A DNA stretch of 64,000 nt from Chalciporus piperatus (Eukaryota > Basidiomycota > Agaricomycetes > Boletales > Boletaceae). The stretch covers positions 51,008 through 115,007 of the forward strand of contig JBBPTG010000085.1 of the NCBI GenBank assembly GCA_038093975.1. Reading direction: 5' to 3'. Shown one piece after another: positions 1-64,000 of this stretch. The translations under genes were made by a program, and so were the position numbers. Position 1 is the stretch's first letter. Each line of letters starts with the position of its first letter. The notes beneath the pieces were generated by a model. That model was not told the origin of the DNA and ran no database searches. It saw only the letters and a program-made list of their open reading frames with translations.

Positions 1-228
1 GCCATCGCTCGTTACAGCAAGGCTAAAGATAGCGTTGCTGTGAATGAGGGTCGTCCCTTCTTGCCTATGATTTCCATCCCATATCCTGACGCTCTTGTCA
101 TAAGAACCAGTCACTAGACGTTGGCTCCCGGGGAGATAGGCTATCCTGCTGACCGTATCCTCGTGGCCAGAAATTGTGTGGATTGGTTGAAGATCGCATC
201 GGCCAGATTGATCCGTTGCGTTTGACAT
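1..228 (-). CDS. WD40-repeat protein, N-terminal part (runs off window)
   Basis: Read on the minus strand from the ATG at 228, this opens with MSNATDQSGRCDL and continues open to the window edge, so only about 76 residues are visible. It carries an N-terminal WD40 blade with the typical GH dipeptide (TISGHEDTV) and a closing RIWD. The wording (AYLPGSQRLVTGS, then AVTSDG) closely matches the N-termini of the WD40-kinase proteins at 23701 and 27995, so it is a member of the same paralogous family. Whether a kinase domain follows cannot be seen. The remainder lies outside the window. Confidence 0.75.
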   Translation of the reverse strand, partial: MSNATDQSGRCDLQPIHTISGHEDTVSRIAYLPGSQRLVTGSYDKSVRIWDGNHRQEGTTLIHSNAIFSLAVTSDG

Positions 229-1002
229 GGCCATACTACCATGACAGGGTTGGTGGTAGTAGGCCTCTGCGAGAGTGTGCAGCGACCTGGAAAGATGGGT
301 GGGAATTTGGAAGAAGAGCTCCGTCTAATTAAGCGCCCAATTCACTTCCTTCAAGTTGCTCACATCATTCCCCCTCGATACCGGCGTGACACCACCGCTT
401 TAAATGTAGACGAAGACGATCTTGAAGTTACCGTAGCAATTGTTTGGTCCATTCACTGGCAACTTTTCGAGTCAGGCCCTTGATAGATCATGACGACTTC
501 TGCTAAAGACTCAGGCTCCAATTCATGTTCAGTGTACGTCGCGTATGCATATGGAACTGCGATGCGCCTCTCGATCTCTCTATTTCCTCTCAGGGATATA
601 TTGAAGCCTGAGGCTGATTGACTCTCGGATCCTGCTGATAGGATCAAACATAAGTAGGATGGTGTCAGATGATCGATGATATGTTCTATGATCAGCAGTT
701 TGTCCTGATGAAAGTATGTCGGTGTACAGTAATTACGAACGAGACGTAGGATGAATATCCTGTTGGATGCGCCGCCTTTTGTGCGAGTTTCCTGTGTACT
801 CGTCCGCTGTGGATTCCAGTTCAGGTTCCCAATGACGCGTATTGTCCTCGCTAGGAACGAGCAGGTTACGAAACTGTAGGAGGGTCAAAGGGATGCATGA
901 GCAACGTCAAGATACATACCGGGAAATGAACCTGAGGCAGTGACTAAAGAACGTGGATCAGTCACTCCAACTCTGCGACGTGTGTCAAACGGAATTGCGC
1001 AC
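229..1002. other. Intergenic / possible 3' remains of the WD40 pseudogene
   Basis: No convincing gene. An open stretch at 453-647 (minus) may be a downstream exon of the broken WD40 gene at 1003-1985, but I recognise no domain in it. Confidence 0.3.
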
Positions 1003-1985
1003 CTGGCGATCGTGGTTTCTCCACCAGGGCACGCGCCATAGCGAGATCGCCTTTCCTAACCCTAACGCAATGAACTCCCCGCAGGGAGAGAAACAGAGAG
1101 CTCTCCCCCCGATGTCGTCATGTTGCAGTGGGTCTCCGATAGGATCACCGGAAGCGGTATCCTAGAAACGGACAGTTTTATCCGTCGATATACTTGCAAG
1201 CTTTGTCCCGTCCAGGGAGAGGGAAATGGAAATGGAACGAATCCAGTTTGTATGTCCTATCCACGGTTTTCCGATCTGTTTCCCTGATCCTGCATCCCAA
1301 CAGCGGATTGTGTTGTCTAACGAGGCAGAGTAGAGTGTGCTGCCATCGTGCGACCACACTGGTGCAGCGAAGACTTCCTCCTCATGTCCATAGAGTTCAT
1401 GGATCAGCTGTCCACTCTCGACATCATAGAGTTTGATAGCAGTGACCTCAGTCGAGAGGTCCCTGACACATACTGCAAGTGTTCTACTATCGGGGGAAAA
1501 CTGAAGCGAGGTACGAGGCTACGTTGGAGGTTCAAGTTGCGTATGTTGCGTTCCGAGTCGGTTCGTACACCGTTCAACTCCCGAATGACGATGGTCTCTT
1601 CATCCAGTGCATAGTACGCAACGAGCCGATCATCTGCTGAGATGGAAAATCGGGGCCACTCGTTCCCTTGCCATTCTTCGACGAGTTTGTGGGTTTCAAC
1701 ATCCCAGATGGCCATTTTCCCGGATTCCCCGCTGCTGACTATCCTCCTGCCATCGTTCGTCACCCCAAAATCCCAGACGAAATCAGTGTGCAACATTGGC
1801 ATCCCATCTTGTTTAGCACCAACAAGATTCCAGATTCTGATGGCGTTGTCGAGAGAAGAAGTAACCAGTCGTTGGCCCCCAGGAAGGAATGCCACCTTCC
1901 AGATCCTACCACAGTGATCGTGGCCAGACAATGTGAGGATAGGCTCGCCAAGGGGCCGGGTTAGCTGTGCCGCGTCATTAGGCAT
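1003..1985 (-). pseudogene. WD40-repeat gene, broken by a frameshift and a nonsense codon
   Basis: From the ATG at 1985 (MPNDAAQLTRP) the minus strand encodes successive WD40 blades: GHDHCGRIWKVAFLPGG, RIWNL, AIWDVETH, ISADDRLVAYY. Around plus 1490-1515 the WD40 reading moves to another frame, which resumes with LQFSPDSRTLAV, KLYDVESGQL, WSHDGSTLYSAS, IRCWDAGSGK. At 1162-1164 a TAG stands where the family has the Trp of (I/V)R(F/L)WD, and the homology resumes in frame after it (DPIGDPLQHDD, ISLWRVPWW). The homologous exon appears to end at 1003, followed by a GT. Two independent lesions make this a pseudogene of the family intact at 23701 and 27995. A sequencing error could explain one lesion, less easily both. 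Confidence 0.8.
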
Positions 1986-2799
1986 GGAAAGACAAGGTGA
2001 GTGAGGGCGCTAGATGATTTCACGAGGAGGAAGTTCAAGATGGGAGGAAGGACGAAGTATTGTCAGCGTCTTGCACGAAGTAAGAGGCTGTGACACAGCA
2101 TCCCCAACGTGTCGACTTACGGTCTTTGGGCACCACAACACCCACTCGGTGACCGTACAGTAACAAAGCAATATTTTCCCGTGCTGCACGACTGCATCCA
2201 TTTTCACCTTCCTCGGTACCAACGAGGGCATAGATATGGGATAGGGATGACGACAGGGTAATCGCGGTCTTGATCGACCGACGACCCGAATGCAGTCTCC
2301 CCTAGGCAGGCCCAAGAGTCGGATGAAGACAGTCGTTCACCCTTCACTAGGACCCGAATGTAGGTTGTGGATCGGAGGTAAGGCTTCCAGGTGTCAGTTG
2401 CAAAGTTGTTTTCCGATCAGATTCAACTCGCACGCTTGTCATGATCAGGGCCCCCCAGCTGGCAGGCTGGTCAATCGTACTCGCATGGTCCAAAATGACG
2501 TCCAGAAGGGAACCGGCATGGCAGCCAGAACAAGGTCACGGTACTATCCGAGTCATGGGGGGTGTAATGACAAGCTTCAAGTTTTCAGTCTTTGAAGGTC
2601 CATAGTAACTGCTGCCCCAGACACACCCAAGAGTCGGGATCATGAAGACAGTCGTTCACCCTAAATGAGAATACTAACTAAATGCTCTACATACATAATG
2701 CAATGAAACAGAGAAAGCAACAAAAAAAAATCCAACAAACGACGAGCAAAGAAAGAAAAAAAAAGACCGTCCTAGTCCCAATCACAAAAAAAATCACGA
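1986..2799. other. Intergenic spacer
   Basis: No supported gene. An 'agagtcgggat(c)atgaagacagtcgttcaccct' type phrase occurs twice, near 2310-2345 and 2630-2660, a small imperfect direct repeat. The 2720-2800 part is A-rich and lies just 3' of the RhoGAP gene. Confidence 0.4.
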
Positions 2800-5786
2800 T
2801 CACGACAAACGCGCCACCGCGACCCGATCGTCCAAAAGCTTTTTCATCTCCCTCATGATCCTCTGCACCTCGTCCCTCTCCGCTTCCACCAATCTCAACT
2901 GCGCCTTCAAGTCCTCCTCTGTCTCCTCGCCCGCGCCCGCGCCCACGCCCACGTCAACGTCAACGTCAACGTCAACATTGGCACCCACGCCAGCCGCGTC
3001 ACCATCGGCACGTTCCCGCAACATCCTCTCAAGCGCCTCTACTCGATCGGCCAATTGCATCACCTCATCTTCGGCGACCATCTTCTCCTTCATCACGCCC
3101 ACCACTCTCGCATCGTTCTTCCTCAGCTCACTCTCTAATCTCGATATCCGCACGCGAGCTTCGAGGAGCTGTGCGTTCGTCGATGCGAGGTGGTCGGTGG
3201 CGTTGGTGTTGGTGTTGGTGGCGATGTTGGTGTTGGTGGGACTGGGACTGGTGTTGGGGGATCCCGTGTGATCGTTCGTGAATGCTTGGGTCGGCGTGGT
3301 GGAGGCGTCACGTTATCCGTTATCACTCGTTATCAGCAAACAGACGTGGTAATATTAACTCACCGAGAGAAAACGCATCCTGGGACTCAATGGGGGATTC
3401 CTTGAGATCGGAAGACGAACGTCCATGATGTCGACGCGAAGACCGATGTCCATGTCCATGCCGTGCTTCAAATTCCAACGATTCAGCTCTCCGGAAAAAA
3501 AAAAACCCCGCCTCTCCCCCCCCCCAAAAAAAAAGAAGAAAAAAAAAAAAAAAGGTGGGACAACGACCACGGAAGAGAGAGAAAGAGAGAGACCGGCAAC
3601 TCACAATCTTTCCTCGTCGAATGAGCGCCACTCGAACGACGACGATCTGGAGACGATCTCGACGATGACCCACCGCTGCCAACAACCCCAAGATCCCTCT
3701 TCTTCCTCCTTTTACTATCCCCCGAACTATCCTCCTCCTCCTCCCCGTCCGACGACGACCTCCTCGATTCAGCCGATCGAGACGAAGAAGACGTCGACGC
3801 CCTCTTCTCGTTCACTCGTTCGCCAGTTTTCCCATCACCCTTGTCCGCATTCGATGAGGATCCACTCGACGTCGCCGCAACCGGCACAGGGGGAGGAACA
3901 ACCGCGGGTGTTTGCTTAGGCGACGTCGGCGGCGAAAACCCACAATTCTCCGAAAACAACCCCTCCAAAATCCTCGGCCACCTCGTCAACAACCAAACCA
4001 TCATCTTCTGCGAAACCTGCTTCGCAGCGCCCCCCAACAACCTAAACCCAAATATCCTCGCCACGTCCTCGAACTCGAGCCCGTTCTCCGGACACAGCGG
4101 CAATTGGGTGAAAAACGCAAAGAGGTAGATGAGGAGGGAGAGTCGGTCGATGGGCAGGAATCGGAGGAGGATTTGGGCGATGCTAATTTGGTCGACTTCG
4201 AATTTGAGATCGGTTTCGAGTCGGAGATCGTCTCGATCGGTTTTGGGGTTTTGACGGGGAGGTTCACCGCGCGTTCGTCGTTCTTCTTCCTCTTCTTCCT
4301 CATGCTCTCGACGTTCGTCCTCTCGCTTCATGCTCGGCTTGACGGACCAGTGCCATAGCCCGGAATAAATATGAGGGTCGAGGAGGGGACCGGGGAGGCT
4401 GGATAAGAACGTCGATAGCAGAGCACAGATGTCTGGCATCGTTTGACCACGCATATTGAATTGAGAACCGTAATCGGCGCTCTTGTCGAATAAATCGATG
4501 AGCTGCAAGTGGCGGTCGCGACTTGGAAGTGCACGGAAGAGACCGCTTTGATAAATACCTACGAAATCGGGGGAGTGAGATTAGGGGATACCAACAGTTT
4601 CTACGAACGTCGCCTACCTGTCCTCGTCAATTCCTCCACGCATGCGACGACCGCAATCGGTAGATCGTACTGGTAATCACCCATAACGATAGAAGTCGAC
4701 GCATACAGCAACACATCCTCGAGCGGTGCCCCGATAGCATCTAACAACACGAAAAAAAAAAAAAATCCCCATCCGTCAGCAAACGATAGACACACACAAG
4801 GCAAACTTCCACCTACGAAAATTCGGATCCTTCTCCTGCATCCGCTCACTCCTCTTCCTCTTCAACTGCTCCCTCAAATGAATATCCCTCTTGTGCAACT
4901 CCACCACATCCTCGAGCCCCAAATAATCCATCGCACGACGGCCAACCCTCCTCGCTAGCGCATCCAATCGGCGATACATGTGACTCAGTTTCATCTTCGG
5001 TATCGACGGCTTCGGCGGATCCACTCTCGTCATCATACCCGAGGTCGACGGTGTCGCCGTCGCCCTCCCACTCATTCCCGAATCCCCTCTCAAGCGAGAC
5101 CCAGACCCAGATCCAGACGACAGAGCCTCATTCATTCCTGCACGATACTCCGGCTTTCTTCGAGCCCGATCATCATATTGATAAGGATTCGCGGCCGCTG
5201 ATTGTCCGCACGCTCTCGCCATTCGATCCCGCTCTAGATCAGGGGGCGGCGTATGTGCTACGCGGACGTCGGATGCCGAACGACCGCGTGCAGGCACGAA
5301 TTGAGGGTTCACCCGGGCCGCGAATGCGCTTCGTCTTTGTGCGTATGGATCTTGGTCTCCTCCTCCTCCTCCTCCTCCCCCTCGGGGACGTGGCATGTGC
5401 GTTGAATAGGGAGGAGTTCCAGCTCCAGAAGTAGACGAACCACTACCAGTCATCTGACCGAGATCGTTGTATTGGCGACTTCGAGGAGACCATGCGCTAT
5501 CGACACGTGGTCGCAGTTCGGGCGAGGATGAGGTGTGATGATGATAGGGAGAGGAAGGACCCGTGCGAAAACCGTGAGGGTGCTGAGGACGAAGCTGTTG
5601 TTGTTGTTGCTGTGGGTGGTGGTGCATCGTTGTATCGTAGGAAGTTTGGGTGTGGAGTGGTGGACGTAGGATGCCTTGTGGAGGTCGCGCTACCTCGGTG
5701 TAGACTAGATGCGAACGAGCGCCACTGGCTGGGCTATCATAGCGGACGGTAGGGACAGGGCGGGGGGAGAAAGGAGGAGCCGGCAT
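2800..5786 (-). CDS. RhoGAP-domain protein (Rho-family GTPase-activating protein)
   Basis: Five exons close in frame: 5786-4817, 4740-4618, 4558-3605, 3486-3364 and 3284-2800 (884 residues). The first ~300 residues are disordered and rich in Pro, Ser, His and Arg. The RhoGAP domain starts near APLEDVLLYAS and includes GIYQSGLFR, whose Arg fits the catalytic arginine finger, then FDKSADYGSQFN and STFLSSLPGPLLDPHIY, ending near EFEDVARIFGFRLLGG. Acidic/Ser-rich linkers follow, and the C-terminus is a coiled coil (LESELRKNDARV, ADRVEALERML) interrupted by a Val/Asp/Gly/Ala run from a GTCAAC-type microsatellite at 2950-2975. Family members stimulate GTP hydrolysis by Rho/Rac/Cdc42 and act in polarity; the exact target here is unknown. 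The start is the inner Met of MNMPAPPFSP; the Met two codons upstream is equally possible. Several homopolymer tracts lie in the third intron (3487-3604). Confidence 0.85.
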
Positions 5787-6358
5787 ATTCAAATCAGGGA
5801 TCAGAAGATACGGGTTTCTAGGAACGATTATGATTCGTCAATGAAGAGTAGAGGCGTTATGGTGGTTAGAAAGGAAAGATTATCGCGCCAACTTTGCTTG
5901 GTATCCCTTTTTGTAAGAATCGAACGAGGATACAAAGTTGCGGTTCTGCTGATAAATGGTTTCAGAGACCGGTCGAGGCTGAAGAGAGACGCCGCAAGTC
6001 AGTCCAACGGATTAGAACCGCTGGTCCTAGTCCACATTTCAATACAAACTGGGTATCAATCCGACGGTGTGAGGAAACCGTCGAGTTGGGGATGCAGAAG
6101 GGGTCCAGCCGAGAGACGACCGAGGATAGGGTATTGATGAGAATAGACTGGAAAGAGGTGGGCGTTACGTGTGTGGCCGAATCGCGACACGCGCAAGGAG
6201 GAGAACCAACCAGAAGGCTCAGAAAAATTAGATAACTGAGTCCCATGGAGGTCGCGTCTCTCGGGACACATGCACGGCTGGGCCGGCTCCAGACCATGAA
6301 GCAGTGTGCGGATATAAACGTCTAACCGACAGGTTGGTATTTTGCATTGACATGTTCC
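5787..6358. other. 5' region of the RhoGAP gene
   Basis: No gene supported. It probably contains the promoter and 5' UTR of the minus-strand RhoGAP gene. Short open frames on both strands lack recognisable domains. Confidence 0.3.
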
Positions 6359-6360
6359 TA

Positions 6361-7078
6361 CAGTCGACTCCCTCATAACCCATGCCAGGTATAACCCATA
6401 CTCCCTTGTAACCCATACATTTTTGGATTTCCCGAGTTGGTTTGCAGGGATTTTGGGATCATATCCAATACCCCATACCCCATAGGTTTTGTGGGCAGGT
6501 ATGGGTTATGGTAAGGGGTGGATAATGCCGAGGCTGTCCAAAATAGGAAATTATTGTTATTTTGTACGAAAATGTTTTCTTCCCGTTGGCTTCGATGAAC
6601 ATCACGGAACTTCTGAACCCAGCGGACGAGACACACAACATGGTTGGGGCGACGGACGAGGATATTTTCGAGTCCGTGATGGATGCAAAGAAGTTGAGGG
6701 AGATGAATAGAGGTGATGATGATGATATTGATGTGTCCACACCGGATCCCACACGTCGCGAAGTGGGCAGCAATAATTTTGTGGAAATATGTCGGGGCAT
6801 TTGACGACTTGTTCGCCCACAAACTAGAGGTTATTACCTTGTGTTGGGGTCATTTGGATAGCAGACTTGGGCGGTCGAGATGCAGGATACCAAATTTACT
6901 GATTATTTTACTTAGCTTCATAAACCTACTATATCAATACTATGAAGCTTAATATGAAAGGGAGAAAAATTTACGAGTTCGAAGCGGTGGATAGGGGTCG
7001 TTTGCACAACCCATACTCCCTAGTAACCCATACCTTTGAGGCTATCCCGACAGGTATGGGTTATGAGGGAGTCGACTG
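6361..7078. mobile_element. Non-autonomous Tc1/mariner- or pogo-like inverted-repeat element
   Basis: A 718-bp element is bounded by 26-bp terminal inverted repeats that begin CAGTCGACTCCCTCATAACC and differ at about 2 positions between ends. TA dinucleotides flank it at 6359-6360 and 7079-7080, the target-site duplication expected for Tc1/mariner/pogo elements. Further subterminal copies of an ACCCATACTCCC-type motif lie inside each end. The interior has no full transposase, only an open stretch at 6562-6804 that looks like a remnant, so the copy would depend on a transposase from elsewhere. Confidence 0.8.
6562..6804 (+). pseudogene. Possible transposon-derived coding remnant inside the TA-flanked element
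   Basis: Eighty residues with an acidic core (NPADETHNMVGATDEDIFES, then RGDDDDIDVSTPDPTRREV). I do not firmly recognise a domain. The acidic 'TDEDI/ESVMDAKK' wording resembles short regions next to DNA-transposon transposases in basidiomycetes, but this is recollection, not a search. It lies wholly inside the 6361-7078 element. Confidence 0.3.
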
Positions 7079-7080
7079 TA

Positions 7081-8196
7081 GTAAGTTATGTACTGTCGAA
7101 AGGATGTGACCAGTCTAACACTCCAAGTCGTTCTCCATTTGACTCACCGATGGCCTCACATGCTAATGCTAAGTAGACCCCAACTCTGAGCCACTCTGAA
7201 CTGCAATTGCCTCCGGGTCTAGATCTTTGTCAAGGCACAGTTCCAGACTCTTCCCCATCAGGACACATTTCATTCCTGGAACCGTTGATCGAGTTATGTA
7301 AGTGAGGCCAGCCTTCGTCCACTTCCACGCGCATTTTCTGGGCACAAATATGCAGCCCTCGCACTCCTCTCGCTCACTCTCACCTCTTAAAGGTTAAAGG
7401 GCGAGCAGACAGTAGGTCCACCTACAATTATCCACAGCCTACTTCACCATCTTCCCGGTACCTTGCAAGAACGTGAACTCACCCTAGTCATCATTGCGAG
7501 CGCATGTGTCTTCGCTCCCCTCCTTCATCGTTGTGACCGTATCCATCGTTTTTCAGGGCGAATCGGTCCCCTCGAGGCCGACTGCACACAAATCGTACAT
7601 TCAAGGTCTATGGCCACTACCGAGCATCTCCAGGCCCGAGGGCCAGTGCTGCCGCGCTGTTGTTTACTTATTCGATGCATGCACATGCCACACGCCCATT
7701 CCCAATCATGCGATGATAGATGATAGACTGCGGATAAGCCCACGTATGTAATAATGTACCTAGTAAAGCCTAGGCCTCGGTGCGATACAAGCGTGTACCA
7801 GGCCAACTCGACTGTCTTCTGCTCATCGAGAGTCTGGGTTTGGGAGACTAGGTCCAACTTGAACCCCAAGCCTGCTGCATCCAAAGTGCTCGACCAATAA
7901 TGTTGTGAGCCCTCGCGTAGGCCTTCAAAGAGTCGTCAAACGACAACACTACTACATGGCACCCACATCCACAAGCCAGCACAGGTACCGATTGTCAACG
8001 CGTTCCTCAAGATCATACGACATGTATCAGGGGGGTTATCCAGCCAAGCACATCGCTTCCCCGTAAATTGAATAGATCATGAGATCCTCGAGCTGATGAC
8101 CCTCGCACTCGTGACACTTTTTTTTTTTCCCCCTTTGTTCAGATTCAGAAAACCAACGTTATCTGGCCCTGTCCCACGTGCCCAACCACATTTTCG
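7081..8196. other. Intergenic region
   Basis: No recognisable gene. A 119-codon open frame on the minus strand (7525-7884) has no domain I can name. A T-tract at 8118-8129 lies upstream of the CFEM gene. Confidence 0.3.
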
Positions 8197-8204
8197 TATA
8201 TATT
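8197..8204 (+). promoter_or_regulatory. TATA-like sequence upstream of the CFEM gene
   Basis: TATATATT lies about 95 bp before the ATG at 8298, followed by pyrimidine-rich DNA up to the start. Core-promoter role is inferred from position only. Confidence 0.35.
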
Positions 8205-8297
8205 TCCCAGATCAGGCGACCCAAGTGGTTCGACATCCTCGTTTCCTCTTCCCGAATTTCCTCGTTTCCTTTCCTCCCATACTACCCCGACCTCACG

Positions 8298-8925
8298 ATG
8301 TTCGCAAACACGAAAGCTCTCGCAGTCATCGCGGCATGCGTCGCCGTTGCTCAGGCTCAGTCAACGAGCGGAACTGCCCCCCCTTCTCAACCTTCTCTCC
8401 CGGCTGGTCTTGACACCTGTATCCTCGGTTGTGTCACTCAAGCTGCTACTGCCAACAACTGCACGAGCTTGTAAGCTTCCGCCTTCTTCCTGCCCTACCC
8501 TCTCAGGCGAAATCGCTGACAATGGTCGTGATAGCACGGACTTGCCGTGTGTTTGCACGTCCACCGCTTTCCAGGGTGCCGCTCTTGCCTGTCTCCAGGC
8601 AAACTGTACCGCTCAAGACCTCGCCACCGCGACTCAACTCCAATCTCAAGAATGTGCTGCCTGTAAGCAATTCCTCCCCATTCACAACTCACGCTCACAC
8701 TCACCATAACCCGCCATGATAGTCCTCTCCGCCGCACCCTCTGGGACTGCCAATGGCTCAGCAAGCGGTGCACCCGGGCCCACCAGTTCCTCCCCTACCG
8801 CAGCACCAGCAGCCACGACCACCAAGAACGCTGCCATGGTCTCTGTTCCTTATTCTTTCCAGACCCTCTTTGGTGCGCTCGTCGCTTCGGCTGGTGCTCT
8901 GATCGGAGGTGCCCTCGTCTTGTGA
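8298..8925 (+). CDS. CFEM-domain, GPI-anchored-type cell-surface protein
   Basis: Three exons (8298-8470, 8535-8662, 8723-8925) give 167 residues. A signal peptide (MFANTKALAVIAACVAVAQA) is followed by a CFEM domain with eight cysteines: CILGC, NNC, LPCVC, ACLQANC and EC. A Ser/Thr/Ala/Pro-rich stalk follows, and the C-terminus is a hydrophobic tail (GALVASAGALIGGALVL) typical of a GPI-attachment signal. CFEM proteins are fungus-specific wall or plasma-membrane proteins; some bind haem and others act in host interaction. The Asp preceding the third Cys cluster (TDLPCVC) is present, the position used for haem-iron coordination in haem-binding members, so haem binding is possible but unproven. 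Confidence 0.88.
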
Positions 8926-9940
8926 ATGAGGCGAATACTTTACGAGATCTCGGAGATGTTTCTGTCACACGTATTTCCACATGTTTTTTTGGGGATTGGA
9001 CGTCGGTCCAAGTTTTTTGCCGTTCTGAATAATCGATTGAAATACCCACCAGTACTAGTACTTGCGCGCGCGTCTTGACAAATTCATTTGCTAAAAACCC
9101 AGCGCGTGAATGATGGAATTCGTTGTTGACGTTCACATGTTGTTCACATGTCAAAGAAGGCTTCGAAATCGATGACATTGACGTGACATATAAATCCAAT
9201 TCGATCCAATCCATTGATGAGTCGTAGCACAGCTTTGTGGGGAAGCGATTATAGGCAATGAGAAAAGTGGGCCAAGGATCATGGCTTGCGCTCAAAGGTG
9301 GCGAATCTCGTGAGTGGTCTGCATAGTCTGGAGTCTTTTGTTTACAGTAAATGGCTGGGCATGGGCGGATTGCGCGACGAGGGACCATCTCTGGCAAGTC
9401 CACGTCCGGCTCGCAGGGGCACTGGTCACGTATTAGTGCATCCTTATGTATAGTTTAATTGTATTGCGATTGTCTAGAGGGCAACGTCAAGGAATTTAAT
9501 AATTAATGTCTCACCAGAACAGACAGATAGACTTGGACCATGCAGTCTGGACTCTGGGTCGACGTTAGGTTCGGATGTGGATGTGGATGTGGGTGTGTTC
9601 CTGGCGAGGTACGAATGGATGTTGGGTGGTGGGGCGGGGCTGGAGCGGGGAGTGATATCGCGTTCGGTCGATCGCTGTGTGGCGGGTACGGTGAGTCGAG
9701 GTACGGATCAAATGGCGGCTTACAAGGGGAGCCCCTGGATGCCTGGTTCTAGTACTGTATACGGACGATGTGCGACGACGACTCCCCCGAGCATGCGGCG
9801 TGCGGGGATAAGGTTGAACAGTCAGCATCACTGGATGGATACATACTTATGGAAAAAAAAAAAAAAAAAAAGTGACATACGTGAGACGAACTTCAAGTCG
9901 TTTGAGAGTCAGTCAACTTTTGGACGGCGCTCAAGTTAAG
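8926..9940. other. Intergenic region left of the LINE insertion
   Basis: 3' UTR of the CFEM gene, then no supported gene. It holds a GGATGT/GGTGTG-rich patch at about 9570-9620 and an A18-type run at about 9853-9871. Before the LINE inserted, this DNA was continuous with that from 13173. Confidence 0.4.
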
Positions 9941-9951
9941 ATGATAAAGTA
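9941..9951. repeat. LINE target-site duplication, 3' side
   Basis: ATGATAAAGTA abuts the element's poly(A) (seen as T18 at 9952-9969) and is repeated exactly at 13162-13172. Confidence 0.85.
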
Positions 9952-12900
9952 TTTTTTTTTTTTTTTTTTGGATCCATTAGTGTCTAATTGGGGTGAGAGT
10001 AACCCTATGTAAGACATTACTATCTAGAAGCGCAGGGGCACCAGTGCCCCTCCGTATCCCTAACCACGCGAATGCACTCGAGAGCAGATCATAGATCTCC
10101 CCCGAGTCCCGCCGTTCCCGCCGGCGGTTTTAGACGCCATGGTTGTTCAATCAACGGTGCTCCTCCATCGTGTTCGGCGTGTGATGTGAGTTGACTTGCG
10201 AGGAGTTTGTAGTAAAGCATGTACCCGTCCGCCGAAGCGAAAGTGCACGAGGAGGAAGGAGGGATAGGTATCTAGTAAGATAGGTTTTCGGAGTGTTGAG
10301 ACGACGAGGGGCGAGGAGCCGAGTGAGTGGGGGGGAGCGAGATTGAGTGGGGTGGGTTTTCGTCTTCACAACATCCTTGTGTCAGTCTCGTGTTACCGAA
10401 TAGTCCCTTGAGCGCCGAGCGCCCGTTCCTGAACGTCGGCGGGTTATTAATTTGTAATATGGGTAGGGTAGGGGTTAGGTGTAGGGTAGGGGGACGAGGT
10501 GGGATATGTCGGTTTGAGGGGAGATTATAGGGATGTGTAGAATTAGGAGTGGGGTTCATCTTAAAGAAGGAGTTAGCAGTTTTATTGACGGTCGGGAGAG
10601 AGGTTACCGAGGGCCGCTTTGAAGCGGCCCGTTTTGTCGATGTAGTCTAGCAGGTGTGGTACGCCGTTTTTGTCGGAGAGGAGAAATGCGAGATTGGTGG
10701 ATTTTCGTTTCACCCTTGTGCGAAGGATATGCCTTGGTCTCGCGTATTGAGGGCATTTGAACAAGAGATGCGAGACATCCTCAATTTCGTCTACGCAGTA
10801 CGAACATTTGTCCGTGTCCGACTTTGTGATGCGTTTCAGGAATTTATTGAGTGGGCAGTGTCCTGTTCGAAGCCAGAGTAAGGCCGAGGTATGTCGCTTG
10901 CGCATGAGGGTCGAGAGTGAAACGAAGGAACCTGAGAGTAGTTTTGGGTCAATTTTGTCAATGCGCTCGTAACGAGGGGACCTAGCCCATTTCCTCTTCC
11001 ATCTGTCGTGTGTTGTTTTGCGCTGCCATTGCAGGCACGCCGAGACGCTCAAGGGGAGCGGGGCTTTACGGAGGAAAATGGGGAGATGGCTCTTCGGGCT
11101 TGAGCGCTCCAGGCCCTTCGAGGCTTCTTTGGCTTCTTCGTCTGCTTTCTCGTTGCCCTCGACCCCACTATGGCTTGATATCCACTTCACCATGACATTG
11201 CGTCTCGTTAGTCCGTTGTCCTTCGCGACGCTTCGCATCGCTCTATTGAACCTGTCTATTAGATAGTGACCCGGTTTTGTCGAGAAGGGGTTAGCGCCCG
11301 ACTTGATGGCAGCCTGGTTGTCCACGTAGATCGATACTGGGCTGACCAGATCCGGTTCGTTGAAGAGCAGGTGCGCTGCCAGGATCAGTCCAACGGCCTC
11401 CGCTTCGTATACGGTGTGGACCTTGTCGCTCCCTAGGTGGTACCTTAGCGTTCGCGTTGATCCGTCCGGTCGTTGTAGGACTGCTGCTGCTCCTACGCCT
11501 CCTTCCAGACCCGAGCCATCGCAGTAGACTTTGGTGCCCGAACTGTGGTCGTCGTGATGTCTGATTGAGTCTTCCCTGGATTGGGCTATGAGGGTCGTGT
11601 AGGCGGTGGTCTCATTGGGCGGGCGACGAGCGGGTTGAAGGGTTTCGAGAGATGCGGGATTGATGGCGTAGGCGTGGGTGAGGTGGTGTAGGGCTGACTT
11701 GTGGCGTTTGACGAAGCGTTTGGCTGCTCGTGATATTAGACTATGAACGGGATGGGATGGGGGGTGGGAGGAGAGTCGGATGGCTGCTCGATGACATAGA
11801 TTTTGAATTCGCATTTCGATGGGTAGTAGTTTAGTGTGTGCTTCCAGTACATCCGTGGCTGTAGAACGGAAGGCGCCAGTAATACTGATCATGGCGAGGC
11901 GTTGAACCTTACCGAGTTTTTTCGCTGCTCCTGCTGATCCCCGCGTGGTCTCATCACCTGTGCCCGTGTAAAGCGGGGTGAACCATATGTCCGCTGCGTA
12001 TAACATTTTCGGGAGGGCCACCGACGTGTATAGTTGGCGCATTAGGGTGAGGGGGACGCCTTTCGAGGGTAAAGATAGTCTTCGTAACTGCATGACATAC
12101 GCCGTTCCTTTTCCGACAGCGTGGATGACTTGTGCGTGCCAGCGAAGTGCCTCGTCGACTATTACCCCCAGGAAGCGATGAGATTCGGTTGGCGTGATGG
12201 TTGAGCCCCGTATGTTGATGGGGACGCGGTCTTTTTTGTTCTGTGGGGTAAAGTCGATTAGCGCGAACTTGGAGGTTTCAAAACGGGAGTTGTGGTCGCG
12301 TGACCAGTCGAAACCACCTCCCTTCCTCTCGAGCATGTCATGCAGAATCCTATGTGCTTCCTGAGTGGAGTCGGCGATCGCCATGAAGGCGGTGTCGTCG
12401 ACGAAGGCGAGGGTTCTTTCTTTATTGCCTTGAGCAATGTCTACGAGGTCAGCGTTGTAGATTATGTACAATACCATCGAGAGGGGGTCGCCTTGCCCGA
12501 TCCCGTTAGTGATCGCGATCCATTCTGAGGTATGGCCGTCGAAGATGAGCTGAGTGCGTCGGCCCGTTAGTAGCCTCTGGGTAAACGATATTATTCGCTC
12601 TGGGATGCGGCGACGGCGCATGTTGTGTAGCAAACGTGCAGTGACGGCGTTCGGGAAGGCGCCCTCGATATCGAGGAATAGCACTGAGACCACCTTTTTT
12701 GTTCGCCAGGCGTTTTTGACGACCGCTTCGAGAAGGTGAAGCGAGTCGGTCGTGGACCTTCCCGGCCTCCCTCCGAAGTGCGTGGAAGGGAGTAAGTGAT
12801 TCTTCTCTAGTAAGTAGGAAAGCTGGTCTGCCACTACTGCCGTTAGCAGTTTAGCTGTGGTGTTCAGCAGCGCTATGGGTCTATAGGCTTTGGCTATTGT

Positions 12901-13161
12901 GTAGTCCGGGCGTCCAGGCTTTCGCAGGACTACTGTGGTGAAATCCCTCCAAGGGGAGTAGTAGGTTTTAAGGAGAAATGAGGCGGAGAAGATGCGAAGA
13001 AGATGCGGGATTAGTAGCTTCGAACATTGCTTGAAAACGACGTTAGGGATGCCGTCAGGGCCAGGCGCCTTGTAAGGGCTCAGTTTAGCTATGCTCCTTG
13101 AGAGCTGCTCTCGAGTGATTGAACCCACATCATCTACTGGGATGGGGTATTCGAAGTCGTC
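9952..13161 (-). mobile_element. 5'-truncated non-LTR retrotransposon (LINE)
   Basis: The element lies on the minus strand. Its 3' end is an A18 tail (T run at 9952-9969 on plus), preceded by about 610 nt of 3' UTR and an uninterrupted RT/RNase H reading frame. An 11-bp duplication flanks it at 9941-9951 and 13162-13172. The upstream ORF1 and the endonuclease domain are missing and the duplication abuts coding sequence directly, the usual outcome of incomplete target-primed reverse transcription. The 3' UTR contains a short GC palindrome near 10112-10125. The long uninterrupted frame and perfect duplication suggest a recent insertion. Confidence 0.9.
10582..13161 (-). CDS. LINE reverse transcriptase-RNase H polyprotein (5' partial)
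   Basis: About 860 codons are open from the truncation point. RT motifs in order are KAPGPDGIPNVVF, AYRPIALLNTTAKL, FGGRPGRSTTDS, FLDIEGAFPN, NGIGQGDPLS, and the catalytic FVDD (AFVDDTAF), where many RTs have YADD. RNase H follows with YCDGSG, the Glu of EAEAVGL, VDNQAA and SSHSGVEGNEKAD, so the acidic catalytic set looks complete. A C-terminal Cys/His cluster (CSYCVDEIEDVSHLLFKCP) matches the zinc-knuckle-like end of such elements. The open frame continues upstream to 13323, but codons beyond 13161 are host DNA fused by chance. No endonuclease is encoded, so it cannot be autonomous. Confidence 0.9.
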   Translation of the reverse strand, partial: DDFEYPIPVDDVGSITREQLSRSIAKLSPYKAPGPDGIPNVVFKQCSKLLIPHLLRIFSASFLLKTYYSPWRDFTTVVLRKPGRPDYTIAKAYRPIALLNTTAKLLTAVVADQLSYLLEKNHLLPSTHFGGRPGRSTTDSLHLLEAVVKNAWRTKKVVSVLFLDIEGAFPNAVTARLLHNMRRRRIPERIISFTQRLLTGRRTQLIFDGHTSEWIAITNGIGQGDPLSMVLYIIYNADLVDIAQGNKERTLAFVDDTAFMAIADSTQEAHRILHDMLERKGGGFDWSRDHNSRFETSKFALIDFTPQNKKDRVPINIRGSTITPTESHRFLGVIVDEALRWHAQVIHAVGKGTAYVMQLRRLSLPSKGVPLTLMRQLYTSVALPKMLYAADIWFTPLYTGTGDETTRGSAGAAKKLGKVQRLAMISITGAFRSTATDVLEAHTKLLPIEMRIQNLCHRAAIRLSSHPPSHPVHSLISRAAKRFVKRHKSALHHLTHAYAINPASLETLQPARRPPNETTAYTTLIAQSREDSIRHHDDHSSGTKVYCDGSGLEGGVGAAAVLQRPDGSTRTLRYHLGSDKVHTVYEAEAVGLILAAHLLFNEPDLVSPVSIYVDNQAAIKSGANPFSTKPGHYLIDRFNRAMRSVAKDNGLTRRNVMVKWISSHSGVEGNEKADEEAKEASKGLERSSPKSHLPIFLRKAPLPLSVSACLQWQRKTTHDRWKRKWARSPRYERIDKIDPKLLSGSFVSLSTLMRKRHTSALLWLRTGHCPLNKFLKRITKSDTDKCSYCVDEIEDVSHLLFKCPQYARPRHILRTRVKRKSTNLAFLLSDKNGVPHLLDYIDKTGRFKAALGNLSPDRQ

Positions 13162-13172
13162 ATGATAAAGTA
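13162..13172. repeat. LINE target-site duplication, 5' side
   Basis: ATGATAAAGTA, identical to 9941-9951; it marks the exact truncation point of the LINE. Confidence 0.85.
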
Positions 13173-14241
13173 TGAAAGTAAGCTCGAGCTGTGACAGTCT
13201 ACGGTCTGACTCAACACACACTGGATGGCGGGACTCGGGGAGAGGCTGCCAGTGGCAAGGATGTGTGATTCGTGTCTTCAAATGGACACTGTTGAGGTGT
13301 ACGGTATCTGGTCGATAGGTCAAGGCACAGATAGACAGGGATCATCAAATACCGTACGCGATTGAAGAAGCTCACACGGAAGCTTCAAATGCATTGTACT
13401 TTACGGATTTGAATGAGGGGTTTTATTAGGAATCAGGTTCGACTTCTGAATGACCAACAACAATCCGAAGTTTCGTCGTCGTCCGGTAGATCCGGAAGTA
13501 TGTAGAAGAACGTTCGTTCCAAACGAGGCGAGGAAGAAAGTGACCCACGGGTGACGGTGGTTCGTTCAACTGAAGCGGCGCCGGCAATGTCAGGTGCCGG
13601 ATGGAAGATACGTTTGCAAGTGCAAGAGCTTGATTTCGGAAACGGAACCATATGCGGGTGTGTCGGGAGCGATTGGCTGATTAGAGGACAAGAAGCGGGA
13701 TCAGTTGGACGTGACATGGCCAGGTATGGCTAAATGAAGTTGGAAGGGGTGTAATGAAAGATTGGACGAGTTTTCATGGAACGGTCTGGGTGGGTTTACA
13801 ATACCTGACTTGGACCCCGTGAATCCATGACTTGGGGTTGGGTAGCAAGGAGCACAGGATGGCTGATGCGCGGAGAGAAAGTTGTGAGGGGGAAGAGTTC
13901 AGATTAATTTTCGAGGTTCGGATAAATCAAAAGTAACGGATATAGAACAATGATTGCTATATCCATACCAGGCAGAACGAGGTCACGCTCAGAGGACTGG
14001 GGGACACACAGTCTCTGGTCTCTATCTACCATGCACCGGTCAGAGTCATGCAAGCCATGGCAATGGATTGAAACTGCCCACAGTAAACGTCGTAAGCTGT
14101 GTCGTCTTGTGGGGCGAGACCGAGTTGTTGTGACCGTGTGTGATTATGTGACTGTCACGAGTCAGGGCTCAGTCACGGCGTTGAGAACAAAGACGCTGGT
14201 CAGGCAAAGGCTCTGTCTCTTCACGTTCCCTCTCACTGCTC
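13173..14241. other. Intergenic region / upstream of G-alpha gene
   Basis: No confident gene. Open frames on both strands around 13433-13733 lack known domains. The 14100-14240 part is likely promoter or leader of the G-alpha gene. Confidence 0.3.
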
Positions 14242-14277
14242 AGCCAACTCCCCAGCCAACTCCCCAGCCAACTCCCG
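14242..14277. repeat. Three 12-bp tandem repeats upstream of G-alpha
   Basis: AGCCAACTCCCC-type units repeated three times, about 100-130 bp before the G-alpha ATG, probably in its 5' UTR. Function unknown. Confidence 0.7.
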
Positions 14278-14373
14278 TTCCTCCTCCTCCTCACCTCACG
14301 ATAATCACACAATCCATTCCTCTCCCCTTCTCGACGTTCACGCTCAAATCCCTCTCCCCCACGAACGTCCGAC

Positions 14374-15840
14374 ATGGGCAACTGCATTTCTTCACAGGAC
14401 AGAGTCGAGAAGGCGCGATCAGACGCAATCGACCGCCAAATCGAAGAGGACTCTAGAAGATTCAGAAAAGAATGTAAAATCCTGCTCCTAGGTCCGTCTC
14501 GTCTCTTTTCCTCTCTTCTCTCCTCCGGCGTCTCTTTCCACGGCTCAGTTCTCCCCGTATTACCGACTCTCGCATTCGCTTTCTGTTGTCTTTCGTCATC
14601 CCTCCATTCGACGAGATCTTACTTCAAGCACAGGTTCAGGAGAGTCGGGCAAGTCGACGATTGTTAAACAAATGAAGATCATTCATCAAGGTGGATTCGC
14701 CCCCGACGAGTTGATGACTTACCGGCCTACCATATACCGAAACACCCTCGACAGTGCTCAGGCCATAGTCTTAGCCATGCGCAAGATTAACGTGGACTGC
14801 GCGAACCCTCTTAACCGCGTACGTCTCTCGCTTTCCCCCGTCCCTTCGTCAACTCAACTCGATGGTGCAACTAATTAGGTGAACGCGGATCGCATCCTTG
14901 ATTATCGGGTCGACTCGGACGCATCCTTCGTCTTCTCGCTAGAGATCGCAGAGGCAATTCGCCAGCTGTGGCAAGATCCTATCATAGCGACCGTGATGGA
15001 CCATAGTAGTGAGTTTTACTTGATGGATAGCGCAAGCTAGTAAGTCTCCGCTTCACGTCGTCGTCCGCCGCTCGTTCTCACGTTCTATATAGTTTCTTCG
15101 AGCACGTCCTTCGAATTGGAAGCGCGAACTACCAACCAACAGAAGACGACGTTCTACGAGCTCGCTTGAAGACGACGGGTATTACAGAGACGAGATTTAC
15201 GATGGGACAGTTGCAGTAAGCTCTTCGCTTCGTGACAGTCTTACGTGACCCATATCAACCCAGGATACACATGTTTGACGTCGGCGGCCAACGGTCTGAA
15301 CGCAAGAAATGGATACATTGTTTTGAGAGTGTCACGAGTATTATCTTTTGTACAGCGCTCAGCGAATATGATCAGGTTCTGCTGGAAGAGAAGAACCAGG
15401 TAAGCAACTTGATATACGTTCATCGTTCCGGCTTCGTTGACGGAACTTTCAGAACCGCATGCAAGAATCGTTAGTTCTCTTCGAGTCGGTCATCAACTCC
15501 CGGTGGTTCCTCCGAACCTCCATCATCCTATTCCTGAACAAGATCGACGTGTTCAAGAACAAGCTACCGAAGGTCCCTCTTGAACGATATTTCCCCGAAT
15601 ATACGGGCGGTTCCGACATCAACAAGGCCGCCAAATATATCCTGTGGCGGTTCATGCAAGCCAACCGCGCAAGACTATCCGTGTATCCACAGTACGTGCC
15701 AAAGTAATCGTGTTATGATGACGAGCTCACGGGTCGTTAGTCTGACGCAAGCTACAGATACGACGAACATCAGGCTGGTATTCGCAGCGGTCAAGGAGAC
15801 AATTTTGCAGAACGCCTTGAAAGATTCGGGTATTCTGTAG
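14374..15840 (+). CDS. Heterotrimeric G-protein alpha subunit
   Basis: Seven exons (14374-14491, 14634-14818, 14879-15039, 15093-15215, 15264-15399, 15453-15691, 15741-15840) give exactly 353 residues, the standard G-alpha length. The N-terminus MGNCISS fits N-myristoylation on Gly2 with a palmitoylatable Cys4. G1 is split by the first intron ([13 protein letters not shown]). G3 is [13 protein letters not shown]4 is LFLNKIDVF, and G5 is represented by TQATDTTNI, where TCAT is usual. The switch I threonine region is [14 protein letters not shown]. It ends KDSGIL, with no Cys four residues from the end, so pertussis-toxin-type ADP-ribosylation is not expected. It transduces receptor signals at the plasma membrane, in fungi typically pheromone or nutrient signals; which pathway cannot be told here. 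Confidence 0.95.
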
Positions 15841-16844
15841 TCTTGGTTGTCGTCGTGTTACATCTCTCGCTTATCTATTGGTAAATACCCCTGGTTTATG
15901 ACTGTGGGTCTTGCTGACATGGACAAAGTAGCTCGCATTATATGTGTGGATATTTTTCAACTTCCTAGCATGCTCTCTTTAGCATATACCATCATCTTAA
16001 CTATCCCTCCACTCGTCCGGGTCCGCGTCTTTTGTTTTCTTTTGTCCCCGCTGACATAAAGTAATCTCACGTCGCCGTACACCGCCCATCGCTCTCTTGT
16101 TGTCCCGTTGATCGGTCACTCCTTTGCTTTAACATACGAACAAATGTGTCCCCCCACCTCTGCTGTACTCGTTCACACGCCGCCATTCTGCTGTTGGATG
16201 TCATACACCCACCTATTCCCGCCTCGTGCTCCGGATTCACGCAACGTCAACGTCATAACGCTATACCTCCTACCATGTCCGGTTCTCCTTCACTTTCGAC
16301 TCATCCGCTCGTTTCTTCGTGCAAGGCCCAGGTGCGGAGTGTGGCGTGTTCGGAATGCAACGAGCGGCTGGGGCTGGGGCTCCGGCTCCGGCTCACGTCT
16401 CACGTCTCCCTTGTCTGTTTTTACCACGACGATCGCTCGCTATCACTTTTTGTGTCTTGTATATACCACAGCTTAACCATCAATGTTGGATAACTCTCCT
16501 TGTGCTGTTGTTGACGCTTCTTTCTTTCTTTCTTTCTTTTTCTTCTTTTGATATCCTCTGATTCCATGTTGCTTGTTCGTTGGTGGAATGTGAGATGGGG
16601 GGAGGGAAAAAAAACGGGTTCGTGAATGACGTGTGTATGGTAATGATCGAGCAGGTTGGATGGTATACATAGGACGTAGGTCGTCTGATGTTCCATACGA
16701 GAAATCTCATCTGTTGAATTCAAACCGGGAGGGATGTGCAAGTCGTTGAGTATCTTGGGGGGACAATACAATACATGCGATCTTTCTGCTTTCTCATGCA
16801 CTCCCTGGACCGCTCCCTCCCATCTCTCTCTCACGCCATTCACT
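15841..16844. other. Convergent intergenic region between G-alpha and importin genes
   Basis: Both 3' UTRs fall here. Pyrimidine-rich, with a TTTC microsatellite near 16519-16545. No gene seen. Confidence 0.5.
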
Positions 16845-19800
16845 TCACTCCCCCGCCTCCTCCTCACTATCCCACTGATTAAACCCCAACTCCCTCACGC
16901 TCGCGATCGCGATCAACAACGACTCCCCGCCCTGCACGTCCAACGGCAACACCCTCACCATCTTCTCCATATCCTCCAACGCAAACTCCTCCATCTCCTC
17001 CATCAACGCCAGTTCCTCCCGCTCGTCTTCGTCTTGCAGCTCGCTCGCCGGTCGGGAGGCGCGTCGTTTGCGTTTGTCGGCCATGGTTTGGAGGATGAGT
17101 TTGGTGGCGTCGAGGAGGGTGGCGAGTTGGGTGGGTGACAGGGCGTGCGTGGCGTGCGCGTGCGCGTGTATGTGTGCGTGTATGTGGGTGTGGGTGGGGG
17201 TGGGGGTTTGGGTGGGGGTGGAGGAGAGGAGTCGGAGGGTGTCCGTGAGGGATTTGTAGAGAGAGGCGATAAACGAGGGGTCGGTTTCGATTTGGAGACA
17301 GTAGATGAGTTTGGTGAGAGAGGCGGTGACCATTTGAGGGGTGAGCGTGCCGCTCGATTTACCGCAAGACATCAACAGCGGTATCAATCTGCGCGGATCG
17401 CGATTCGATGTCAGTTAACAGTAACACGCCCGATTCACGGCGGTGACGGACAACGACAACAACGAAGGGGAGCGGGAGGGGAGGGGGAAAGGGGAGGGAG
17501 AGGGAGAGGGACAGGGGGGAAATCCAGAAACGCACCGACAAGCAGCCTCTCTGACGCCTTCGTGGAAATAAAATTGCAACGCCGGAAGCGTGAGCTCGAG
17601 GCTTTGCGTCAGATACGGCCCGAATCGTCCCCCGAGAATACTACAATAAATGACGAGCGTTTCGAACGCTTGGCATTTTTCGTCGATGGTGGACGTTCGT
17701 ATGCCGACGATCTGACCGTCCATGGAGATCGTTTCCCAGCCTTCGCGTTCATAGTTTTCGTCTTCCGCGTCTAATAAGAAGAGTTGCGTATGGGGGGTAA
17801 GCGAGGGGGGGATAACGAGTTAACACGTCGACGGGAGGGGAGATTCACCGTAGATGGAGACGTCGGCTTTGGCACTCGCGGCATTGAGCAGGGGTGGCAT
17901 CACCACCGGTAAGAAAGGCTCGAATTCGGGACCGAGAGCTTGACATATCTTGGCCCATGTTGCGATCAGATACGTCGCCAGAAGCGTATCCGAAGGGTCT
18001 ACAGGGGAATCTATCAAGTGTCTGCAAGTCAGCAACATGCCCGAACAATGGATCCTAACAAAAAAAAACCTCCATACTCTGGATGTTAATCAAGGCGTCG
18101 ATCAGCGTCCGGGCATCAGGACGGAATACGTCCCGACCAACGGCGATAGCTATACATATTCCAAAACATACATTCAATTGGTGATGAGGATTAACATGCG
18201 TTTGTTCAGGGACGAACCTATGAGACCGGCACATTCCATAGCCTTGACCCGAAGCTTGTGATGGCTCGCGTCATTCGCATTCCGAAGCACGTTCAAAAGA
18301 AGCGGCATGATCGTCGCATAATGCTGTCCGATTCAAAAGTGAGTCCGTCGGCGCGCTCGCGAGTCGTGGGCAAGAAAGACCTATTTACCTTTGCAAAGGT
18401 GACCTCGCTCGCATCGGCGACCATCGCCAACGTCGTGATCGCCTGTTCTTGAACATAGCTCTTGACTTGGTTCCCTGAATCAGCAGCCGGATTCAATAAT
18501 TTCAATAGACGTTCCACGATGGGGTCTAGGTATGGTAAGAGCACTTCTCGTTCGACGCCTTCGCAAAAGTTAATCAGCGCGGCGGCGGCGTGTGAGTGAA
18601 CGCTGAAACGCAAAGAAAAAAAAACGGTCAAGTCAGCTTCACTCGGAAAAAAAAGGAATTCAGTCTCGTTACCGAGGTTCAGGTGCCTCGAGCGTCGGTA
18701 TCAAAGCTGCAAACAGTTGTTGATGATACCTGTCTTGAATGACTTCCTGCGAACCGGCTGATCAATACAGTCCACAGAGTGATGTCCTGCAGAGCAACCC
18801 ACTTCCAAGTCCGTACAGAGCTGGCCCCTGACATATTTGACACATCAGCACCGAACGATGTGGGAGGAAGTGGATGCATACAGGCACTGGCAGGCTGCGT
18901 AACGAACCCGAGGGTGTGTGTCTTTGAACATCGGCGTCACGAGGCTTGATTTCATGGTTTTCCATCAGAAAAGGATACCTGACGGGAACAAAGCGCTCAC
19001 TCCACGACCTTACCAAGCTCGAGCTGCATGACCTGTCGGCGTAGTGGTAAAATAAACGACTATCGTTCGGCTCATAGACTGAGAGCATACCTTGCTGGTA
19101 CCTTCGCCGATGGCAGCGATAGCCATCAGACCTGCGTGTCGCAATCGCCAGTCGTAGCTTGCCAACATGGACGGGATGTACTGGAAAGCAGGTGGAAGGA
19201 CATCCTTGCCTCCAAGCGCGCATGCAATACGATCGATAGATTGCTCATATACTTGTGGATAAGTCTCGTCCTGTGAATCCTCGGAAGGCTACAAGGGATG
19301 ATCAATCACGAACACGAATCATCCAAACGAAAGCACGTACCTCAGCATCTAACCACGCCTCCAACCCGTCCTCTGGTAGCTCTCCCATACCCTCCAAACA
19401 CGCACGGACGATGGCCAACGTCCAACCTTCGACCCGCTTCACCATCGAGGGTTTAGACTCGCTGAGGCTGACCATGAATTCCAACGCTGCCTTCCTAACT
19501 TGCTCCTTGTCGTCGTCCTCCACAGCCTCGCTCTCCCCTTCTTCGCTTTGGGGTTGACTTTCACTTGGAGGAAACGCGAACGAGGTGTTCGTGTTTGGGA
19601 AAGGTTTCGCGACAGTGGGCGTAGGACCCGAGTCGGCGGACGGCATGATCAGTGCGCGCAAGAAAGACAACAATGCATTTAGGTGAGGCGCGAACAAGGT
19701 TGGGTGGGAGGAACAGAGTGGCGTGAGTGAACTCAAGAACGTCTTTAGATGCACGTTCGGGAGCGATGGCAGCGTCTCTAGCATCGGGTAGAGCAATGAC

Positions 19801-20651
19801 AATACCTGTGAAAGCTGATGCGTGTCTGAAGCGGTCAAATATGACACGCATGCTCGGAGAGCTGCTAATCGGACCTGCCCGCCCAGGGGACGAACAGCTA
19901 AAGGTCAAATGGGGACTAACGAAGAAAGGATATGTTGACGTACATCGACGCTCTGAGAGTCCTGTAAACCCTTCTGGAAGACGCCAAGCACAGCTTCTGT
20001 TTGAAGATCTATGACGAGATTCGGGCACCCCGAAAACACTCTGAAAGCACATTCCCGGAATCCAGCTTCGGCCGACTGCATCATGCTGAACGTTTGAGCC
20101 TGTAAAGCATGCCAAGGCCTTCCTCGACTCATCGAGTTGTTCGCCAAGTCGCATACCGTGTCCACCGATTTCCGTCTAACAGAATCCGAGGGTTCATGGG
20201 ACAACGAGTGCAGCAGAAGCCGCTCGAGAGTGGCCAATGCTTGTGAAGAAAGATGGTCGTAGAGCGTCGATCTCGGTTCTTTTTGTTGTTGGGGCGCAGA
20301 ACGGAAGAGAAGACGTCGTAGGAGAACTAGAGAGAACGATCTCATCTACACTTGAACCAGAGTAAGCAGCCAGTCTCGTAGCGATCAGTTTCGTTTGCAC
20401 TTGCCACTTCGGTGTCTGCTGCGATAGCGAACTGAGCTAACGCGAGCAAGTACAAGTCAGGTGTCTGCGCGAGTCTATCGTTGACCGCCTTCTCTGCACT
20501 GAGAACAGGTCATTAGAGCAGGTCCGGGAATTCGACAAGCTGTAGAGCCGTACTTTGAACGGATTTTGTTGTCACCGAGTACGAGATTGGCAAGTATCTG
20601 GGTAAGTTCAGCCGTGATTTCCTGTGGTACGACGGCTTCCATGGTCGACAT
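16845..20651 (-). CDS. Importin beta-3 / Kap121 (importin-5-type) nuclear import receptor
   Basis: Multi-exon minus-strand gene starting MSTMEAVVPQEITAELTQIL (ATG at 20651) and ending near NQWDSEEEAGE (stop at 16845). HEAT-type helices run throughout, e.g. ALATLERLLLHSLSHEPSD, SVRRKSVDTVCDLAN, YVQEQAITTLAMVADASE, and ALGPEFEPFLPVVMPPLLN. The last two sit in the order seen in importin-5/Kap121, whose family imports ribosomal proteins and histones by Ran-GTP-dependent carriage. The C-terminal region has an odd Thr/Pro/His/Ala low-complexity insertion at about 17140-17230, encoded by a GTGTGC-like microsatellite. At least ten introns are needed; I did not fix every boundary, and some exons in 18.7-19.3 kb are uncertain. 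Confidence 0.85.
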
Positions 20652-20993
20652 ATTGCTCGTAGAATCGAATGTGGGTCTTTGATTACGATCGTTGAGATGA
20701 AGAGACGAAGGCAGGTATGAAGCAGCCGCTCGAGGCTGGTTCCAGTACTTTGGATGGCTATTCAATCGGATCCTCGACGCTCGCAACAAAGAAAGGCGGC
20801 CCGAAGGTTAAGATGCTGTGAAGTAAGATATTTCTACTTCACCACAGCCTCAAACTCGGGAGTCGGAATGCACAAGTATCCGTGTAGTTTGAAGCTCAGC
20901 GATTCTCGTGTCAACGCTTATCACTACTGTAATGTGTTCGCACAACGTCACAGTAGATTTTGATTAATTAATACTCCTCTCCATCAACTCGGA
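20652..20993. other. Intergenic region between importin and GH16 genes
   Basis: Upstream region of the importin gene and 3' side of the GH16 gene. No gene or repeat recognised. Confidence 0.4.
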
Positions 20994-22600
20994 CTACTCG
21001 TAAATGTACAGACCGTTGAACGTGAAGTATGCACCAGCAAATGCTAACGGATTGTTGTTCACAAAATCTAGACAGAAGCTCAGTCTCTCCTCCCAAAAAT
21101 AGGTCAACTTCGTGGCGCTTACCAACACACGTCGAGGGACATCCAGAGGTTCCATAGACAGCACCAGCCCAATCACCACCTGTAGGGTAGTCAAGTTTAG
21201 ACCCACCACCGCATGTTCGTTTTAAAGTGCACATACAGAAGGTTAGGTTAATAACGATGTTATGAGGACCAAGATGAGTGGCGAAGTCGCAATCCGTGCT
21301 TGGGAAGTATGCCGCTGGCTCGCCCTGCCAAGTGGCTGGTGAGTGACATACTTCGTGAAGTGTGCAGCAAGATTACCCATGTGCTGGTATCAATCCCATG
21401 CCCGGGGAACATTACTTCACGTGGGACATCTTCGCTGTCACGCTCCCAGAAATAGATCGAAATGTAAGTCGGGGTCCGCTCGATCGCATACCTAGTTGGA
21501 TTAGTATCCGCGCTGGGTTGCTCAAGAAGATGCCTACCAGCCGCCACCTATGCCGTTGAAGTGAGGACCGTAGCTCTTAATGTCGTTGATACCAACACCG
21601 CATCCGCTATTGCTAGTCTCGGCAACGTCGCAGTTGTTACCCCTGCTGGTTCTGCATACCGTGATTTCCATGAACTTGTGGTGTTTCTATTTAAATGCAA
21701 CGAACTTACCCGGTCATCGTTCGATTGGCCGGCATCGTGCAGTCTTTTACGGGTAAGAGTCAAAGCAGCATTTGATGCAAGCGAAGTACTTACTTGCATT
21801 CGTATGTAGAGTTGATTGGTTTGGTGACTGGTCATTGACACCCTCGACGATGTCTATCTCGCCCTGTGGTGTCTCGCTTAAACACCGACGATCAATATAC
21901 AACTCATACGAACCTCATTTGGCCAGTTAGCACCGACCTCCTGTGACAATGTCAGTATACGAAACGGAACTCGTCGAAGAACACTCATACCCTGTGTACA
22001 TTCGACCACGCCAAAAATTCCGTGAGTCAACATCTCGATGAAGAATGATAAACAAACCCTAGAACGAGATGAGCACGCCTAACAGACAAACGATATCAGA
22101 AACGCACAAACAGCAGGCCAGGTCCCGCAACCCTGCGGCATATGCGCAATATCAAATCTAACCTAGTTTCAGCACAACTTTCATCAACCATCGACTCACT
22201 CACATCGCAACGTGAGTCGTATATTGCTCATAAGACTGTATCCTGAACGAGTTTCTTCCCGGGCCGGTCGGATCAAGGAATGACCAAAAGTTCGCTCGCA
22301 ACGTCAGAGTGTTTCCAAAGACTGTATACAACCCATCCTCCCATGCCGTCGACTGATTGACATAGTTCCTAGGGGAAACGAACAGCATGATTCAGCCAAA
22401 CATCCCAATCGAAGACGAAACCAATTTCGGTTCACGTACACTCGTCCGTGTGTAGGATCAGGAATAGCCTGCCACTCGAAAGCATCGAGGAACTTCTCCC
22501 CATTGAGACGAGAGGTCATGGTGTACGACGCCCCCTGTGCCAAAACGGCCGTAGCACACCCGGCAAGGGTCAAGAGTCGCGATGGGTATGAATATACCAT
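20994..22600 (-). CDS. Secreted GH16 family endo-beta-1,3(4)-glucanase (minus copy)
   Basis: Starts MVYSYPSRLLTLAGCATAVLA (signal peptide; ATG at 22600, with a longer start at 22636 possible), then SRLNGEKFLDAFEW...PTHGRV. Later exons encode HMPQGCGTWPAV, then W-EVGANWPNE-GEIDIVEGVND, NCTMPANRTMTG, RGNNCDVAETSNSGCGV, FNGIGGGW, GDWAGAVYGTSGCPSTC and a final GAYFTFNGLYIYE. The GEIDIVE segment holds the ExDxxE catalytic motif of GH16. It should cleave beta-1,3/1,4-glucans outside the cell, for wall remodelling or nutrition. The TGG codon between PAV and EVG is split by introns 22059-22107, 21992-22057 and 21941-21990, leaving one-nucleotide exons at 22058 and 21991. The paralogue at 49414 has the same arrangement. 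I did not fix every other exon border. Confidence 0.85.
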
Positions 22601-22636
22601 TGCTGAGACTAGGAAGACTGACCTCTCTATCTCCAT

Positions 22637-23008
22637 TGTGACCTCTTATAAGCCCTCGATGCAAAAACATCCGGGTCACGCCCGCGGCCCATGTGGACGT
22701 AAGTTCATGAGATCACAATTTTCGGGAGACCTGCCGGCATAACGGTTTTTACGAGTGCAATGGATCGATCGGGCTTTCGGAACCCGCGCTGTGTGATCAT
22801 TGGGACACGAAGTAAGTATACTTAGATTGGAGCGCACGTCAGTTAGAGAGCTTCTAACGAGGTATTCACGGAGGTGAGGGTAAAACGAGGAGAGGGATCG
22901 ATCGACAGCTTACAGTTAATAATAATATAGCTTTAGTAAGTTAACCGTCGTGTAATCCGATAGGCACGGTTCAGACTAGGGATAATGGTTCAAGAAACCC
23001 TTCACACC
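22637..23008. other. Intergenic region
   Basis: Upstream of the minus-strand GH16 gene. No gene, RNA or repeat recognised. Confidence 0.4.
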
Positions 23009-23240
23009 CGTGCAAATAAAGTCAAGCGAAGTTGTTTTTACCCCCAAAATCCGTGAGGTCATTGAGGGCTGTGTGGAGGACCTACCAAATGGTCATGAGG
23101 TCGCACTGCTCCATGCTTTCATCCACGGTTTTTCCGGCTCGGAAGGCCGCTCAGCGAAGACCGTGTGAACGTTGGAAATCAAGCTCGACTCGGAGATGGA
23201 CAAGCTGTATCATACTATGAAGTCCTTGTTGCCAGTGGGT
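23009..23240 (+). repeat. Duplicated block, copy 1 (decayed coding segment)
   Basis: Similar to 27475-27690: both begin GTGCAAATAAAGTCAAGCG and contain an EDLPNGHEVA...FSGSEGRSA coding-like phrase, interrupted by stops. It precedes each WD40-kinase gene, so it marks the left part of the tandem unit. The original protein is not recognised. Confidence 0.6.
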
Positions 23241-23280
23241 TGACCTTGTGCATCTGCAAAAACGAGTAACGTTATGCTTG

Positions 23281-23540
23281 AAGCTTGAAGCCTACGTTCC
23301 CACGGCACCGAAAAGATTCCAGACTCACTCTATTTCTCCCCTGATACAGTGATAGTAGGTACAAACTCCCATGGCATTGTTTGATATCATCAAGCTTTTC
23401 GACGTCCAGACTGGCGGACTCATCCGTGCACTCGACGGACACAAAGAGTGGACCCGGTCTCTGCAGTGGTCGCGTGTTGGTACCAAACTCTACGCTGCCT
23501 CGCACCGGCGGTACAATGTATCGAACTTGAACAGTAGGTG
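23281..23540 (+). pseudogene. WD40-repeat relic
   Basis: Contains IIKLFDVQTGGLIRALDGHK and SLQWSRVGTKLYAAS, closely matching one blade and a half of the WD40 domain that starts at 23701. No complete propeller, start or stop. It appears to be a leftover partial copy. Confidence 0.7.
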
Positions 23541-23700
23541 GTGCCCTGTGCCGCCGGGGTCAGCCGGCATGAGGAAACGGTGAAAACGAGGATGGAGATG
23601 GGCGCTTGACGATGATATCTCTGTCAGCCTCTTGTTAGACTCGTGGAACTCGTCCTGGAACTCTTTTTCCCCACCTATACCCCATCCACCTTGTCTCGCC

Positions 23701-26559
23701 ATGTCCAATGAAGTGTACGAATCTTCCCAACGTGACGATCGACTTCTTCGCACACTTTCTGGGCACACAGACTGGATCTGCACGATGGCGTACCTCCCTG
23801 GTGGCCGACGACTAGTGACCGGTTCTAGAGATACGACGATTCGGATATGGGCAGTAGGTCTCGATGCCAGGCAAGAAGGGATGTCAATGGTTCACGCAGC
23901 AGGTGTCTTTCGTCTTGCTGTGACGAACGATGGGAGAAAGATAATTAGCGGGGATGTTGAGGGGAACTTTACAGTGTGGGATGTGGCAACGCAGGAACTC
24001 GTCGAACATTGGAAACACACAGAGATATACTCCCGAGTCGCAATCTCGGCAGATGATCGACTCCTCGCGTATGGCAGGGGAACCATCATCATTCGAGAGT
24101 TGAGTAGTCGACGAATCAAACACGAGATCGAGATTGGTGGTGGAAGTGCACTCTGTTTTTCCCGTGATGGATCCAAACTCGCAATTGGAGTAAAGGACAT
24201 CTTCATCTACGACGTCGAGAGCGGGGGACGAATCCTTACGTTCAAGGGACACCAGGACTCGGTCAACTCTTTGCAGTGGTCGCGTGATGGTGCCAAACTC
24301 TACTCTGCCTCTTCCGATAGAACAGTTCGCTATTGGAACGCAGAAACGGGGGAACAAATCGGACAACCATGGGGAGGTCACTCCAACTACGTTTGGTCAC
24401 TTTCACCTTCACAAGATGGCACAAAATTAGCGAGCGGATCATGGGATAACACGGTGCGTCTATGGGATCCATCTGGTCATCCCATCGGACAGCCTCTGCA
24501 ACACGAGGATTCAGTGTTCGCGGTCTGCATCTCTCCCTCGAACGACGTCGTGGCAGCTGCAGGAGGATGCGGAAAGATCTCAATTTGGCGCGTTCCATGG
24601 CGGAGCGACAAGATCCAGGTATGTCATCGATCGGCTGTCCTTCAGGATCCACTAACCCGTATCAACAGTCACACGAACCTGCTACTATCACCGCCTACCC
24701 AACCACGCGTACACTAAAACGGAGAAACTCACCCAATCCTGAGAACGCTCCCGAGACGTGCGCCGATTCACTTCAGGTAACTGCTCGCCTTCCACCTCAC
24801 ATTGAAGTCGTTTTCATCAGTCTTTAGGTATCTTACCCTACGACTCCCTCCGCATATCATCCGCAGGTTCGTACATTCTGTCTCGGACCACTCCGTTCTT
24901 ACCGACACGATGAACGTTTGCGTGTTCATATCAGCCGCGTGATACGCAATTGCAGGTCGTCGGTGACCCCACTTCCGCGAAGTCAATGTGGATCACAGAT
25001 CGGCTGCATACCTCACAGATAATCAACGATGATCATCAAGACCGACCTCGTGAACCGACCGCAAACGAAGGCATCGAGTCTCGGACGACATTGGGTGAAG
25101 CATTATCGCATACAGGACGGGTGAGTCTGCCGGTCTCTGCCATGGCAGCGATCCGCTGATCACGACCACCCTTCAAAGCTATCCGATAGTGTTCATGACT
25201 TCCCATTCACTGTCCTATCTACGGCACCTCAAGTAGAAGCTGGGTCGACCCTGCCGCATGTTCCGATATCCGGGAAAGATTCAAGCAACCATTCCCTCAC
25301 GACGCCACTCGATCTCACTCAGTTTATCGTCAAACTTGAGGACCAATATTCGGAAGGAGGCGCCTTTGGTGATGTTTATAGATGCCATTACAATGGCCCT
25401 ACAGGCGCCACCGAGGTTGGAACCATGATCGCACTCTTGACTGCTCTTTACTTACTACCTTCCTTCAGGTAGCCGTCAAATCGTTCAGATTCAGGTTCAC
25501 GTTGGACAAAGGGGACGATGCTTCTCACTCTGTCAAGGTAATTGAATATGCTCGTGTTGTCGAGGCGCGGATGTATGCTAACTGTTAACGTGGTACTTAG
25601 ATGGTTCGTCGAGAACTCGGGATATGGAGGAGATTGGATCATCCCAACATCGTACCATTCCTGGGTACTGCGACCGGTTTCGGAATGCAAGGTTCACTGG
25701 CACTGGTCTCCGCGTGGATGCCAAACGGAAGTCTTCATGGATTCCTAGAAACGCATGGGGAGCAACTCCACGTTTCCCACCAACTGCAAGTTGTACGTCG
25801 TCCTCGCATCCTCTCAGAGTCTCAGTCACTTACTCATCCGTTCGTGATAGCTGTGGGACATTGCAAACGGGCTTGACTACCGTACGTCGGCGGCGGCGCT
25901 GATCCCGGGACGTTGTATTGACAACGCTATACAGTGCACTCTTTCCCCGTATCCCCTATCGTCCATGGGGATCTCAATACCGTAGGTCACAACAGACCAT
26001 TGAAATTTAGATTTGCTAACTATGTCTAGCATAATGTGCTCATGGACAGAAATTTCACCCCGCGCTTGGTTGATTTTGGCTATTCCACGGTAGTTGGAAG
26101 TATACCCGAAGGGTGGACATATCTCCAGAGGTCCACCGCACAACCGGGTGCTTTCCGGTGGGCTGCGCCGGAACTGATCCTTGCTGAAGAAGCACCCGAA
26201 AGGACCCCCAAGAGTGACATCTACTCTTTCGGGTGCCTCGGGTTGCAGGTTTGTTGAGGTGATACGTGTTCGATCGATGTTCATGCTAACCTCTGCCATA
26301 GGTGTTGTCGGGCAAAAAACCATGGTCGGAAGTTTGGGGAGACGCTGCGATCACTGCACGCTTACTCAAGGGAGAGAAACCTAAGCGACCGAAATCGAGG
26401 GCAATGGATGATCGCCACTGGGAATTCATTGAATGTTGCTGGTCATCGCCCGAGGAGCGGCCTACAGCAGCGGTGCTGGCTTCTGGGCTTCGGGATTTCT
26501 TGAGCTCCTCCCCGCAATCCCCGTCACTTCATGATATGTTTTCGTCATCCTCGTCATAG
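23701..26559 (+). CDS. WD40-TKL-type protein kinase fusion, copy 1
   Basis: Eleven exons close in frame (759 residues): 23701-24618, 24669-24776, 24828-24866, 24956-25120, 25179-25415, 25469-25537, 25601-25789, 25851-25881, 25935-25981, 26030-26248, 26302-26559. Residues 1-306 form about seven WD40 blades (TLSGHTDWI, RIWAVG, TVWDVAT, FIYDVES, RYWNAET, RLWDPSG, SIWRVPW). A roughly 180-residue linker includes a 13-residue exon (24828-24866). The kinase domain has a Gly loop (EGGAFGDVY), VAVK lysine, helix-C Glu (RREL), HGDLNTHNVL in place of HRDxxxxN, DFG (LVDFGYST), APE (WAAPEL) and DIYSFGC. Catalytic residues are present, so it is probably active. The fused architecture suggests a sensor or scaffold domain controlling a kinase; substrate unknown. 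A paralogue follows at 27995. RNA data should confirm that WD40 and kinase lie on one transcript. Confidence 0.82.
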
Positions 26560-26800
26560 AGGCTCCCGCACTCATACCTTTTATATCTTTGATTGTGAGT
26601 TTGTGTTGATATTCCTGCTGCTTTTCACCAATTCCGTGAAGTGTATTTTATTTACCAACATTCGCTACCGACTTCCAACATGGTACACTCCGTGATCTCG
26701 CATAACAGTAATGGGATTTGGCTCGGCTAGATGACGCCGCCTCGTGAATTTGACGTAGTGGGCTTGCCTACCTTACGTCGTCGACCTTGTTGTCCTAGCA
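26560..26800. other. 3' flank of WD40-kinase copy 1
   Basis: Downstream sequence is shared with the flank of copy 2 at 30494-30664 (TTTTATA(T/C)CTTTGATTGT-type phrase), part of the tandem unit. No gene. Confidence 0.5.
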
Positions 26801-27425
26801 ATGCAACTTGAAGTAATCACTCGTTGGAAAGTACACTCCTTCTCAGACAGTCCGATCGTTCGCGGGGATCTCAACGGGGTGAGTCATGGTTGGGATCGGC
26901 ATGGTCTCCAGCTAAACGTTGTCCAGAATAATGTCCCGCTCAACATGGATTTCACTGAACGTTTGACTGATTTCGGTTATTCTTCACTCGTGGGGAACCT
27001 ACCTGAAGGTTTAAGCTACCCCCGAGAAGTCCACTGTGAGACCTGGAGCCACCTGCGGAGGATTTGCGGCGAAATAACTCGAAGACTCGGGTACGTACGA
27101 AAGCACCCCGACTCCTAAAAACGATCCCCACTCGTTCGGATCTATAAGCCTCCAGGTAAGTCAACTGGAAGATAGATTCATATTTATTCTGTAGCCCATG
27201 TAGGTGTTTTCCGGGACAAAGCGCTGTCAAGTTAAAGCGCCTGGCATCAGGGGCGATAGACGGCCGTCACTGGGAATTCATTCAGGTGTGCTGGTCGTCA
27301 GTCGAGGAACGGCCTACCAACTTAAATGGGGCTCGGGGTGCTCCTGGTCTCTGCATTTCATGACTTTGAGCTCTTGCCCCCAACCTCGTCCGTCTCTTGA
27401 TATAATTGCTTCGTCGACGTCATAG
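26801..27425 (+). pseudogene. Decayed kinase C-terminal half (third family copy)
   Basis: Homology to the kinase domain is visible in pieces: VHSFSDSPIVRGDLNG (catalytic loop region), then NNVPLNMDFTERLTDFGYSS, LVGNLPEGLSYP, and near 27260-27425 degenerate versions of RHWEFI...CW and of the DIIASSTS-like end of the two intact genes. The reading frame changes and HGDLN has become RGDLN. The ATP-binding half and WD40 part are absent, so this is a truncated dead copy between the two intact genes. Confidence 0.8.
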
Positions 27426-27474
27426 AGCTTTTGCACCTTCGACTCTAAGCTTGTCTCTATAAGTAGCAGGCATG

Positions 27475-27830
27475 GTGCAAATAAAGTCAAGCGGAGTTGT
27501 TTTTGGTACCCCAAAGGTCTGTGAAGTCAAGTCAGTCAGGTCCGTGTGGAGGAGGACCTACCAAATGGTCACGAGGTCGCAACTCCATGTGGTTTTTCCG
27601 GCTCGGAAGGTCGCTCAGCGAACACTACTTGAACATTGAGATTCAAGCTCGAGATAGACAAGCTTATGAAGTCTTTGTTGCCAGTAGATCCAGCGGACGC
27701 ATTTGCTCCCGGAGACAGGCTCCATCAAGCGTCAAGAATCGTTGATGAGGTATACATGAAATATGGAAATACGGCGGAAGTCGTCCTGGTTGATCCGGAG
27801 TACCCAGAGTATCGAACTTGAACAGGAGGA
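27475..27830 (+). repeat. Duplicated block, copy 2 (decayed coding segment)
   Basis: Counterpart of 23009-23240, upstream of the second WD40-kinase gene. It retains EDLPNGHEVA and FSGSEGRSA phrases, and an open stretch at 27636-27821 without recognised domain. Together with the following gene it defines a tandem unit of about 4.3-4.5 kb. Confidence 0.6.
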
Positions 27831-27994
27831 CGAGGAAATGGTGAAAACAAAGATGGAGACGGGCGCTTGACGGATATTTCTGTCATGCCTCGTGTTATTT
27901 AAACTCGTGGATGTGAGGCGGGGCACATCGCCTGTTTATAGTGATCGTCTCGGAACTCTTTTTCCCATCCGTACCCCATCCACCTTGTCTCGCC

Positions 27995-30493
27995 ATGTCC
28001 AATGAAGTGTACGAATCTTCCCAACGTGACGATCGGCTTCTTCGCACACTTTCTGGGCACACAGGGTTTATCTGTAGAATGGCGTACCTCCCTGGCGACC
28101 AACGACTGGTGACCGGTTCTGAAGATAAGACTATTCGCATATGGACGGTAGCAGATGGCAGGCAAGAAGGGAAGTCAATGGTCCACACAGCGGGTGTCAA
28201 GGATCTTGCTGTGACGAGCGATGGGAGAAGGATAATTAGCGCGGATGATGAGGGGAACATCACAGTGTGGGATGTGGCAACGCAGGAACGCCTCGAAGGC
28301 TGGCAACACACGGAGACGAACTCCAATTTCAAAATTGCAATGTCCGCAGATGATCGGCTCCTCGCGTACTATGGCAGGGGAACCATCCTCATTCGGGAGA
28401 TGAACGGTCGACGAATCAAACAAAAGATCAAGATTGGTGGTGGAGGTGCACTCTGTTTTTCTCGTGATGGATCCAAACTCGCGATTGGCAGAACGGACAT
28501 CTTGATCTACGACGTCGAGAGCGGGCGCCGAATCCTTACGCTCGAGGGACACAAGAATTGGGTCAAGTCTCTACAGTGGTCGCATGATGGTAACGGGCTC
28601 TACTCTGCTTCTTTCGATAAAACGATTCGCTGTTGGAATGCAGAAACGGGGAAACAGATTGGACAGCCATGGAAGGATCACTCTGACTGGATTCGCTCCA
28701 TTTCACTTTCACGAGATGGCACAAAACTTGCAAGTGGGTCCGACGATCGGACCATCCGTTTCTGGGATACATCCGGTCGTCCCATCGGACACCCTCTGCG
28801 ACACTACCATTCAGTGTTCGCAGTCTGCATCTCTCCATCGAACGACGTTGTGGCAGCTGCAGGAGGATCTGGAAAGATCTCGATTTGGCGCGTTCCATGC
28901 CGGGGCGACCAGGTATTCCATCCACTAGCTGTCCTTTAACATCCACTGACCCGTATCCACAGTCGAGCGAACCTACTCCTCCACCAATACCACCCGTATC
29001 ACCCGCCGATTCACTTCAGGTAACCGCTCGCCTACCACCTCGCAAAGTCGTATTCACCAGTCATTAGGGATCTTACCCTGCGACTCCCTCCGTATATCAT
29101 CCGCAGGTTCGTACATCTTATCTCAGTCCACTCGTTTCCTACGAACATAACCTTCGCGTGTTCATCTCTGCCACGTGATACGCAATTGCAGGTCATCGAG
29201 TCTCGGTCCCAGACAGATTCAAGCAACCGTTCCCTCTCGGCGCCACTCGATCTCACCCAGTGTATCGTCAAACTTGAGGACCAATACTCGGAAGGAGGCG
29301 CCTTTGGTGATGTATATAAATGCCACTACAACAGCCCTGCAGGCGCCACTGAGGTTGGAACAGTGTTCGGACTCTCGACCGCTCTTTATTTACGTACCTT
29401 CCTTCAGGTAGCCATCAAATCGTTCAGATTCAGGTTCACGTTGGACAAAGGGGACGATGCTTCTCACTCCGTCAAGGTGATTGAATATGCTCGTGTTGTC
29501 GAGGCGCGGACGTATGCTAACTGTTAACGTGGTACTTAGATGGTTCGTCGAGAACTCGGGATATGGAGGAGATTGGATCATCCCAACATCGTACCATTCC
29601 TGGGTACTGCGACCGGTTTCGGAATGCAAGGTTCACTTGCACTCGTCTCTGCGTGGATGCCAAACGGAAGTCTTCATGGATTCCTAGAAAAGCATGGGGA
29701 GCAGCTCCATGTCGCCCACCAACTCCAGTTTGTATGTCGTCCTTGCGTCCTCTCATCCACTTATTCATCCGTTCGTGATAGCTGTGGGACATCGCAAATG
29801 GGCTTGACTACTGTACGCCATTCCCACTGATCGCGGGACGTTATATTGACAACGCTATACAGTGCACTCTTTCCGCGTGTCCCCTATCGTCCACGGGGAT
29901 CTCAATGGTGTATGTTACAATGCATTACAGATATACAGATCTACTAATCACTCCGTAGAACAACGTACTTGTCGATGAATGTTTCATCGCACGCTTAGCT
30001 GATTTTGGCTATTCTACGGTGGTGGGAAACATATCTGAAGCATTGACATACCTTCAGAGATCCACCGCACGACCAGGTGCAATACGATGGTGTGCACCGG
30101 AACTGATTCTTACGGAAGAAGAAGAAAAACCACCTGAAAGGACCCCCAAGAGTGACATCTACTCTTTTGGATGCCTCGCTATGCAGGTTCATCTGAAACA
30201 TATGTAAATCCATTTGAATGCTAATCTCTTCATAGGTGCTTTCGGGCGAGCAACCATGGTCGGAAGTTTGGGAAGAGGCTGCGATCCCTGTTCGAATGTT
30301 CAAGGGGCAGAAACCCAAGCGTCCGAATTCGCGGGCGATGGATGATCGATATTGGGAATTCATTGAATGTTGCTGGTCATCGCCTGAGGATAGGCCTACA
30401 ACGGCAGTGCTGGCTTCTGTTCTTCAGGATTTCTTGAGCTCCTGCCCGCAATCCCCATCTCTTCGTGATATGTTTTCGTCATCCTCGTCATAG
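27995..30493 (+). CDS. WD40-TKL-type protein kinase fusion, copy 2
   Basis: Ten exons (27995-28912, 28963-29019, 29068-29106, 29192-29353, 29408-29476, 29540-29731, 29782-29812, 29863-29909, 29959-30186, 30236-30493) give 666 residues. The WD40 part is again exactly 306 codons. The linker is shorter than in copy 1 by about 90 residues, because the second exon is shorter and the middle linker exon pair is merged or lost, but the 13-residue exon (29068-29106) is kept in frame. The kinase keeps EGGAFGDVY, VAIK, RREL, HGDLNGNNVL, ADFGYST, APEL and DIYSFGC. One border (29731/29732, GTATGT donor) differs from copy 1 and adds one residue. Same inferred role and caveats as copy 1. Confidence 0.82.
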
Positions 30494-30924
30494 AGGCTCC
30501 AGCACTCATACCTTTTATACCTTGGATTGTAAGTTTGTGTTGATATTCCCTGCTGTTTTTCACCAATTCCAAAATGCATTCTATTCACAGTATTTGCTAC
30601 CAACTGATTTTGCACCTTCCAATGTGGTTCATCCTGTGATCTCATATGTATACTATTAGTAGTTGTGGGCTGGATGACGTCGCATCGTGAATTTGACGCC
30701 TGTCACAAACGAAGAGCTCCCCGTCCTACATCGACTCCGGTTGGCTTCGTATGTTCATCTCCTAACGGCATCTGGCCTCGTAGCACGCCTAGCCCTTGGA
30801 CGTGTCTAACGGGCTTGGCTATCTTACGTCATCGGCCCCGTTGTCCCAGCAGTGAAAGTAACCACCCTTTGGAAAGTATACTCCTTCTGAAAAGTTGCCA
30901 AACGTTGAGGACGACCGTTCGGTT
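30494..30924 (+). repeat. 3' flank of tandem unit with kinase-region relic
   Basis: Parallels 26560-26900: a GCTGGATGACGTCGC... and GGGCTTGGCTATCTTACGTC stretch followed by TTGGAAAGTATACTCCTTCT, matching the same order in the first unit. It is non-coding debris of the duplicated locus. Confidence 0.6.
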
Positions 30925-31170
30925 CATATGGAAATCCTCGTTTTGACCTGTTAGTGCCGATTTCCTGGTGATGAAGTTGACATACAAAACGAAACTTGTC
31001 GATGGAAACTCACAAATCCTGTGTAAACTACGGTAAGCAGCGTAGGGTGAGCGAACGTCTCACCGAAAAGCCGCAGACTGAGCCTAGAGCAAAATATATC
31101 TGGAAAGCGTACTAAGAGGGGACATCGGCGGCTTACAAATAGCAGGACAGGCATGCAGCATATGCATGAT
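30925..31170 (-). pseudogene. GH16 exon relic A
   Basis: On the minus strand a CPAI(W)-type exon end, followed by intron-like DNA, then GAAATCGGCACTAAC (EIGTN), parallels the PAV|W|E(V/L)GAN segment of the intact GH16 genes at 20994 and 49414. The rest of the glucanase is missing. It lies at the left end of segmental duplication copy 1. Confidence 0.65.
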
Positions 31171-32242
31171 GTCGAAGCGAGTGGAAAGACGATTCTCAAC
31201 GCACTCATATAGCAACATGACTGCGGGTTTCTTCCCGGATCAACCCTTCGAGTTTGATATCTTGATGGAATCTGATCGAGATCACTTGAATGCTTCCGAC
31301 GAACATCGGAGACGAAAGAAAGTTTGTCGGAAGAAATTTTGCTTGTCTGCCTGTCAGCGTCGCGGAGCCAAATATACAGTAAGTACACCAGAGCAACCCT
31401 TGAAAAACGACCCAGAGTCTAGAGGCTTGAACAACTGTGCAAGGGAAGCCTTCAAGCTCTTCAAGGTGAATCCGAGCTGGCAATGTGGAGGATCTTTGAT
31501 TTGGGTCCAATGGTAAGTGAAGAGTGTCACCGCAATTTGTGATCCTCCAAAGTTGAAAAATCAACAGCGCCGAATCAGACTCACCTTGTCTAACAACCTG
31601 GAGGTTTTCCTTGGACTTGGTCCACTCCGACTCGAAGGGTTGCTCCATGACTGGTATCGTTTTTGTAAGTGATACTGTCGCGCTTCCCGACCTTGAATTG
31701 CGGAATCATGTTCTTGCCAGCTCGGATCCAGAGCCTCCGTGCCCTACTACATCGCTTTCCGCAATAAACGGGTCGTTACCAACCTCGTGCACATCGAGTC
31801 CCCGGAACTGCTGGCGTCGCTGCGAGACATATGAAGTAGAGCTGCGAAACTTTGAATTATGAGATCAGTCAAACGCCAGTTCGACTGATCTCGTAATTCA
31901 AAGTTTCGCACTGGCAGGGCAAGAATGGTGAGATCTACCAGTCAGCCTGAAGTCTGAAAAGTTCAAGTTGCAAACCAAGGTACGTTGCCTCGTGTCGCAC
32001 AGCAAAGAACCAAGAATGGATAGATGGGTGCTTCTAGCAAGTTGCGGATGCGTATAACAACTCACAGCAAGTGTTAAACTTGCTGTGTGGACTCTCCCGG
32101 GCCCACTTAACAGCGCGTAGTACCTCTGAGTCAACGAACATCCCGGCTCTCTCCAAACCCACAAGTGTCTGACGAGGTAAATCTCATCCACCTACTACAC
32201 TCAACGGCACAACTAAACACATGAACGCATCTAAGCGCCGTA
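31171..32242. other. Middle part of segmental duplication copy 1
   Basis: No recognised gene. A 147-codon open frame on the minus strand (31205-31648) has no known domain and is not preserved as one frame in the second copy. A hairpin lies at 31844-31909. Confidence 0.4.
31844..31909. repeat. Perfect-type inverted repeat (hairpin), copy 1
   Basis: 27-nt arms at 31844-31870 and 31883-31909 with one mismatch and a 12-nt loop. The outer end is GCGAAACTTTGAATTA. A diverged counterpart sits at the same place in the second duplication copy. Confidence 0.85.
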
Positions 32243-32888
32243 ATGAGCGACAGGGATTCCATTGGCATAGCCCCGCTCGTGACTTATTTCGCAGCCTTCT
32301 CCCCGTTTACCTACGAACCAACCCAATCCGCTGGCGACAACTTTAAGCGTCTCCGCCAAATATGTGGATGGGCCAATAAATCACCTGGACTGCTCAGCGC
32401 CCGACAAAACTTCAAAGATGCTCTCGTTCAGCAATTCAATTTTATCTATGGGAAAGATGGGGACGATTTGGATGCTTGGCGTAATCTTTGTAAGGCTATC
32501 AACATCGAGCCCTTGCCAAACACTCTCGTCGACTGTCGCAGAGTCAGTGAACGTTCTTTGCTCCTCGTTTGAGAGCTGACGGGGCCCGATCATACCTCAG
32601 CGCGTTGGGGGCGTTTATGTGAACATCGTTGACCTCGTCGACACCTACAACACTGGTTGCCATGTGCAGACTTTTGCATCCTTGGACGAGTTGGCGGAAT
32701 ATACGATGAAAACGAAAAGGATCTTCCCGAAGGCGAACGAATACGAGGGTGCATTACTCACGGAACTCTTGCAGGAGATACTCGATGCATACCATAGGAA
32801 GAGGCGGAATGGGAGTCGGAGGAGAAGAATGAGACGGGCTCGTAAACGGGCAGCGGCAACGGGTGGTACAGCCCAACCATCGGTATAG
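32243..32888 (+). CDS. Conserved small fungal protein of unknown function, paralogue 1
   Basis: Two exons (32243-32542, 32601-32888) give 195 residues. The body has PLVTYFAAFSPFTYEP, FKRLRQICGWANKS, FKDALVQQFNFIYG and DLDAWRNLCKAI, then VNIVDLVDTYNTG and LAEYTMKTKRIFPKANEYEG. The end is strongly basic (RRRRMRRARKRAA), suggesting nuclear location or nucleic-acid binding. I recall similar uncharacterised proteins in both asco- and basidiomycetes (FNSIYG and YFPKEN motifs); no function is known to me. The paralogue at 34633 has the same intron position. Confidence 0.75.
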
Positions 32889-33344
32889 TTGGGAGATCGG
32901 GTGTGGTGGTCCGCCCCCCTTTTTTGAATCTGTGTCTATTGTCCAGTGAGGCCGCAGCCTCTTCTCAGACAGTACATGCGGTTTTGTGTGCAGTTCGTAT
33001 GTATCGTGAATGTGTTGTATGTTAGCTGGGACCAGGGTATACATGTGACTCCGCGTTGTGTGGGGGGCAAAGCATAGGTCGACGATCGAGTTCAACATAT
33101 AATGCAATCCGTCCCTTGTGGCCTCCCCAGTTTTGCAGAACAAGATACAGGACCCCGTGGAGTGGTTTCTCTAGAAAACGAGAGTCTTCAATAGGTGCAT
33201 TTCACCCTTCGCTATGAAGCATCCAAAAATGAATCTTCAAGCTTCGATCCTTGGACACTTCGAGAGACACCGAGACGGAGCGCAAACGGTACTGTTACCA
33301 ACCCAAATACCATTTGCGAGTACATGGATTCGTCAAACTCAAAG

Positions 33345-33605
33345 TAGGTGAGGTCGAAATTAATCCAGTACCGATTTCCTGGTGATAAAGTCAACATACA
33401 AAACGAAACTTGTCGATGGAAACTCGCGAACCCCCTGTACTCGCAAGTAGCGTCGGGTGAGCGAACGTCTCACCGAAAAGCCTCAGACTAACCCTAGAAA
33501 AAAATATATCTGACAACGCGTACTAAGAGAACATATCCGCGACTTACAAATAGCGGGCCAGGCCCCACAGCCCTGCAGAATGTGCACGATGTCAACGCTA
33601 GGATG
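33345..33605 (-). pseudogene. GH16 exon relic B
   Basis: Minus strand: VDIVHILQGCGAWPAI exon, then a GTAAGTC donor, a TTCTAG-G-GTTAGTC step, and after a further acceptor EIGTG. This parallels the intact GH16 genes, including the first one-nucleotide exon. No catalytic exon follows, so it is a fragment. Confidence 0.75.
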
Positions 33606-34632
33606 ATTGAGTGGAAGATAGACAATATTAAGGTAAGCAGAAAGCACGCAAGTTTTGCGCAAGCACCGAGCTCGATCATCTTGACGGACTCTGATCGAGA
33701 TCCCCGGAATGCTTCCGACGAACATCGGAGACGAAAGAAAGTTCCGCGATCATGTCGGACGAAAATTTGCTTGTCTGCCTGTCAGCGCCGCGGAGCCAAA
33801 TATACATGTCTTACTAGAACAACTCTCAGTGGAGCAACCGTTGAAAATGACCGAGACTCTGGAGGATTGACCAACCGAGTTCAAGGGAAGCCTTCCAGCA
33901 CTTCAAGGTGAGTCCGTTCTGTAATGCAAGGTCGGGAAGCGCGACAGCATCACTTACCATTGACCAACACGATACCAGTCATGGGGCAACCCCTCAAGTA
34001 ACGAGTTGGAGTGGACCAGCTCGCTGTTAATTTTTTCAACTTTGGATCACAAATTGCGGTGACACTCCCACACCGGCTTACCTTGGACCCAAAGATCCTC
34101 CACGTTACCAGGTCGGATCCTGAGCGTGCCCTACTACATCTCCTTTCCGCAGTCAACGAGTCGTTACCAACCCCGTGCACATCGAGTCCCCGGAACTGCT
34201 GGCGTCGCTGCGAACATATGGAGTAGAACTGTGAAGTGAAACTTTGAATGGGGAAATCAGTTCAACTGACGTTCGATTGATTTCTCAATTCAAAGTTTCG
34301 CAGGGCGAAAACTGTGAGACCTACAGCCTCAAGTCTGAAAATTTCTTGAAGTTACAAACCAAGCTGCGTTGCATTGCCTCGTGTCGCGTTGGATACACAG
34401 CAAAGAACCAAGAATGGATAAATGGATGCTTCCAACAAGTTGCGTCGGATGTGTACAACAACTTACAGCAAATGTCGAACTTGCTGTGTGGTCACAACTC
34501 TCAGACTTAAAAGCGCGTACTACCTCTGAGTCAACGAACCTTGCAGCTCTCTCCGAAACCACTAGCATCCTCTCATCCACCTATCACTCGACGGCACAAC
34601 TAAACACATTAACGCATCCAAGCACCACCGAG
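33606..34632. other. Middle part of segmental duplication copy 2
   Basis: No recognised gene. The open frames differ from those in copy 1, which argues against a conserved protein in this stretch. Confidence 0.4.
34236..34302. repeat. Inverted repeat (hairpin), copy 2
   Basis: Arms near TGAAACTTTGAAT and ATTCAAAGTTTCG are inverted around a short loop, with several mismatches. It is the diverged equivalent of 31844-31909. Confidence 0.7.
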
Positions 34633-35282
34633 ATGAGCGACACGGAGTCCATCGACATAGCCCCACTCGTGGCTTATTTCGCAGCCTTCTCCCCATTCAC
34701 CTACCAAGCAACCAGCTCCGCTCACGACAACTTTAAACGTCTCTGCCAAATATGCGGATGGGCCAAGAAGTCAGCTGAACGGTCCAGCGCCCGACAAGAT
34801 TACCATGACGCTCTCGTTCAGCAGTTCAATTTTATCTACGGGACAGATGAAAATGATTTGGATGCTTGGCATAATCTTTGCAGGGCTATTGACATTGAGC
34901 CCTTGCCAAACACTGTCGACGCATGTCGTAAAGTGAGTGATTGTGCTTTGCTTTTCGTTTTGAGAGCTGGCGGTGCTCAACCATACCTCAGCGCGTTTGG
35001 GACGCTCACGTCAACATCCTTGACCTTGTCGACACATACAACACCGGTCTCCGTGTGCAGACTTTCGCATCCTTGGGAGAGCTGGCCGAATATACCATAG
35101 ACACAGAAAGGTACTTCCCGAAGGAAAACGCATATCAGGGTGGATTACTCAAGGATCTCTTGCGGGAGATACTCAATCCGTACTATGGGAAGAGGCGGAA
35201 TGGGAGTCAAAAGAGAAAAATGAGACGGGCTCGTAGACGGGCGGCGGCGGCGGCGGGTGGTACAGCTGAACCATTGGTATAG
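34633..35282 (+). CDS. Conserved small fungal protein of unknown function, paralogue 2
   Basis: Two exons (34633-34932, 34992-35282) give 196 residues. Exon 1 is exactly 100 codons, as in the paralogue at 32243. Conserved segments are PLVAYFAAFSPFTYQ, FKRLCQICGWAKKS, LVQQFNFIYG, VNILDLVDTYNTG and RYFPKENAYQGGLLKDLL, and the tail is basic (KRKMRRARRRAAAAA). Both copies stay open over both exons despite many nucleotide differences in flanks, suggesting retained function. The start (MSDTESIDIAP) is chosen by alignment with the first paralogue. Confidence 0.75.
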
Positions 35283-35685
35283 TTGGAAGACCGGCTCTGG
35301 TGGTCCGCCCTTTTTGCATCCGTGTCTTTTGTCCAGCGAGGCTGCAGCAACCCGTTGGACTGTCCGACTCAGATTCGTATGTACATGCCGTGAATATATC
35401 ATATGTCAGCTGAGGTGGTCCGCTAGCATGTATTGTGAATCTGCTGTTGGATGCGGCCGGGGAGCGCGACCAGGGTATGTATGCGACTTCGGGTTTTAGG
35501 TTGTGTGGGGGCAAAGCACAGGTCGACGTTCGAGTTCAACATATGATACATTCCGTCCCTTGCGGCCTCCCCAGTTTTGCCTCCAGACGGATATGCAAAG
35601 TCCCATCCGTCCCAATGAACGGCGTGTTACTGTCAATCCCGACTCAGCCCAAACATTAAAAATGTATAAACGCCGCGCGTCACAC

Positions 35686-37156
35686 TTACTCATACATCAG
35701 TTCTGCCCCTCTACTCGCATTCTCCTCGAGTGCGGCCACGATCGCATTCGTATAACCCCTGCCATCGTACCACGTTCTCGCCTTTGGGGGCCACGGAGCA
35801 TCTTGACACGAAAACGCGTGCTGCAGAGCAGTGGAAAAGTCATGAGAGGGGTTGTATGCAAGGTGGTCAAGAGTATTGCTCTTCATGCGGACCTCGATCC
35901 TCTTTGGAGCCTTGAGTTTAGATTTAGAAGTGGACGAACTACCTGGAGAGAGAAATGGAGAAATGGATGGAGATGAGGAGGTTACTAGGGATTCTTCGGG
36001 GGGAGGGGATAACGATATGAGGTCGTTCGGTTGTGATGCGGAGGTGGAGGGTTGTGGAGGCAGATCGACGACGAGTCTAGAGTCTATCATCGTAGGCGGA
36101 CTATGCTCCAATAGGCAAAGCGCTACCTGCCACCCCGCGGTCGAATTACGCGTAGAGGGTTCAGAGAAAAAAGTCAACGACCATATGCGGCCTGGAAGAG
36201 GTGATCAAGGTCAATCATACACGACTGACTGAATGGGTGAACGATGAGGCATACCTCGCGCTATAAATTCGGTCGACACACGACCTGAAACCCTCATCCG
36301 TTTCTGCCAAAGATAAAACTTCATATCTGCCACGAACGCACCCAAATCTCCCTCTATCTCACGTATCGACAAATCATCTGCAGGCAACGAACCTAACACC
36401 AGTGAATCCGTCCCTGTTCCGAACCCAAGTCAACGAAACCGCTCATGAGTTCTCGAGACGAACATCACATCACATACCTGAATTCGAACTCAGAGGGGCC
36501 TTTTGTGTCTCAAACGCTCCTCTCTGAGTTCTTAATGCCTGGAACAACGCCTGATTCGACGTCGCTAGACAAGCTAACCTCACCTCCGACACAGTCTGTT
36601 GGGAAAGAGGGGTCGCGTGGGCCACCATTGACTCGATGATCCCGTCCCTCTTATTCACGATCGCCCAATATATCGGGGAATGTCGTTCGATGTATTGCTC
36701 TTGTAATAGCGCGGAGAAATCTAGGTTGTAGTTTCGACAGGCATCTGCACAGCTGGACAGGAGATCGGGTGAGTCGGGGTTGAGGGCAAGGTCTCGGAGG
36801 AGGGTGAGCACGGTTTGGCGGACCTGTTTGGAGGGACGAGAGGAAGGAAAGGAGAGCATGGGTAGCCAGGATGAACTGGATTGTTTGGGTTGGGATGGAC
36901 CAGGACTAGGACCACCACTGGGACGAGCCCGAGGGGCGTCAGGTATGACATGTTGGAGCGGGCTACTGCCGCTGGGAGCAAAGGTATTGGATCGCCGAGA
37001 CGATTTCTCGTCCACTGCGACACGAGCACTGGCAGACGTACTGCTAGACTGCCCACTTTGACTTGTTGTAGCGATAGTCTCATAGGAAGGAGGTGCATCA
37101 GAACCGTCGCAGGAGTCAACATCATCTACGTCGTGGTACTTGTCGAGCACGACCAT
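35686..37156 (-). CDS. PPxY-motif protein with conserved central domain, paralogue A
   Basis: Three exons (37156-36478, 36392-36255, 36191-35686) give 440 residues. The N-terminal region is disordered and carries DAPPSYETI, a PPxY motif of the kind bound by WW domains of Nedd4/Rsp5 ubiquitin ligases. The central part (RQTVLTLLRDLAL, CADACRNYNLDFSALLQEQ, HSPIYWAIVNKR, RLACLATSNQALFQALR) is helical and somewhat ankyrin-like. The C-terminal part (DMKFYLWQKRMRVSGRVSTEFIARG, VALCLLEHSPPTMIDSRLVVDLP, TWYDGRGYTNAIV) matches paralogue B at 37501. I know no function. Rsp5 recruitment is an inference from the motif alone. Confidence 0.75.
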
Positions 37157-37500
37157 CGTTCAAAACGTTGCTGCGGTTCGATATGGTGAACTCGGATTCA
37201 CTGGACATGTGGGGAGTTTCAGAAATCACTCAGTTCGCACACCCACGGACTTGGCTAAAGCGCATCGCCTCGACCCGACGGAATATGTTCAGGGGCTATG
37301 TTAATAGAGTCCGTTGTGTACAACAATCGATGTATAAAATATGGGATGGAGTAGGCTAGCAGATGACACAGTGCCTGGAAGACCCACTCTTCACAAGCCT
37401 CACCTCCAACCTTCCTCTCATCGTACCATCCGGTAACAAATGCGAATTCCTATTAGTCCGACGCATCGGAAAGAAATCCGTTCACAAATAAAAGGATGGC

Positions 37501-38995
37501 TTACTCATATAGAGGCTGAGACTTATCTCCTAGGGGAGACACGACTGCATCTGTGAAGTTCATACCGTTGTCAGACCACGTGTCTGGTTTCGTCGTAGGT
37601 GCCTCAGCAGCACCTGTGGGGTATTTCGGTCAACCATCGAGATAGTGGATTAGACCTGCACATACCTGGCGTCTCTCCTTTTCCAGTTCGACGACATAGT
37701 TTCCGGTTACCAGATGTCAAGTGAGATGTAATAGAGTTTGATTTCGAGGGTCCGGGAAAATCATCCATCCTATCACGAGTCGCAAGCGTTGCTTGAGGAC
37801 GCACAGATGGAACATCGATCACGAGTTGGGAATCAAAGAACGTAGGTGGACTGGCTTCGAGAAGCGTGACCCTGACGTTCCATACACCTGCCCCTTTCTT
37901 GGACTTCCCGGAACTTTGTGATGGTGGGTTAGTGGAGAAAAACGTAACAGACCACATCCTGCCTGTCGGACGAAATATCGTTGAGAGGAAGTGACGCTGC
38001 AGTTCATACTGATCTCACCTGATGCGATGAACTCGATATTGACTTGTCCGATAGCCCTCATTCGCTTCTGCCAGACAGAAATCTCGAAGTGGGCTGTAAA
38101 GGCTCCTTCACTAGACTGTTGGACGTGGATATCATCCGAGGGACAAGGTCCCAATAAAAGGTTATCCGAAGCTACGGCGTATCCGTCAACACCGTCCATC
38201 CACGACACCATGAGCAAGACCAAACCCACCTGTCTGCAAGCTAGGATACCGAATGCCATCAGTCCGATGAAACGGTGGTCGGCGAACACGCAGCGCCTGG
38301 AACAACACCTGGTTCGAGCTTGCGATACACGCACGTCGTATCTCCGAAATCGTCTGAACGGATAACGGTCTCGCATGGATCAACAATGCCACGAGTAACT
38401 CTTGTCGATAATTCACCACGGCCCAATACATTGGCGTGTGGTCCGCGATGAACGTCTCTTGGAGAATGGATGAGAGTGAGAACTTGTGTCCGCGACAGCT
38501 CTCTGCTGCGGAAGCGAGTATTTCGTGTGCGTTTTGGTGTTCGCCGTTGGCTGAGCGAGAGGATGGATTGACGAGGTCGCTTACGATGGAAAGAATGGAC
38601 TGGCGAGCCCGTTTGGAAGAGGAGGATACGAATGGGATGAGGGAGAGCCAAGAAATGTTCTTGCGTTTCACGTGCTTCTGTAGGCTCTTAGTTCCAGTGC
38701 TGCCTTCGCCTGGGGGAGATGAGGTATTGTTCTCGTCGAGTGGTGACTTTAGTGATTTATCGACCTGTATAGGAGGGGATTTGGGATTCGTGTAACTCGA
38801 GTACACTGCCGGATTGAATAGTTCTGAAGACGACGGCCCACCGGTATCCTGACGCAATGCGGGCGAGCTTGCTTGGTGAATAAGGGAAGGCCGGCGGAGA
38901 GTTATGGCATCGTAAGCAGGTGGTAGGTCACGTACGCCTGGTTCATGGTTGTCGAGCGGCTGGGCTCGAGCTTTCTCGTCCTGGACCAAAGGCAT
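37501..38995 (-). CDS. PPxY-motif protein with conserved central domain, paralogue B
   Basis: Starts MPLVQDEKARAQPL at 38995 and ends PLYE with TAA at 37501-37503. The N-terminal PPxY is LPPAYDAI. Segments shared with paralogue A are RQSILSIVSDL, CRGHKFSLSSILQE, HTPMYWAVVNYR, RRACIASSNQVLFQAL, FEISVWQKRMRAIGQVNIEF, LLEASPPTFFDSQLVIDVP and TWSDNGMNFTDAVV. At least four exons are needed; the last acceptor is at about 37611 and the reading through 37604-37700 without splicing is a false extension. The two genes lie head-to-tail, so this is a tandem duplication. Divergence between the copies is large, so both are probably maintained. Confidence 0.72.
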
Positions 38996-39584
38996 CGCGT
39001 CTATAAGCTGCCAACAGCAATTCGTTGGTCTGCTTCAAATTATAAGCAACCTGATGGGCATCCCCGAAAACGCAACTTCGCAGGTTGTTCACAGATGTGA
39101 CGGCGGTACGCACAGCCCTGCAGGTGCTGCGATTCGCTTGATTGAGGGTTGGGATAGACACTGCCAGCGATGTGTACCAAAATTGAACATGTCTGATGAC
39201 AGCCATCCGCAGCGGACACACCGCGCACCTGTACACCCTCGAACTTGGTTTCCCGATGGGATGAAGGCAACGATGTAAGAATTGGGACCTGGTTCAGCTG
39301 TACCGTGGGAATGTGATTGGTAATCAGAGTCCATTGAACTGGAGATCTACTTATGGTACTGCGCAAAGCCCGCAAGCAAGCCGTGACGCTTACAAAGCAA
39401 AAAAAACCCTAACTAGCTGGAAATCACGACACACTTCGATTTCAGCACAGTAAAATAAGATCGTGTACGATATACTACATGAAGCGGCCTTTAATCTAAA
39501 GAATGAGTAGAAGGATATGTAGTATGAATGTTAAAGTAGTCGAGAATTAAAGAGATGTGTCAGAATGATGTAGTAGCCAAAATG
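38996..39584. other. Intergenic region
   Basis: Upstream of paralogue B. Short minus-strand open frames at 38943-39375 have no known domain. No supported gene. Confidence 0.4.
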
Positions 39585-40142
39585 TTAGTGATATAACTCC
39601 TCGTCCAACTCATCTAGATCGCTCTCGTCTTCTCCACAGGTGACGCGCATCTCAGATGATGTTGAGCCCTCGATTCCTTCCATCGCACTCGCACTCGCAC
39701 TGCAAGCCTCGTACCGCTCGACCGTTGCAACAAGTGCCTCGCACCGCGCCGCCTTCGTCTTCAAGCGAGACTTGAGGGGTATCTGTGGATCAACCCCGAG
39801 ACGTCGATGCAGTTCGAGATGCGCGACCTGTCCCTGAGCCTCCTCGAGTTCATTCCTGGTGGATTCGAGGTGGATTTGCGTCGCTTGCAGAGCCTGGTTC
39901 GAAAGTGCAAGGTTTTCCTGTGCTTCCTGCAAGTGCTGTTGGAGGATCTTGGCTCGATGTGAAGGATTTCGTGGGAGGTGCTCGGGTTTCCTTCCAAGTG
40001 GTATGTTCTCCTTCTCGTTGAGACGATGCATATGCTGATACTGAGCTGCAGAGCGACGTTTTTTGGATGGCCGGTACAGGAGAGCACGACCCATCAAGAT
40101 GCCCTTCACCACTCGAAGTTGTAGAAAAGTTGACCGAGCCAA
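39585..40142 (-). CDS. Hypothetical coiled-coil protein
   Basis: A single open frame of 185 codons, MARSTFLQLRVVKG to LDELDEELYH. A basic N-terminal third (SKKRRSAAQ) is followed by a long helical heptad-rich segment (AKILQQHLQEAQENLALSNQ, HLESTRNELEEAQGQVAHLE) and an acidic end (CGEDESDLDELDEE). I recognise no family. It could be a small DNA-binding or dimerising protein, or a relic of a transposon-borne ORF. The compositional bias supports real coding but not function. Confidence 0.5.
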   Translation of the reverse strand: MARSTFLQLRVVKGILMGRALLYRPSKKRRSAAQYQHMHRLNEKENIPLGRKPEHLPRNPSHRAKILQQHLQEAQENLALSNQALQATQIHLESTRNELEEAQGQVAHLELHRRLGVDPQIPLKSRLKTKAARCEALVATVERYEACSASASAMEGIEGSTSSEMRVTCGEDESDLDELDEELYH

Positions 40143-40934
40143 GAAAGAGCGGCCAAAGTTAAGTCCGAGGACGATTCCTGGGCAGACGCGTTGAGGAGGA
40201 GCCTCAGGAGATGAGCATAATAGGTCCGAGCTTCAACTCCGATGTACGTGCCTCGGGCTTAGGGGCATTTTCAAGGTGAGATGCGAGATTGTACCACATA
40301 GACCTCGGTAAGTCTTGACATTGCAGAAAAGATTATCCCTGTATAGTTCCTCTCAAAGCTCTTTGGTGTCATTTTTCAATACTCATCCCGGTTATTGAGA
40401 TATCACAACATTTCTGGGTCGGATACCCCATCTGGCCTGACATCTAGCCTCATATTTAATCACTACATACGTATCTCTTGAAATGGTAACAAAAAAAATA
40501 GTTATAAACTACTGCACGACATACTACCTACATCTATTGCTGATTTAGTGCTGTATTGGGTACCATCTCGAGTGATCTTTCTGCTGTGTCGTCCACTCAG
40601 GTGGAATCACGGTTCGCCGGGTGTGGCTGTGCGCCCCACCACTACTTACTGCTCTCATCACGCCAAATTCTCGTGTACCTCTTGAGCGCCAGCACTGTTA
40701 ATGGGCCTTGCAAGGATGGCCCAATCGTCCATTTCAGGTCCATCCTCGATGGGTATGACTGGGTCGAAAACACATGCTCATAGTATGTGTATCGCCGAGC
40801 ATCCAAAGCGTTCGAGGGCCACCTCCCACTTGCCAGTAAGATCAAGCATACACGCAAGATCCATCTTCTTAGACCGAATGAAGCTAAGATGTTGCCGCCG
40901 CGGCCCGGGGCTGTTTCTTCACGTCGCAAATCCG
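40143..40934. other. Intergenic region
   Basis: AT-rich around 40360-40540, then no supported gene up to the questin-oxidase-like relic. Confidence 0.4.
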
Positions 40935-41472
40935 TCAGTCGTCATTTTCCCAAGCCTCATCCCTCCCAAGCCCGGGAAATCCCACTGCCCCGGCTTGTCT
41001 CCATGAGTCACCCAACCGAGCACATTCATGAAAACACCAGCGACTCGCTCAAACGCCAGCGTACCGTCCAACCCGGAAATTACAGGCAACGTTTCCTTCT
41101 GGCCCTCCTTGTCGATGAAGCACCGCGGGAGGTCGAGTGCCTTGTGTCCGTAGTTCTGCGCCGCACAATATATCGCTCTGATAAGCTTTGAGCCTGTGTG
41201 GGGATCTGCACCTCCACTGCGCGCGAATTTCACGGACGAAACGTTGGGTGGACGTGGAGTGTTGGTATACGACATCATAAGTCCAGCATCGATCCTGGGA
41301 CGCCCGAGGACGATAATATATGTCGTTGTAACAGGTATGAACGCTCTGAGCAGCTTGACTTTAGCAAAGTTGTATGAAACAACCTTGGGCAGGGAAGGAA
41401 GAAAGTCGCGTTTAACGCGTGGATGAGGATAAAGTCAAACCGCGGGTTCCTCGCGCTTGCCAGATCCTGCAA
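40935..41472 (-). pseudogene. Questin oxidase-like protein, C-terminal relic
   Basis: Minus strand: NPRFDFILIHALNATFFLP, then in another frame PKVVSYNFAKVKLLRAFIPV and VLGRPRIDAGLMMSYTNTPR, then SKLIRAIYCAAQNYGHKALD, FERVAGVFMNVLGW and GQWDFPGLG. After that a second frame change is needed for RDEAWENDD and a stop at 40935. The order (HALNATFFLP ... GRPRID ... YT.TPRPP ... WDFPGLG.D.AW) fits the C-terminal half of the questin oxidase/AflY-like family (Baeyer-Villiger-type enzymes of secondary metabolism) as I remember it. The N-terminal half is absent and two frameshifts are present, so it is dead. Confidence 0.55.
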
Positions 41473-41611
41473 GGATAGTGGTCGTAGTAAGGAATAAATA
41501 ATATTATATATAGTAAGAAGAAGCTCAAACGATGTCGTGTATGATTGTATCCATTATCCAACCCATCCATGGCATAAAACCCCTAAAATCAACGACCACT
41601 GGGAACATATT

Positions 41612-43764
41612 TCAATCCGGAAGTATCAATGTAGTGATGTTCTCGGCTTTCTCGAGGGAATTCACGCCGCCCAGTTGCGACTCGGATAGCGAATTGTATA
41701 TCGGGCACAGGTCGTCCCATGCGTCTACGGACGGCGTCAGTGCAGTCCACGAAGCGAAGTGAGATGCTTACCTGGGAGTGTGCCAATATGATTCCGCACC
41801 CCCGACGGACTCTCGGCCATCACTATGGCGAACCCACTAAAAAAAACTCGTCAACAAGTATTAACATCACAAGGCGGGAGAACTGACGCTTCTAAATGCC
41901 AGTCAATATGACTGCAAAACTGAACATTAGGATAGGCCACTAGTACGAGTTTTATAAGATCGTACCAATGCAGGAACCACGGGCCAGGATTATCGGTCAC
42001 CCATCGAACAACCATCTGTTGACCTTGTATACCAGCTGACGTCACATCTCGACGAACGGGGTTCTTGTAGTTGAAAGTTCCATTGGCACCAGCGCTTTGG
42101 ATGACATCAAAAGCATGCTGCAAGACGAGTCAGACGAGTACATGGTCAGTTGAATACGCACGGACACCATGTAAATGAATCGGGTGCTGCAACGGATATG
42201 AGCCACAGTACACCGCTACTGAGAACAGGAAACATACGGGACCGCCAAAGCCACCATTTGTCATCGTAAGTTCAACAACTTTGTTGGACTCCAACACAAT
42301 GACGCTTCCGTTTGGCATGAGATCAGTTGCCTCTTGTGCACCGCTAAGGATCTGCAGAAGCACAGGCACAGGCGGAGGCCTGTATCGAACGCCATTCATG
42401 TAGTATACTCCGCCGATGTTGTTCGCGAGAATGTGAATATTAATATCTGCTTTCCCGTACTCGGGAACGCCAGGTGCTCCGGGGTTAATGAGAGCGTGAA
42501 GGTTTTGTTCCAGCAAGGGCATCACGCTGGCAGTATGGTTGGTCGTCGGATCTTCGTTTGGCGCGCCGCTATATCGTAAAATGGCAGAATGGAGTCCTCC
42601 CACGAAGCTCGAGTTAGGAGTATTCGGAAGGGCTCTTATCCAGTAGTTGCCGATGGGCTTTGTTGCGTTCATTACAACGGAGTAACGTTGCCCGGGAAAA
42701 ACCTGGAGTAAATCGACCTGGAGGGGCTCCGTCAAAACTCCGTCGGCCTCGATTACAGTGAGGTTGTGCCCGTCGATCGAAAACAAGAAGTATGGAGCGC
42801 AGGACATCCCGACCAAACGGAAGCGATAGCGTTTCCCATATTCGACGTTTACAACAGCAAGTTCTGACTTGGGCCCGCCTTGGTAACGCCCAAGCCCGTT
42901 GATCAGTGTTGAATTAGCGGCGGCACCGATGATATGGTTCATTACTGGCGCGACAATGTGGTACCTTCAAGGGTCCTACTCAGAAATATATTTCGCTGAG
43001 CAACGAGAGCTCACCAGTCAGCAAGGGTTATCACAGTCGTTTCTGAAAGGCTATGTCAGCACGCGATACAGGGATTACATGCCACTTGCCGTCATCCACA
43101 TCGTACAAGTAATGATAAGGATCTTCCGGATCATAGATGACCAAAGGTCCCCTCAGACCGTCGCATGTTTGTGATGAGTAGTGCGAGTGGTACCAATACG
43201 TTCCCGCTTGGTTTCCCACACTGAACCGGTGAAGGAATGTATTGTTCTGGGCAATCGGACATTGTGTGACGAACGATGTGCCATCAACATAGTTGGTGCC
43301 GTTTTGATAGAGTCCGTGCCAATGCTGAAGGAAGGGTGAATTACCTTCCAGAGCTGAAATACAACGTACATACCACACTCGTACTTAGGAACATGTCCGG
43401 ATCCTGTAGTTTATTGATCACATTGAGTGCGAAACGTTCTCCCTACACGAAGGTTAAGTTGGGCGCATTAAGAAAGATATGGTCGGCCACACCTTGTAAG
43501 CCCTGATGAGTGGTCCTGGAAAGGTACCTCCCGCGAGGGTAGTCCTTGGTGATGTTGTTGGAAAGAGTGTCTCCGTGAATGAAAGGAAACTCACGAGCGC
43601 AAGAATCCATCCGGCGCAATCATCTGGTTGGAAATAGTCAAGTTAGTGACCGGTCCGATCAAATGCGGGAGAGGTAGGAGTGGGGCTGTTCGTGAACGCG
43701 AAACGATGGATGCAGCATAGCTGGTTGGAAGAAGGAAAAAGGCGAATAGAAACCAGAGAGACAT
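41612..43764 (-). CDS. Laccase (multicopper oxidase), secreted
   Basis: Starts at the inner Met [17 protein letters not shown] (signal peptide, ATG 43764) and ends TTLILPD with TGA at 41612-41614. The four laccase copper signatures are seen: [15 protein letters not shown] (L1), [18 protein letters not shown] (L2), HPIHLHG (L3, at 42180) and [13 protein letters not shown] (L4). L4 is formed by splicing TG to T at the acceptor before 41911, and the unspliced reading [11 protein letters not shown] is misleading. Laccases oxidise phenols at a type-1 copper and pass electrons to the trinuclear centre, where O2 becomes water; in Agaricomycetes they act outside the cell on lignin-like phenols or pigments. 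Many introns of about 50 nt. The axial residue region after L4 is FAIVMAES. Confidence 0.9.
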
Positions 43765-45960
43765 TACAAAGAAATTAAATAACGACCACTGTTCGCTGAG
43801 ACCTAGCAGCGATACACGGTAAATGGTCACTGGTGGAATGGGTGTTCATCCTCATCAAGTTGTTCCGGTTATATAGCTCGAGCTCGAGTGCCGCCTCACG
43901 AGTACGGCTATTGCGGCATTGCTCGTCCCTGTTTGTCAGGCACCCAGATACGTACTAATTCTTGATGCAATGCCACCACACTGCATTGAATATTCCCTTG
44001 GCACTTAGTAGGGACATTCAGGTTGGTACATACCACCTAACGCCGGGATGAAATGCAGATTTAATCTCCAGACTCCAGCGCCCTGGCATTGGACAGCTAT
44101 CGAGGGGTGGAAATCGGAGGAGTCAGACATTTCTGAATCGACCTCGAACGACACAACGTGTGTTGGAGTCCAGTTGGACTGTTGCCAAACTTTACGAAGG
44201 TTGCGGGTCGCGAGTCCTGTGAACACGGTCCAGAAACTGTAAGCGCGTCGGCTGTTCTTGACGTTCCACCAACGGCTCGGAGTGGGTCGCTTGCTACCAC
44301 TCGGAGTTATTATCAGCTATACATAACCTAGAGAAGAAACAAAAGTCCGTGCAGTGGGGCTGTGGCCTTTTGCACCTTGAGTGCTGGTAGACGCCATGGT
44401 ACACCTGTAGATTACGCTGAAGTTCCGGCGGGAGCGCCGAGGTTGGCAGTGTCAAGGTTACAAATGCAACTTGAGTGCAACCACTTAACCCAAACTTAAC
44501 CGATCTTATCCTCGTGCGCGTGGTCGCAGACAAGACCAAAAAAGACTTTTCTGCTCACATGACTCTGGGAATACACGCTGCCTCCAAGATTTGCGCGGAT
44601 TTAATTTTCAAGCAGTACTACACCGTCTAGTATCTACCGACGAGACGGGCGGGTCACCAGACAAAGTAGCTTACAGGGAGCTCGAGGTTACTAATCCGGC
44701 AGTGTCTCTCTCTTGCATCCCATGGATAACTTAACTACACTCCGAAGGATTCAGATCACCTACTACTGTAGGTGTTATGCCGATCCCCAGGTTGTTTTTA
44801 TTTACTAATACAACATCTTAATGTTTAGAAACTACATTGGTCCAGGGCGACCAGCATTTAAAATCGCCCCTTGTGTCCGTCGAGTTTCAAGCGGGTTAGA
44901 CCAACCGCTCTGCAATTTGTCAGATCTGAGTCCACTTCGGCTCGGACGAAGTGCCACTGTCTCGAGGTACTCGTAAACATTCCTGTACATGTGACACTGA
45001 CGCTTCATTCAGCGGCGCGTTGCAGCATCCATCCGCTCAAGCACCAACTGTGTATCAGCGCCAGAGCCAGGTAAGTAATGTAGTTTGGGCGGAAATCCAG
45101 AAATAGTACCCTGCCGAAGGTGAACAGCCAATCATGAATTCCTTGATCCGGGCCAACCCAATCCCATAAGGTTACCGAGCACTGCCAGTGGGTACAGTGC
45201 GAGTGAGCTAGAAGGGATCTCTGTTGGTCTCGAAGCGCAATGTCTCCCACGATGCGATCATTGAGTCTGGTTCACGCAGGTTCACGCAGACCGGAATTAC
45301 AGTATGTCCCAATTGACAGCTTCCTATCACCTCTGATAGGTGATGGTTCACTCGGCATTAAGGCACGTCCAAGATGTGATGCGATTATGACCCCATCCTC
45401 CACATTTCGCCCATCCCACGCCGAGCTCAAAATAGGATTTTATACAATGGACCATGAAGCGCGTTCGAAGCCCGATCCTTTTCGAGTGCGCGGGTCCTGA
45501 TCTGCGAACTTGGGTCTCGCTCGATTTATTCTAATCGGTACAACGTAAACAGTAATTTATCTAGCTGTCCTCTGTCAATGGAAAAGAGATAACCAAGTCC
45601 AGGAGGATGCTCACCAATCGACTTATAGGGCGCATCATTGTATCGTACGTGTGTCTCAAAGTAGGTAGTAATGCTGAATCCATCTCGTTGCCTTTGTCCA
45701 TTGATTCTGAGCGCGAGCAGACAACCAGACCGAGATGAGCGCTTGAGCGCTCGTTGAACTATATACGGCCAGTCACGGTCAGATTCATTTTGGAATGTGT
45801 TGACGCAGGCCATGCAAAATTAGCGAGCCCAGAAGGGCGCTGATGCGGCGCCGTAGATCATGTTGATCATCAGCCTAAGAGGTGCACGTATGGGTGGGAG
45901 GGAACGAGGTGCCGGTAATCCCTGGAACTAATGGACACAGTTGGAAGAGACCCAATTTTC
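43765..45960. other. Long intergenic region
   Basis: Contains the upstream region of the laccase and about 2 kb without a recognised gene. Open frames at 45240-45500 (plus) and 45526-45813 (minus) have no known domain. No strong repeats seen. Confidence 0.4.
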
Positions 45961-45982
45961 ACTCTACATACTACGGGCCACA

Positions 45983-47457
45983 TCACTGATCATCCTGATG
46001 CACAACTATCAGAATCGATTTGCGCGATACACGCTCAAAGTTTGATACGTGCGCATTTAGTCCCTGATACATCAACTGTTTTCGGCATTGTGTCCACGAG
46101 TAAGCCATATGCGGAAGGCCACTCATGTCTAGACGATCTAAGGGTATCTTCCCTCCTGTGAGCTTGAAAGTCTCGAGCGGACGACTTGAGCGATACAGGA
46201 AGCTCTGGAACTCTTTCATGTGGCCATTTTAATAAGATCAGTATGGCGCAAACTTGGCAGGTTCAGCATATCTACCAGCAGGAGATTCCCGAAATAGCCC
46301 TGACGTATTCTGGTTGAACGGGGCACGGGATGCCATGAGAGGGGGGTGGTGGTGGACAGAACTGAGGGGGTATCGAGAGGATATCAGTTTGTCCACCCCG
46401 GGTTGGGGACGGCGGAAAGAGCATCAATGATGACACTGCAGCTACAATGACGTGTTTTATCGATCGGGAGGTGCTCAGGCGTAAGATTGTTTTCGATTTT
46501 CGATTTAGGGTATGGGAAAACCTGATAGTAGCAAAGGTTGGGGAGCATCAACTTGAAGGCATCCAACAACAAACCATCGTCATATAGCTGGGCGATGTGT
46601 AGCGATTGGAGGTTTAGATGGGTAGGTGAGACCGACTTCGTATGCTTGTGAATGGCAACTGGGGAGAAGATAAAGTGGTCGAGGTTGGGACACGTTAGAA
46701 GGAACGTTGAGAATATGCGCTTGTCAAGGTTGCGGTCCTCGTCACATTCGATCACCACCGATAGATGTGTGAGGTTCGCCCCCATCCGGGGTTGAACTTT
46801 ATTCGAAGGAATAGAGTGATATTTAAAATGGACTTAAGTTATTGAGTGAATTCCCTAAATTCCGTGAATTGCATGAGATTGCGTGGAATTTCATGCCTTT
46901 GCCGCGAGTTCCCGCGGGAGGTTTTTCCTGATGAAAATGGACAGAACGCCGACGTCGAAAACGACAGATCAAATCACGAGGGTGCGGAGGAGGGGCTGTG
47001 GTTGGATGATCGATATATCCCTTTTCTCATCGTTGCCATATCTAGGCAAAGACAGGCAAAGACGCTTCAATGCAGGTATATCCGCAAGTAAGAGATCCAG
47101 ACTGTTCGCCTCGTCAAATTAAACGCTGAAGTTGGTAGACTGACTGATGTAAAGCCGCGAGAACTGGATGGTTGACTCTCTCCATCGAGGACCACGAACC
47201 CGGGGAGTTACGTCGACTTTAATTTCAGCGCAAGCAGAGAGGCCTTTGCATTCTTGAGCCAATTGGGGCAGCAACCGCCGCTCCCGGCGTGCCTTGCGAC
47301 TCTGAGTTGGTGTGACAGACAACGAACACCAGAGCCTCGGGGTATTGAGCGCCACATCCCCCCAGCCCCTACATACCCTCGTCAGGAGCAATGGTGCATG
47401 GTCCCTATTTGGCGTGATGTGTATCTCCACCTTGGCTCCGGTCTGAGCGCACCACAC
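45983..47457 (-). pseudogene. F-box/LRR-type gene, disrupted
   Basis: From right to left on the minus strand: APLLLTRVCRGWGDVALNTP (F-box-like start of Agaricomycete F-box proteins), ADIPALKRLCLSLPRYGND and PLLRTLVI, then a break containing a transposon end, then THLSVVIECDEDRN, FSTFLLTCPNLDHFIFSP, LNLQSLHIAQLYDDG, and after stops SLRHTDLIKM, EFQSFLYRSSRPLETFKLTG. These LRR-like phrases are in order but lie in different frames with stops between them. F-box proteins normally recruit targets to SCF ubiquitin ligases; this copy looks dead. Introns cannot explain all breaks. Confidence 0.65.
46916..46933 (+). repeat. Solo Plavaka-type terminal repeat inside the F-box gene
   Basis: GGGAGGTTTTTCCTGATG is the exact complement of CATCAGGAAAAACCTCCC, the first 18 nt of the Plavaka element at 52984. 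No partner end was found nearby. Confidence 0.6.
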
Positions 47458-49413
47458 CCGAACGATATACTAATCACAAGCACCAGATATTAATTGGTTT
47501 GCCTAGGAAAAGCTACACGGAAGGAACTGACGATCGGCAAACTGGAAATGATGTCAGGGCGCTGAACGTAGTAGGCTGCCCAAGCTCAACTACCGCATTC
47601 CCCCTCTCGCGAGCAACAGATGCGTCCACGACGGAGCAATGAGTCGGTGCGACCATCAGCGAAAGCGGGGATCAGATGACAGGCACGAAGGACAAGGGAT
47701 CCAAATGCAGCACCTGACAACGCAACCCGTTAGTCTAGTAGCGGAGGATTGGGAACTTAACCTAGAAGGCAGCGAGTTCCCCGGTAGTGTGCCTGGAAAG
47801 ACTTATCGATTCCGACGATCAGGAGATCAAGTGTATTGTGAACACTGCTCGTGATCTGAGGAATCCCGAGTCGCACTTTACGCTGGGACTAATGACGAAT
47901 GATGACGTAGGGCATTGTGAGACCGTCCATGCTCGTGGAAGAGGTGCACAATGGGAAGGAGGACTCATCGGTGTTGTACATTCCTGCCGTTCCACTGTGC
48001 GTGAAAAAGTGAACTTTCGGTGTCCTCGATGATTTGCCCAATACGAAACGTGTTCTGCCAGTGCTGGGTACCGAGGATGAATATAGATTTGACTCACGAG
48101 GGGTCCGTACGCAACCTGAAGTGATATCCCCGTTGGAGTAGGAGACGTGCGGAAATTGAGGGAAGGGCAGCAGGGAACTCAGACAAGAGTGGAGGTCCGC
48201 AACCGCAACCGCAACCGCATGACTTGAGCGACCTTGCATGATCGCGTGTACTAGTATCGGACGGTCGCGTCTATTTGATATGAAACGACATAGGTAGACT
48301 CGCGCGGAACGATCGAGGTTGGTTCTGTGGGTATACACGGAACTGTAGAATCAGCGAAGTCACCTTACAGGCGGAAATAGGTCGATTTAACCATCATTCC
48401 GTCGCCTACCAGGCCCTACCTCAAGGTTGTGAGCTCATGATACAGTGTGAGCGGTAAACATGAGGATGATCATGTCACGGTCGGAGTTGGAAACCCCATT
48501 TTGCTCCAGTCCATCATATGGTCTTCTGGTCTCGCAAGCTCAAATCAAACCTGGGTCAGGGTGATGGCCTGACTCGAATTTGACTATCCGATTGAAATGG
48601 AACGAGGGCAAGTCAAACACAGGCTCGCCCTCCCCCAGATGCTTCTTCACTTATCGGATTGAGGCCACGAGCAATGTGGACAATGGGTGATCGGGCAATC
48701 GCAAAACGTGCTCTCATTTCTACCTCGCGGCGTTTTACTGGCCATAGTTGCTTGGCAGCCTGAGACGAGGCATGCACCAGAGTGGACACACAAGTTGCCA
48801 ACCACCATAACAACCATCCAACAGGGAAGCAATATTCTTGTCCTGATAGGCCTGGTGCCAGCCGATAAGGGTTAACGTACAGAACGACTATTGTTCCGCA
48901 TGGCACACGAAGGCGGTACGTACACGTCGCCGTCGCTATCGTCCAGGGAAGCGCTAATTGGATGGTGGTTTAGAATGCCAGCCTCTCATCTGTTCCTCAG
49001 TTCCGCTGAGTCCCCGAGTCAGCCCAATGCCATGTGTGAAGTATATCGACAGGACCATCCAATCAGGTCAGTTGATACCAATGCATGGGTCAATCATGTT
49101 TTCATGAGTGCAGTACGGTATTAGCGCCACTTCGCTTTAGACTTTCATTTTCATCGTGACTTCTGACTTCCTCGACATGGCCGAGGTCATACAACCCCCC
49201 CTGGAGATGTATAACCTCCGCCACGCCGTGTGAGTGCACTGTGGATGTATGTTCGACATATCATGTCCGACATTTCATTGAGTATTTGGCAGGAAATTTT
49301 CAAGGGCCGTTAGCCTTCTCAGGGCACTGTATATGTATCATCGAGGCTTACGAGCATTTATCCGCGCACCATAAATTAGACTCAAGGCAAGTGAATCGGC
49401 CCACCAGCAAATC
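47458..49413. other. Long intergenic region
   Basis: No recognised gene. Open frames at 47639-47854 and 47889-48338 have no known domain. CCGCAACCGCAACCGCAACC near 48195-48220 is a short hexamer repeat. Confidence 0.4.
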
Positions 49414-51054
49414 ATGATCGCTAAACTGTTAACTGGACTTCTCTTCGTTCTCGCGGTTGCACAACACGTTTTGTGCGCCACTTACTCACGTTCAAGCAGC
49501 CTTTCAGGCCAAAACTTCATCGACGCATTCACCTGGGAGACGAATGCTGATCCTAACTATGGGCGTGTGTATGTGACAAGCCCTCGCTTGCTCTGCATCG
49601 GTAGTCATTGACATATGGACAGGAACTACGTCGATTTGGCAACATCACAATCGAAAGGTCTCGTGTCAGTTTCTGGGAATCAAGTAACGCTACGTCCCGA
49701 TAGTACAACTGTACTCAACTCGACAGGACCTGGACGGGATTCGTTCAACATTTTGTCGACTAACCAGTATACCACTCACGTCGCCGTGTAATTATGTCTC
49801 CCCTTAGTTCGTCCTCTGGGGTTGATATCCATCCTGCACAGTTTTGACATCGTACATATGCCTGAAGGCTGTGGAACTTGGCCTGCAGTGTGTATGTCAA
49901 GCGCTTATTTGTCGTAGCTGATCATATATACTGACACAATCCTCTACACAGGGTTGGTTGAATCACATTCTATCGTTGATCACTTACTCAGCTGGAGTAA
50001 TATTTTATTTTATTAGGGTAAGCGTATACTAGGCAACCCATTTGATCTAATGCCTCATCTATTTTCAGGAGCTTGGCGCGAACTGGCCTGAAGGGGTATG
50101 GCTACTTGAAATTCGGACGGTTTCGTGCTAACGTTGGGATACATTAGGGAGAAATCGATATCGTGGAGGGCATCAACTCCCAAGCCTCCAACCTTGTGAC
50201 TTTACATGCCAGTGCAAGTACGTCCTATCTTTTGTTCGTATACAGATTGGTTCCTCATTCACTTGTCGTAGATTGTACGATGCCATCGCCTCGTACTATG
50301 TCAGGGTAAACATATTCATCTTAATGTGCTGTTCTCGACGATCTCATCATAGTGTGATAGGACAAGCCAAGGAACAAACTGCAACGTTTATGAAACCAAC
50401 AATTCAGGATGCGGTGTCTCGGTCGATACCGCAAACAGCTACGGTTCCTCATTCAATTCGGCCGGCGGAGGATGGTGAGTGTTCCTTCCTACTGGTACTC
50501 CGACACTGCATGGTGCTTACCATACTGAACCAGGTATGCTATTGAACGAACGACATCGTTTCTCAGAGTCTTCTTTTGGAGTCGACAGAGCTGTTCTGTT
50601 CCGAGCGATGTCAAGACCGCTGGATCGACGGCTAACACGGACAACTGGGTAAGGGCCTCTTAACTCGCTATGTCGTAAGAATTTCTAAGGTGTTCTGATG
50701 ATTTCAATAGGGAACGCCTGTTGCATACTTCCCGAGCAGCATGACTTGCGATTTCTCGACTCATCTCAGCCCCTTCAATATCGTTGTCGACCTAGATTTC
50801 TGTACGTAGTTCCGTTCCACGCCTTGCCTTACGCAGTTGGAGGTGACCACTGTTATGCAGGTGGTGCATGGGCTGGTAATTCCCAGCTCTACAGCGCAGC
50901 TGGTTGTCCGTCGACTTGCTCTGGTAAGTTTGGCGTGCTTTTTCAATTACGACGAGGGGCTGAGGATCCGAATTTTGAAGATTATGTGGATAACAATCCA
51001 TCGGGGTTCAAGGATGCCTACTTTACTTTCAACGCGTTGAATATCTATGAGTGA
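49414..51054 (+). CDS. Secreted GH16 family endo-beta-1,3(4)-glucanase (plus copy)
   Basis: Thirteen exons give exactly 327 residues: 49414-49568, 49623-49787, 49842-49891, 49952, 50017, 50069-50095, 50148-50217, 50272-50305, 50361-50474, 50534-50648, 50711-50801, 50861-50923, 50957-51054. Signal peptide MIAKLLTGLLFVLAVAQHVLC. The catalytic ExDxxE is in GEIDIVEG (exon from 50148). Other family landmarks are MPEGCGTWPAV, NWPEG, NNSGCGVSVDT, FNSAGGGW, CGAWAGN, GCPSTC and AYFTFNALNIYE. The Trp after PAV is encoded by T (end of 49891), G (49952) and G (50017), each bounded by AG and GT. Predicted role is extracellular cleavage of beta-1,3/1,4-glucan. It is a diverged paralogue of the gene at 20994. 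Confidence 0.85.
49952..49952 (+). other. Putative one-nucleotide exon 1 of GH16 (plus copy)
   Basis: G between ACACAG and GTTGGT. Its introns are 60 nt (49892-49951) and 64 nt (49953-50016). Confidence 0.6.
50017..50017 (+). other. Putative one-nucleotide exon 2 of GH16 (plus copy)
   Basis: G between TATTAG and GTAAGC. The following intron is 50018-50068 (51 nt). Confidence 0.6.
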
Positions 51055-52095
51055 TCGCGACTAGAGAAAGATGAGTGAATGTATGCCAATCATGGGTGTC
51101 TTGACGATGCCCAGGTATGTATGATGTTCGGGCGATAATCATAATGGTGTTACCGGTGTTACAGAGATGGCAGAGGATAGGGAGGATATACTCCCAGGTC
51201 GGAGAAGCAAAGTTGGGGAAAGCCCTTCGGGTGATTGAAAGTTGTGGGAGTTTTGGAGGATGATTGAGCACTGTACTTTGTTCTTCTTTATCAGAAAGAG
51301 TGATAGCGTGTTCAAATCTGGTCTTTCTGCCCCTGAATCGAATAGACATAAGATCAACAAACTTACAATCGTAAAGTATCTGGAAAGAGTAGACTTGTGA
51401 GTTCCATGCTTCGGCAGGATTGTGGCTGGTGGTTCGATTTACGCATCTGCCCTTGAGAGTGAAAAAAAGCGCAGCCTGCTGCCCATTGCACTGACGGCGC
51501 GCAAAGTCGGAAGTGCACAGGCTTTGCTTACACAACACATTACACTATTCAAAATAACTTAATGATGAACCTGGCACAAGGAGCCCTACAAAATAATGTT
51601 TAGCATATCTGAAGGTAATATGGTAAACAATAGTTTGAATAAAGTTAGCATATTTTACTGTTCATCATGTGAAAGATATGGTAAACCATGTTTAGCCTAA
51701 CATTAGCATATTGTGAGATGCAATAATTGAACAGCATTGCAATCTGGAATTTAAATATCATTCAGATATCTCTTGTCAATTGTATCGGATAATAACACAG
51801 TGTTGTTGGTGCCTTATGGTGATAGAACTTGAACATTATTTGAATAGACTTTTAGGATGTTATTTACATATTGTTAACAATATTTCTTTCGCGGTTATTG
51901 TAAATGTGATTTCTCATATTGTTATCATAAAGACAGTCGAATTATTGTAAATGAAATATTTGAGACCCGTCATAGGGGTTAGGTTTTTTTTTGAAAAGAG
52001 GGGGACGAGCTGGGAGGAGATTCTGAACAGAAATGGGAGTCGATGAGGAGGAGTTGTTCCTTGAGTTAGAGGGAATGGACATGATGCGAAAGAGG
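51055..52095. other. Intergenic, AT-rich
   Basis: 3' UTR of the GH16 gene, then a strongly AT-rich part at 51540-51960 with repeated (T)TTAGCATAT and TGGTAAAC phrases. No gene. Confidence 0.4.
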
Positions 52096-52200
52096 GGGAC
52101 AACAATCCGGCAGAAGTGGACAACAATCCAGCAGAAGTGGACAACAATCCGAGGGAAGTGGACAACAATCCGAGGGAGGCGGACAACAATCCGTGAGAGA
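52096..52200. repeat. 21-bp minisatellite, array 1
   Basis: Five units of the GGACAACAATCC(R)G type in direct order. Open on the minus strand as a repeated (G)LLSTSA peptide, but no gene is supported. Confidence 0.8.
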
Positions 52201-52395
52201 TGGCTAAAAGGGAATCATTAAATTGATGTCGTAGTAGAACCGCGAGGAGAATACTCACATGCGGAGTCGTTGAACCACATTCGCGATCATCTGAGAGCAG
52301 TCTCGAGGCGCTCGATGAAGGAGCGGAGCGGGATTGGGCGTAGAGAGCGTGGAAGGCCGAGTGCATGAGATGCGAGGACTCCGATGTGGGATTTG

Positions 52396-52895
52396 TCAGA
52401 TCCACGCATACCGAAAGAGGTGGACAACGATCCGGCAAGGAATACGAGGGGAATACTCACGTTGTTGAACCACATTCGCGGTCATCTCGAGATACGCATG
52501 GTCACGTGGGTGAAGCTCATCACGACGCCTCTGCTCTGACTCGATACATAGATGACGAATGGTGTTTTCTAGAGGCTTTGATTGTGTTTCGCGATGACGA
52601 CGACTTCTCGAATCTTTCGAGCCTTTCATTCTCCAGCTGCATCGCCACATCGCTGGCGCGGCTTCCGGTCGGCTCGCAGCGCGCCATTGGGATCGTCTGG
52701 TAATGGGCAAGCGATCCGAACGAAGAGTTAGGCTGAGCTGCAGTAGATGGGCGGGAGGACGCTGTGAAACGGGAGATGGCTAGCGGGAGTGTTGGTTCTG
52801 GGAATTCGGAGCATTGCTGTATCTGTCCGTGTAGCGTCAAGGCGGTCGTTCCTTGGGTCGATTGCCTATAGAGGGGATGCGAGGTGATGCGAAAG
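52396..52895 (-). pseudogene. UFD4-like gene, 5'-end fragment I
   Basis: MPITRRSQWRAASRPEA at 52710 (minus) is identical to the start at 63213. About 200 bp of upstream DNA (52711-52895) is nearly identical to 63214-63420. The coding homology soon stops. It looks like a duplicated promoter plus first exon. Confidence 0.7.
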
Positions 52896-52981
52896 AGGGG
52901 GACAACGATCCGGCAGAAGTGGACAACGATCCGGCAGAAGTGGACGACGATCCGACAGAGGTGGACAACGATCCGGCAAGG
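52896..52981. repeat. 21-bp minisatellite, array 2
   Basis: About four units with GACAACGATCCGGCAG core, directly left of the Plavaka element and ending CCGGCAAGGTA. Confidence 0.85.
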
Positions 52982-52983
52982 TA

Positions 52984-53012
52984 CATCAGGAAAAACCTCC
53001 CCCTGATAATTG
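52984..53012 (+). repeat. Plavaka left terminal inverted repeat
   Basis: Begins CATCAGGAAAAACCTCCCCC. Its complement lies at 59527-59555 with one mismatch. Confidence 0.9.
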
Positions 53013-53490
53013 TATGAAATTGTTGATATTATCAAGAAAAGGCAACAAAAATCTGATATTTTGTAGAAATACAACATTTCTTACATTTTATGTTGATATC
53101 CTGGCCCCCCCAAATCATTTCAAGAATTCTTGAGAATAATGCATATTACCAGCTATATTTTCATATAATTTGCAGTATATTATCTTGAGTAGTGGATGAA
53201 TTAGCACCATTTTTTCGACCATAAAGGCCCATAATTTGCAGGTAATTCATGGATATTTCAAAACAGATTAAATTGATTCACCGGGTATGTAGCATACATC
53301 AACAGATTGGTGAAATCAAAGGAGGACTCGAAAACGGAATCAAGAATATAAAAACGGAAACACGAACACTGCCAACCATCATCATTAATCATCAATAAGA
53401 TCCCAATTAACCTCTCCGAGAATTTCCTTCGCCGTGAGATCTGATGATGCCAGATTGACTGGCTTCTCACCACTAAAAGAAGCGCAGATG

Positions 53491-55742
53491 TCAAATGGAC
53501 GGCGTGACGGGCAGAAAAAAAACCCACACTGCCGCGGAATAGATGCTGTGTGTCAGATTGTGGTAGGTGACCGGCTTGGAGCGGCGGAGTGTGAGGAGGA
53601 TAACAACGAGTTTCTTGAAGAGCGAGTCGAGCTGTGACCCAGCAAAATCAGTGGACCGGCCTAGAATGGAATCTTGAATGACGGAAGCAACCTAGTTCAG
53701 CTCGTTAGTCACCGTAAAAACCAACCACACGAAAAAGAGCCACTGACCCCAACGGATGCCAAGGCGACCATGAACAGCGAAACCTCACGCTGGCCTACCT
53801 GGGTATCACTTGACGATGTAAGGCGACCAGCAAATTCTAGACCAAGATTGTTGTATTGGGAGCCGGCCGTGAAAAACGCGCATTCAACGGTCTTTGCAAT
53901 CACCGGGCTCCGAAATGGCTTGGCCCTATCAAACCCTTCGTCCTCGGACCAGGGATAGACGAATGAATTGCCATGGAGGAGATTGTTGTTGTGTTGATGC
54001 GAGTTGGTCTGTAAGCCGAGGTGACTCGGGGCAACCATATTGATACATTTCTTGAAGCTGCTGCGAATCAAGGAGAGGCGTTGGGCAACCTGCAGCCACG
54101 GGGGGTGAGCCGGGCATGTAAGATATAATATGGAACTCACATAGTTGACGAGCGGTTCGATATAGAAGCGCTCGGAACCCTCCTCGAGGCGGTGTGCTAT
54201 ATCATACTCCCCGTCGTAACCAAGGGACTCTGCAGCCTTGATAAGCGAACATAATGCAATTTTTTCCAAACCTCCCATGCTGAATGGTGTTGACATCTTG
54301 AGTACTGCATCATTTGACATCTCCAGCATCACGTCGGGATCACCAACCACGAGTGCCACCTGCGCAAACTCGTAGCTGCCATGAACCACCTTCTGAATGT
54401 CTGCATTCTGGTCCTTCAGGCCAATTGCCGATGTCTTCTTTGTCTTCTTGAAGATCTTCAGCTTGGTACGAGACTTCCATGGCTTGGTTTCCTCGTCGCT
54501 CGCAGCAGACTCGGACATATCTGTGGTTGCATGAGTCGTCGAATCCTTTCCCCGTTTGACCGTTTGAGAGGGTGCACGAGTGGCATTGGATGTCCGTTTA
54601 TGTGGAGCGGCCTGAGCTGGATTAGGAAGGATAACAGGTCGCTATTGAAACACGATAGTCAGTAGAGATATCATAGTGGGAATAAGACCAACAAGTAACC
54701 TCTTCCTCAAGCTTTATTTGCCGGCGAGTCATTTTTTCCTTGGATGGCAAATCTGCCTCGCTTGCGTCGCCGGCTGGAGACGTGCCTGGAATTTCTTCGA
54801 TGTCGGAAGTAGGGGGTCCAGCAGGCTCGGAGGATGTCAGACTCGGTACACGAGACTTGAGGTGTTCCTTGGAGGGATTCTGCTGAGCAGCCTTCGAGGG
54901 TTGATGGCTGATTATCTTCGCTTGCTGTGAAAAGACAGGATGATAAGTTGGTCACGGAATCGAAAAATCACCTACCTCGGCTTGGAGAATGTGCTGAGAT
55001 ACGCTATCATATTTTTCTTCTGTGCTGCTGGCTTCATCAGAGCTTACTGACTTGTCACCGGCATCATCACCGCTGTCGTTATACTTGCCATCCTGGTCAT
55101 CAGTACCATCAGCATCTATGCTTGGGGCACGATGAGTGCGCCGGCCGGGAAATTTGGGTTTTGTTTTGGTCGAAACAGTCGTGGCCTCGCGACCTAGTAG
55201 TAGCAGTGCAATCAGCGAAGGTTTGTCATAAGCGAAAAAATTCACTGTACTACTTACTGGATTTCAACTTCTTGGGTCTTGGGGCACGATGGGCTTCGAC
55301 TGAACCAGACCGTTTGCGTTTCTCAGCCTTGTCATCTGAGCCCGAATTCCCTGTCCCGTGATGAGCGGGCGCTGTTTCACGTTCCTTAGGTGCCGCACTC
55401 TTCGATCCTGAGCTCTTGGATTTGGACTTCGGCTTCAGTGAAGCCCAAGCTGAGATAAAGTTAGTAAGTATTAACTTTGTTGGTGTACAAGGCTGACGAG
55501 GATTTTCAAGGAGCGCCGACTTTGCCGCACGAGAAGCTGCAGTAAAGGCCCTGATTCAGATACCTTTCCCGGTATTAATCTGGCTACTCACCTCGACCGC
55601 TGGACTGAGATGGTTCTGGTTCAGCCTCGGTCGGTTCGGTTTTCTTCTGCTTGGAAGATTGACTCCGAGTCGGATTGTCAACAGCAGAAACCTTCCCGGC
55701 ACGGCCAGAAGCATGGGGCTTGGTATGGTCTTTGGATGCCAT
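53491..55742 (-). CDS. DUF6532-like transposon-borne protein
   Basis: Starts MASKDHTKPHASGRAGK (ATG 55742) and is divergent from the transposase, with about 230 bp between the starts. The first half is low-complexity, charged and Ser/Pro-rich with basic clusters (KQKKTEPTEAEPEPSQSS). The second half is folded: EFAQVALVVGDPDVMLEMSN, GLEKIALCSLIKAAESLGYD, LIRSSFKKCINM, SEDEGFDRAKPFRSPVIAKT, VECAFFTAGSQYNNLGLEF, MVALASVG and then, after an intron, VASVIQDSILGR. This pattern fits DUF6532, common in Agaricomycetes next to transposases, as I remember it. Function is unknown; it may help transposition or regulate it. Exon limits are approximate, especially at the 3' end, where splicing past 53709 is needed to continue into 53491. 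Confidence 0.65.
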
Positions 55743-55972
55743 TGAGGTTTATGTTCGAGGGGGAGTCTACAATATAAAGGGAGATGAGCACGAGAAACGA
55801 GGAAGAGAGGGAAACGAACACGCGACGCGGCTCGGAATGGTTACACGCGGTGAGTGAATTTGAACAAACCCTGGAGCATTATCAAATAAGCATACTCAAG
55901 ACGGCAATGTTTCCGTATTCTCTCTGCGCCTCTCCCCGTCCTTCCAAGTAGCATCCAGTATCTGTCAGAAAA

Positions 55973-58900
55973 ATGGCTTTCTCATGCAATGGCTGCAGTC
56001 ATACCTTTGGTGATCAACGTGCTTTTGTTCAACACCTCCGAAAAACACGGCAGCCAGGATGCATTCAGGTTCGCCAGGAGATGGAGGAGATGATGCGACG
56101 GCGTCCAGTTCGCGCTGATCTCCCGTCCAAACGTAAAGCCCGCCAAGAACAGGACTTGAGTGTTTCTGATTCGGAGTGGGTCGATGTTTCAGTTTTTACC
56201 TGTGAAAGATCCTCACGAGGAAAATAGGTCAGAATCCGACGAGTCAAACATATTCAACGGTGACTATTTTGGCACAGACTATCACGAAGAGGATTTCCCA
56301 TTTCCCCCTGAGATTGACGGGAATGGCTCGGAGGATGATGAAGGAGTGAACGAACCCATACTCGATCTATCCGGTGTCGGCCAGGGTGTTCCAATTGATG
56401 AACTTGACGAGGAACCCGAACACGACCAACACGATCCAGTGCCAGCAAAGGAATCGGATACAGAGATGGAGGTCGACAACGAACAAGATTACCCACCTGA
56501 AGATCAAAATCAGCCTCCTGACGACAGTCGCTCAGAGAACGATCAACCCAACCCACCTCAGAATGTCTACATCGAGCATTTCGGCGGTCGCGCTGGTGAA
56601 ATTATCCATGATCCAGAAAGCGACTCCAGAAGCCAGGCGGGCTATAATGATTACGGCACCCGACTTGCGAGCCATACCAACAACGAAGCAAATCCGTGGG
56701 CTCCATTCAAGTCGCAAATTGACTGGGAAGTTGCCCGCTGGGCAAAACTGAGGGGACCAGGCTCGACAGCCTTTTCCGAGCTGCTCGCAATCCCCGGGGT
56801 AAGTAAGATGCTCAGTCACTGCGTGAACGAGGCTAATGACTCCACGTGAATATACAGACACACGAGAAGCTAGGGCTCTCATACAAGACCACTGCCGAGC
56901 TAAATAGAATTGTTGACAGTCTTCCCGGTGCTCGTCCAGCCTTTGTCCATCACGAAGTTGAAGTAGCTGGCGAGCAATTCGATTTGTTCGCGCGGGATAT
57001 TGTCGAATGTATTCAAGCTTTATTTGGTGACCCAGAGCATGCTCAGTACCTCTGTTTCGTGCCGGAACGCCATTATGCTGATGCGGAGAAGAAAGAAAGG
57101 ATATATCACGACATGTACACAGGGAAGTGGTGGTGGAGTACCCAGGTAAGTGACTGGTTTCGCGAACCCGCCGGCACGATGGAGTTGTGTGGTAACCATT
57201 GAGCAGGTAGAGCTTGAGAAGCAAACACCTGGTGCAACAATCATACCCGTCATTCTGTCATCAGACAAGACCCAGCTAACGCTATTTCGCAACAAAACTG
57301 CATATCCAGTTTATCTCACAATTGGAAACCTCCCGAAGTCCATTCGACGCAAGCCGTCACGTCAAGGCCAGATTCTCCTTGCTTACCTCCCAACGACTCG
57401 CCTCACACACATATCTAACAAGTCCGCCCGTCGTCGAACTCTAGCAAATCTGTTCCATGCGTGTCTTGAACATGTGGTCGCACCCCTCCATGAAGCCGGT
57501 GTCAATGGCGTGGACATCACGAGCGGTGACGGTGTGCGTCGCCGAGGGCACCCCATTCTTGCTTCCTACATCGGCGATTATCCTGAACAGTGCATGGTCA
57601 CCGGCGCGTACACTGGAGACTGTCCAATTTGCGACTGTCCCCACGATGAGCTCGGAGATCATCCTTATGACGCACCTCTTCGGGATCTAGATGTGATCCT
57701 TGACGCACTAGAACAATTGGGTTTACCATCGTATTCCGCGGCATGCCGCAATGTTAGAATCAAACCCTTACAGCGCCCATTTTGGACGAGCCTTCCCTAT
57801 GTCAATATTTTCCAGTCTATTACCCCAGATATTCTGCATCAGCTATACCAAGGAGTTGTCAAGCATCTCGTTTCATGGCTCACAACAATTTGTGGTGCTA
57901 TAGAAATAGATGCACGGGTCCGTCGTTTTCCCCCAAACCATAGCATCAGAATTTTCCAGAAAGGAATTACGAATCTTACTCGAGTAAGCGGCACAGAACA
58001 CAAACAAATCGCAGCGCTTCTGCTCGGATTGATCAGCAATATCATCCATCTCCCTCATGGCATCTCACCAATCCCGCTAATAACGGCCACACGTGCGATT
58101 CTTGACTTTCTGTATCTCGCCCAATACACGATTCACAACAGCACCACTCTGCAAAAGCTCCAAAGTGCCCTAGATGATTTTCACGACAACGCCTTCGTTT
58201 TCATCGACCTCGGTGTTCGCAATCACTTCAATATCCCAAAACTTCATTCTCTACAACACTACGTACGGTCTATCAAACTATTTGGCACAGCCGACAACTT
58301 CAATACCGAAGCAACTGAACGTCTCCACATTGACTTCGCAAAAGACGCGTACAAAGCGACGAACCACAAGAACGAGTTTCTACAAATGACGACGTGGCTG
58401 GAGAGGAAGGAAAAGATTATTCGGCATTCCAACTTCATGACCTGGCAGTCACAGCATGCAACTCGTACTCCCTCCCAGGTTTCCGCTCGACGAGAACTCC
58501 ATTGGCGCCCTCCGAGCATGGCCAGACCTCTTCAGCTGAGAATGACCATCCACCCATCTCGAAACTCGGTCTCCCTTGACGACATCGTCTCTCCACTTCA
58601 TTACAATGCGCGATCCTTTCTCCCAGCGCTCACCCGCTTCGTCGCACTGTTCAACAATCCTACAATCTCCCAGCGGCGACAACTCGATGAACACGCACGG
58701 TCGGTGCACCTACCCTTCACATCTCTCCCGGTATTCCATCGAATCAAATTCTGGAATGAAGAGCTGCACGGAAACGATACCATTGATTCGATTCATGTCC
58801 AACCACCTGCTTACAACAATGCAGGTGTGGTCATCAGTCCCGCGCGCTTTGATACGGCGCTGATCAATGTTCGGAATGTCACATCCGAGCCACAATCTAA

Positions 58901-59327
58901 ACGGCTACAGGGTAGGTCTTTTCTGTTGTCGCGGATTCGCTGTGACTCAAACCAATTGGGAAAACATCTAGACTTTCGTGTAGGTCGTGTGAAGCTCGTT
59001 TTTGCCATACCACCGAGGACAACGGACCTTCTCTTTCGAAGAGAGAGACAGCCACCCAAGCACCTTGCCTATGTGGAGTGGTTTACCAGATTCACCCCAT
59101 CACCAGAACCGGCAACGAAGTTGTACCGGGTCCACAAAGCACTTCGAAACGGCGAATGTCTAGCATCCGTCGTGCCCATCGAACTCATCAGCCGCAGCGT
59201 GCACCTATTGCCCAAATGGGGAGGGAATGTCCCGCTAGACTGGACGAGCGAGAATGTCATCGATACCTGTCCCTCTTTTCTTGTTAATGCATTCAAGGAT
59301 ATGTCTACGTACTTCAATGTATACTAG
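55973..59327 (+). CDS. Plavaka transposase
   Basis: Four exons (55973-56159, 56233-56798, 56858-57145, 57207-59327) close in frame as 1053 residues. The N-terminus has a C2H2-like finger (CNGCSHTFGDQRAFVQH, ending QPGC) as in other Plavaka proteins, followed by an acidic disordered region. The core includes TIIPVILSSDKTQLT, YPVYLTIGNLPKSIRRKPS, LLAYLPTTRL, IGDYPEQCMVTG and CPICDCPHDELG, then PDILHQLYQGVVKHL and FNTEATERLHIDFAKDAYKA, whose acidic residues fit an RNase H-fold catalytic site. An apparent frame break near 56160 is resolved by a 73-nt intron, so the gene is intact. It would cut and paste the element. Confidence 0.88.
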
Positions 59328-59526
59328 TCTATTTGAACATAGTTATATTTTCAACAAAATCTCTCAATTAATGGGATTTTCAATAAATATAAGATAATGC
59401 AGTTAATGTTGATCTCGTGCCCATCCGGAATGCCCATTGATTTGAAGATAATAGTAGATAATCTGTATAAAATGTTGAAAATGAAGGTATTAGTTGAAAA
59501 TGTTCGAAAATATGTGATATTCTATT

Positions 59527-59555
59527 CAATTATCAGGGAGAGGTTTTTCCTGATG
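59527..59555 (-). repeat. Plavaka right terminal inverted repeat
   Basis: Ends GAGGTTTTTCCTGATG, complement of the left end at 52984-53012. Confidence 0.9.
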
Positions 59556-59557
59556 TA

Positions 59558-60075
59558 GAATGTGAGGGGATTGGCATCCCATGAAATGGATGCAGGTGGT
59601 TCGCGAAGGCGACATTGCGCGCCATTGGGATCGTCTGCGTGGAAAACGTGAAGTGCAGACCGGTGCAGGTCTTGACGCGAATAACTGTGATCACACGCAG
59701 CATACGATCTTCACGATCTTCACCTCCGACTGAAAAGGAACCGGTGAGGGTGTCTTTGGTAGAAATGGATAGTAGCTCACTCACAACCAATCGTTTGTCA
59801 CGAACGCGGAATCAGCGTCAGACACGGCGCGCTTCTTCCCTTTCCGGTCTTTGGTGGGTTCGTTGATAGTGAGAGGTGTGGTTGGAGCTGATGGGAAAGT
59901 GGCTCTCCGTGCCCTGGAGTTGCGGCAGATGACGAGTGTCAGGCTGAATAGAGTCGGAGGCAAGCAATGCCAACGAAGAACGAGGCTGAGCTGTAGAAGA
60001 CGGAAAGGAAGGTGCTGTCAAACGGGAGATGGCTCGCGGAAGGGTGAGTTCTGCGAATTCGGAGCACTGCTGTAT
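59558..60075 (-). pseudogene. UFD4-like gene, scrambled fragment II
   Basis: Minus-strand pieces RRSQWRA near 59630, SELLSISTKDTLTGSF near 59760 and KDRKGKKRAVSDADSAF near 59830 match or parallel parts of the UFD4-like gene at 60145-63213 (ELLSISTEDTLAGSF). A promoter-like stretch (GGGAGATGGCTCGCGG, CGAATTCGGAGC) near 60020-60075 also matches that upstream of the other copies. No intact frame. Confidence 0.65.
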
Positions 60076-60137
60076 CGACAACGATCCGGCAGAAGTGGAC
60101 AACGATCCGACAGAGGTGGACAACGATCCGGCAAGGT
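60076..60137. repeat. 21-bp minisatellite, array 3
   Basis: Three units of the GACAACGATCCG type, directly left of the truncated 3' end of the UFD4-like gene, ending CCGGCAAGGTAGAATGT. Confidence 0.85.
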
Positions 60138-63100
60138 AGAATGTACCACTGAAGCGACCGAGGCCGAGCTGGTGGCGGCGGCGGCGGCGGGGCGTCGTGT
60201 TCTGGGTGTGTGCGAGAGGCCGTCCCGGGGCCAAAGCCAGACGCAGCCAATGCTGCGAGCATGTTAGACAAACGGCCACTGGCCATCAGTCCGGAAACAC
60301 GAGGGCGGAGGTAGTCTTTGAGGGCTTGGAACGTCGCAATGGCATGAATCGAGACTACCATATTCTGGAGATTGCGTGGGATATCGGAGTCGTTGTCTGC
60401 GGTCAAGCGGAGCCGTAATTGACGAGCGAGCAAGGATGGGGAGCTGCGTTTTGAATCTAAAGATGATCGAGTTTAGCGACAGAATATGCATAACAAGAGT
60501 CGAGTTACCATCACTCCCTTGCGCGATAGTGATCACCTCAAAGTTCTCCATCCTTGTTAGACTTTCTTGCAACTTCTTGACCAACATAGCAAGGGGAGAT
60601 TGGCCCGAATGTCCACCTCTTGGCATCCGGCTGAAGGACTCGTACGGAATCTCTTCGCGACGCTTGACAGGAACTACACGATCTGAGTGCACAGCGATGC
60701 ACCATAGAGGTTTGACTCACCTGGGCCTGCGAAGCGAAGCAGTCCTTCGACGGCTCCACTCTGAAGGAGTTCGAAACTGGAAACAGAACCCTCCGAGGAA
60801 AGGTGATCCGCAAATTCCCTCAGAGTAGAGACCATGGTCTGTTCAGACGTTTCGGATATCGAGAGCTTCTTCACCAAGCGCCGAAGATCATCGAACGAAC
60901 CATCGCCATTACCGCTAGTGTCGTCTTGCCCGAGTGAGTACTTGAACCGCATGATACGTGCGCGCAGCGTGATGGAATCTTCGGGCTCCAGAGACAGTGT
61001 ATGATGCTTCTTGTAACCGGTCGTAGATGAGGGATGGACGGCCACCACATCAGGCTCTCCTGTAGCAGAAAGCTCCGACGCATCCTTATCTTTCGACTTT
61101 GTCGTGGAGAGCATTCTGGCAGCGGTGGCTTCGATTTAGTTGATCTCGTGGAAGACACCCTCTCGTCGCAGGACTTTTGTAAAAGAAGGTCAACGAGTTG
61201 AAGAGCTCCGATAACCAGCGACGGGTGATCTTTAGAGGATAGAATAGACGACGCAAAACTTGCAACTGGGACGAGCTGGGGTTCCAAAGCGATCAGTTGC
61301 AATAGCGAGAGGATGGATGAAACTACTGACGGGTTCTGGGTTGGAAACAAGAGGCATAGCCTCATCCGTGTCTTGACCCTGCGCGTCTGACTCTTGGTTG
61401 GTATCTACTCCTGAGCTGGGGATGGGGTGTGACACCGCTGCAGCAGCCTGTCGAGCCGCAGAACGATCGGCTTTGGCCTTGGCCTAACCGTGCGTGTTAA
61501 TGCCTTGTCTGTGTAACTCTTGTGATCGAAGACACCATCTTAAAAAACGGTCAGCGTAGGGTCCTGCGCAGAGAGGAAGTATGTTTACCTTTAGGCAGAG
61601 GTGGCATAAGCTCGGACACCAAACTGAGCGTCTCTTCCACCTGATCTTTCGAGCGGTGTACCAAGTTCTCCATTACTGTCATATGCGTAACGTCGCATCC
61701 AAGCCCCTGGCCTGTGACCATCTCGGGGAGATGCAGAGGGTAATACACCAGTGAGAATCTGGTGCAGGGTGTCCACGATGTCCGCTTGCAACAGTGTGAT
61801 TGTGATTCGAGGACTGGCGCGAGCTGCGGTAGCCAGCGCCCTGAGAAGCAACGTGTATGTATTTGCTGCAATCGAGGGCGAGCCTCCCGATGGCATAAGG
61901 AGAAGATTAATAGCACGGATCGCAGTTTCGTCCAAAAGGTTCTCAAGGTTTTCGGTGGATGCACGATGGTAGGAGTCGATGATGCGAATGACAGAAAGAC
62001 AAGCGAATTCTAGCAGTCTTTGATCGGAATACCCCAAGCAATTGCGGATGGTTGACCAGACGCCCAGAACCATTGGGTAATGGTCGGAGGAGATGTTCCT
62101 GCAGCAGTTTGCAGCAGCCTGGAGTTCGGTCCTTTGCACTGCGGTGGAGAAGAAGTCAAGATAATTCAACAACGCTGCGAGCCCATTCTCGCGAACGATG
62201 GAGCTCGAAAACTCCTCCGAAAACTTCTCCAGGGTCTGTGGCATCACTGTGAGAAGTAGACGAGGTATGCATAGATAAAGGACCTACGCTGAGGGTTTGT
62301 TCGGCCAAATCCATATACAAAATCTCGATCAACTTGCTGCAGAGGACGGGGATAGCACCATGGTACACTACGGTATGGGCTACCCCGGGAAGAGCCTCAA
62401 TGAGGTTCGCGAGGCATCTACAAGCAAGCATTTGAGCCTCCAGGTTGTCGTCCCCTTGATAGTTTCCTCCGGCGCTGATTGCTAGGGCCGCAGCAAGAGC
62501 AGCTTCGGGATCGGGATCTTCACCATCTTCACCTCCGTCGTCCTCGTCGTCCTCATTGATACCTCGTCCGCCAAGTATCTTAACGAGCTCCCGCACGAAT
62601 TCTTCGACTTGGAATGAACCGGCTAAGGTGTCCTCGGTAGAAATGGATAGCAGCTCGCTCAACTCCTGCAGGGTCACGAGACGGGTTGTCGGGCTCGCGG
62701 TGGACTTGATGTTATTAAGCATGGCTTTGAGACGCCCTGAAAGGGAGACCATGTATGAACCGATGTGTCGATAGTCACCGAAAATGGCCATCGCGGCGGT
62801 CTCGTCCAGGCCTCCAAATCCTCGAGAAGCCTCCGTTGGAGACCGCTCCTTGTCATCTCCACCATCGTCAACGTCGCCCTCGGCGGGTAACGGTTCATTA
62901 TGTCTTCGTCATGTATTTTAGATGTACTTGCACCGGCTGCGGCCTTTGCTTTAGCGGCCACTTTGCCTTTAGTTGTGGCGGGTCTACTCGATGTTGTGGT
63001 CAATACATGGATTCGTGAGGAGGAATCTAGAATACCTGGATTTTTTGGGCATCGGGGCAGAAATCGAAGTGGAGGATAGGAACGATCAGCTGCATGAAAC

Positions 63101-63213
63101 GCCCGACATCTGGCTTTCTTGCTACCTTTGTAGGAGGGGCATTCTCGCTGGCGCGAACGAGAGGCTTCCGGTCGGCTCGCAGCGCGCCATTGGGATCGTC
63201 TGGTAATGGGCAA
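60138..63213 (-). pseudogene. UFD4/TRIP12-type HECT ubiquitin ligase, 3'-truncated copy
   Basis: From MPITRRSQWRAASRPEA at 63213 the minus strand encodes the armadillo-like N-terminal part of UFD4/TRIP12: ELSELLSISTEDTLAGSF, ACRCLANLIEALPGVAHTVV, IPVLCSKLIEILYMDLAEQT, AALLNYLDFFSTAVQRTELQ, AANCCRNISSDHYPMV, LLQADIVDTLHQILTGVLP and DQVEETLSLVSELMPPLPK, later LRRLVKKLSISETSEQTM, FELLQSGAVEGLLRFAG and VSIHAIATFQALKDYLRPRV. The homology ends at ARPRSLQ near 60145, where minisatellite begins; the HECT domain is absent. A frameshift after VLPSASP (about 61730, one extra C) and others near 61130-61400 break it. The functional gene must lie elsewhere. It would have been an E3 ligase of the ubiquitin-fusion degradation pathway. 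Confidence 0.75.
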
Positions 63214-63420
63214 GCGATCCGAACGAAGAGTTAGGCTGAGCTGCAGTAGATGGGCGGGAGGACGCTGTGAAACGGGAGATGGCTCGCGGGAGTGTTGGTT
63301 CTGGGAATTCGGAGCGTTGCTGCATCTGTCCGTGTAGCGTCGAGGCGGTCTGGGACTATCAAGTATGTTGCACAGTTTTAAGGAGTTGTTCCTTGGGTCG
63401 ATTGCCTATAGAGGGGATGG
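63214..63420. repeat. UFD4-like upstream region, duplicated
   Basis: Nearly identical to 52711-52895 (e.g. GGGCAAGCGATCCGAACG, GATTGCCTATAGAGGGGATG), so promoter and first exon were copied together. Confidence 0.75.
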
Positions 63421-63429
63421 GACGTGATG

Positions 63430-63485
63430 AGAAAGAGGGGGACAACGATCCGGCAGAAGTGGACAACGATCCGACAAGGTAGAAT
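63430..63485. repeat. 21-bp minisatellite, array 4
   Basis: Two units of the GACAACGATCCG type, ending AAGGTAGAATGTGAG. It separates the 5' region of the UFD4-like copy from a further fragment. Confidence 0.8.
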
Positions 63486-63778
63486 GTGAGAAGCAACGTG
63501 TACGCGGTTGTTGCAATCGAGGGCGAGCCTCCTGATGGCATAAGGAGAAGACTGATGGCACGGATTGTACTTTCATCCAAAATGTTCTCTTGATAGTTTT
63601 CTCCGGCCCTGATTGCTAGGGCCACAGCAAGAGCAGCGTCGAGATCGGGATCTTCACCTCCGTCGTCCTCGTCGTCCTGATTGATGCCTCGTAGAGAGCC
63701 TGAATATCCGGTAGAAGAACGGGCAGAGGAAGCGACCAAGGACGAGAGTCGAGAAGTCCACAAAGGGTTCTGTGACAA
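63486..63778 (-). pseudogene. UFD4-like gene, internally deleted fragment IV
   Basis: Minus strand GINQDDEDDGGEDPDLDAAL, AVALAIRAGENYQ, then directly ILDESTIRAISLLLMPSGGS and PSIATTAYTLLL. In the longer copy these two segments are separated by about 170 codons. The right part then runs into the minisatellite (GSLSTSAGSLS). It is a deletion derivative of the same gene. Confidence 0.75.
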
Positions 63779-64000
63779 TCCGCATTGTCGCGAGGTCGGG
63801 AAGACGGAGGGAGAGGGGGGGGAGTCGTGAAGCGAACGGTGATCAGTCGCTTGTTAGGGCGTAAAGATAATGCAGTACCGACAGCGCGAGGCTTTTTGGA
63901 AGGTTTGAGATCGACGAAGTCGACGAGGTCAACAATCAGAAACTTGAATTTTTAAGAGACAGCTGCAAGCGGCAGTGGCATGTCGTTGCTCGGTGATGCC
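63779..64000. other. Right edge, no feature
   Basis: No gene seen. Possible further decayed UFD4-like or unrelated DNA to the window end. Confidence 0.3.

What the first reader, a model, noticed from the sequence alone, without database searches (positions are those of the whole stretch)
49842..50095. A tryptophan codon split over three introns, with two successive one-nucleotide exons (GH16, plus copy)
Seen directly: exon 49842-49891 ends in T of the expected TGG. It is followed by AG|G|GT at 49952 and AG|G|GT at 50017, then by the exon 50069 GAG CTT GGC. Intron lengths would be 60, 64 and 51 nt, normal for this genome. With both single G exons, the Trp of the conserved PAVW segment is restored and the 13-exon model closes in frame over 327 codons. 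Splicing straight from the T to 50069 creates TGA, a stop. One-nucleotide exons are extremely rare, and two in a row in one codon would be remarkable.
Basis: partly seen in the sequence, partly recalled or inferred. Interest (0 to 1): 0.88.

Follow-up and report, generated by a model that had tools for sequence, protein, structure and literature searches.

The report
Two one-letter exons in one codon
In a bolete-like mushroom genome, one tryptophan codon of a sugar-cutting enzyme gene has two introns inside it and a third directly behind it, so that two of its three letters are each an entire exon, and related Boletales genes, whose published protein predictions mostly break at or beside this codon, seem to share the arrangement.

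Summary
T(49891) | 60-nt intron | G(49952) | 64-nt intron | G(50017) | 51-nt intron | GAG(50069) rebuilds the Trp of PAVW in a GH16 laminarinase-like gene (two introns inside the codon, the third directly behind it). Three further GH16 copies in the genome, one on this window's minus strand, have the same T|G|G|GA layout although their intron interiors have diverged to near shuffle-level similarity. A spliced aligner with trained splice-site and length scores and no minimum exon size chooses two 1-nt exons in 4 of 4 copies, 17-24 bits above models with exons of 2 nt or more. With flat scores it prefers a 5-nt exon adding one residue, the serious rival. In a Boletales clade, 51 of 56 genome-annotated proteins are aberrant at or beside this codon, against 2 of 103 outside; 7 of 7 short-contig (transcript-like) clade proteins have the Trp without an extra residue, one (1134-nt contig) matching at 302/315 residues a Suillus model that is broken there. 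Single 1-nt exons are known (plant APC11 and VPS55, Fusarium CYP621A); I found no report of two in a row. Missing: RNA from this genome, DNA of the other Boletales.

The parts
49414..51054 (+). GH16 laminarinase-like gene, plus copy: 13 exons, 319 aa with N-terminal signal-like segment
   Evidence: exon model closes in frame; best PDB match 2cl2, E 6.3e-107, over residues 22-319
49842..49891 (+). exon 3, ends ...CCT GCA GTG T (first letter of the Trp codon)
49892..49951 (+). intron A, 60 nt, phase 1 (T|GG): GTATGT...CTGAC...ACACAG
   Evidence: donor 7.4 bits (39.7th percentile of 73 training introns), acceptor 6.8 bits (65.8th)
49952..49952 (+). first one-nucleotide exon, G
   Evidence: AG|G|GT; chosen by unconstrained spliced alignment
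49953..50016 (+). intron B, 64 nt, phase 2 (TG|G): GTTGGT...TTATTAG; weak donor
   Evidence: donor 3.1 bits (1.4th percentile), acceptor 6.1 bits (52.1th percentile)
50017..50017 (+). second one-nucleotide exon, G
   Evidence: AG|G|GT
50018..50068 (+). intron C, 51 nt, phase 0 (TGG|): GTAAGC...CTAAT...TTTTCAG
   Evidence: donor 9.5 bits (89th percentile), acceptor 9.5 bits (100th percentile)
50069..50095 (+). next exon, GAG CTT GGC GCG AAC TGG CCT GAA GGG (ELGANWPEG)
20994..22600 (-). GH16 minus copy with the same split Trp codon: T 22108, G 22058, G 21991, GAG from 21940; introns 49, 66 and 50 nt
   Evidence: coordinates converted from the reverse strand
22058..22058 (-). minus copy, first one-nucleotide exon, G (TTCTAG|G|GTTTGT)
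21991..21991 (-). minus copy, second one-nucleotide exon, G (TACACAG|G|GTATGA)

Best explanation
The Trp codon TGG of the PAVW segment in a Boletales GH16_1-like endo-beta-1,3(4)-glucanase gene is cut by two short introns (phases 1 and 2) and followed at once by a third (phase 0), leaving two successive one-nucleotide exons (T|G|G|GAG). The introns are of ordinary size (49-66 nt in the four copies; GT-AG, with one GC donor in L033) and are recognised by intron definition. The two boundaries AG|G|GT are shared between neighbours (A with B, B with C), so neighbouring introns cannot be assembled at the same time; A and C share nothing. I infer that A and C are removed first, in either order, which turns each single G into the end or start of a normal exon, and that B, the longest in 4 of 4 copies and the weakest at the donor in 3 of 4, goes last. 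The result is the invariant Trp and the frame that carries the catalytic GEIDIVEG downstream. Shown: anatomy, conservation in four own paralogues, clade-wide annotation failure, transcript-like proteins with the Trp. Inferred: use in this genome's mRNA, the same DNA layout in the other species, and the splicing order.
For: (1) Exact sequence and frame. (2) The same T|G|G|GA layout in 4 own-genome genes: window plus, window minus, L032, L033; introns 60/64/51, 49/66/50, 51/66/58, 49/63/51; exactly two AG|G|G[TC] sites per insert at least 40 nt from its ends. (3) Proteins 57-86% identical, intron interiors 51-67% identical against means of 51-63% for shuffled partners; a few pairs exceed shuffles by 2-3 SD. 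The boundaries and both Gs persisted while interiors mostly randomised. (4) Spliced DP with PWM and length terms, minimum exon 1 nt: two 1-nt exons in 4/4, margins 21.9, 17.0, 24.4, 18.9 bits over exons of 2 nt or more; ahead in 20 of 20 leave-gene-out and parameter variants, 4.4-24.2 bits; no other exon under 10 nt in 12 own genes. (5) Clade: clean at the codon 5/56 genome-annotated and 7/7 short-contig; outside 101/103 and 20/20. (6) P0122 (longest contig 1134 nt, too short for 12 introns) against P0020 (Suillus spraguei model): 302/315 identical, PAIWEVGANW against PAI..LGANW; P0010 against P0037 (Pisolithus sp. B1 model): 303/310, PAVWEVGGNWPNE against PAVCTLA.....Q. (7) 11 clade models read PA[VI]C, as reading past T|GT would give, 0 of 123 outside; in 7 models with a non-E/T residue after W that residue is L, S, Y, F, F, F, F (some from sister Boletus genes), all with T-starting codons, as AG|G|GT requires.
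Against: With flat splice scores (no PWM or length term) the aligner prefers a 5-nt exon plus one inserted residue in 4/4 copies. The plus copy's intron-B donor GTTGGT is at the 1.4th percentile of 73 training donors, and L033's third donor is GC, scoring below all 73. No RNA from this genome was available. DNA of the other Boletales was not seen, so the same layout there is inferred from protein models. That the seven short-contig proteins are transcripts is inferred; contig length alone excludes the introns for three (P0014, P0027, P0122; 1074-1162 nt), not for the others (1558-2082 nt). Two clade genome models (P0025, P0026) are clean for reasons I could not check. Of the 51 aberrant models some differ more widely than at the codon (P0007, P0129, P0048, P0162; P0098 and P0144 lack the whole short exon), and three (P0008, P0035, P0126: PA[VI]CEVG) have Cys for Trp with no length change, which I cannot derive from the layout. 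The place of Serpula and Coniophora (clean) is unstable between trees, so the time of origin is open.
Confidence: 0.92

Rival explanations
1. One 5-nt exon instead of two 1-nt exons: GGTTN at the first site (49952-49956 in the plus copy) with one 111-121 nt intron behind it. The Trp is kept and one residue is inserted, e.g. V-W-L-E-L-G. In L032 and L033 a 5-nt exon at the second site scores better under trained scores.
For: In frame in all four copies; one intron fewer; the first-site form is chosen in 4/4 when splice sites are scored flat. Tylopilus felleus P0001 is annotated PAVWLELG and B. edulis P0006 PAVWSELG.
Against: The first-site form's second donor (GTTGAA, GTTTAT, GTTTGA, GTTTAA) scores below all 73 training donors in 4/4, and its long intron is 111-121 nt against 46-75 nt for the 73 others. 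The best 5-nt form loses by 17-24 bits with PWM and length. 7/7 transcript-like clade proteins and own paralogue L035 (one contiguous exon) have no extra residue. It leaves the other conserved AG|G|G[TC] unexplained.
Confidence: 0.04
2. Stwintron-like nested splicing: intron B is internal and goes first, then the flanking introns; final mRNA as in the best explanation.
For: Consecutive splicing through overlapping sites is known for stwintrons in fungi (search listing; passage in PMC5639578).
Against: No donor or acceptor of the three introns is interrupted: each has its own contiguous pair, so the defining feature is absent. As a statement about order alone it is untested.
Confidence: 0.02
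3. The plus copy uses one 26-nt exon 49992-50017 (in frame, no stop) between a 100-nt and the 51-nt intron and lacks the Trp.
For: Open and in frame by direct reading of the sequence.
Against: Loses a residue present as PA[VILAY]W in 122 of 123 homologues outside the clade; inserts nine residues; chosen in none of the aligner runs.
Confidence: 0.005
4. Pseudogene or assembly error.
For: Odd structure; most database models of relatives are broken here.
Against: The rest of the gene is open over 13 exons; the same layout in four separate loci; transcript-like relatives are intact.
Confidence: 0.01

Closest known systems
Single 1-nt exon of APC11 (Arabidopsis) and 1-nt microexons of APC11 and VPS55 in land plants (PMC4674806: abstract and discussion read; PMC8831610: passages read)
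   Same: nuclear, spliceosomal 1-nt exon; conserved over long times; missed by genome annotation
   Different: one 1-nt exon per gene; here two in a row, in a fungus, in a multicopy enzyme family
1-nt exon of CYP621A in Fusarium (PMC12940212: abstract, introduction, results, discussion read)
   Same: fungal; AGGGT core; restores a conserved motif; the codon's three letters also lie in three exons; clade-wide; RNA reads support it
   Different: one 1-nt exon (middle letter of a Gly codon) in Ascomycota; here the last two letters of a Trp codon are separate exons, with a third intron directly behind, in Basidiomycota; no reads of our own
Adjacent 5-nt and 12-nt microexons (rice, PMC8831610; Zygnema peptidase M1 gene, PMC11096116; passages read)
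   Same: two neighbouring microexons, missed by annotation
   Different: sizes 5 and 12 nt, not one nucleotide each
Placozoan mitochondrial cox1 1-bp exon (PMC5436844: abstract read)
   Same: 1-nt exon
   Different: mitochondrial, flanked by group I introns, not spliceosomal
Lam16A laminarinase of Phanerochaete chrysosporium (PDB 2cl2)
   Same: protein family; PAAW at the same place, E 6.3e-107
   Different: gene structure of Lam16A was not seen here

Membership tests
One-nucleotide exon | a single nucleotide bounded by an upstream AG and a downstream donor of introns of normal size | tested here: met
   AG|G|GT twice in three copies; in L033 the second is AG|G|GC
One-nucleotide exon | needed for frame and for the conserved residue | tested here: met
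   only chain from the T donor to the GA acceptor restoring TGG|GA in 4/4 copies; PA[VILAY]W in 122 of 123 homologues outside the clade
One-nucleotide exon | included in mature mRNA | tested here: inconclusive
   no RNA from this genome; 7/7 transcript-like proteins of the clade have the Trp without an extra residue, protein letters only
One-nucleotide exon | evolutionary conservation | tested here: met
   DNA of four own paralogues; protein-level signs across Boletales
Stwintron | donor, acceptor or branch site of an external intron interrupted by an internal intron | tested here: not met
   each intron has its own contiguous GT(GC)..AG
Recursive-splicing ratchet point (0-nt exon, AG|GT) | acceptor directly abuts donor | tested here: not met
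   one G lies between at each site
GH16_1 glucanase | similarity to Lam16A, ExDxxE catalytic motif, WPA...WPX pattern | tested here: met
   GEIDIVEG and GTWPA..NWPE; pattern described for GH16_1 in PMC6827312
GH16_1 glucanase | endo-beta-1,3(4)-glucanase activity | not testable with these tools
   sequence only

The most novel reading that the evidence does not exclude
A pair of successive one-nucleotide exons, made by three introns in and directly behind a single codon, is a standing feature of a GH16 gene clade across most of the order Boletales, kept under selection through gene duplications while the introns themselves randomised. It must be spliced stepwise, probably outer introns first, and it is wrong in nearly all of the clade's genome-derived gene models that I saw. 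It would be the first known run of exons of the minimum size.
Probability: 0.8. Interest if true: 0.87.

Novelty: new variant of a known kind. Interest (0 to 1): 0.84.

Why it matters
It takes exon size to its floor twice in a row, which bears on how the spliceosome handles overlapping splice sites and on whether short-intron fungi need exon definition at all. It gives a natural, multicopy test system for splicing order. It also points to a systematic annotation failure: 51 of 56 genome models in the clade are aberrant at or beside an invariant residue close to the active-site motif, so enzymes made from such models would probably be defective (inference).

Tried and rejected
Tried without result: scans of viral contigs and of genome contigs for Boletales DNA found no relative. 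Pfam-A gave no family for the protein, and PF26113, the label printed by the protein searches, is not in the family library. L041 gave only a partial GH16 model and L042 none. Introns A, B and C of one gene resemble one another no more than shuffled partners, at most about 1 SD above, so no sign of tandem duplication; one search found no second copy of the 376-nt region (49842-50217) at E 0.001 or better, so no sign of an introner.

Rejected: the 5-nt exon, the 26-nt exon, the pseudogene or assembly reading, stwintron membership, and a 0-nt ratchet (see rivals and membership). The first aligner run favoured the 5-nt exon in 4/4; I replaced flat scores by trained ones and report both.

Rows and labels: I took the 67-leaf clade (63 public proteins plus 4 own copies), which also holds clean Serpula and Coniophora; in the first tree these were listed outside, and Serpula fell with the outgroups (support 82). 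'Short-contig' labels were set by hand from the sources and contig lengths. 'Clean' means W directly followed by E or T, so P0173 (LWAVG) counts as not clean. An earlier, looser count also called P0001 and P0006 clean. The searches listed 120 of 615, 120 of 1782 and 120 of 2268 hits; 186 distinct proteins were used. In one search only chains from the fixed T donor to the fixed GA acceptor were enumerated; other donors were open only to the aligner. One search ran on cut-out pieces, in which a 7-nt end fragment appears; it is not counted as an exon. Paper searches listed 20 of 29 and 15 of 119 papers.

Full report
Check of the observation. Exon 49842-49891 ends in T. AG|G|GT occurs at 49952 and again at 50017, and CAG|GAG at 50069. 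Intron lengths are 60, 64 and 51 nt. Two of the introns lie inside the codon (phases 1 and 2); the third lies directly behind it. The protein matches P. chrysosporium laminarinase 2cl2 at E 6.3e-107 over residues 22-319. The Trp aligns with chain residue 103, twelve residues before the Glu that is Ser in the related entry 2wlq.

Setting. The window lies in an unnamed 35.5 Mb, 484-contig genome. The nearest proteins are from Boletaceae and other Boletales (Tylopilus felleus, 76% identity over 91% of the query), so the organism is a bolete-like fungus (inference). A GH16 search of the genome led to twelve further regions. Full models were made for 12 own genes: 4 have T|G|G|GA, 6 an unbroken TGG with no intron at it (L034, L035, L036, L037, L039, L040), L038 has TGG| and L043 TG|G.

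Four copies. Window plus, window minus (about 27 kb away), L032 and L033 all read PAV T|G|G|GA(G/A) with three introns: 60/64/51, 49/66/50, 51/66/58 and 49/63/51 nt. Each insert holds exactly two AG|G|G[TC] sites at least 40 nt from its ends, and of chains from the T donor to the GA acceptor only one restores TGG|GA. Seventy-three other introns of seven GH16 genes are 46-75 nt long (mean 54.6). Protein identity among the four copies is 57-86%, but intron interiors are 51-67% identical against means of 51-63% for shuffled partners; a few pairs exceed the shuffles by 2-3 SD. So the sites stayed while the interiors mostly randomised. Shuffled inserts give a TGG-restoring chain with 45-80 nt introns in 3, 3, 1 and 0 of 5000. 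The copies share descent, so I do not multiply these numbers.

Competing structures. A nucleotide-level spliced aligner was written with a profile from 69 homologues outside my Boletales list and no minimum exon length. With flat splice scores it chose a 5-nt exon GGTTN plus one inserted residue in 4/4 copies, because one intron fewer outweighed one insertion. With donor and acceptor matrices and a length term trained on the 73 introns (the codon's own introns excluded), it chose two 1-nt exons in 4/4, ahead by 21.9, 17.0, 24.4 and 18.9 bits of the best model with exons of at least 2 nt; that runner-up was a 5-nt exon at the first site in the two window copies and at the second site in L032 and L033. 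Leave-gene-out and four further settings kept the order in 20 of 20 runs, margins 4.4-24.2 bits. The same aligner placed no other exon under 10 nt in the 12 own genes. Weak points: the plus copy's intron-B donor GTTGGT lies at the 1.4th percentile, and L033's third donor is GC.

Relatives. Three protein searches gave 186 proteins. On a tree built without the codon's region, a 67-leaf clade (support 1.0) holds the four copies and 63 public proteins. Those with organism names are Boletales (five species looked up, the others from memory). There, Trp followed directly by Glu or Thr is found in 5 of 56 genome-annotated proteins and in 7 of 7 proteins whose longest contig is 1.07-2.08 kb; outside, in 101 of 103 and 20 of 20 (Fisher 3e-33 for genome models in against out, 1.4e-6 for genome against short-contig within the clade). 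I read the seven as transcripts (inference): the four own clade copies each have 12 introns, and for three of the seven (1074-1162 nt) the contig is too short to hold them; for the other four (1558-2082 nt) length alone does not exclude it. P0122 (1134 nt) is 302/315 identical to Suillus spraguei P0020, which lacks two residues at the site; P0010 (2082 nt) is 303/310 identical to the Pisolithus sp. B1 model P0037, which departs in one block there. Two B. edulis models (P0025, P0039; 306/312) differ in the same way. Aberrant models carry the fingerprints expected: PA[VI]C in 11, none of 123 outside; and in seven models with W followed by something other than E or T, the next residue is L, S, Y, F, F, F, F, all with T-starting codons, as AG|G|GT demands. 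Four of these continue FV, i.e. GTTYGTN, the intron-B donor type of three own copies. Not every aberrant model fits so neatly: P0007, P0129, P0048 and P0162 differ more widely, P0098 and P0144 lack the whole short exon, and P0008, P0035 and P0126 have Cys for Trp at unchanged length, which I cannot explain. Seven Boletales proteins of the L034/L035 type (one of them short-contig), whose own-genome members have an unbroken TGG, are clean.

Mechanism and origin. Sites A/B and B/C overlap at AGGGT, so neighbouring introns must go one after the other; A and C do not overlap. Intron B is the longest in 4/4 and has the weakest donor in 3/4. Hence the proposed order, A and C first, then B (inference; Guo and Liu argue for stepwise removal at APC11). 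L043 has one intron at TG|G and L038 one at TGG|, so the codon is a repeated place of introns in this family; independent gains at T^G^G^G are the simplest route, but the order of gains and the ancestral state are not resolved.

Known cases. Searches 'single-nucleotide exon', 'one-nucleotide exon', '1-nt exon', two sets of spelling variants, 'microexon' with basidiomycete or Boletales, and consecutive or adjacent microexons (34 and 45 were listed only in part) gave single 1-nt exons in plant APC11 and VPS55, Fusarium CYP621A and placozoan mitochondria, a mention in fungal mitochondrial genomes (PMC12308204, listing only), and adjacent 5- and 12-nt microexons. In what I saw of them none describes two successive 1-nt exons. 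A codon spread over three exons is not new by itself: CYP621A has one. The library holds open-licence papers only.

Verdict. A real, conserved and apparently unreported extreme of a known kind. What remains is direct RNA from this locus and DNA from the other species.

Noticed in passing
L034 and L035 (own genome; C38, C22): The related Boletales GH16 copies have 10-nt and 12-nt microexons (in L034 the 10-nt exon is A ACC TGG CCT, just before the PALW segment).
   Followed up: partly
L033 reverse strand 1372-1422: The third intron of the split codon has a GC donor (GCGAGT), so one of the six boundaries has drifted from GT in one copy.
   Followed up: partly
L043 reverse strand 1274-1323; L038 reverse strand 1559-1615: Single introns at TG|G and at TGG| of the same Trp codon in two other GH16 paralogues: the codon is an intron hotspot.
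   Followed up: partly
public proteins P0008, P0035, P0126: PA[VI]CEVG: Cys replaces Trp with no change of length. I could not derive this from the T|G|G|GA layout.
   Followed up: no
public proteins P0048, P0162: Paxillus and Phlebopus models with a quite different segment here (ISEIDDTSSTAG, IHDTSSTAG); they may be a diverged paralogue rather than a misprediction.
   Followed up: no
L041 forward 1194-1500: Partial GH16 gene: only about 86 aligned residues, joined through a GC-donor intron; perhaps a truncated copy.
   Followed up: no
window 10582-13323 minus: Open reading frame with reverse transcriptase and RNase H domains (non-LTR retrotransposon-like).
   Followed up: no
window 57150-59327 plus: Plavaka transposase reading frame, E 4e-87.
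   Followed up: no
window 23632-24717 plus and 27941-28939 plus: Two similar WD40-repeat reading frames about 3 kb apart, apparently tandem duplicates.
   Followed up: no
window 42130-42942 minus: Part of a multicopper oxidase (laccase-like) gene.
   Followed up: no
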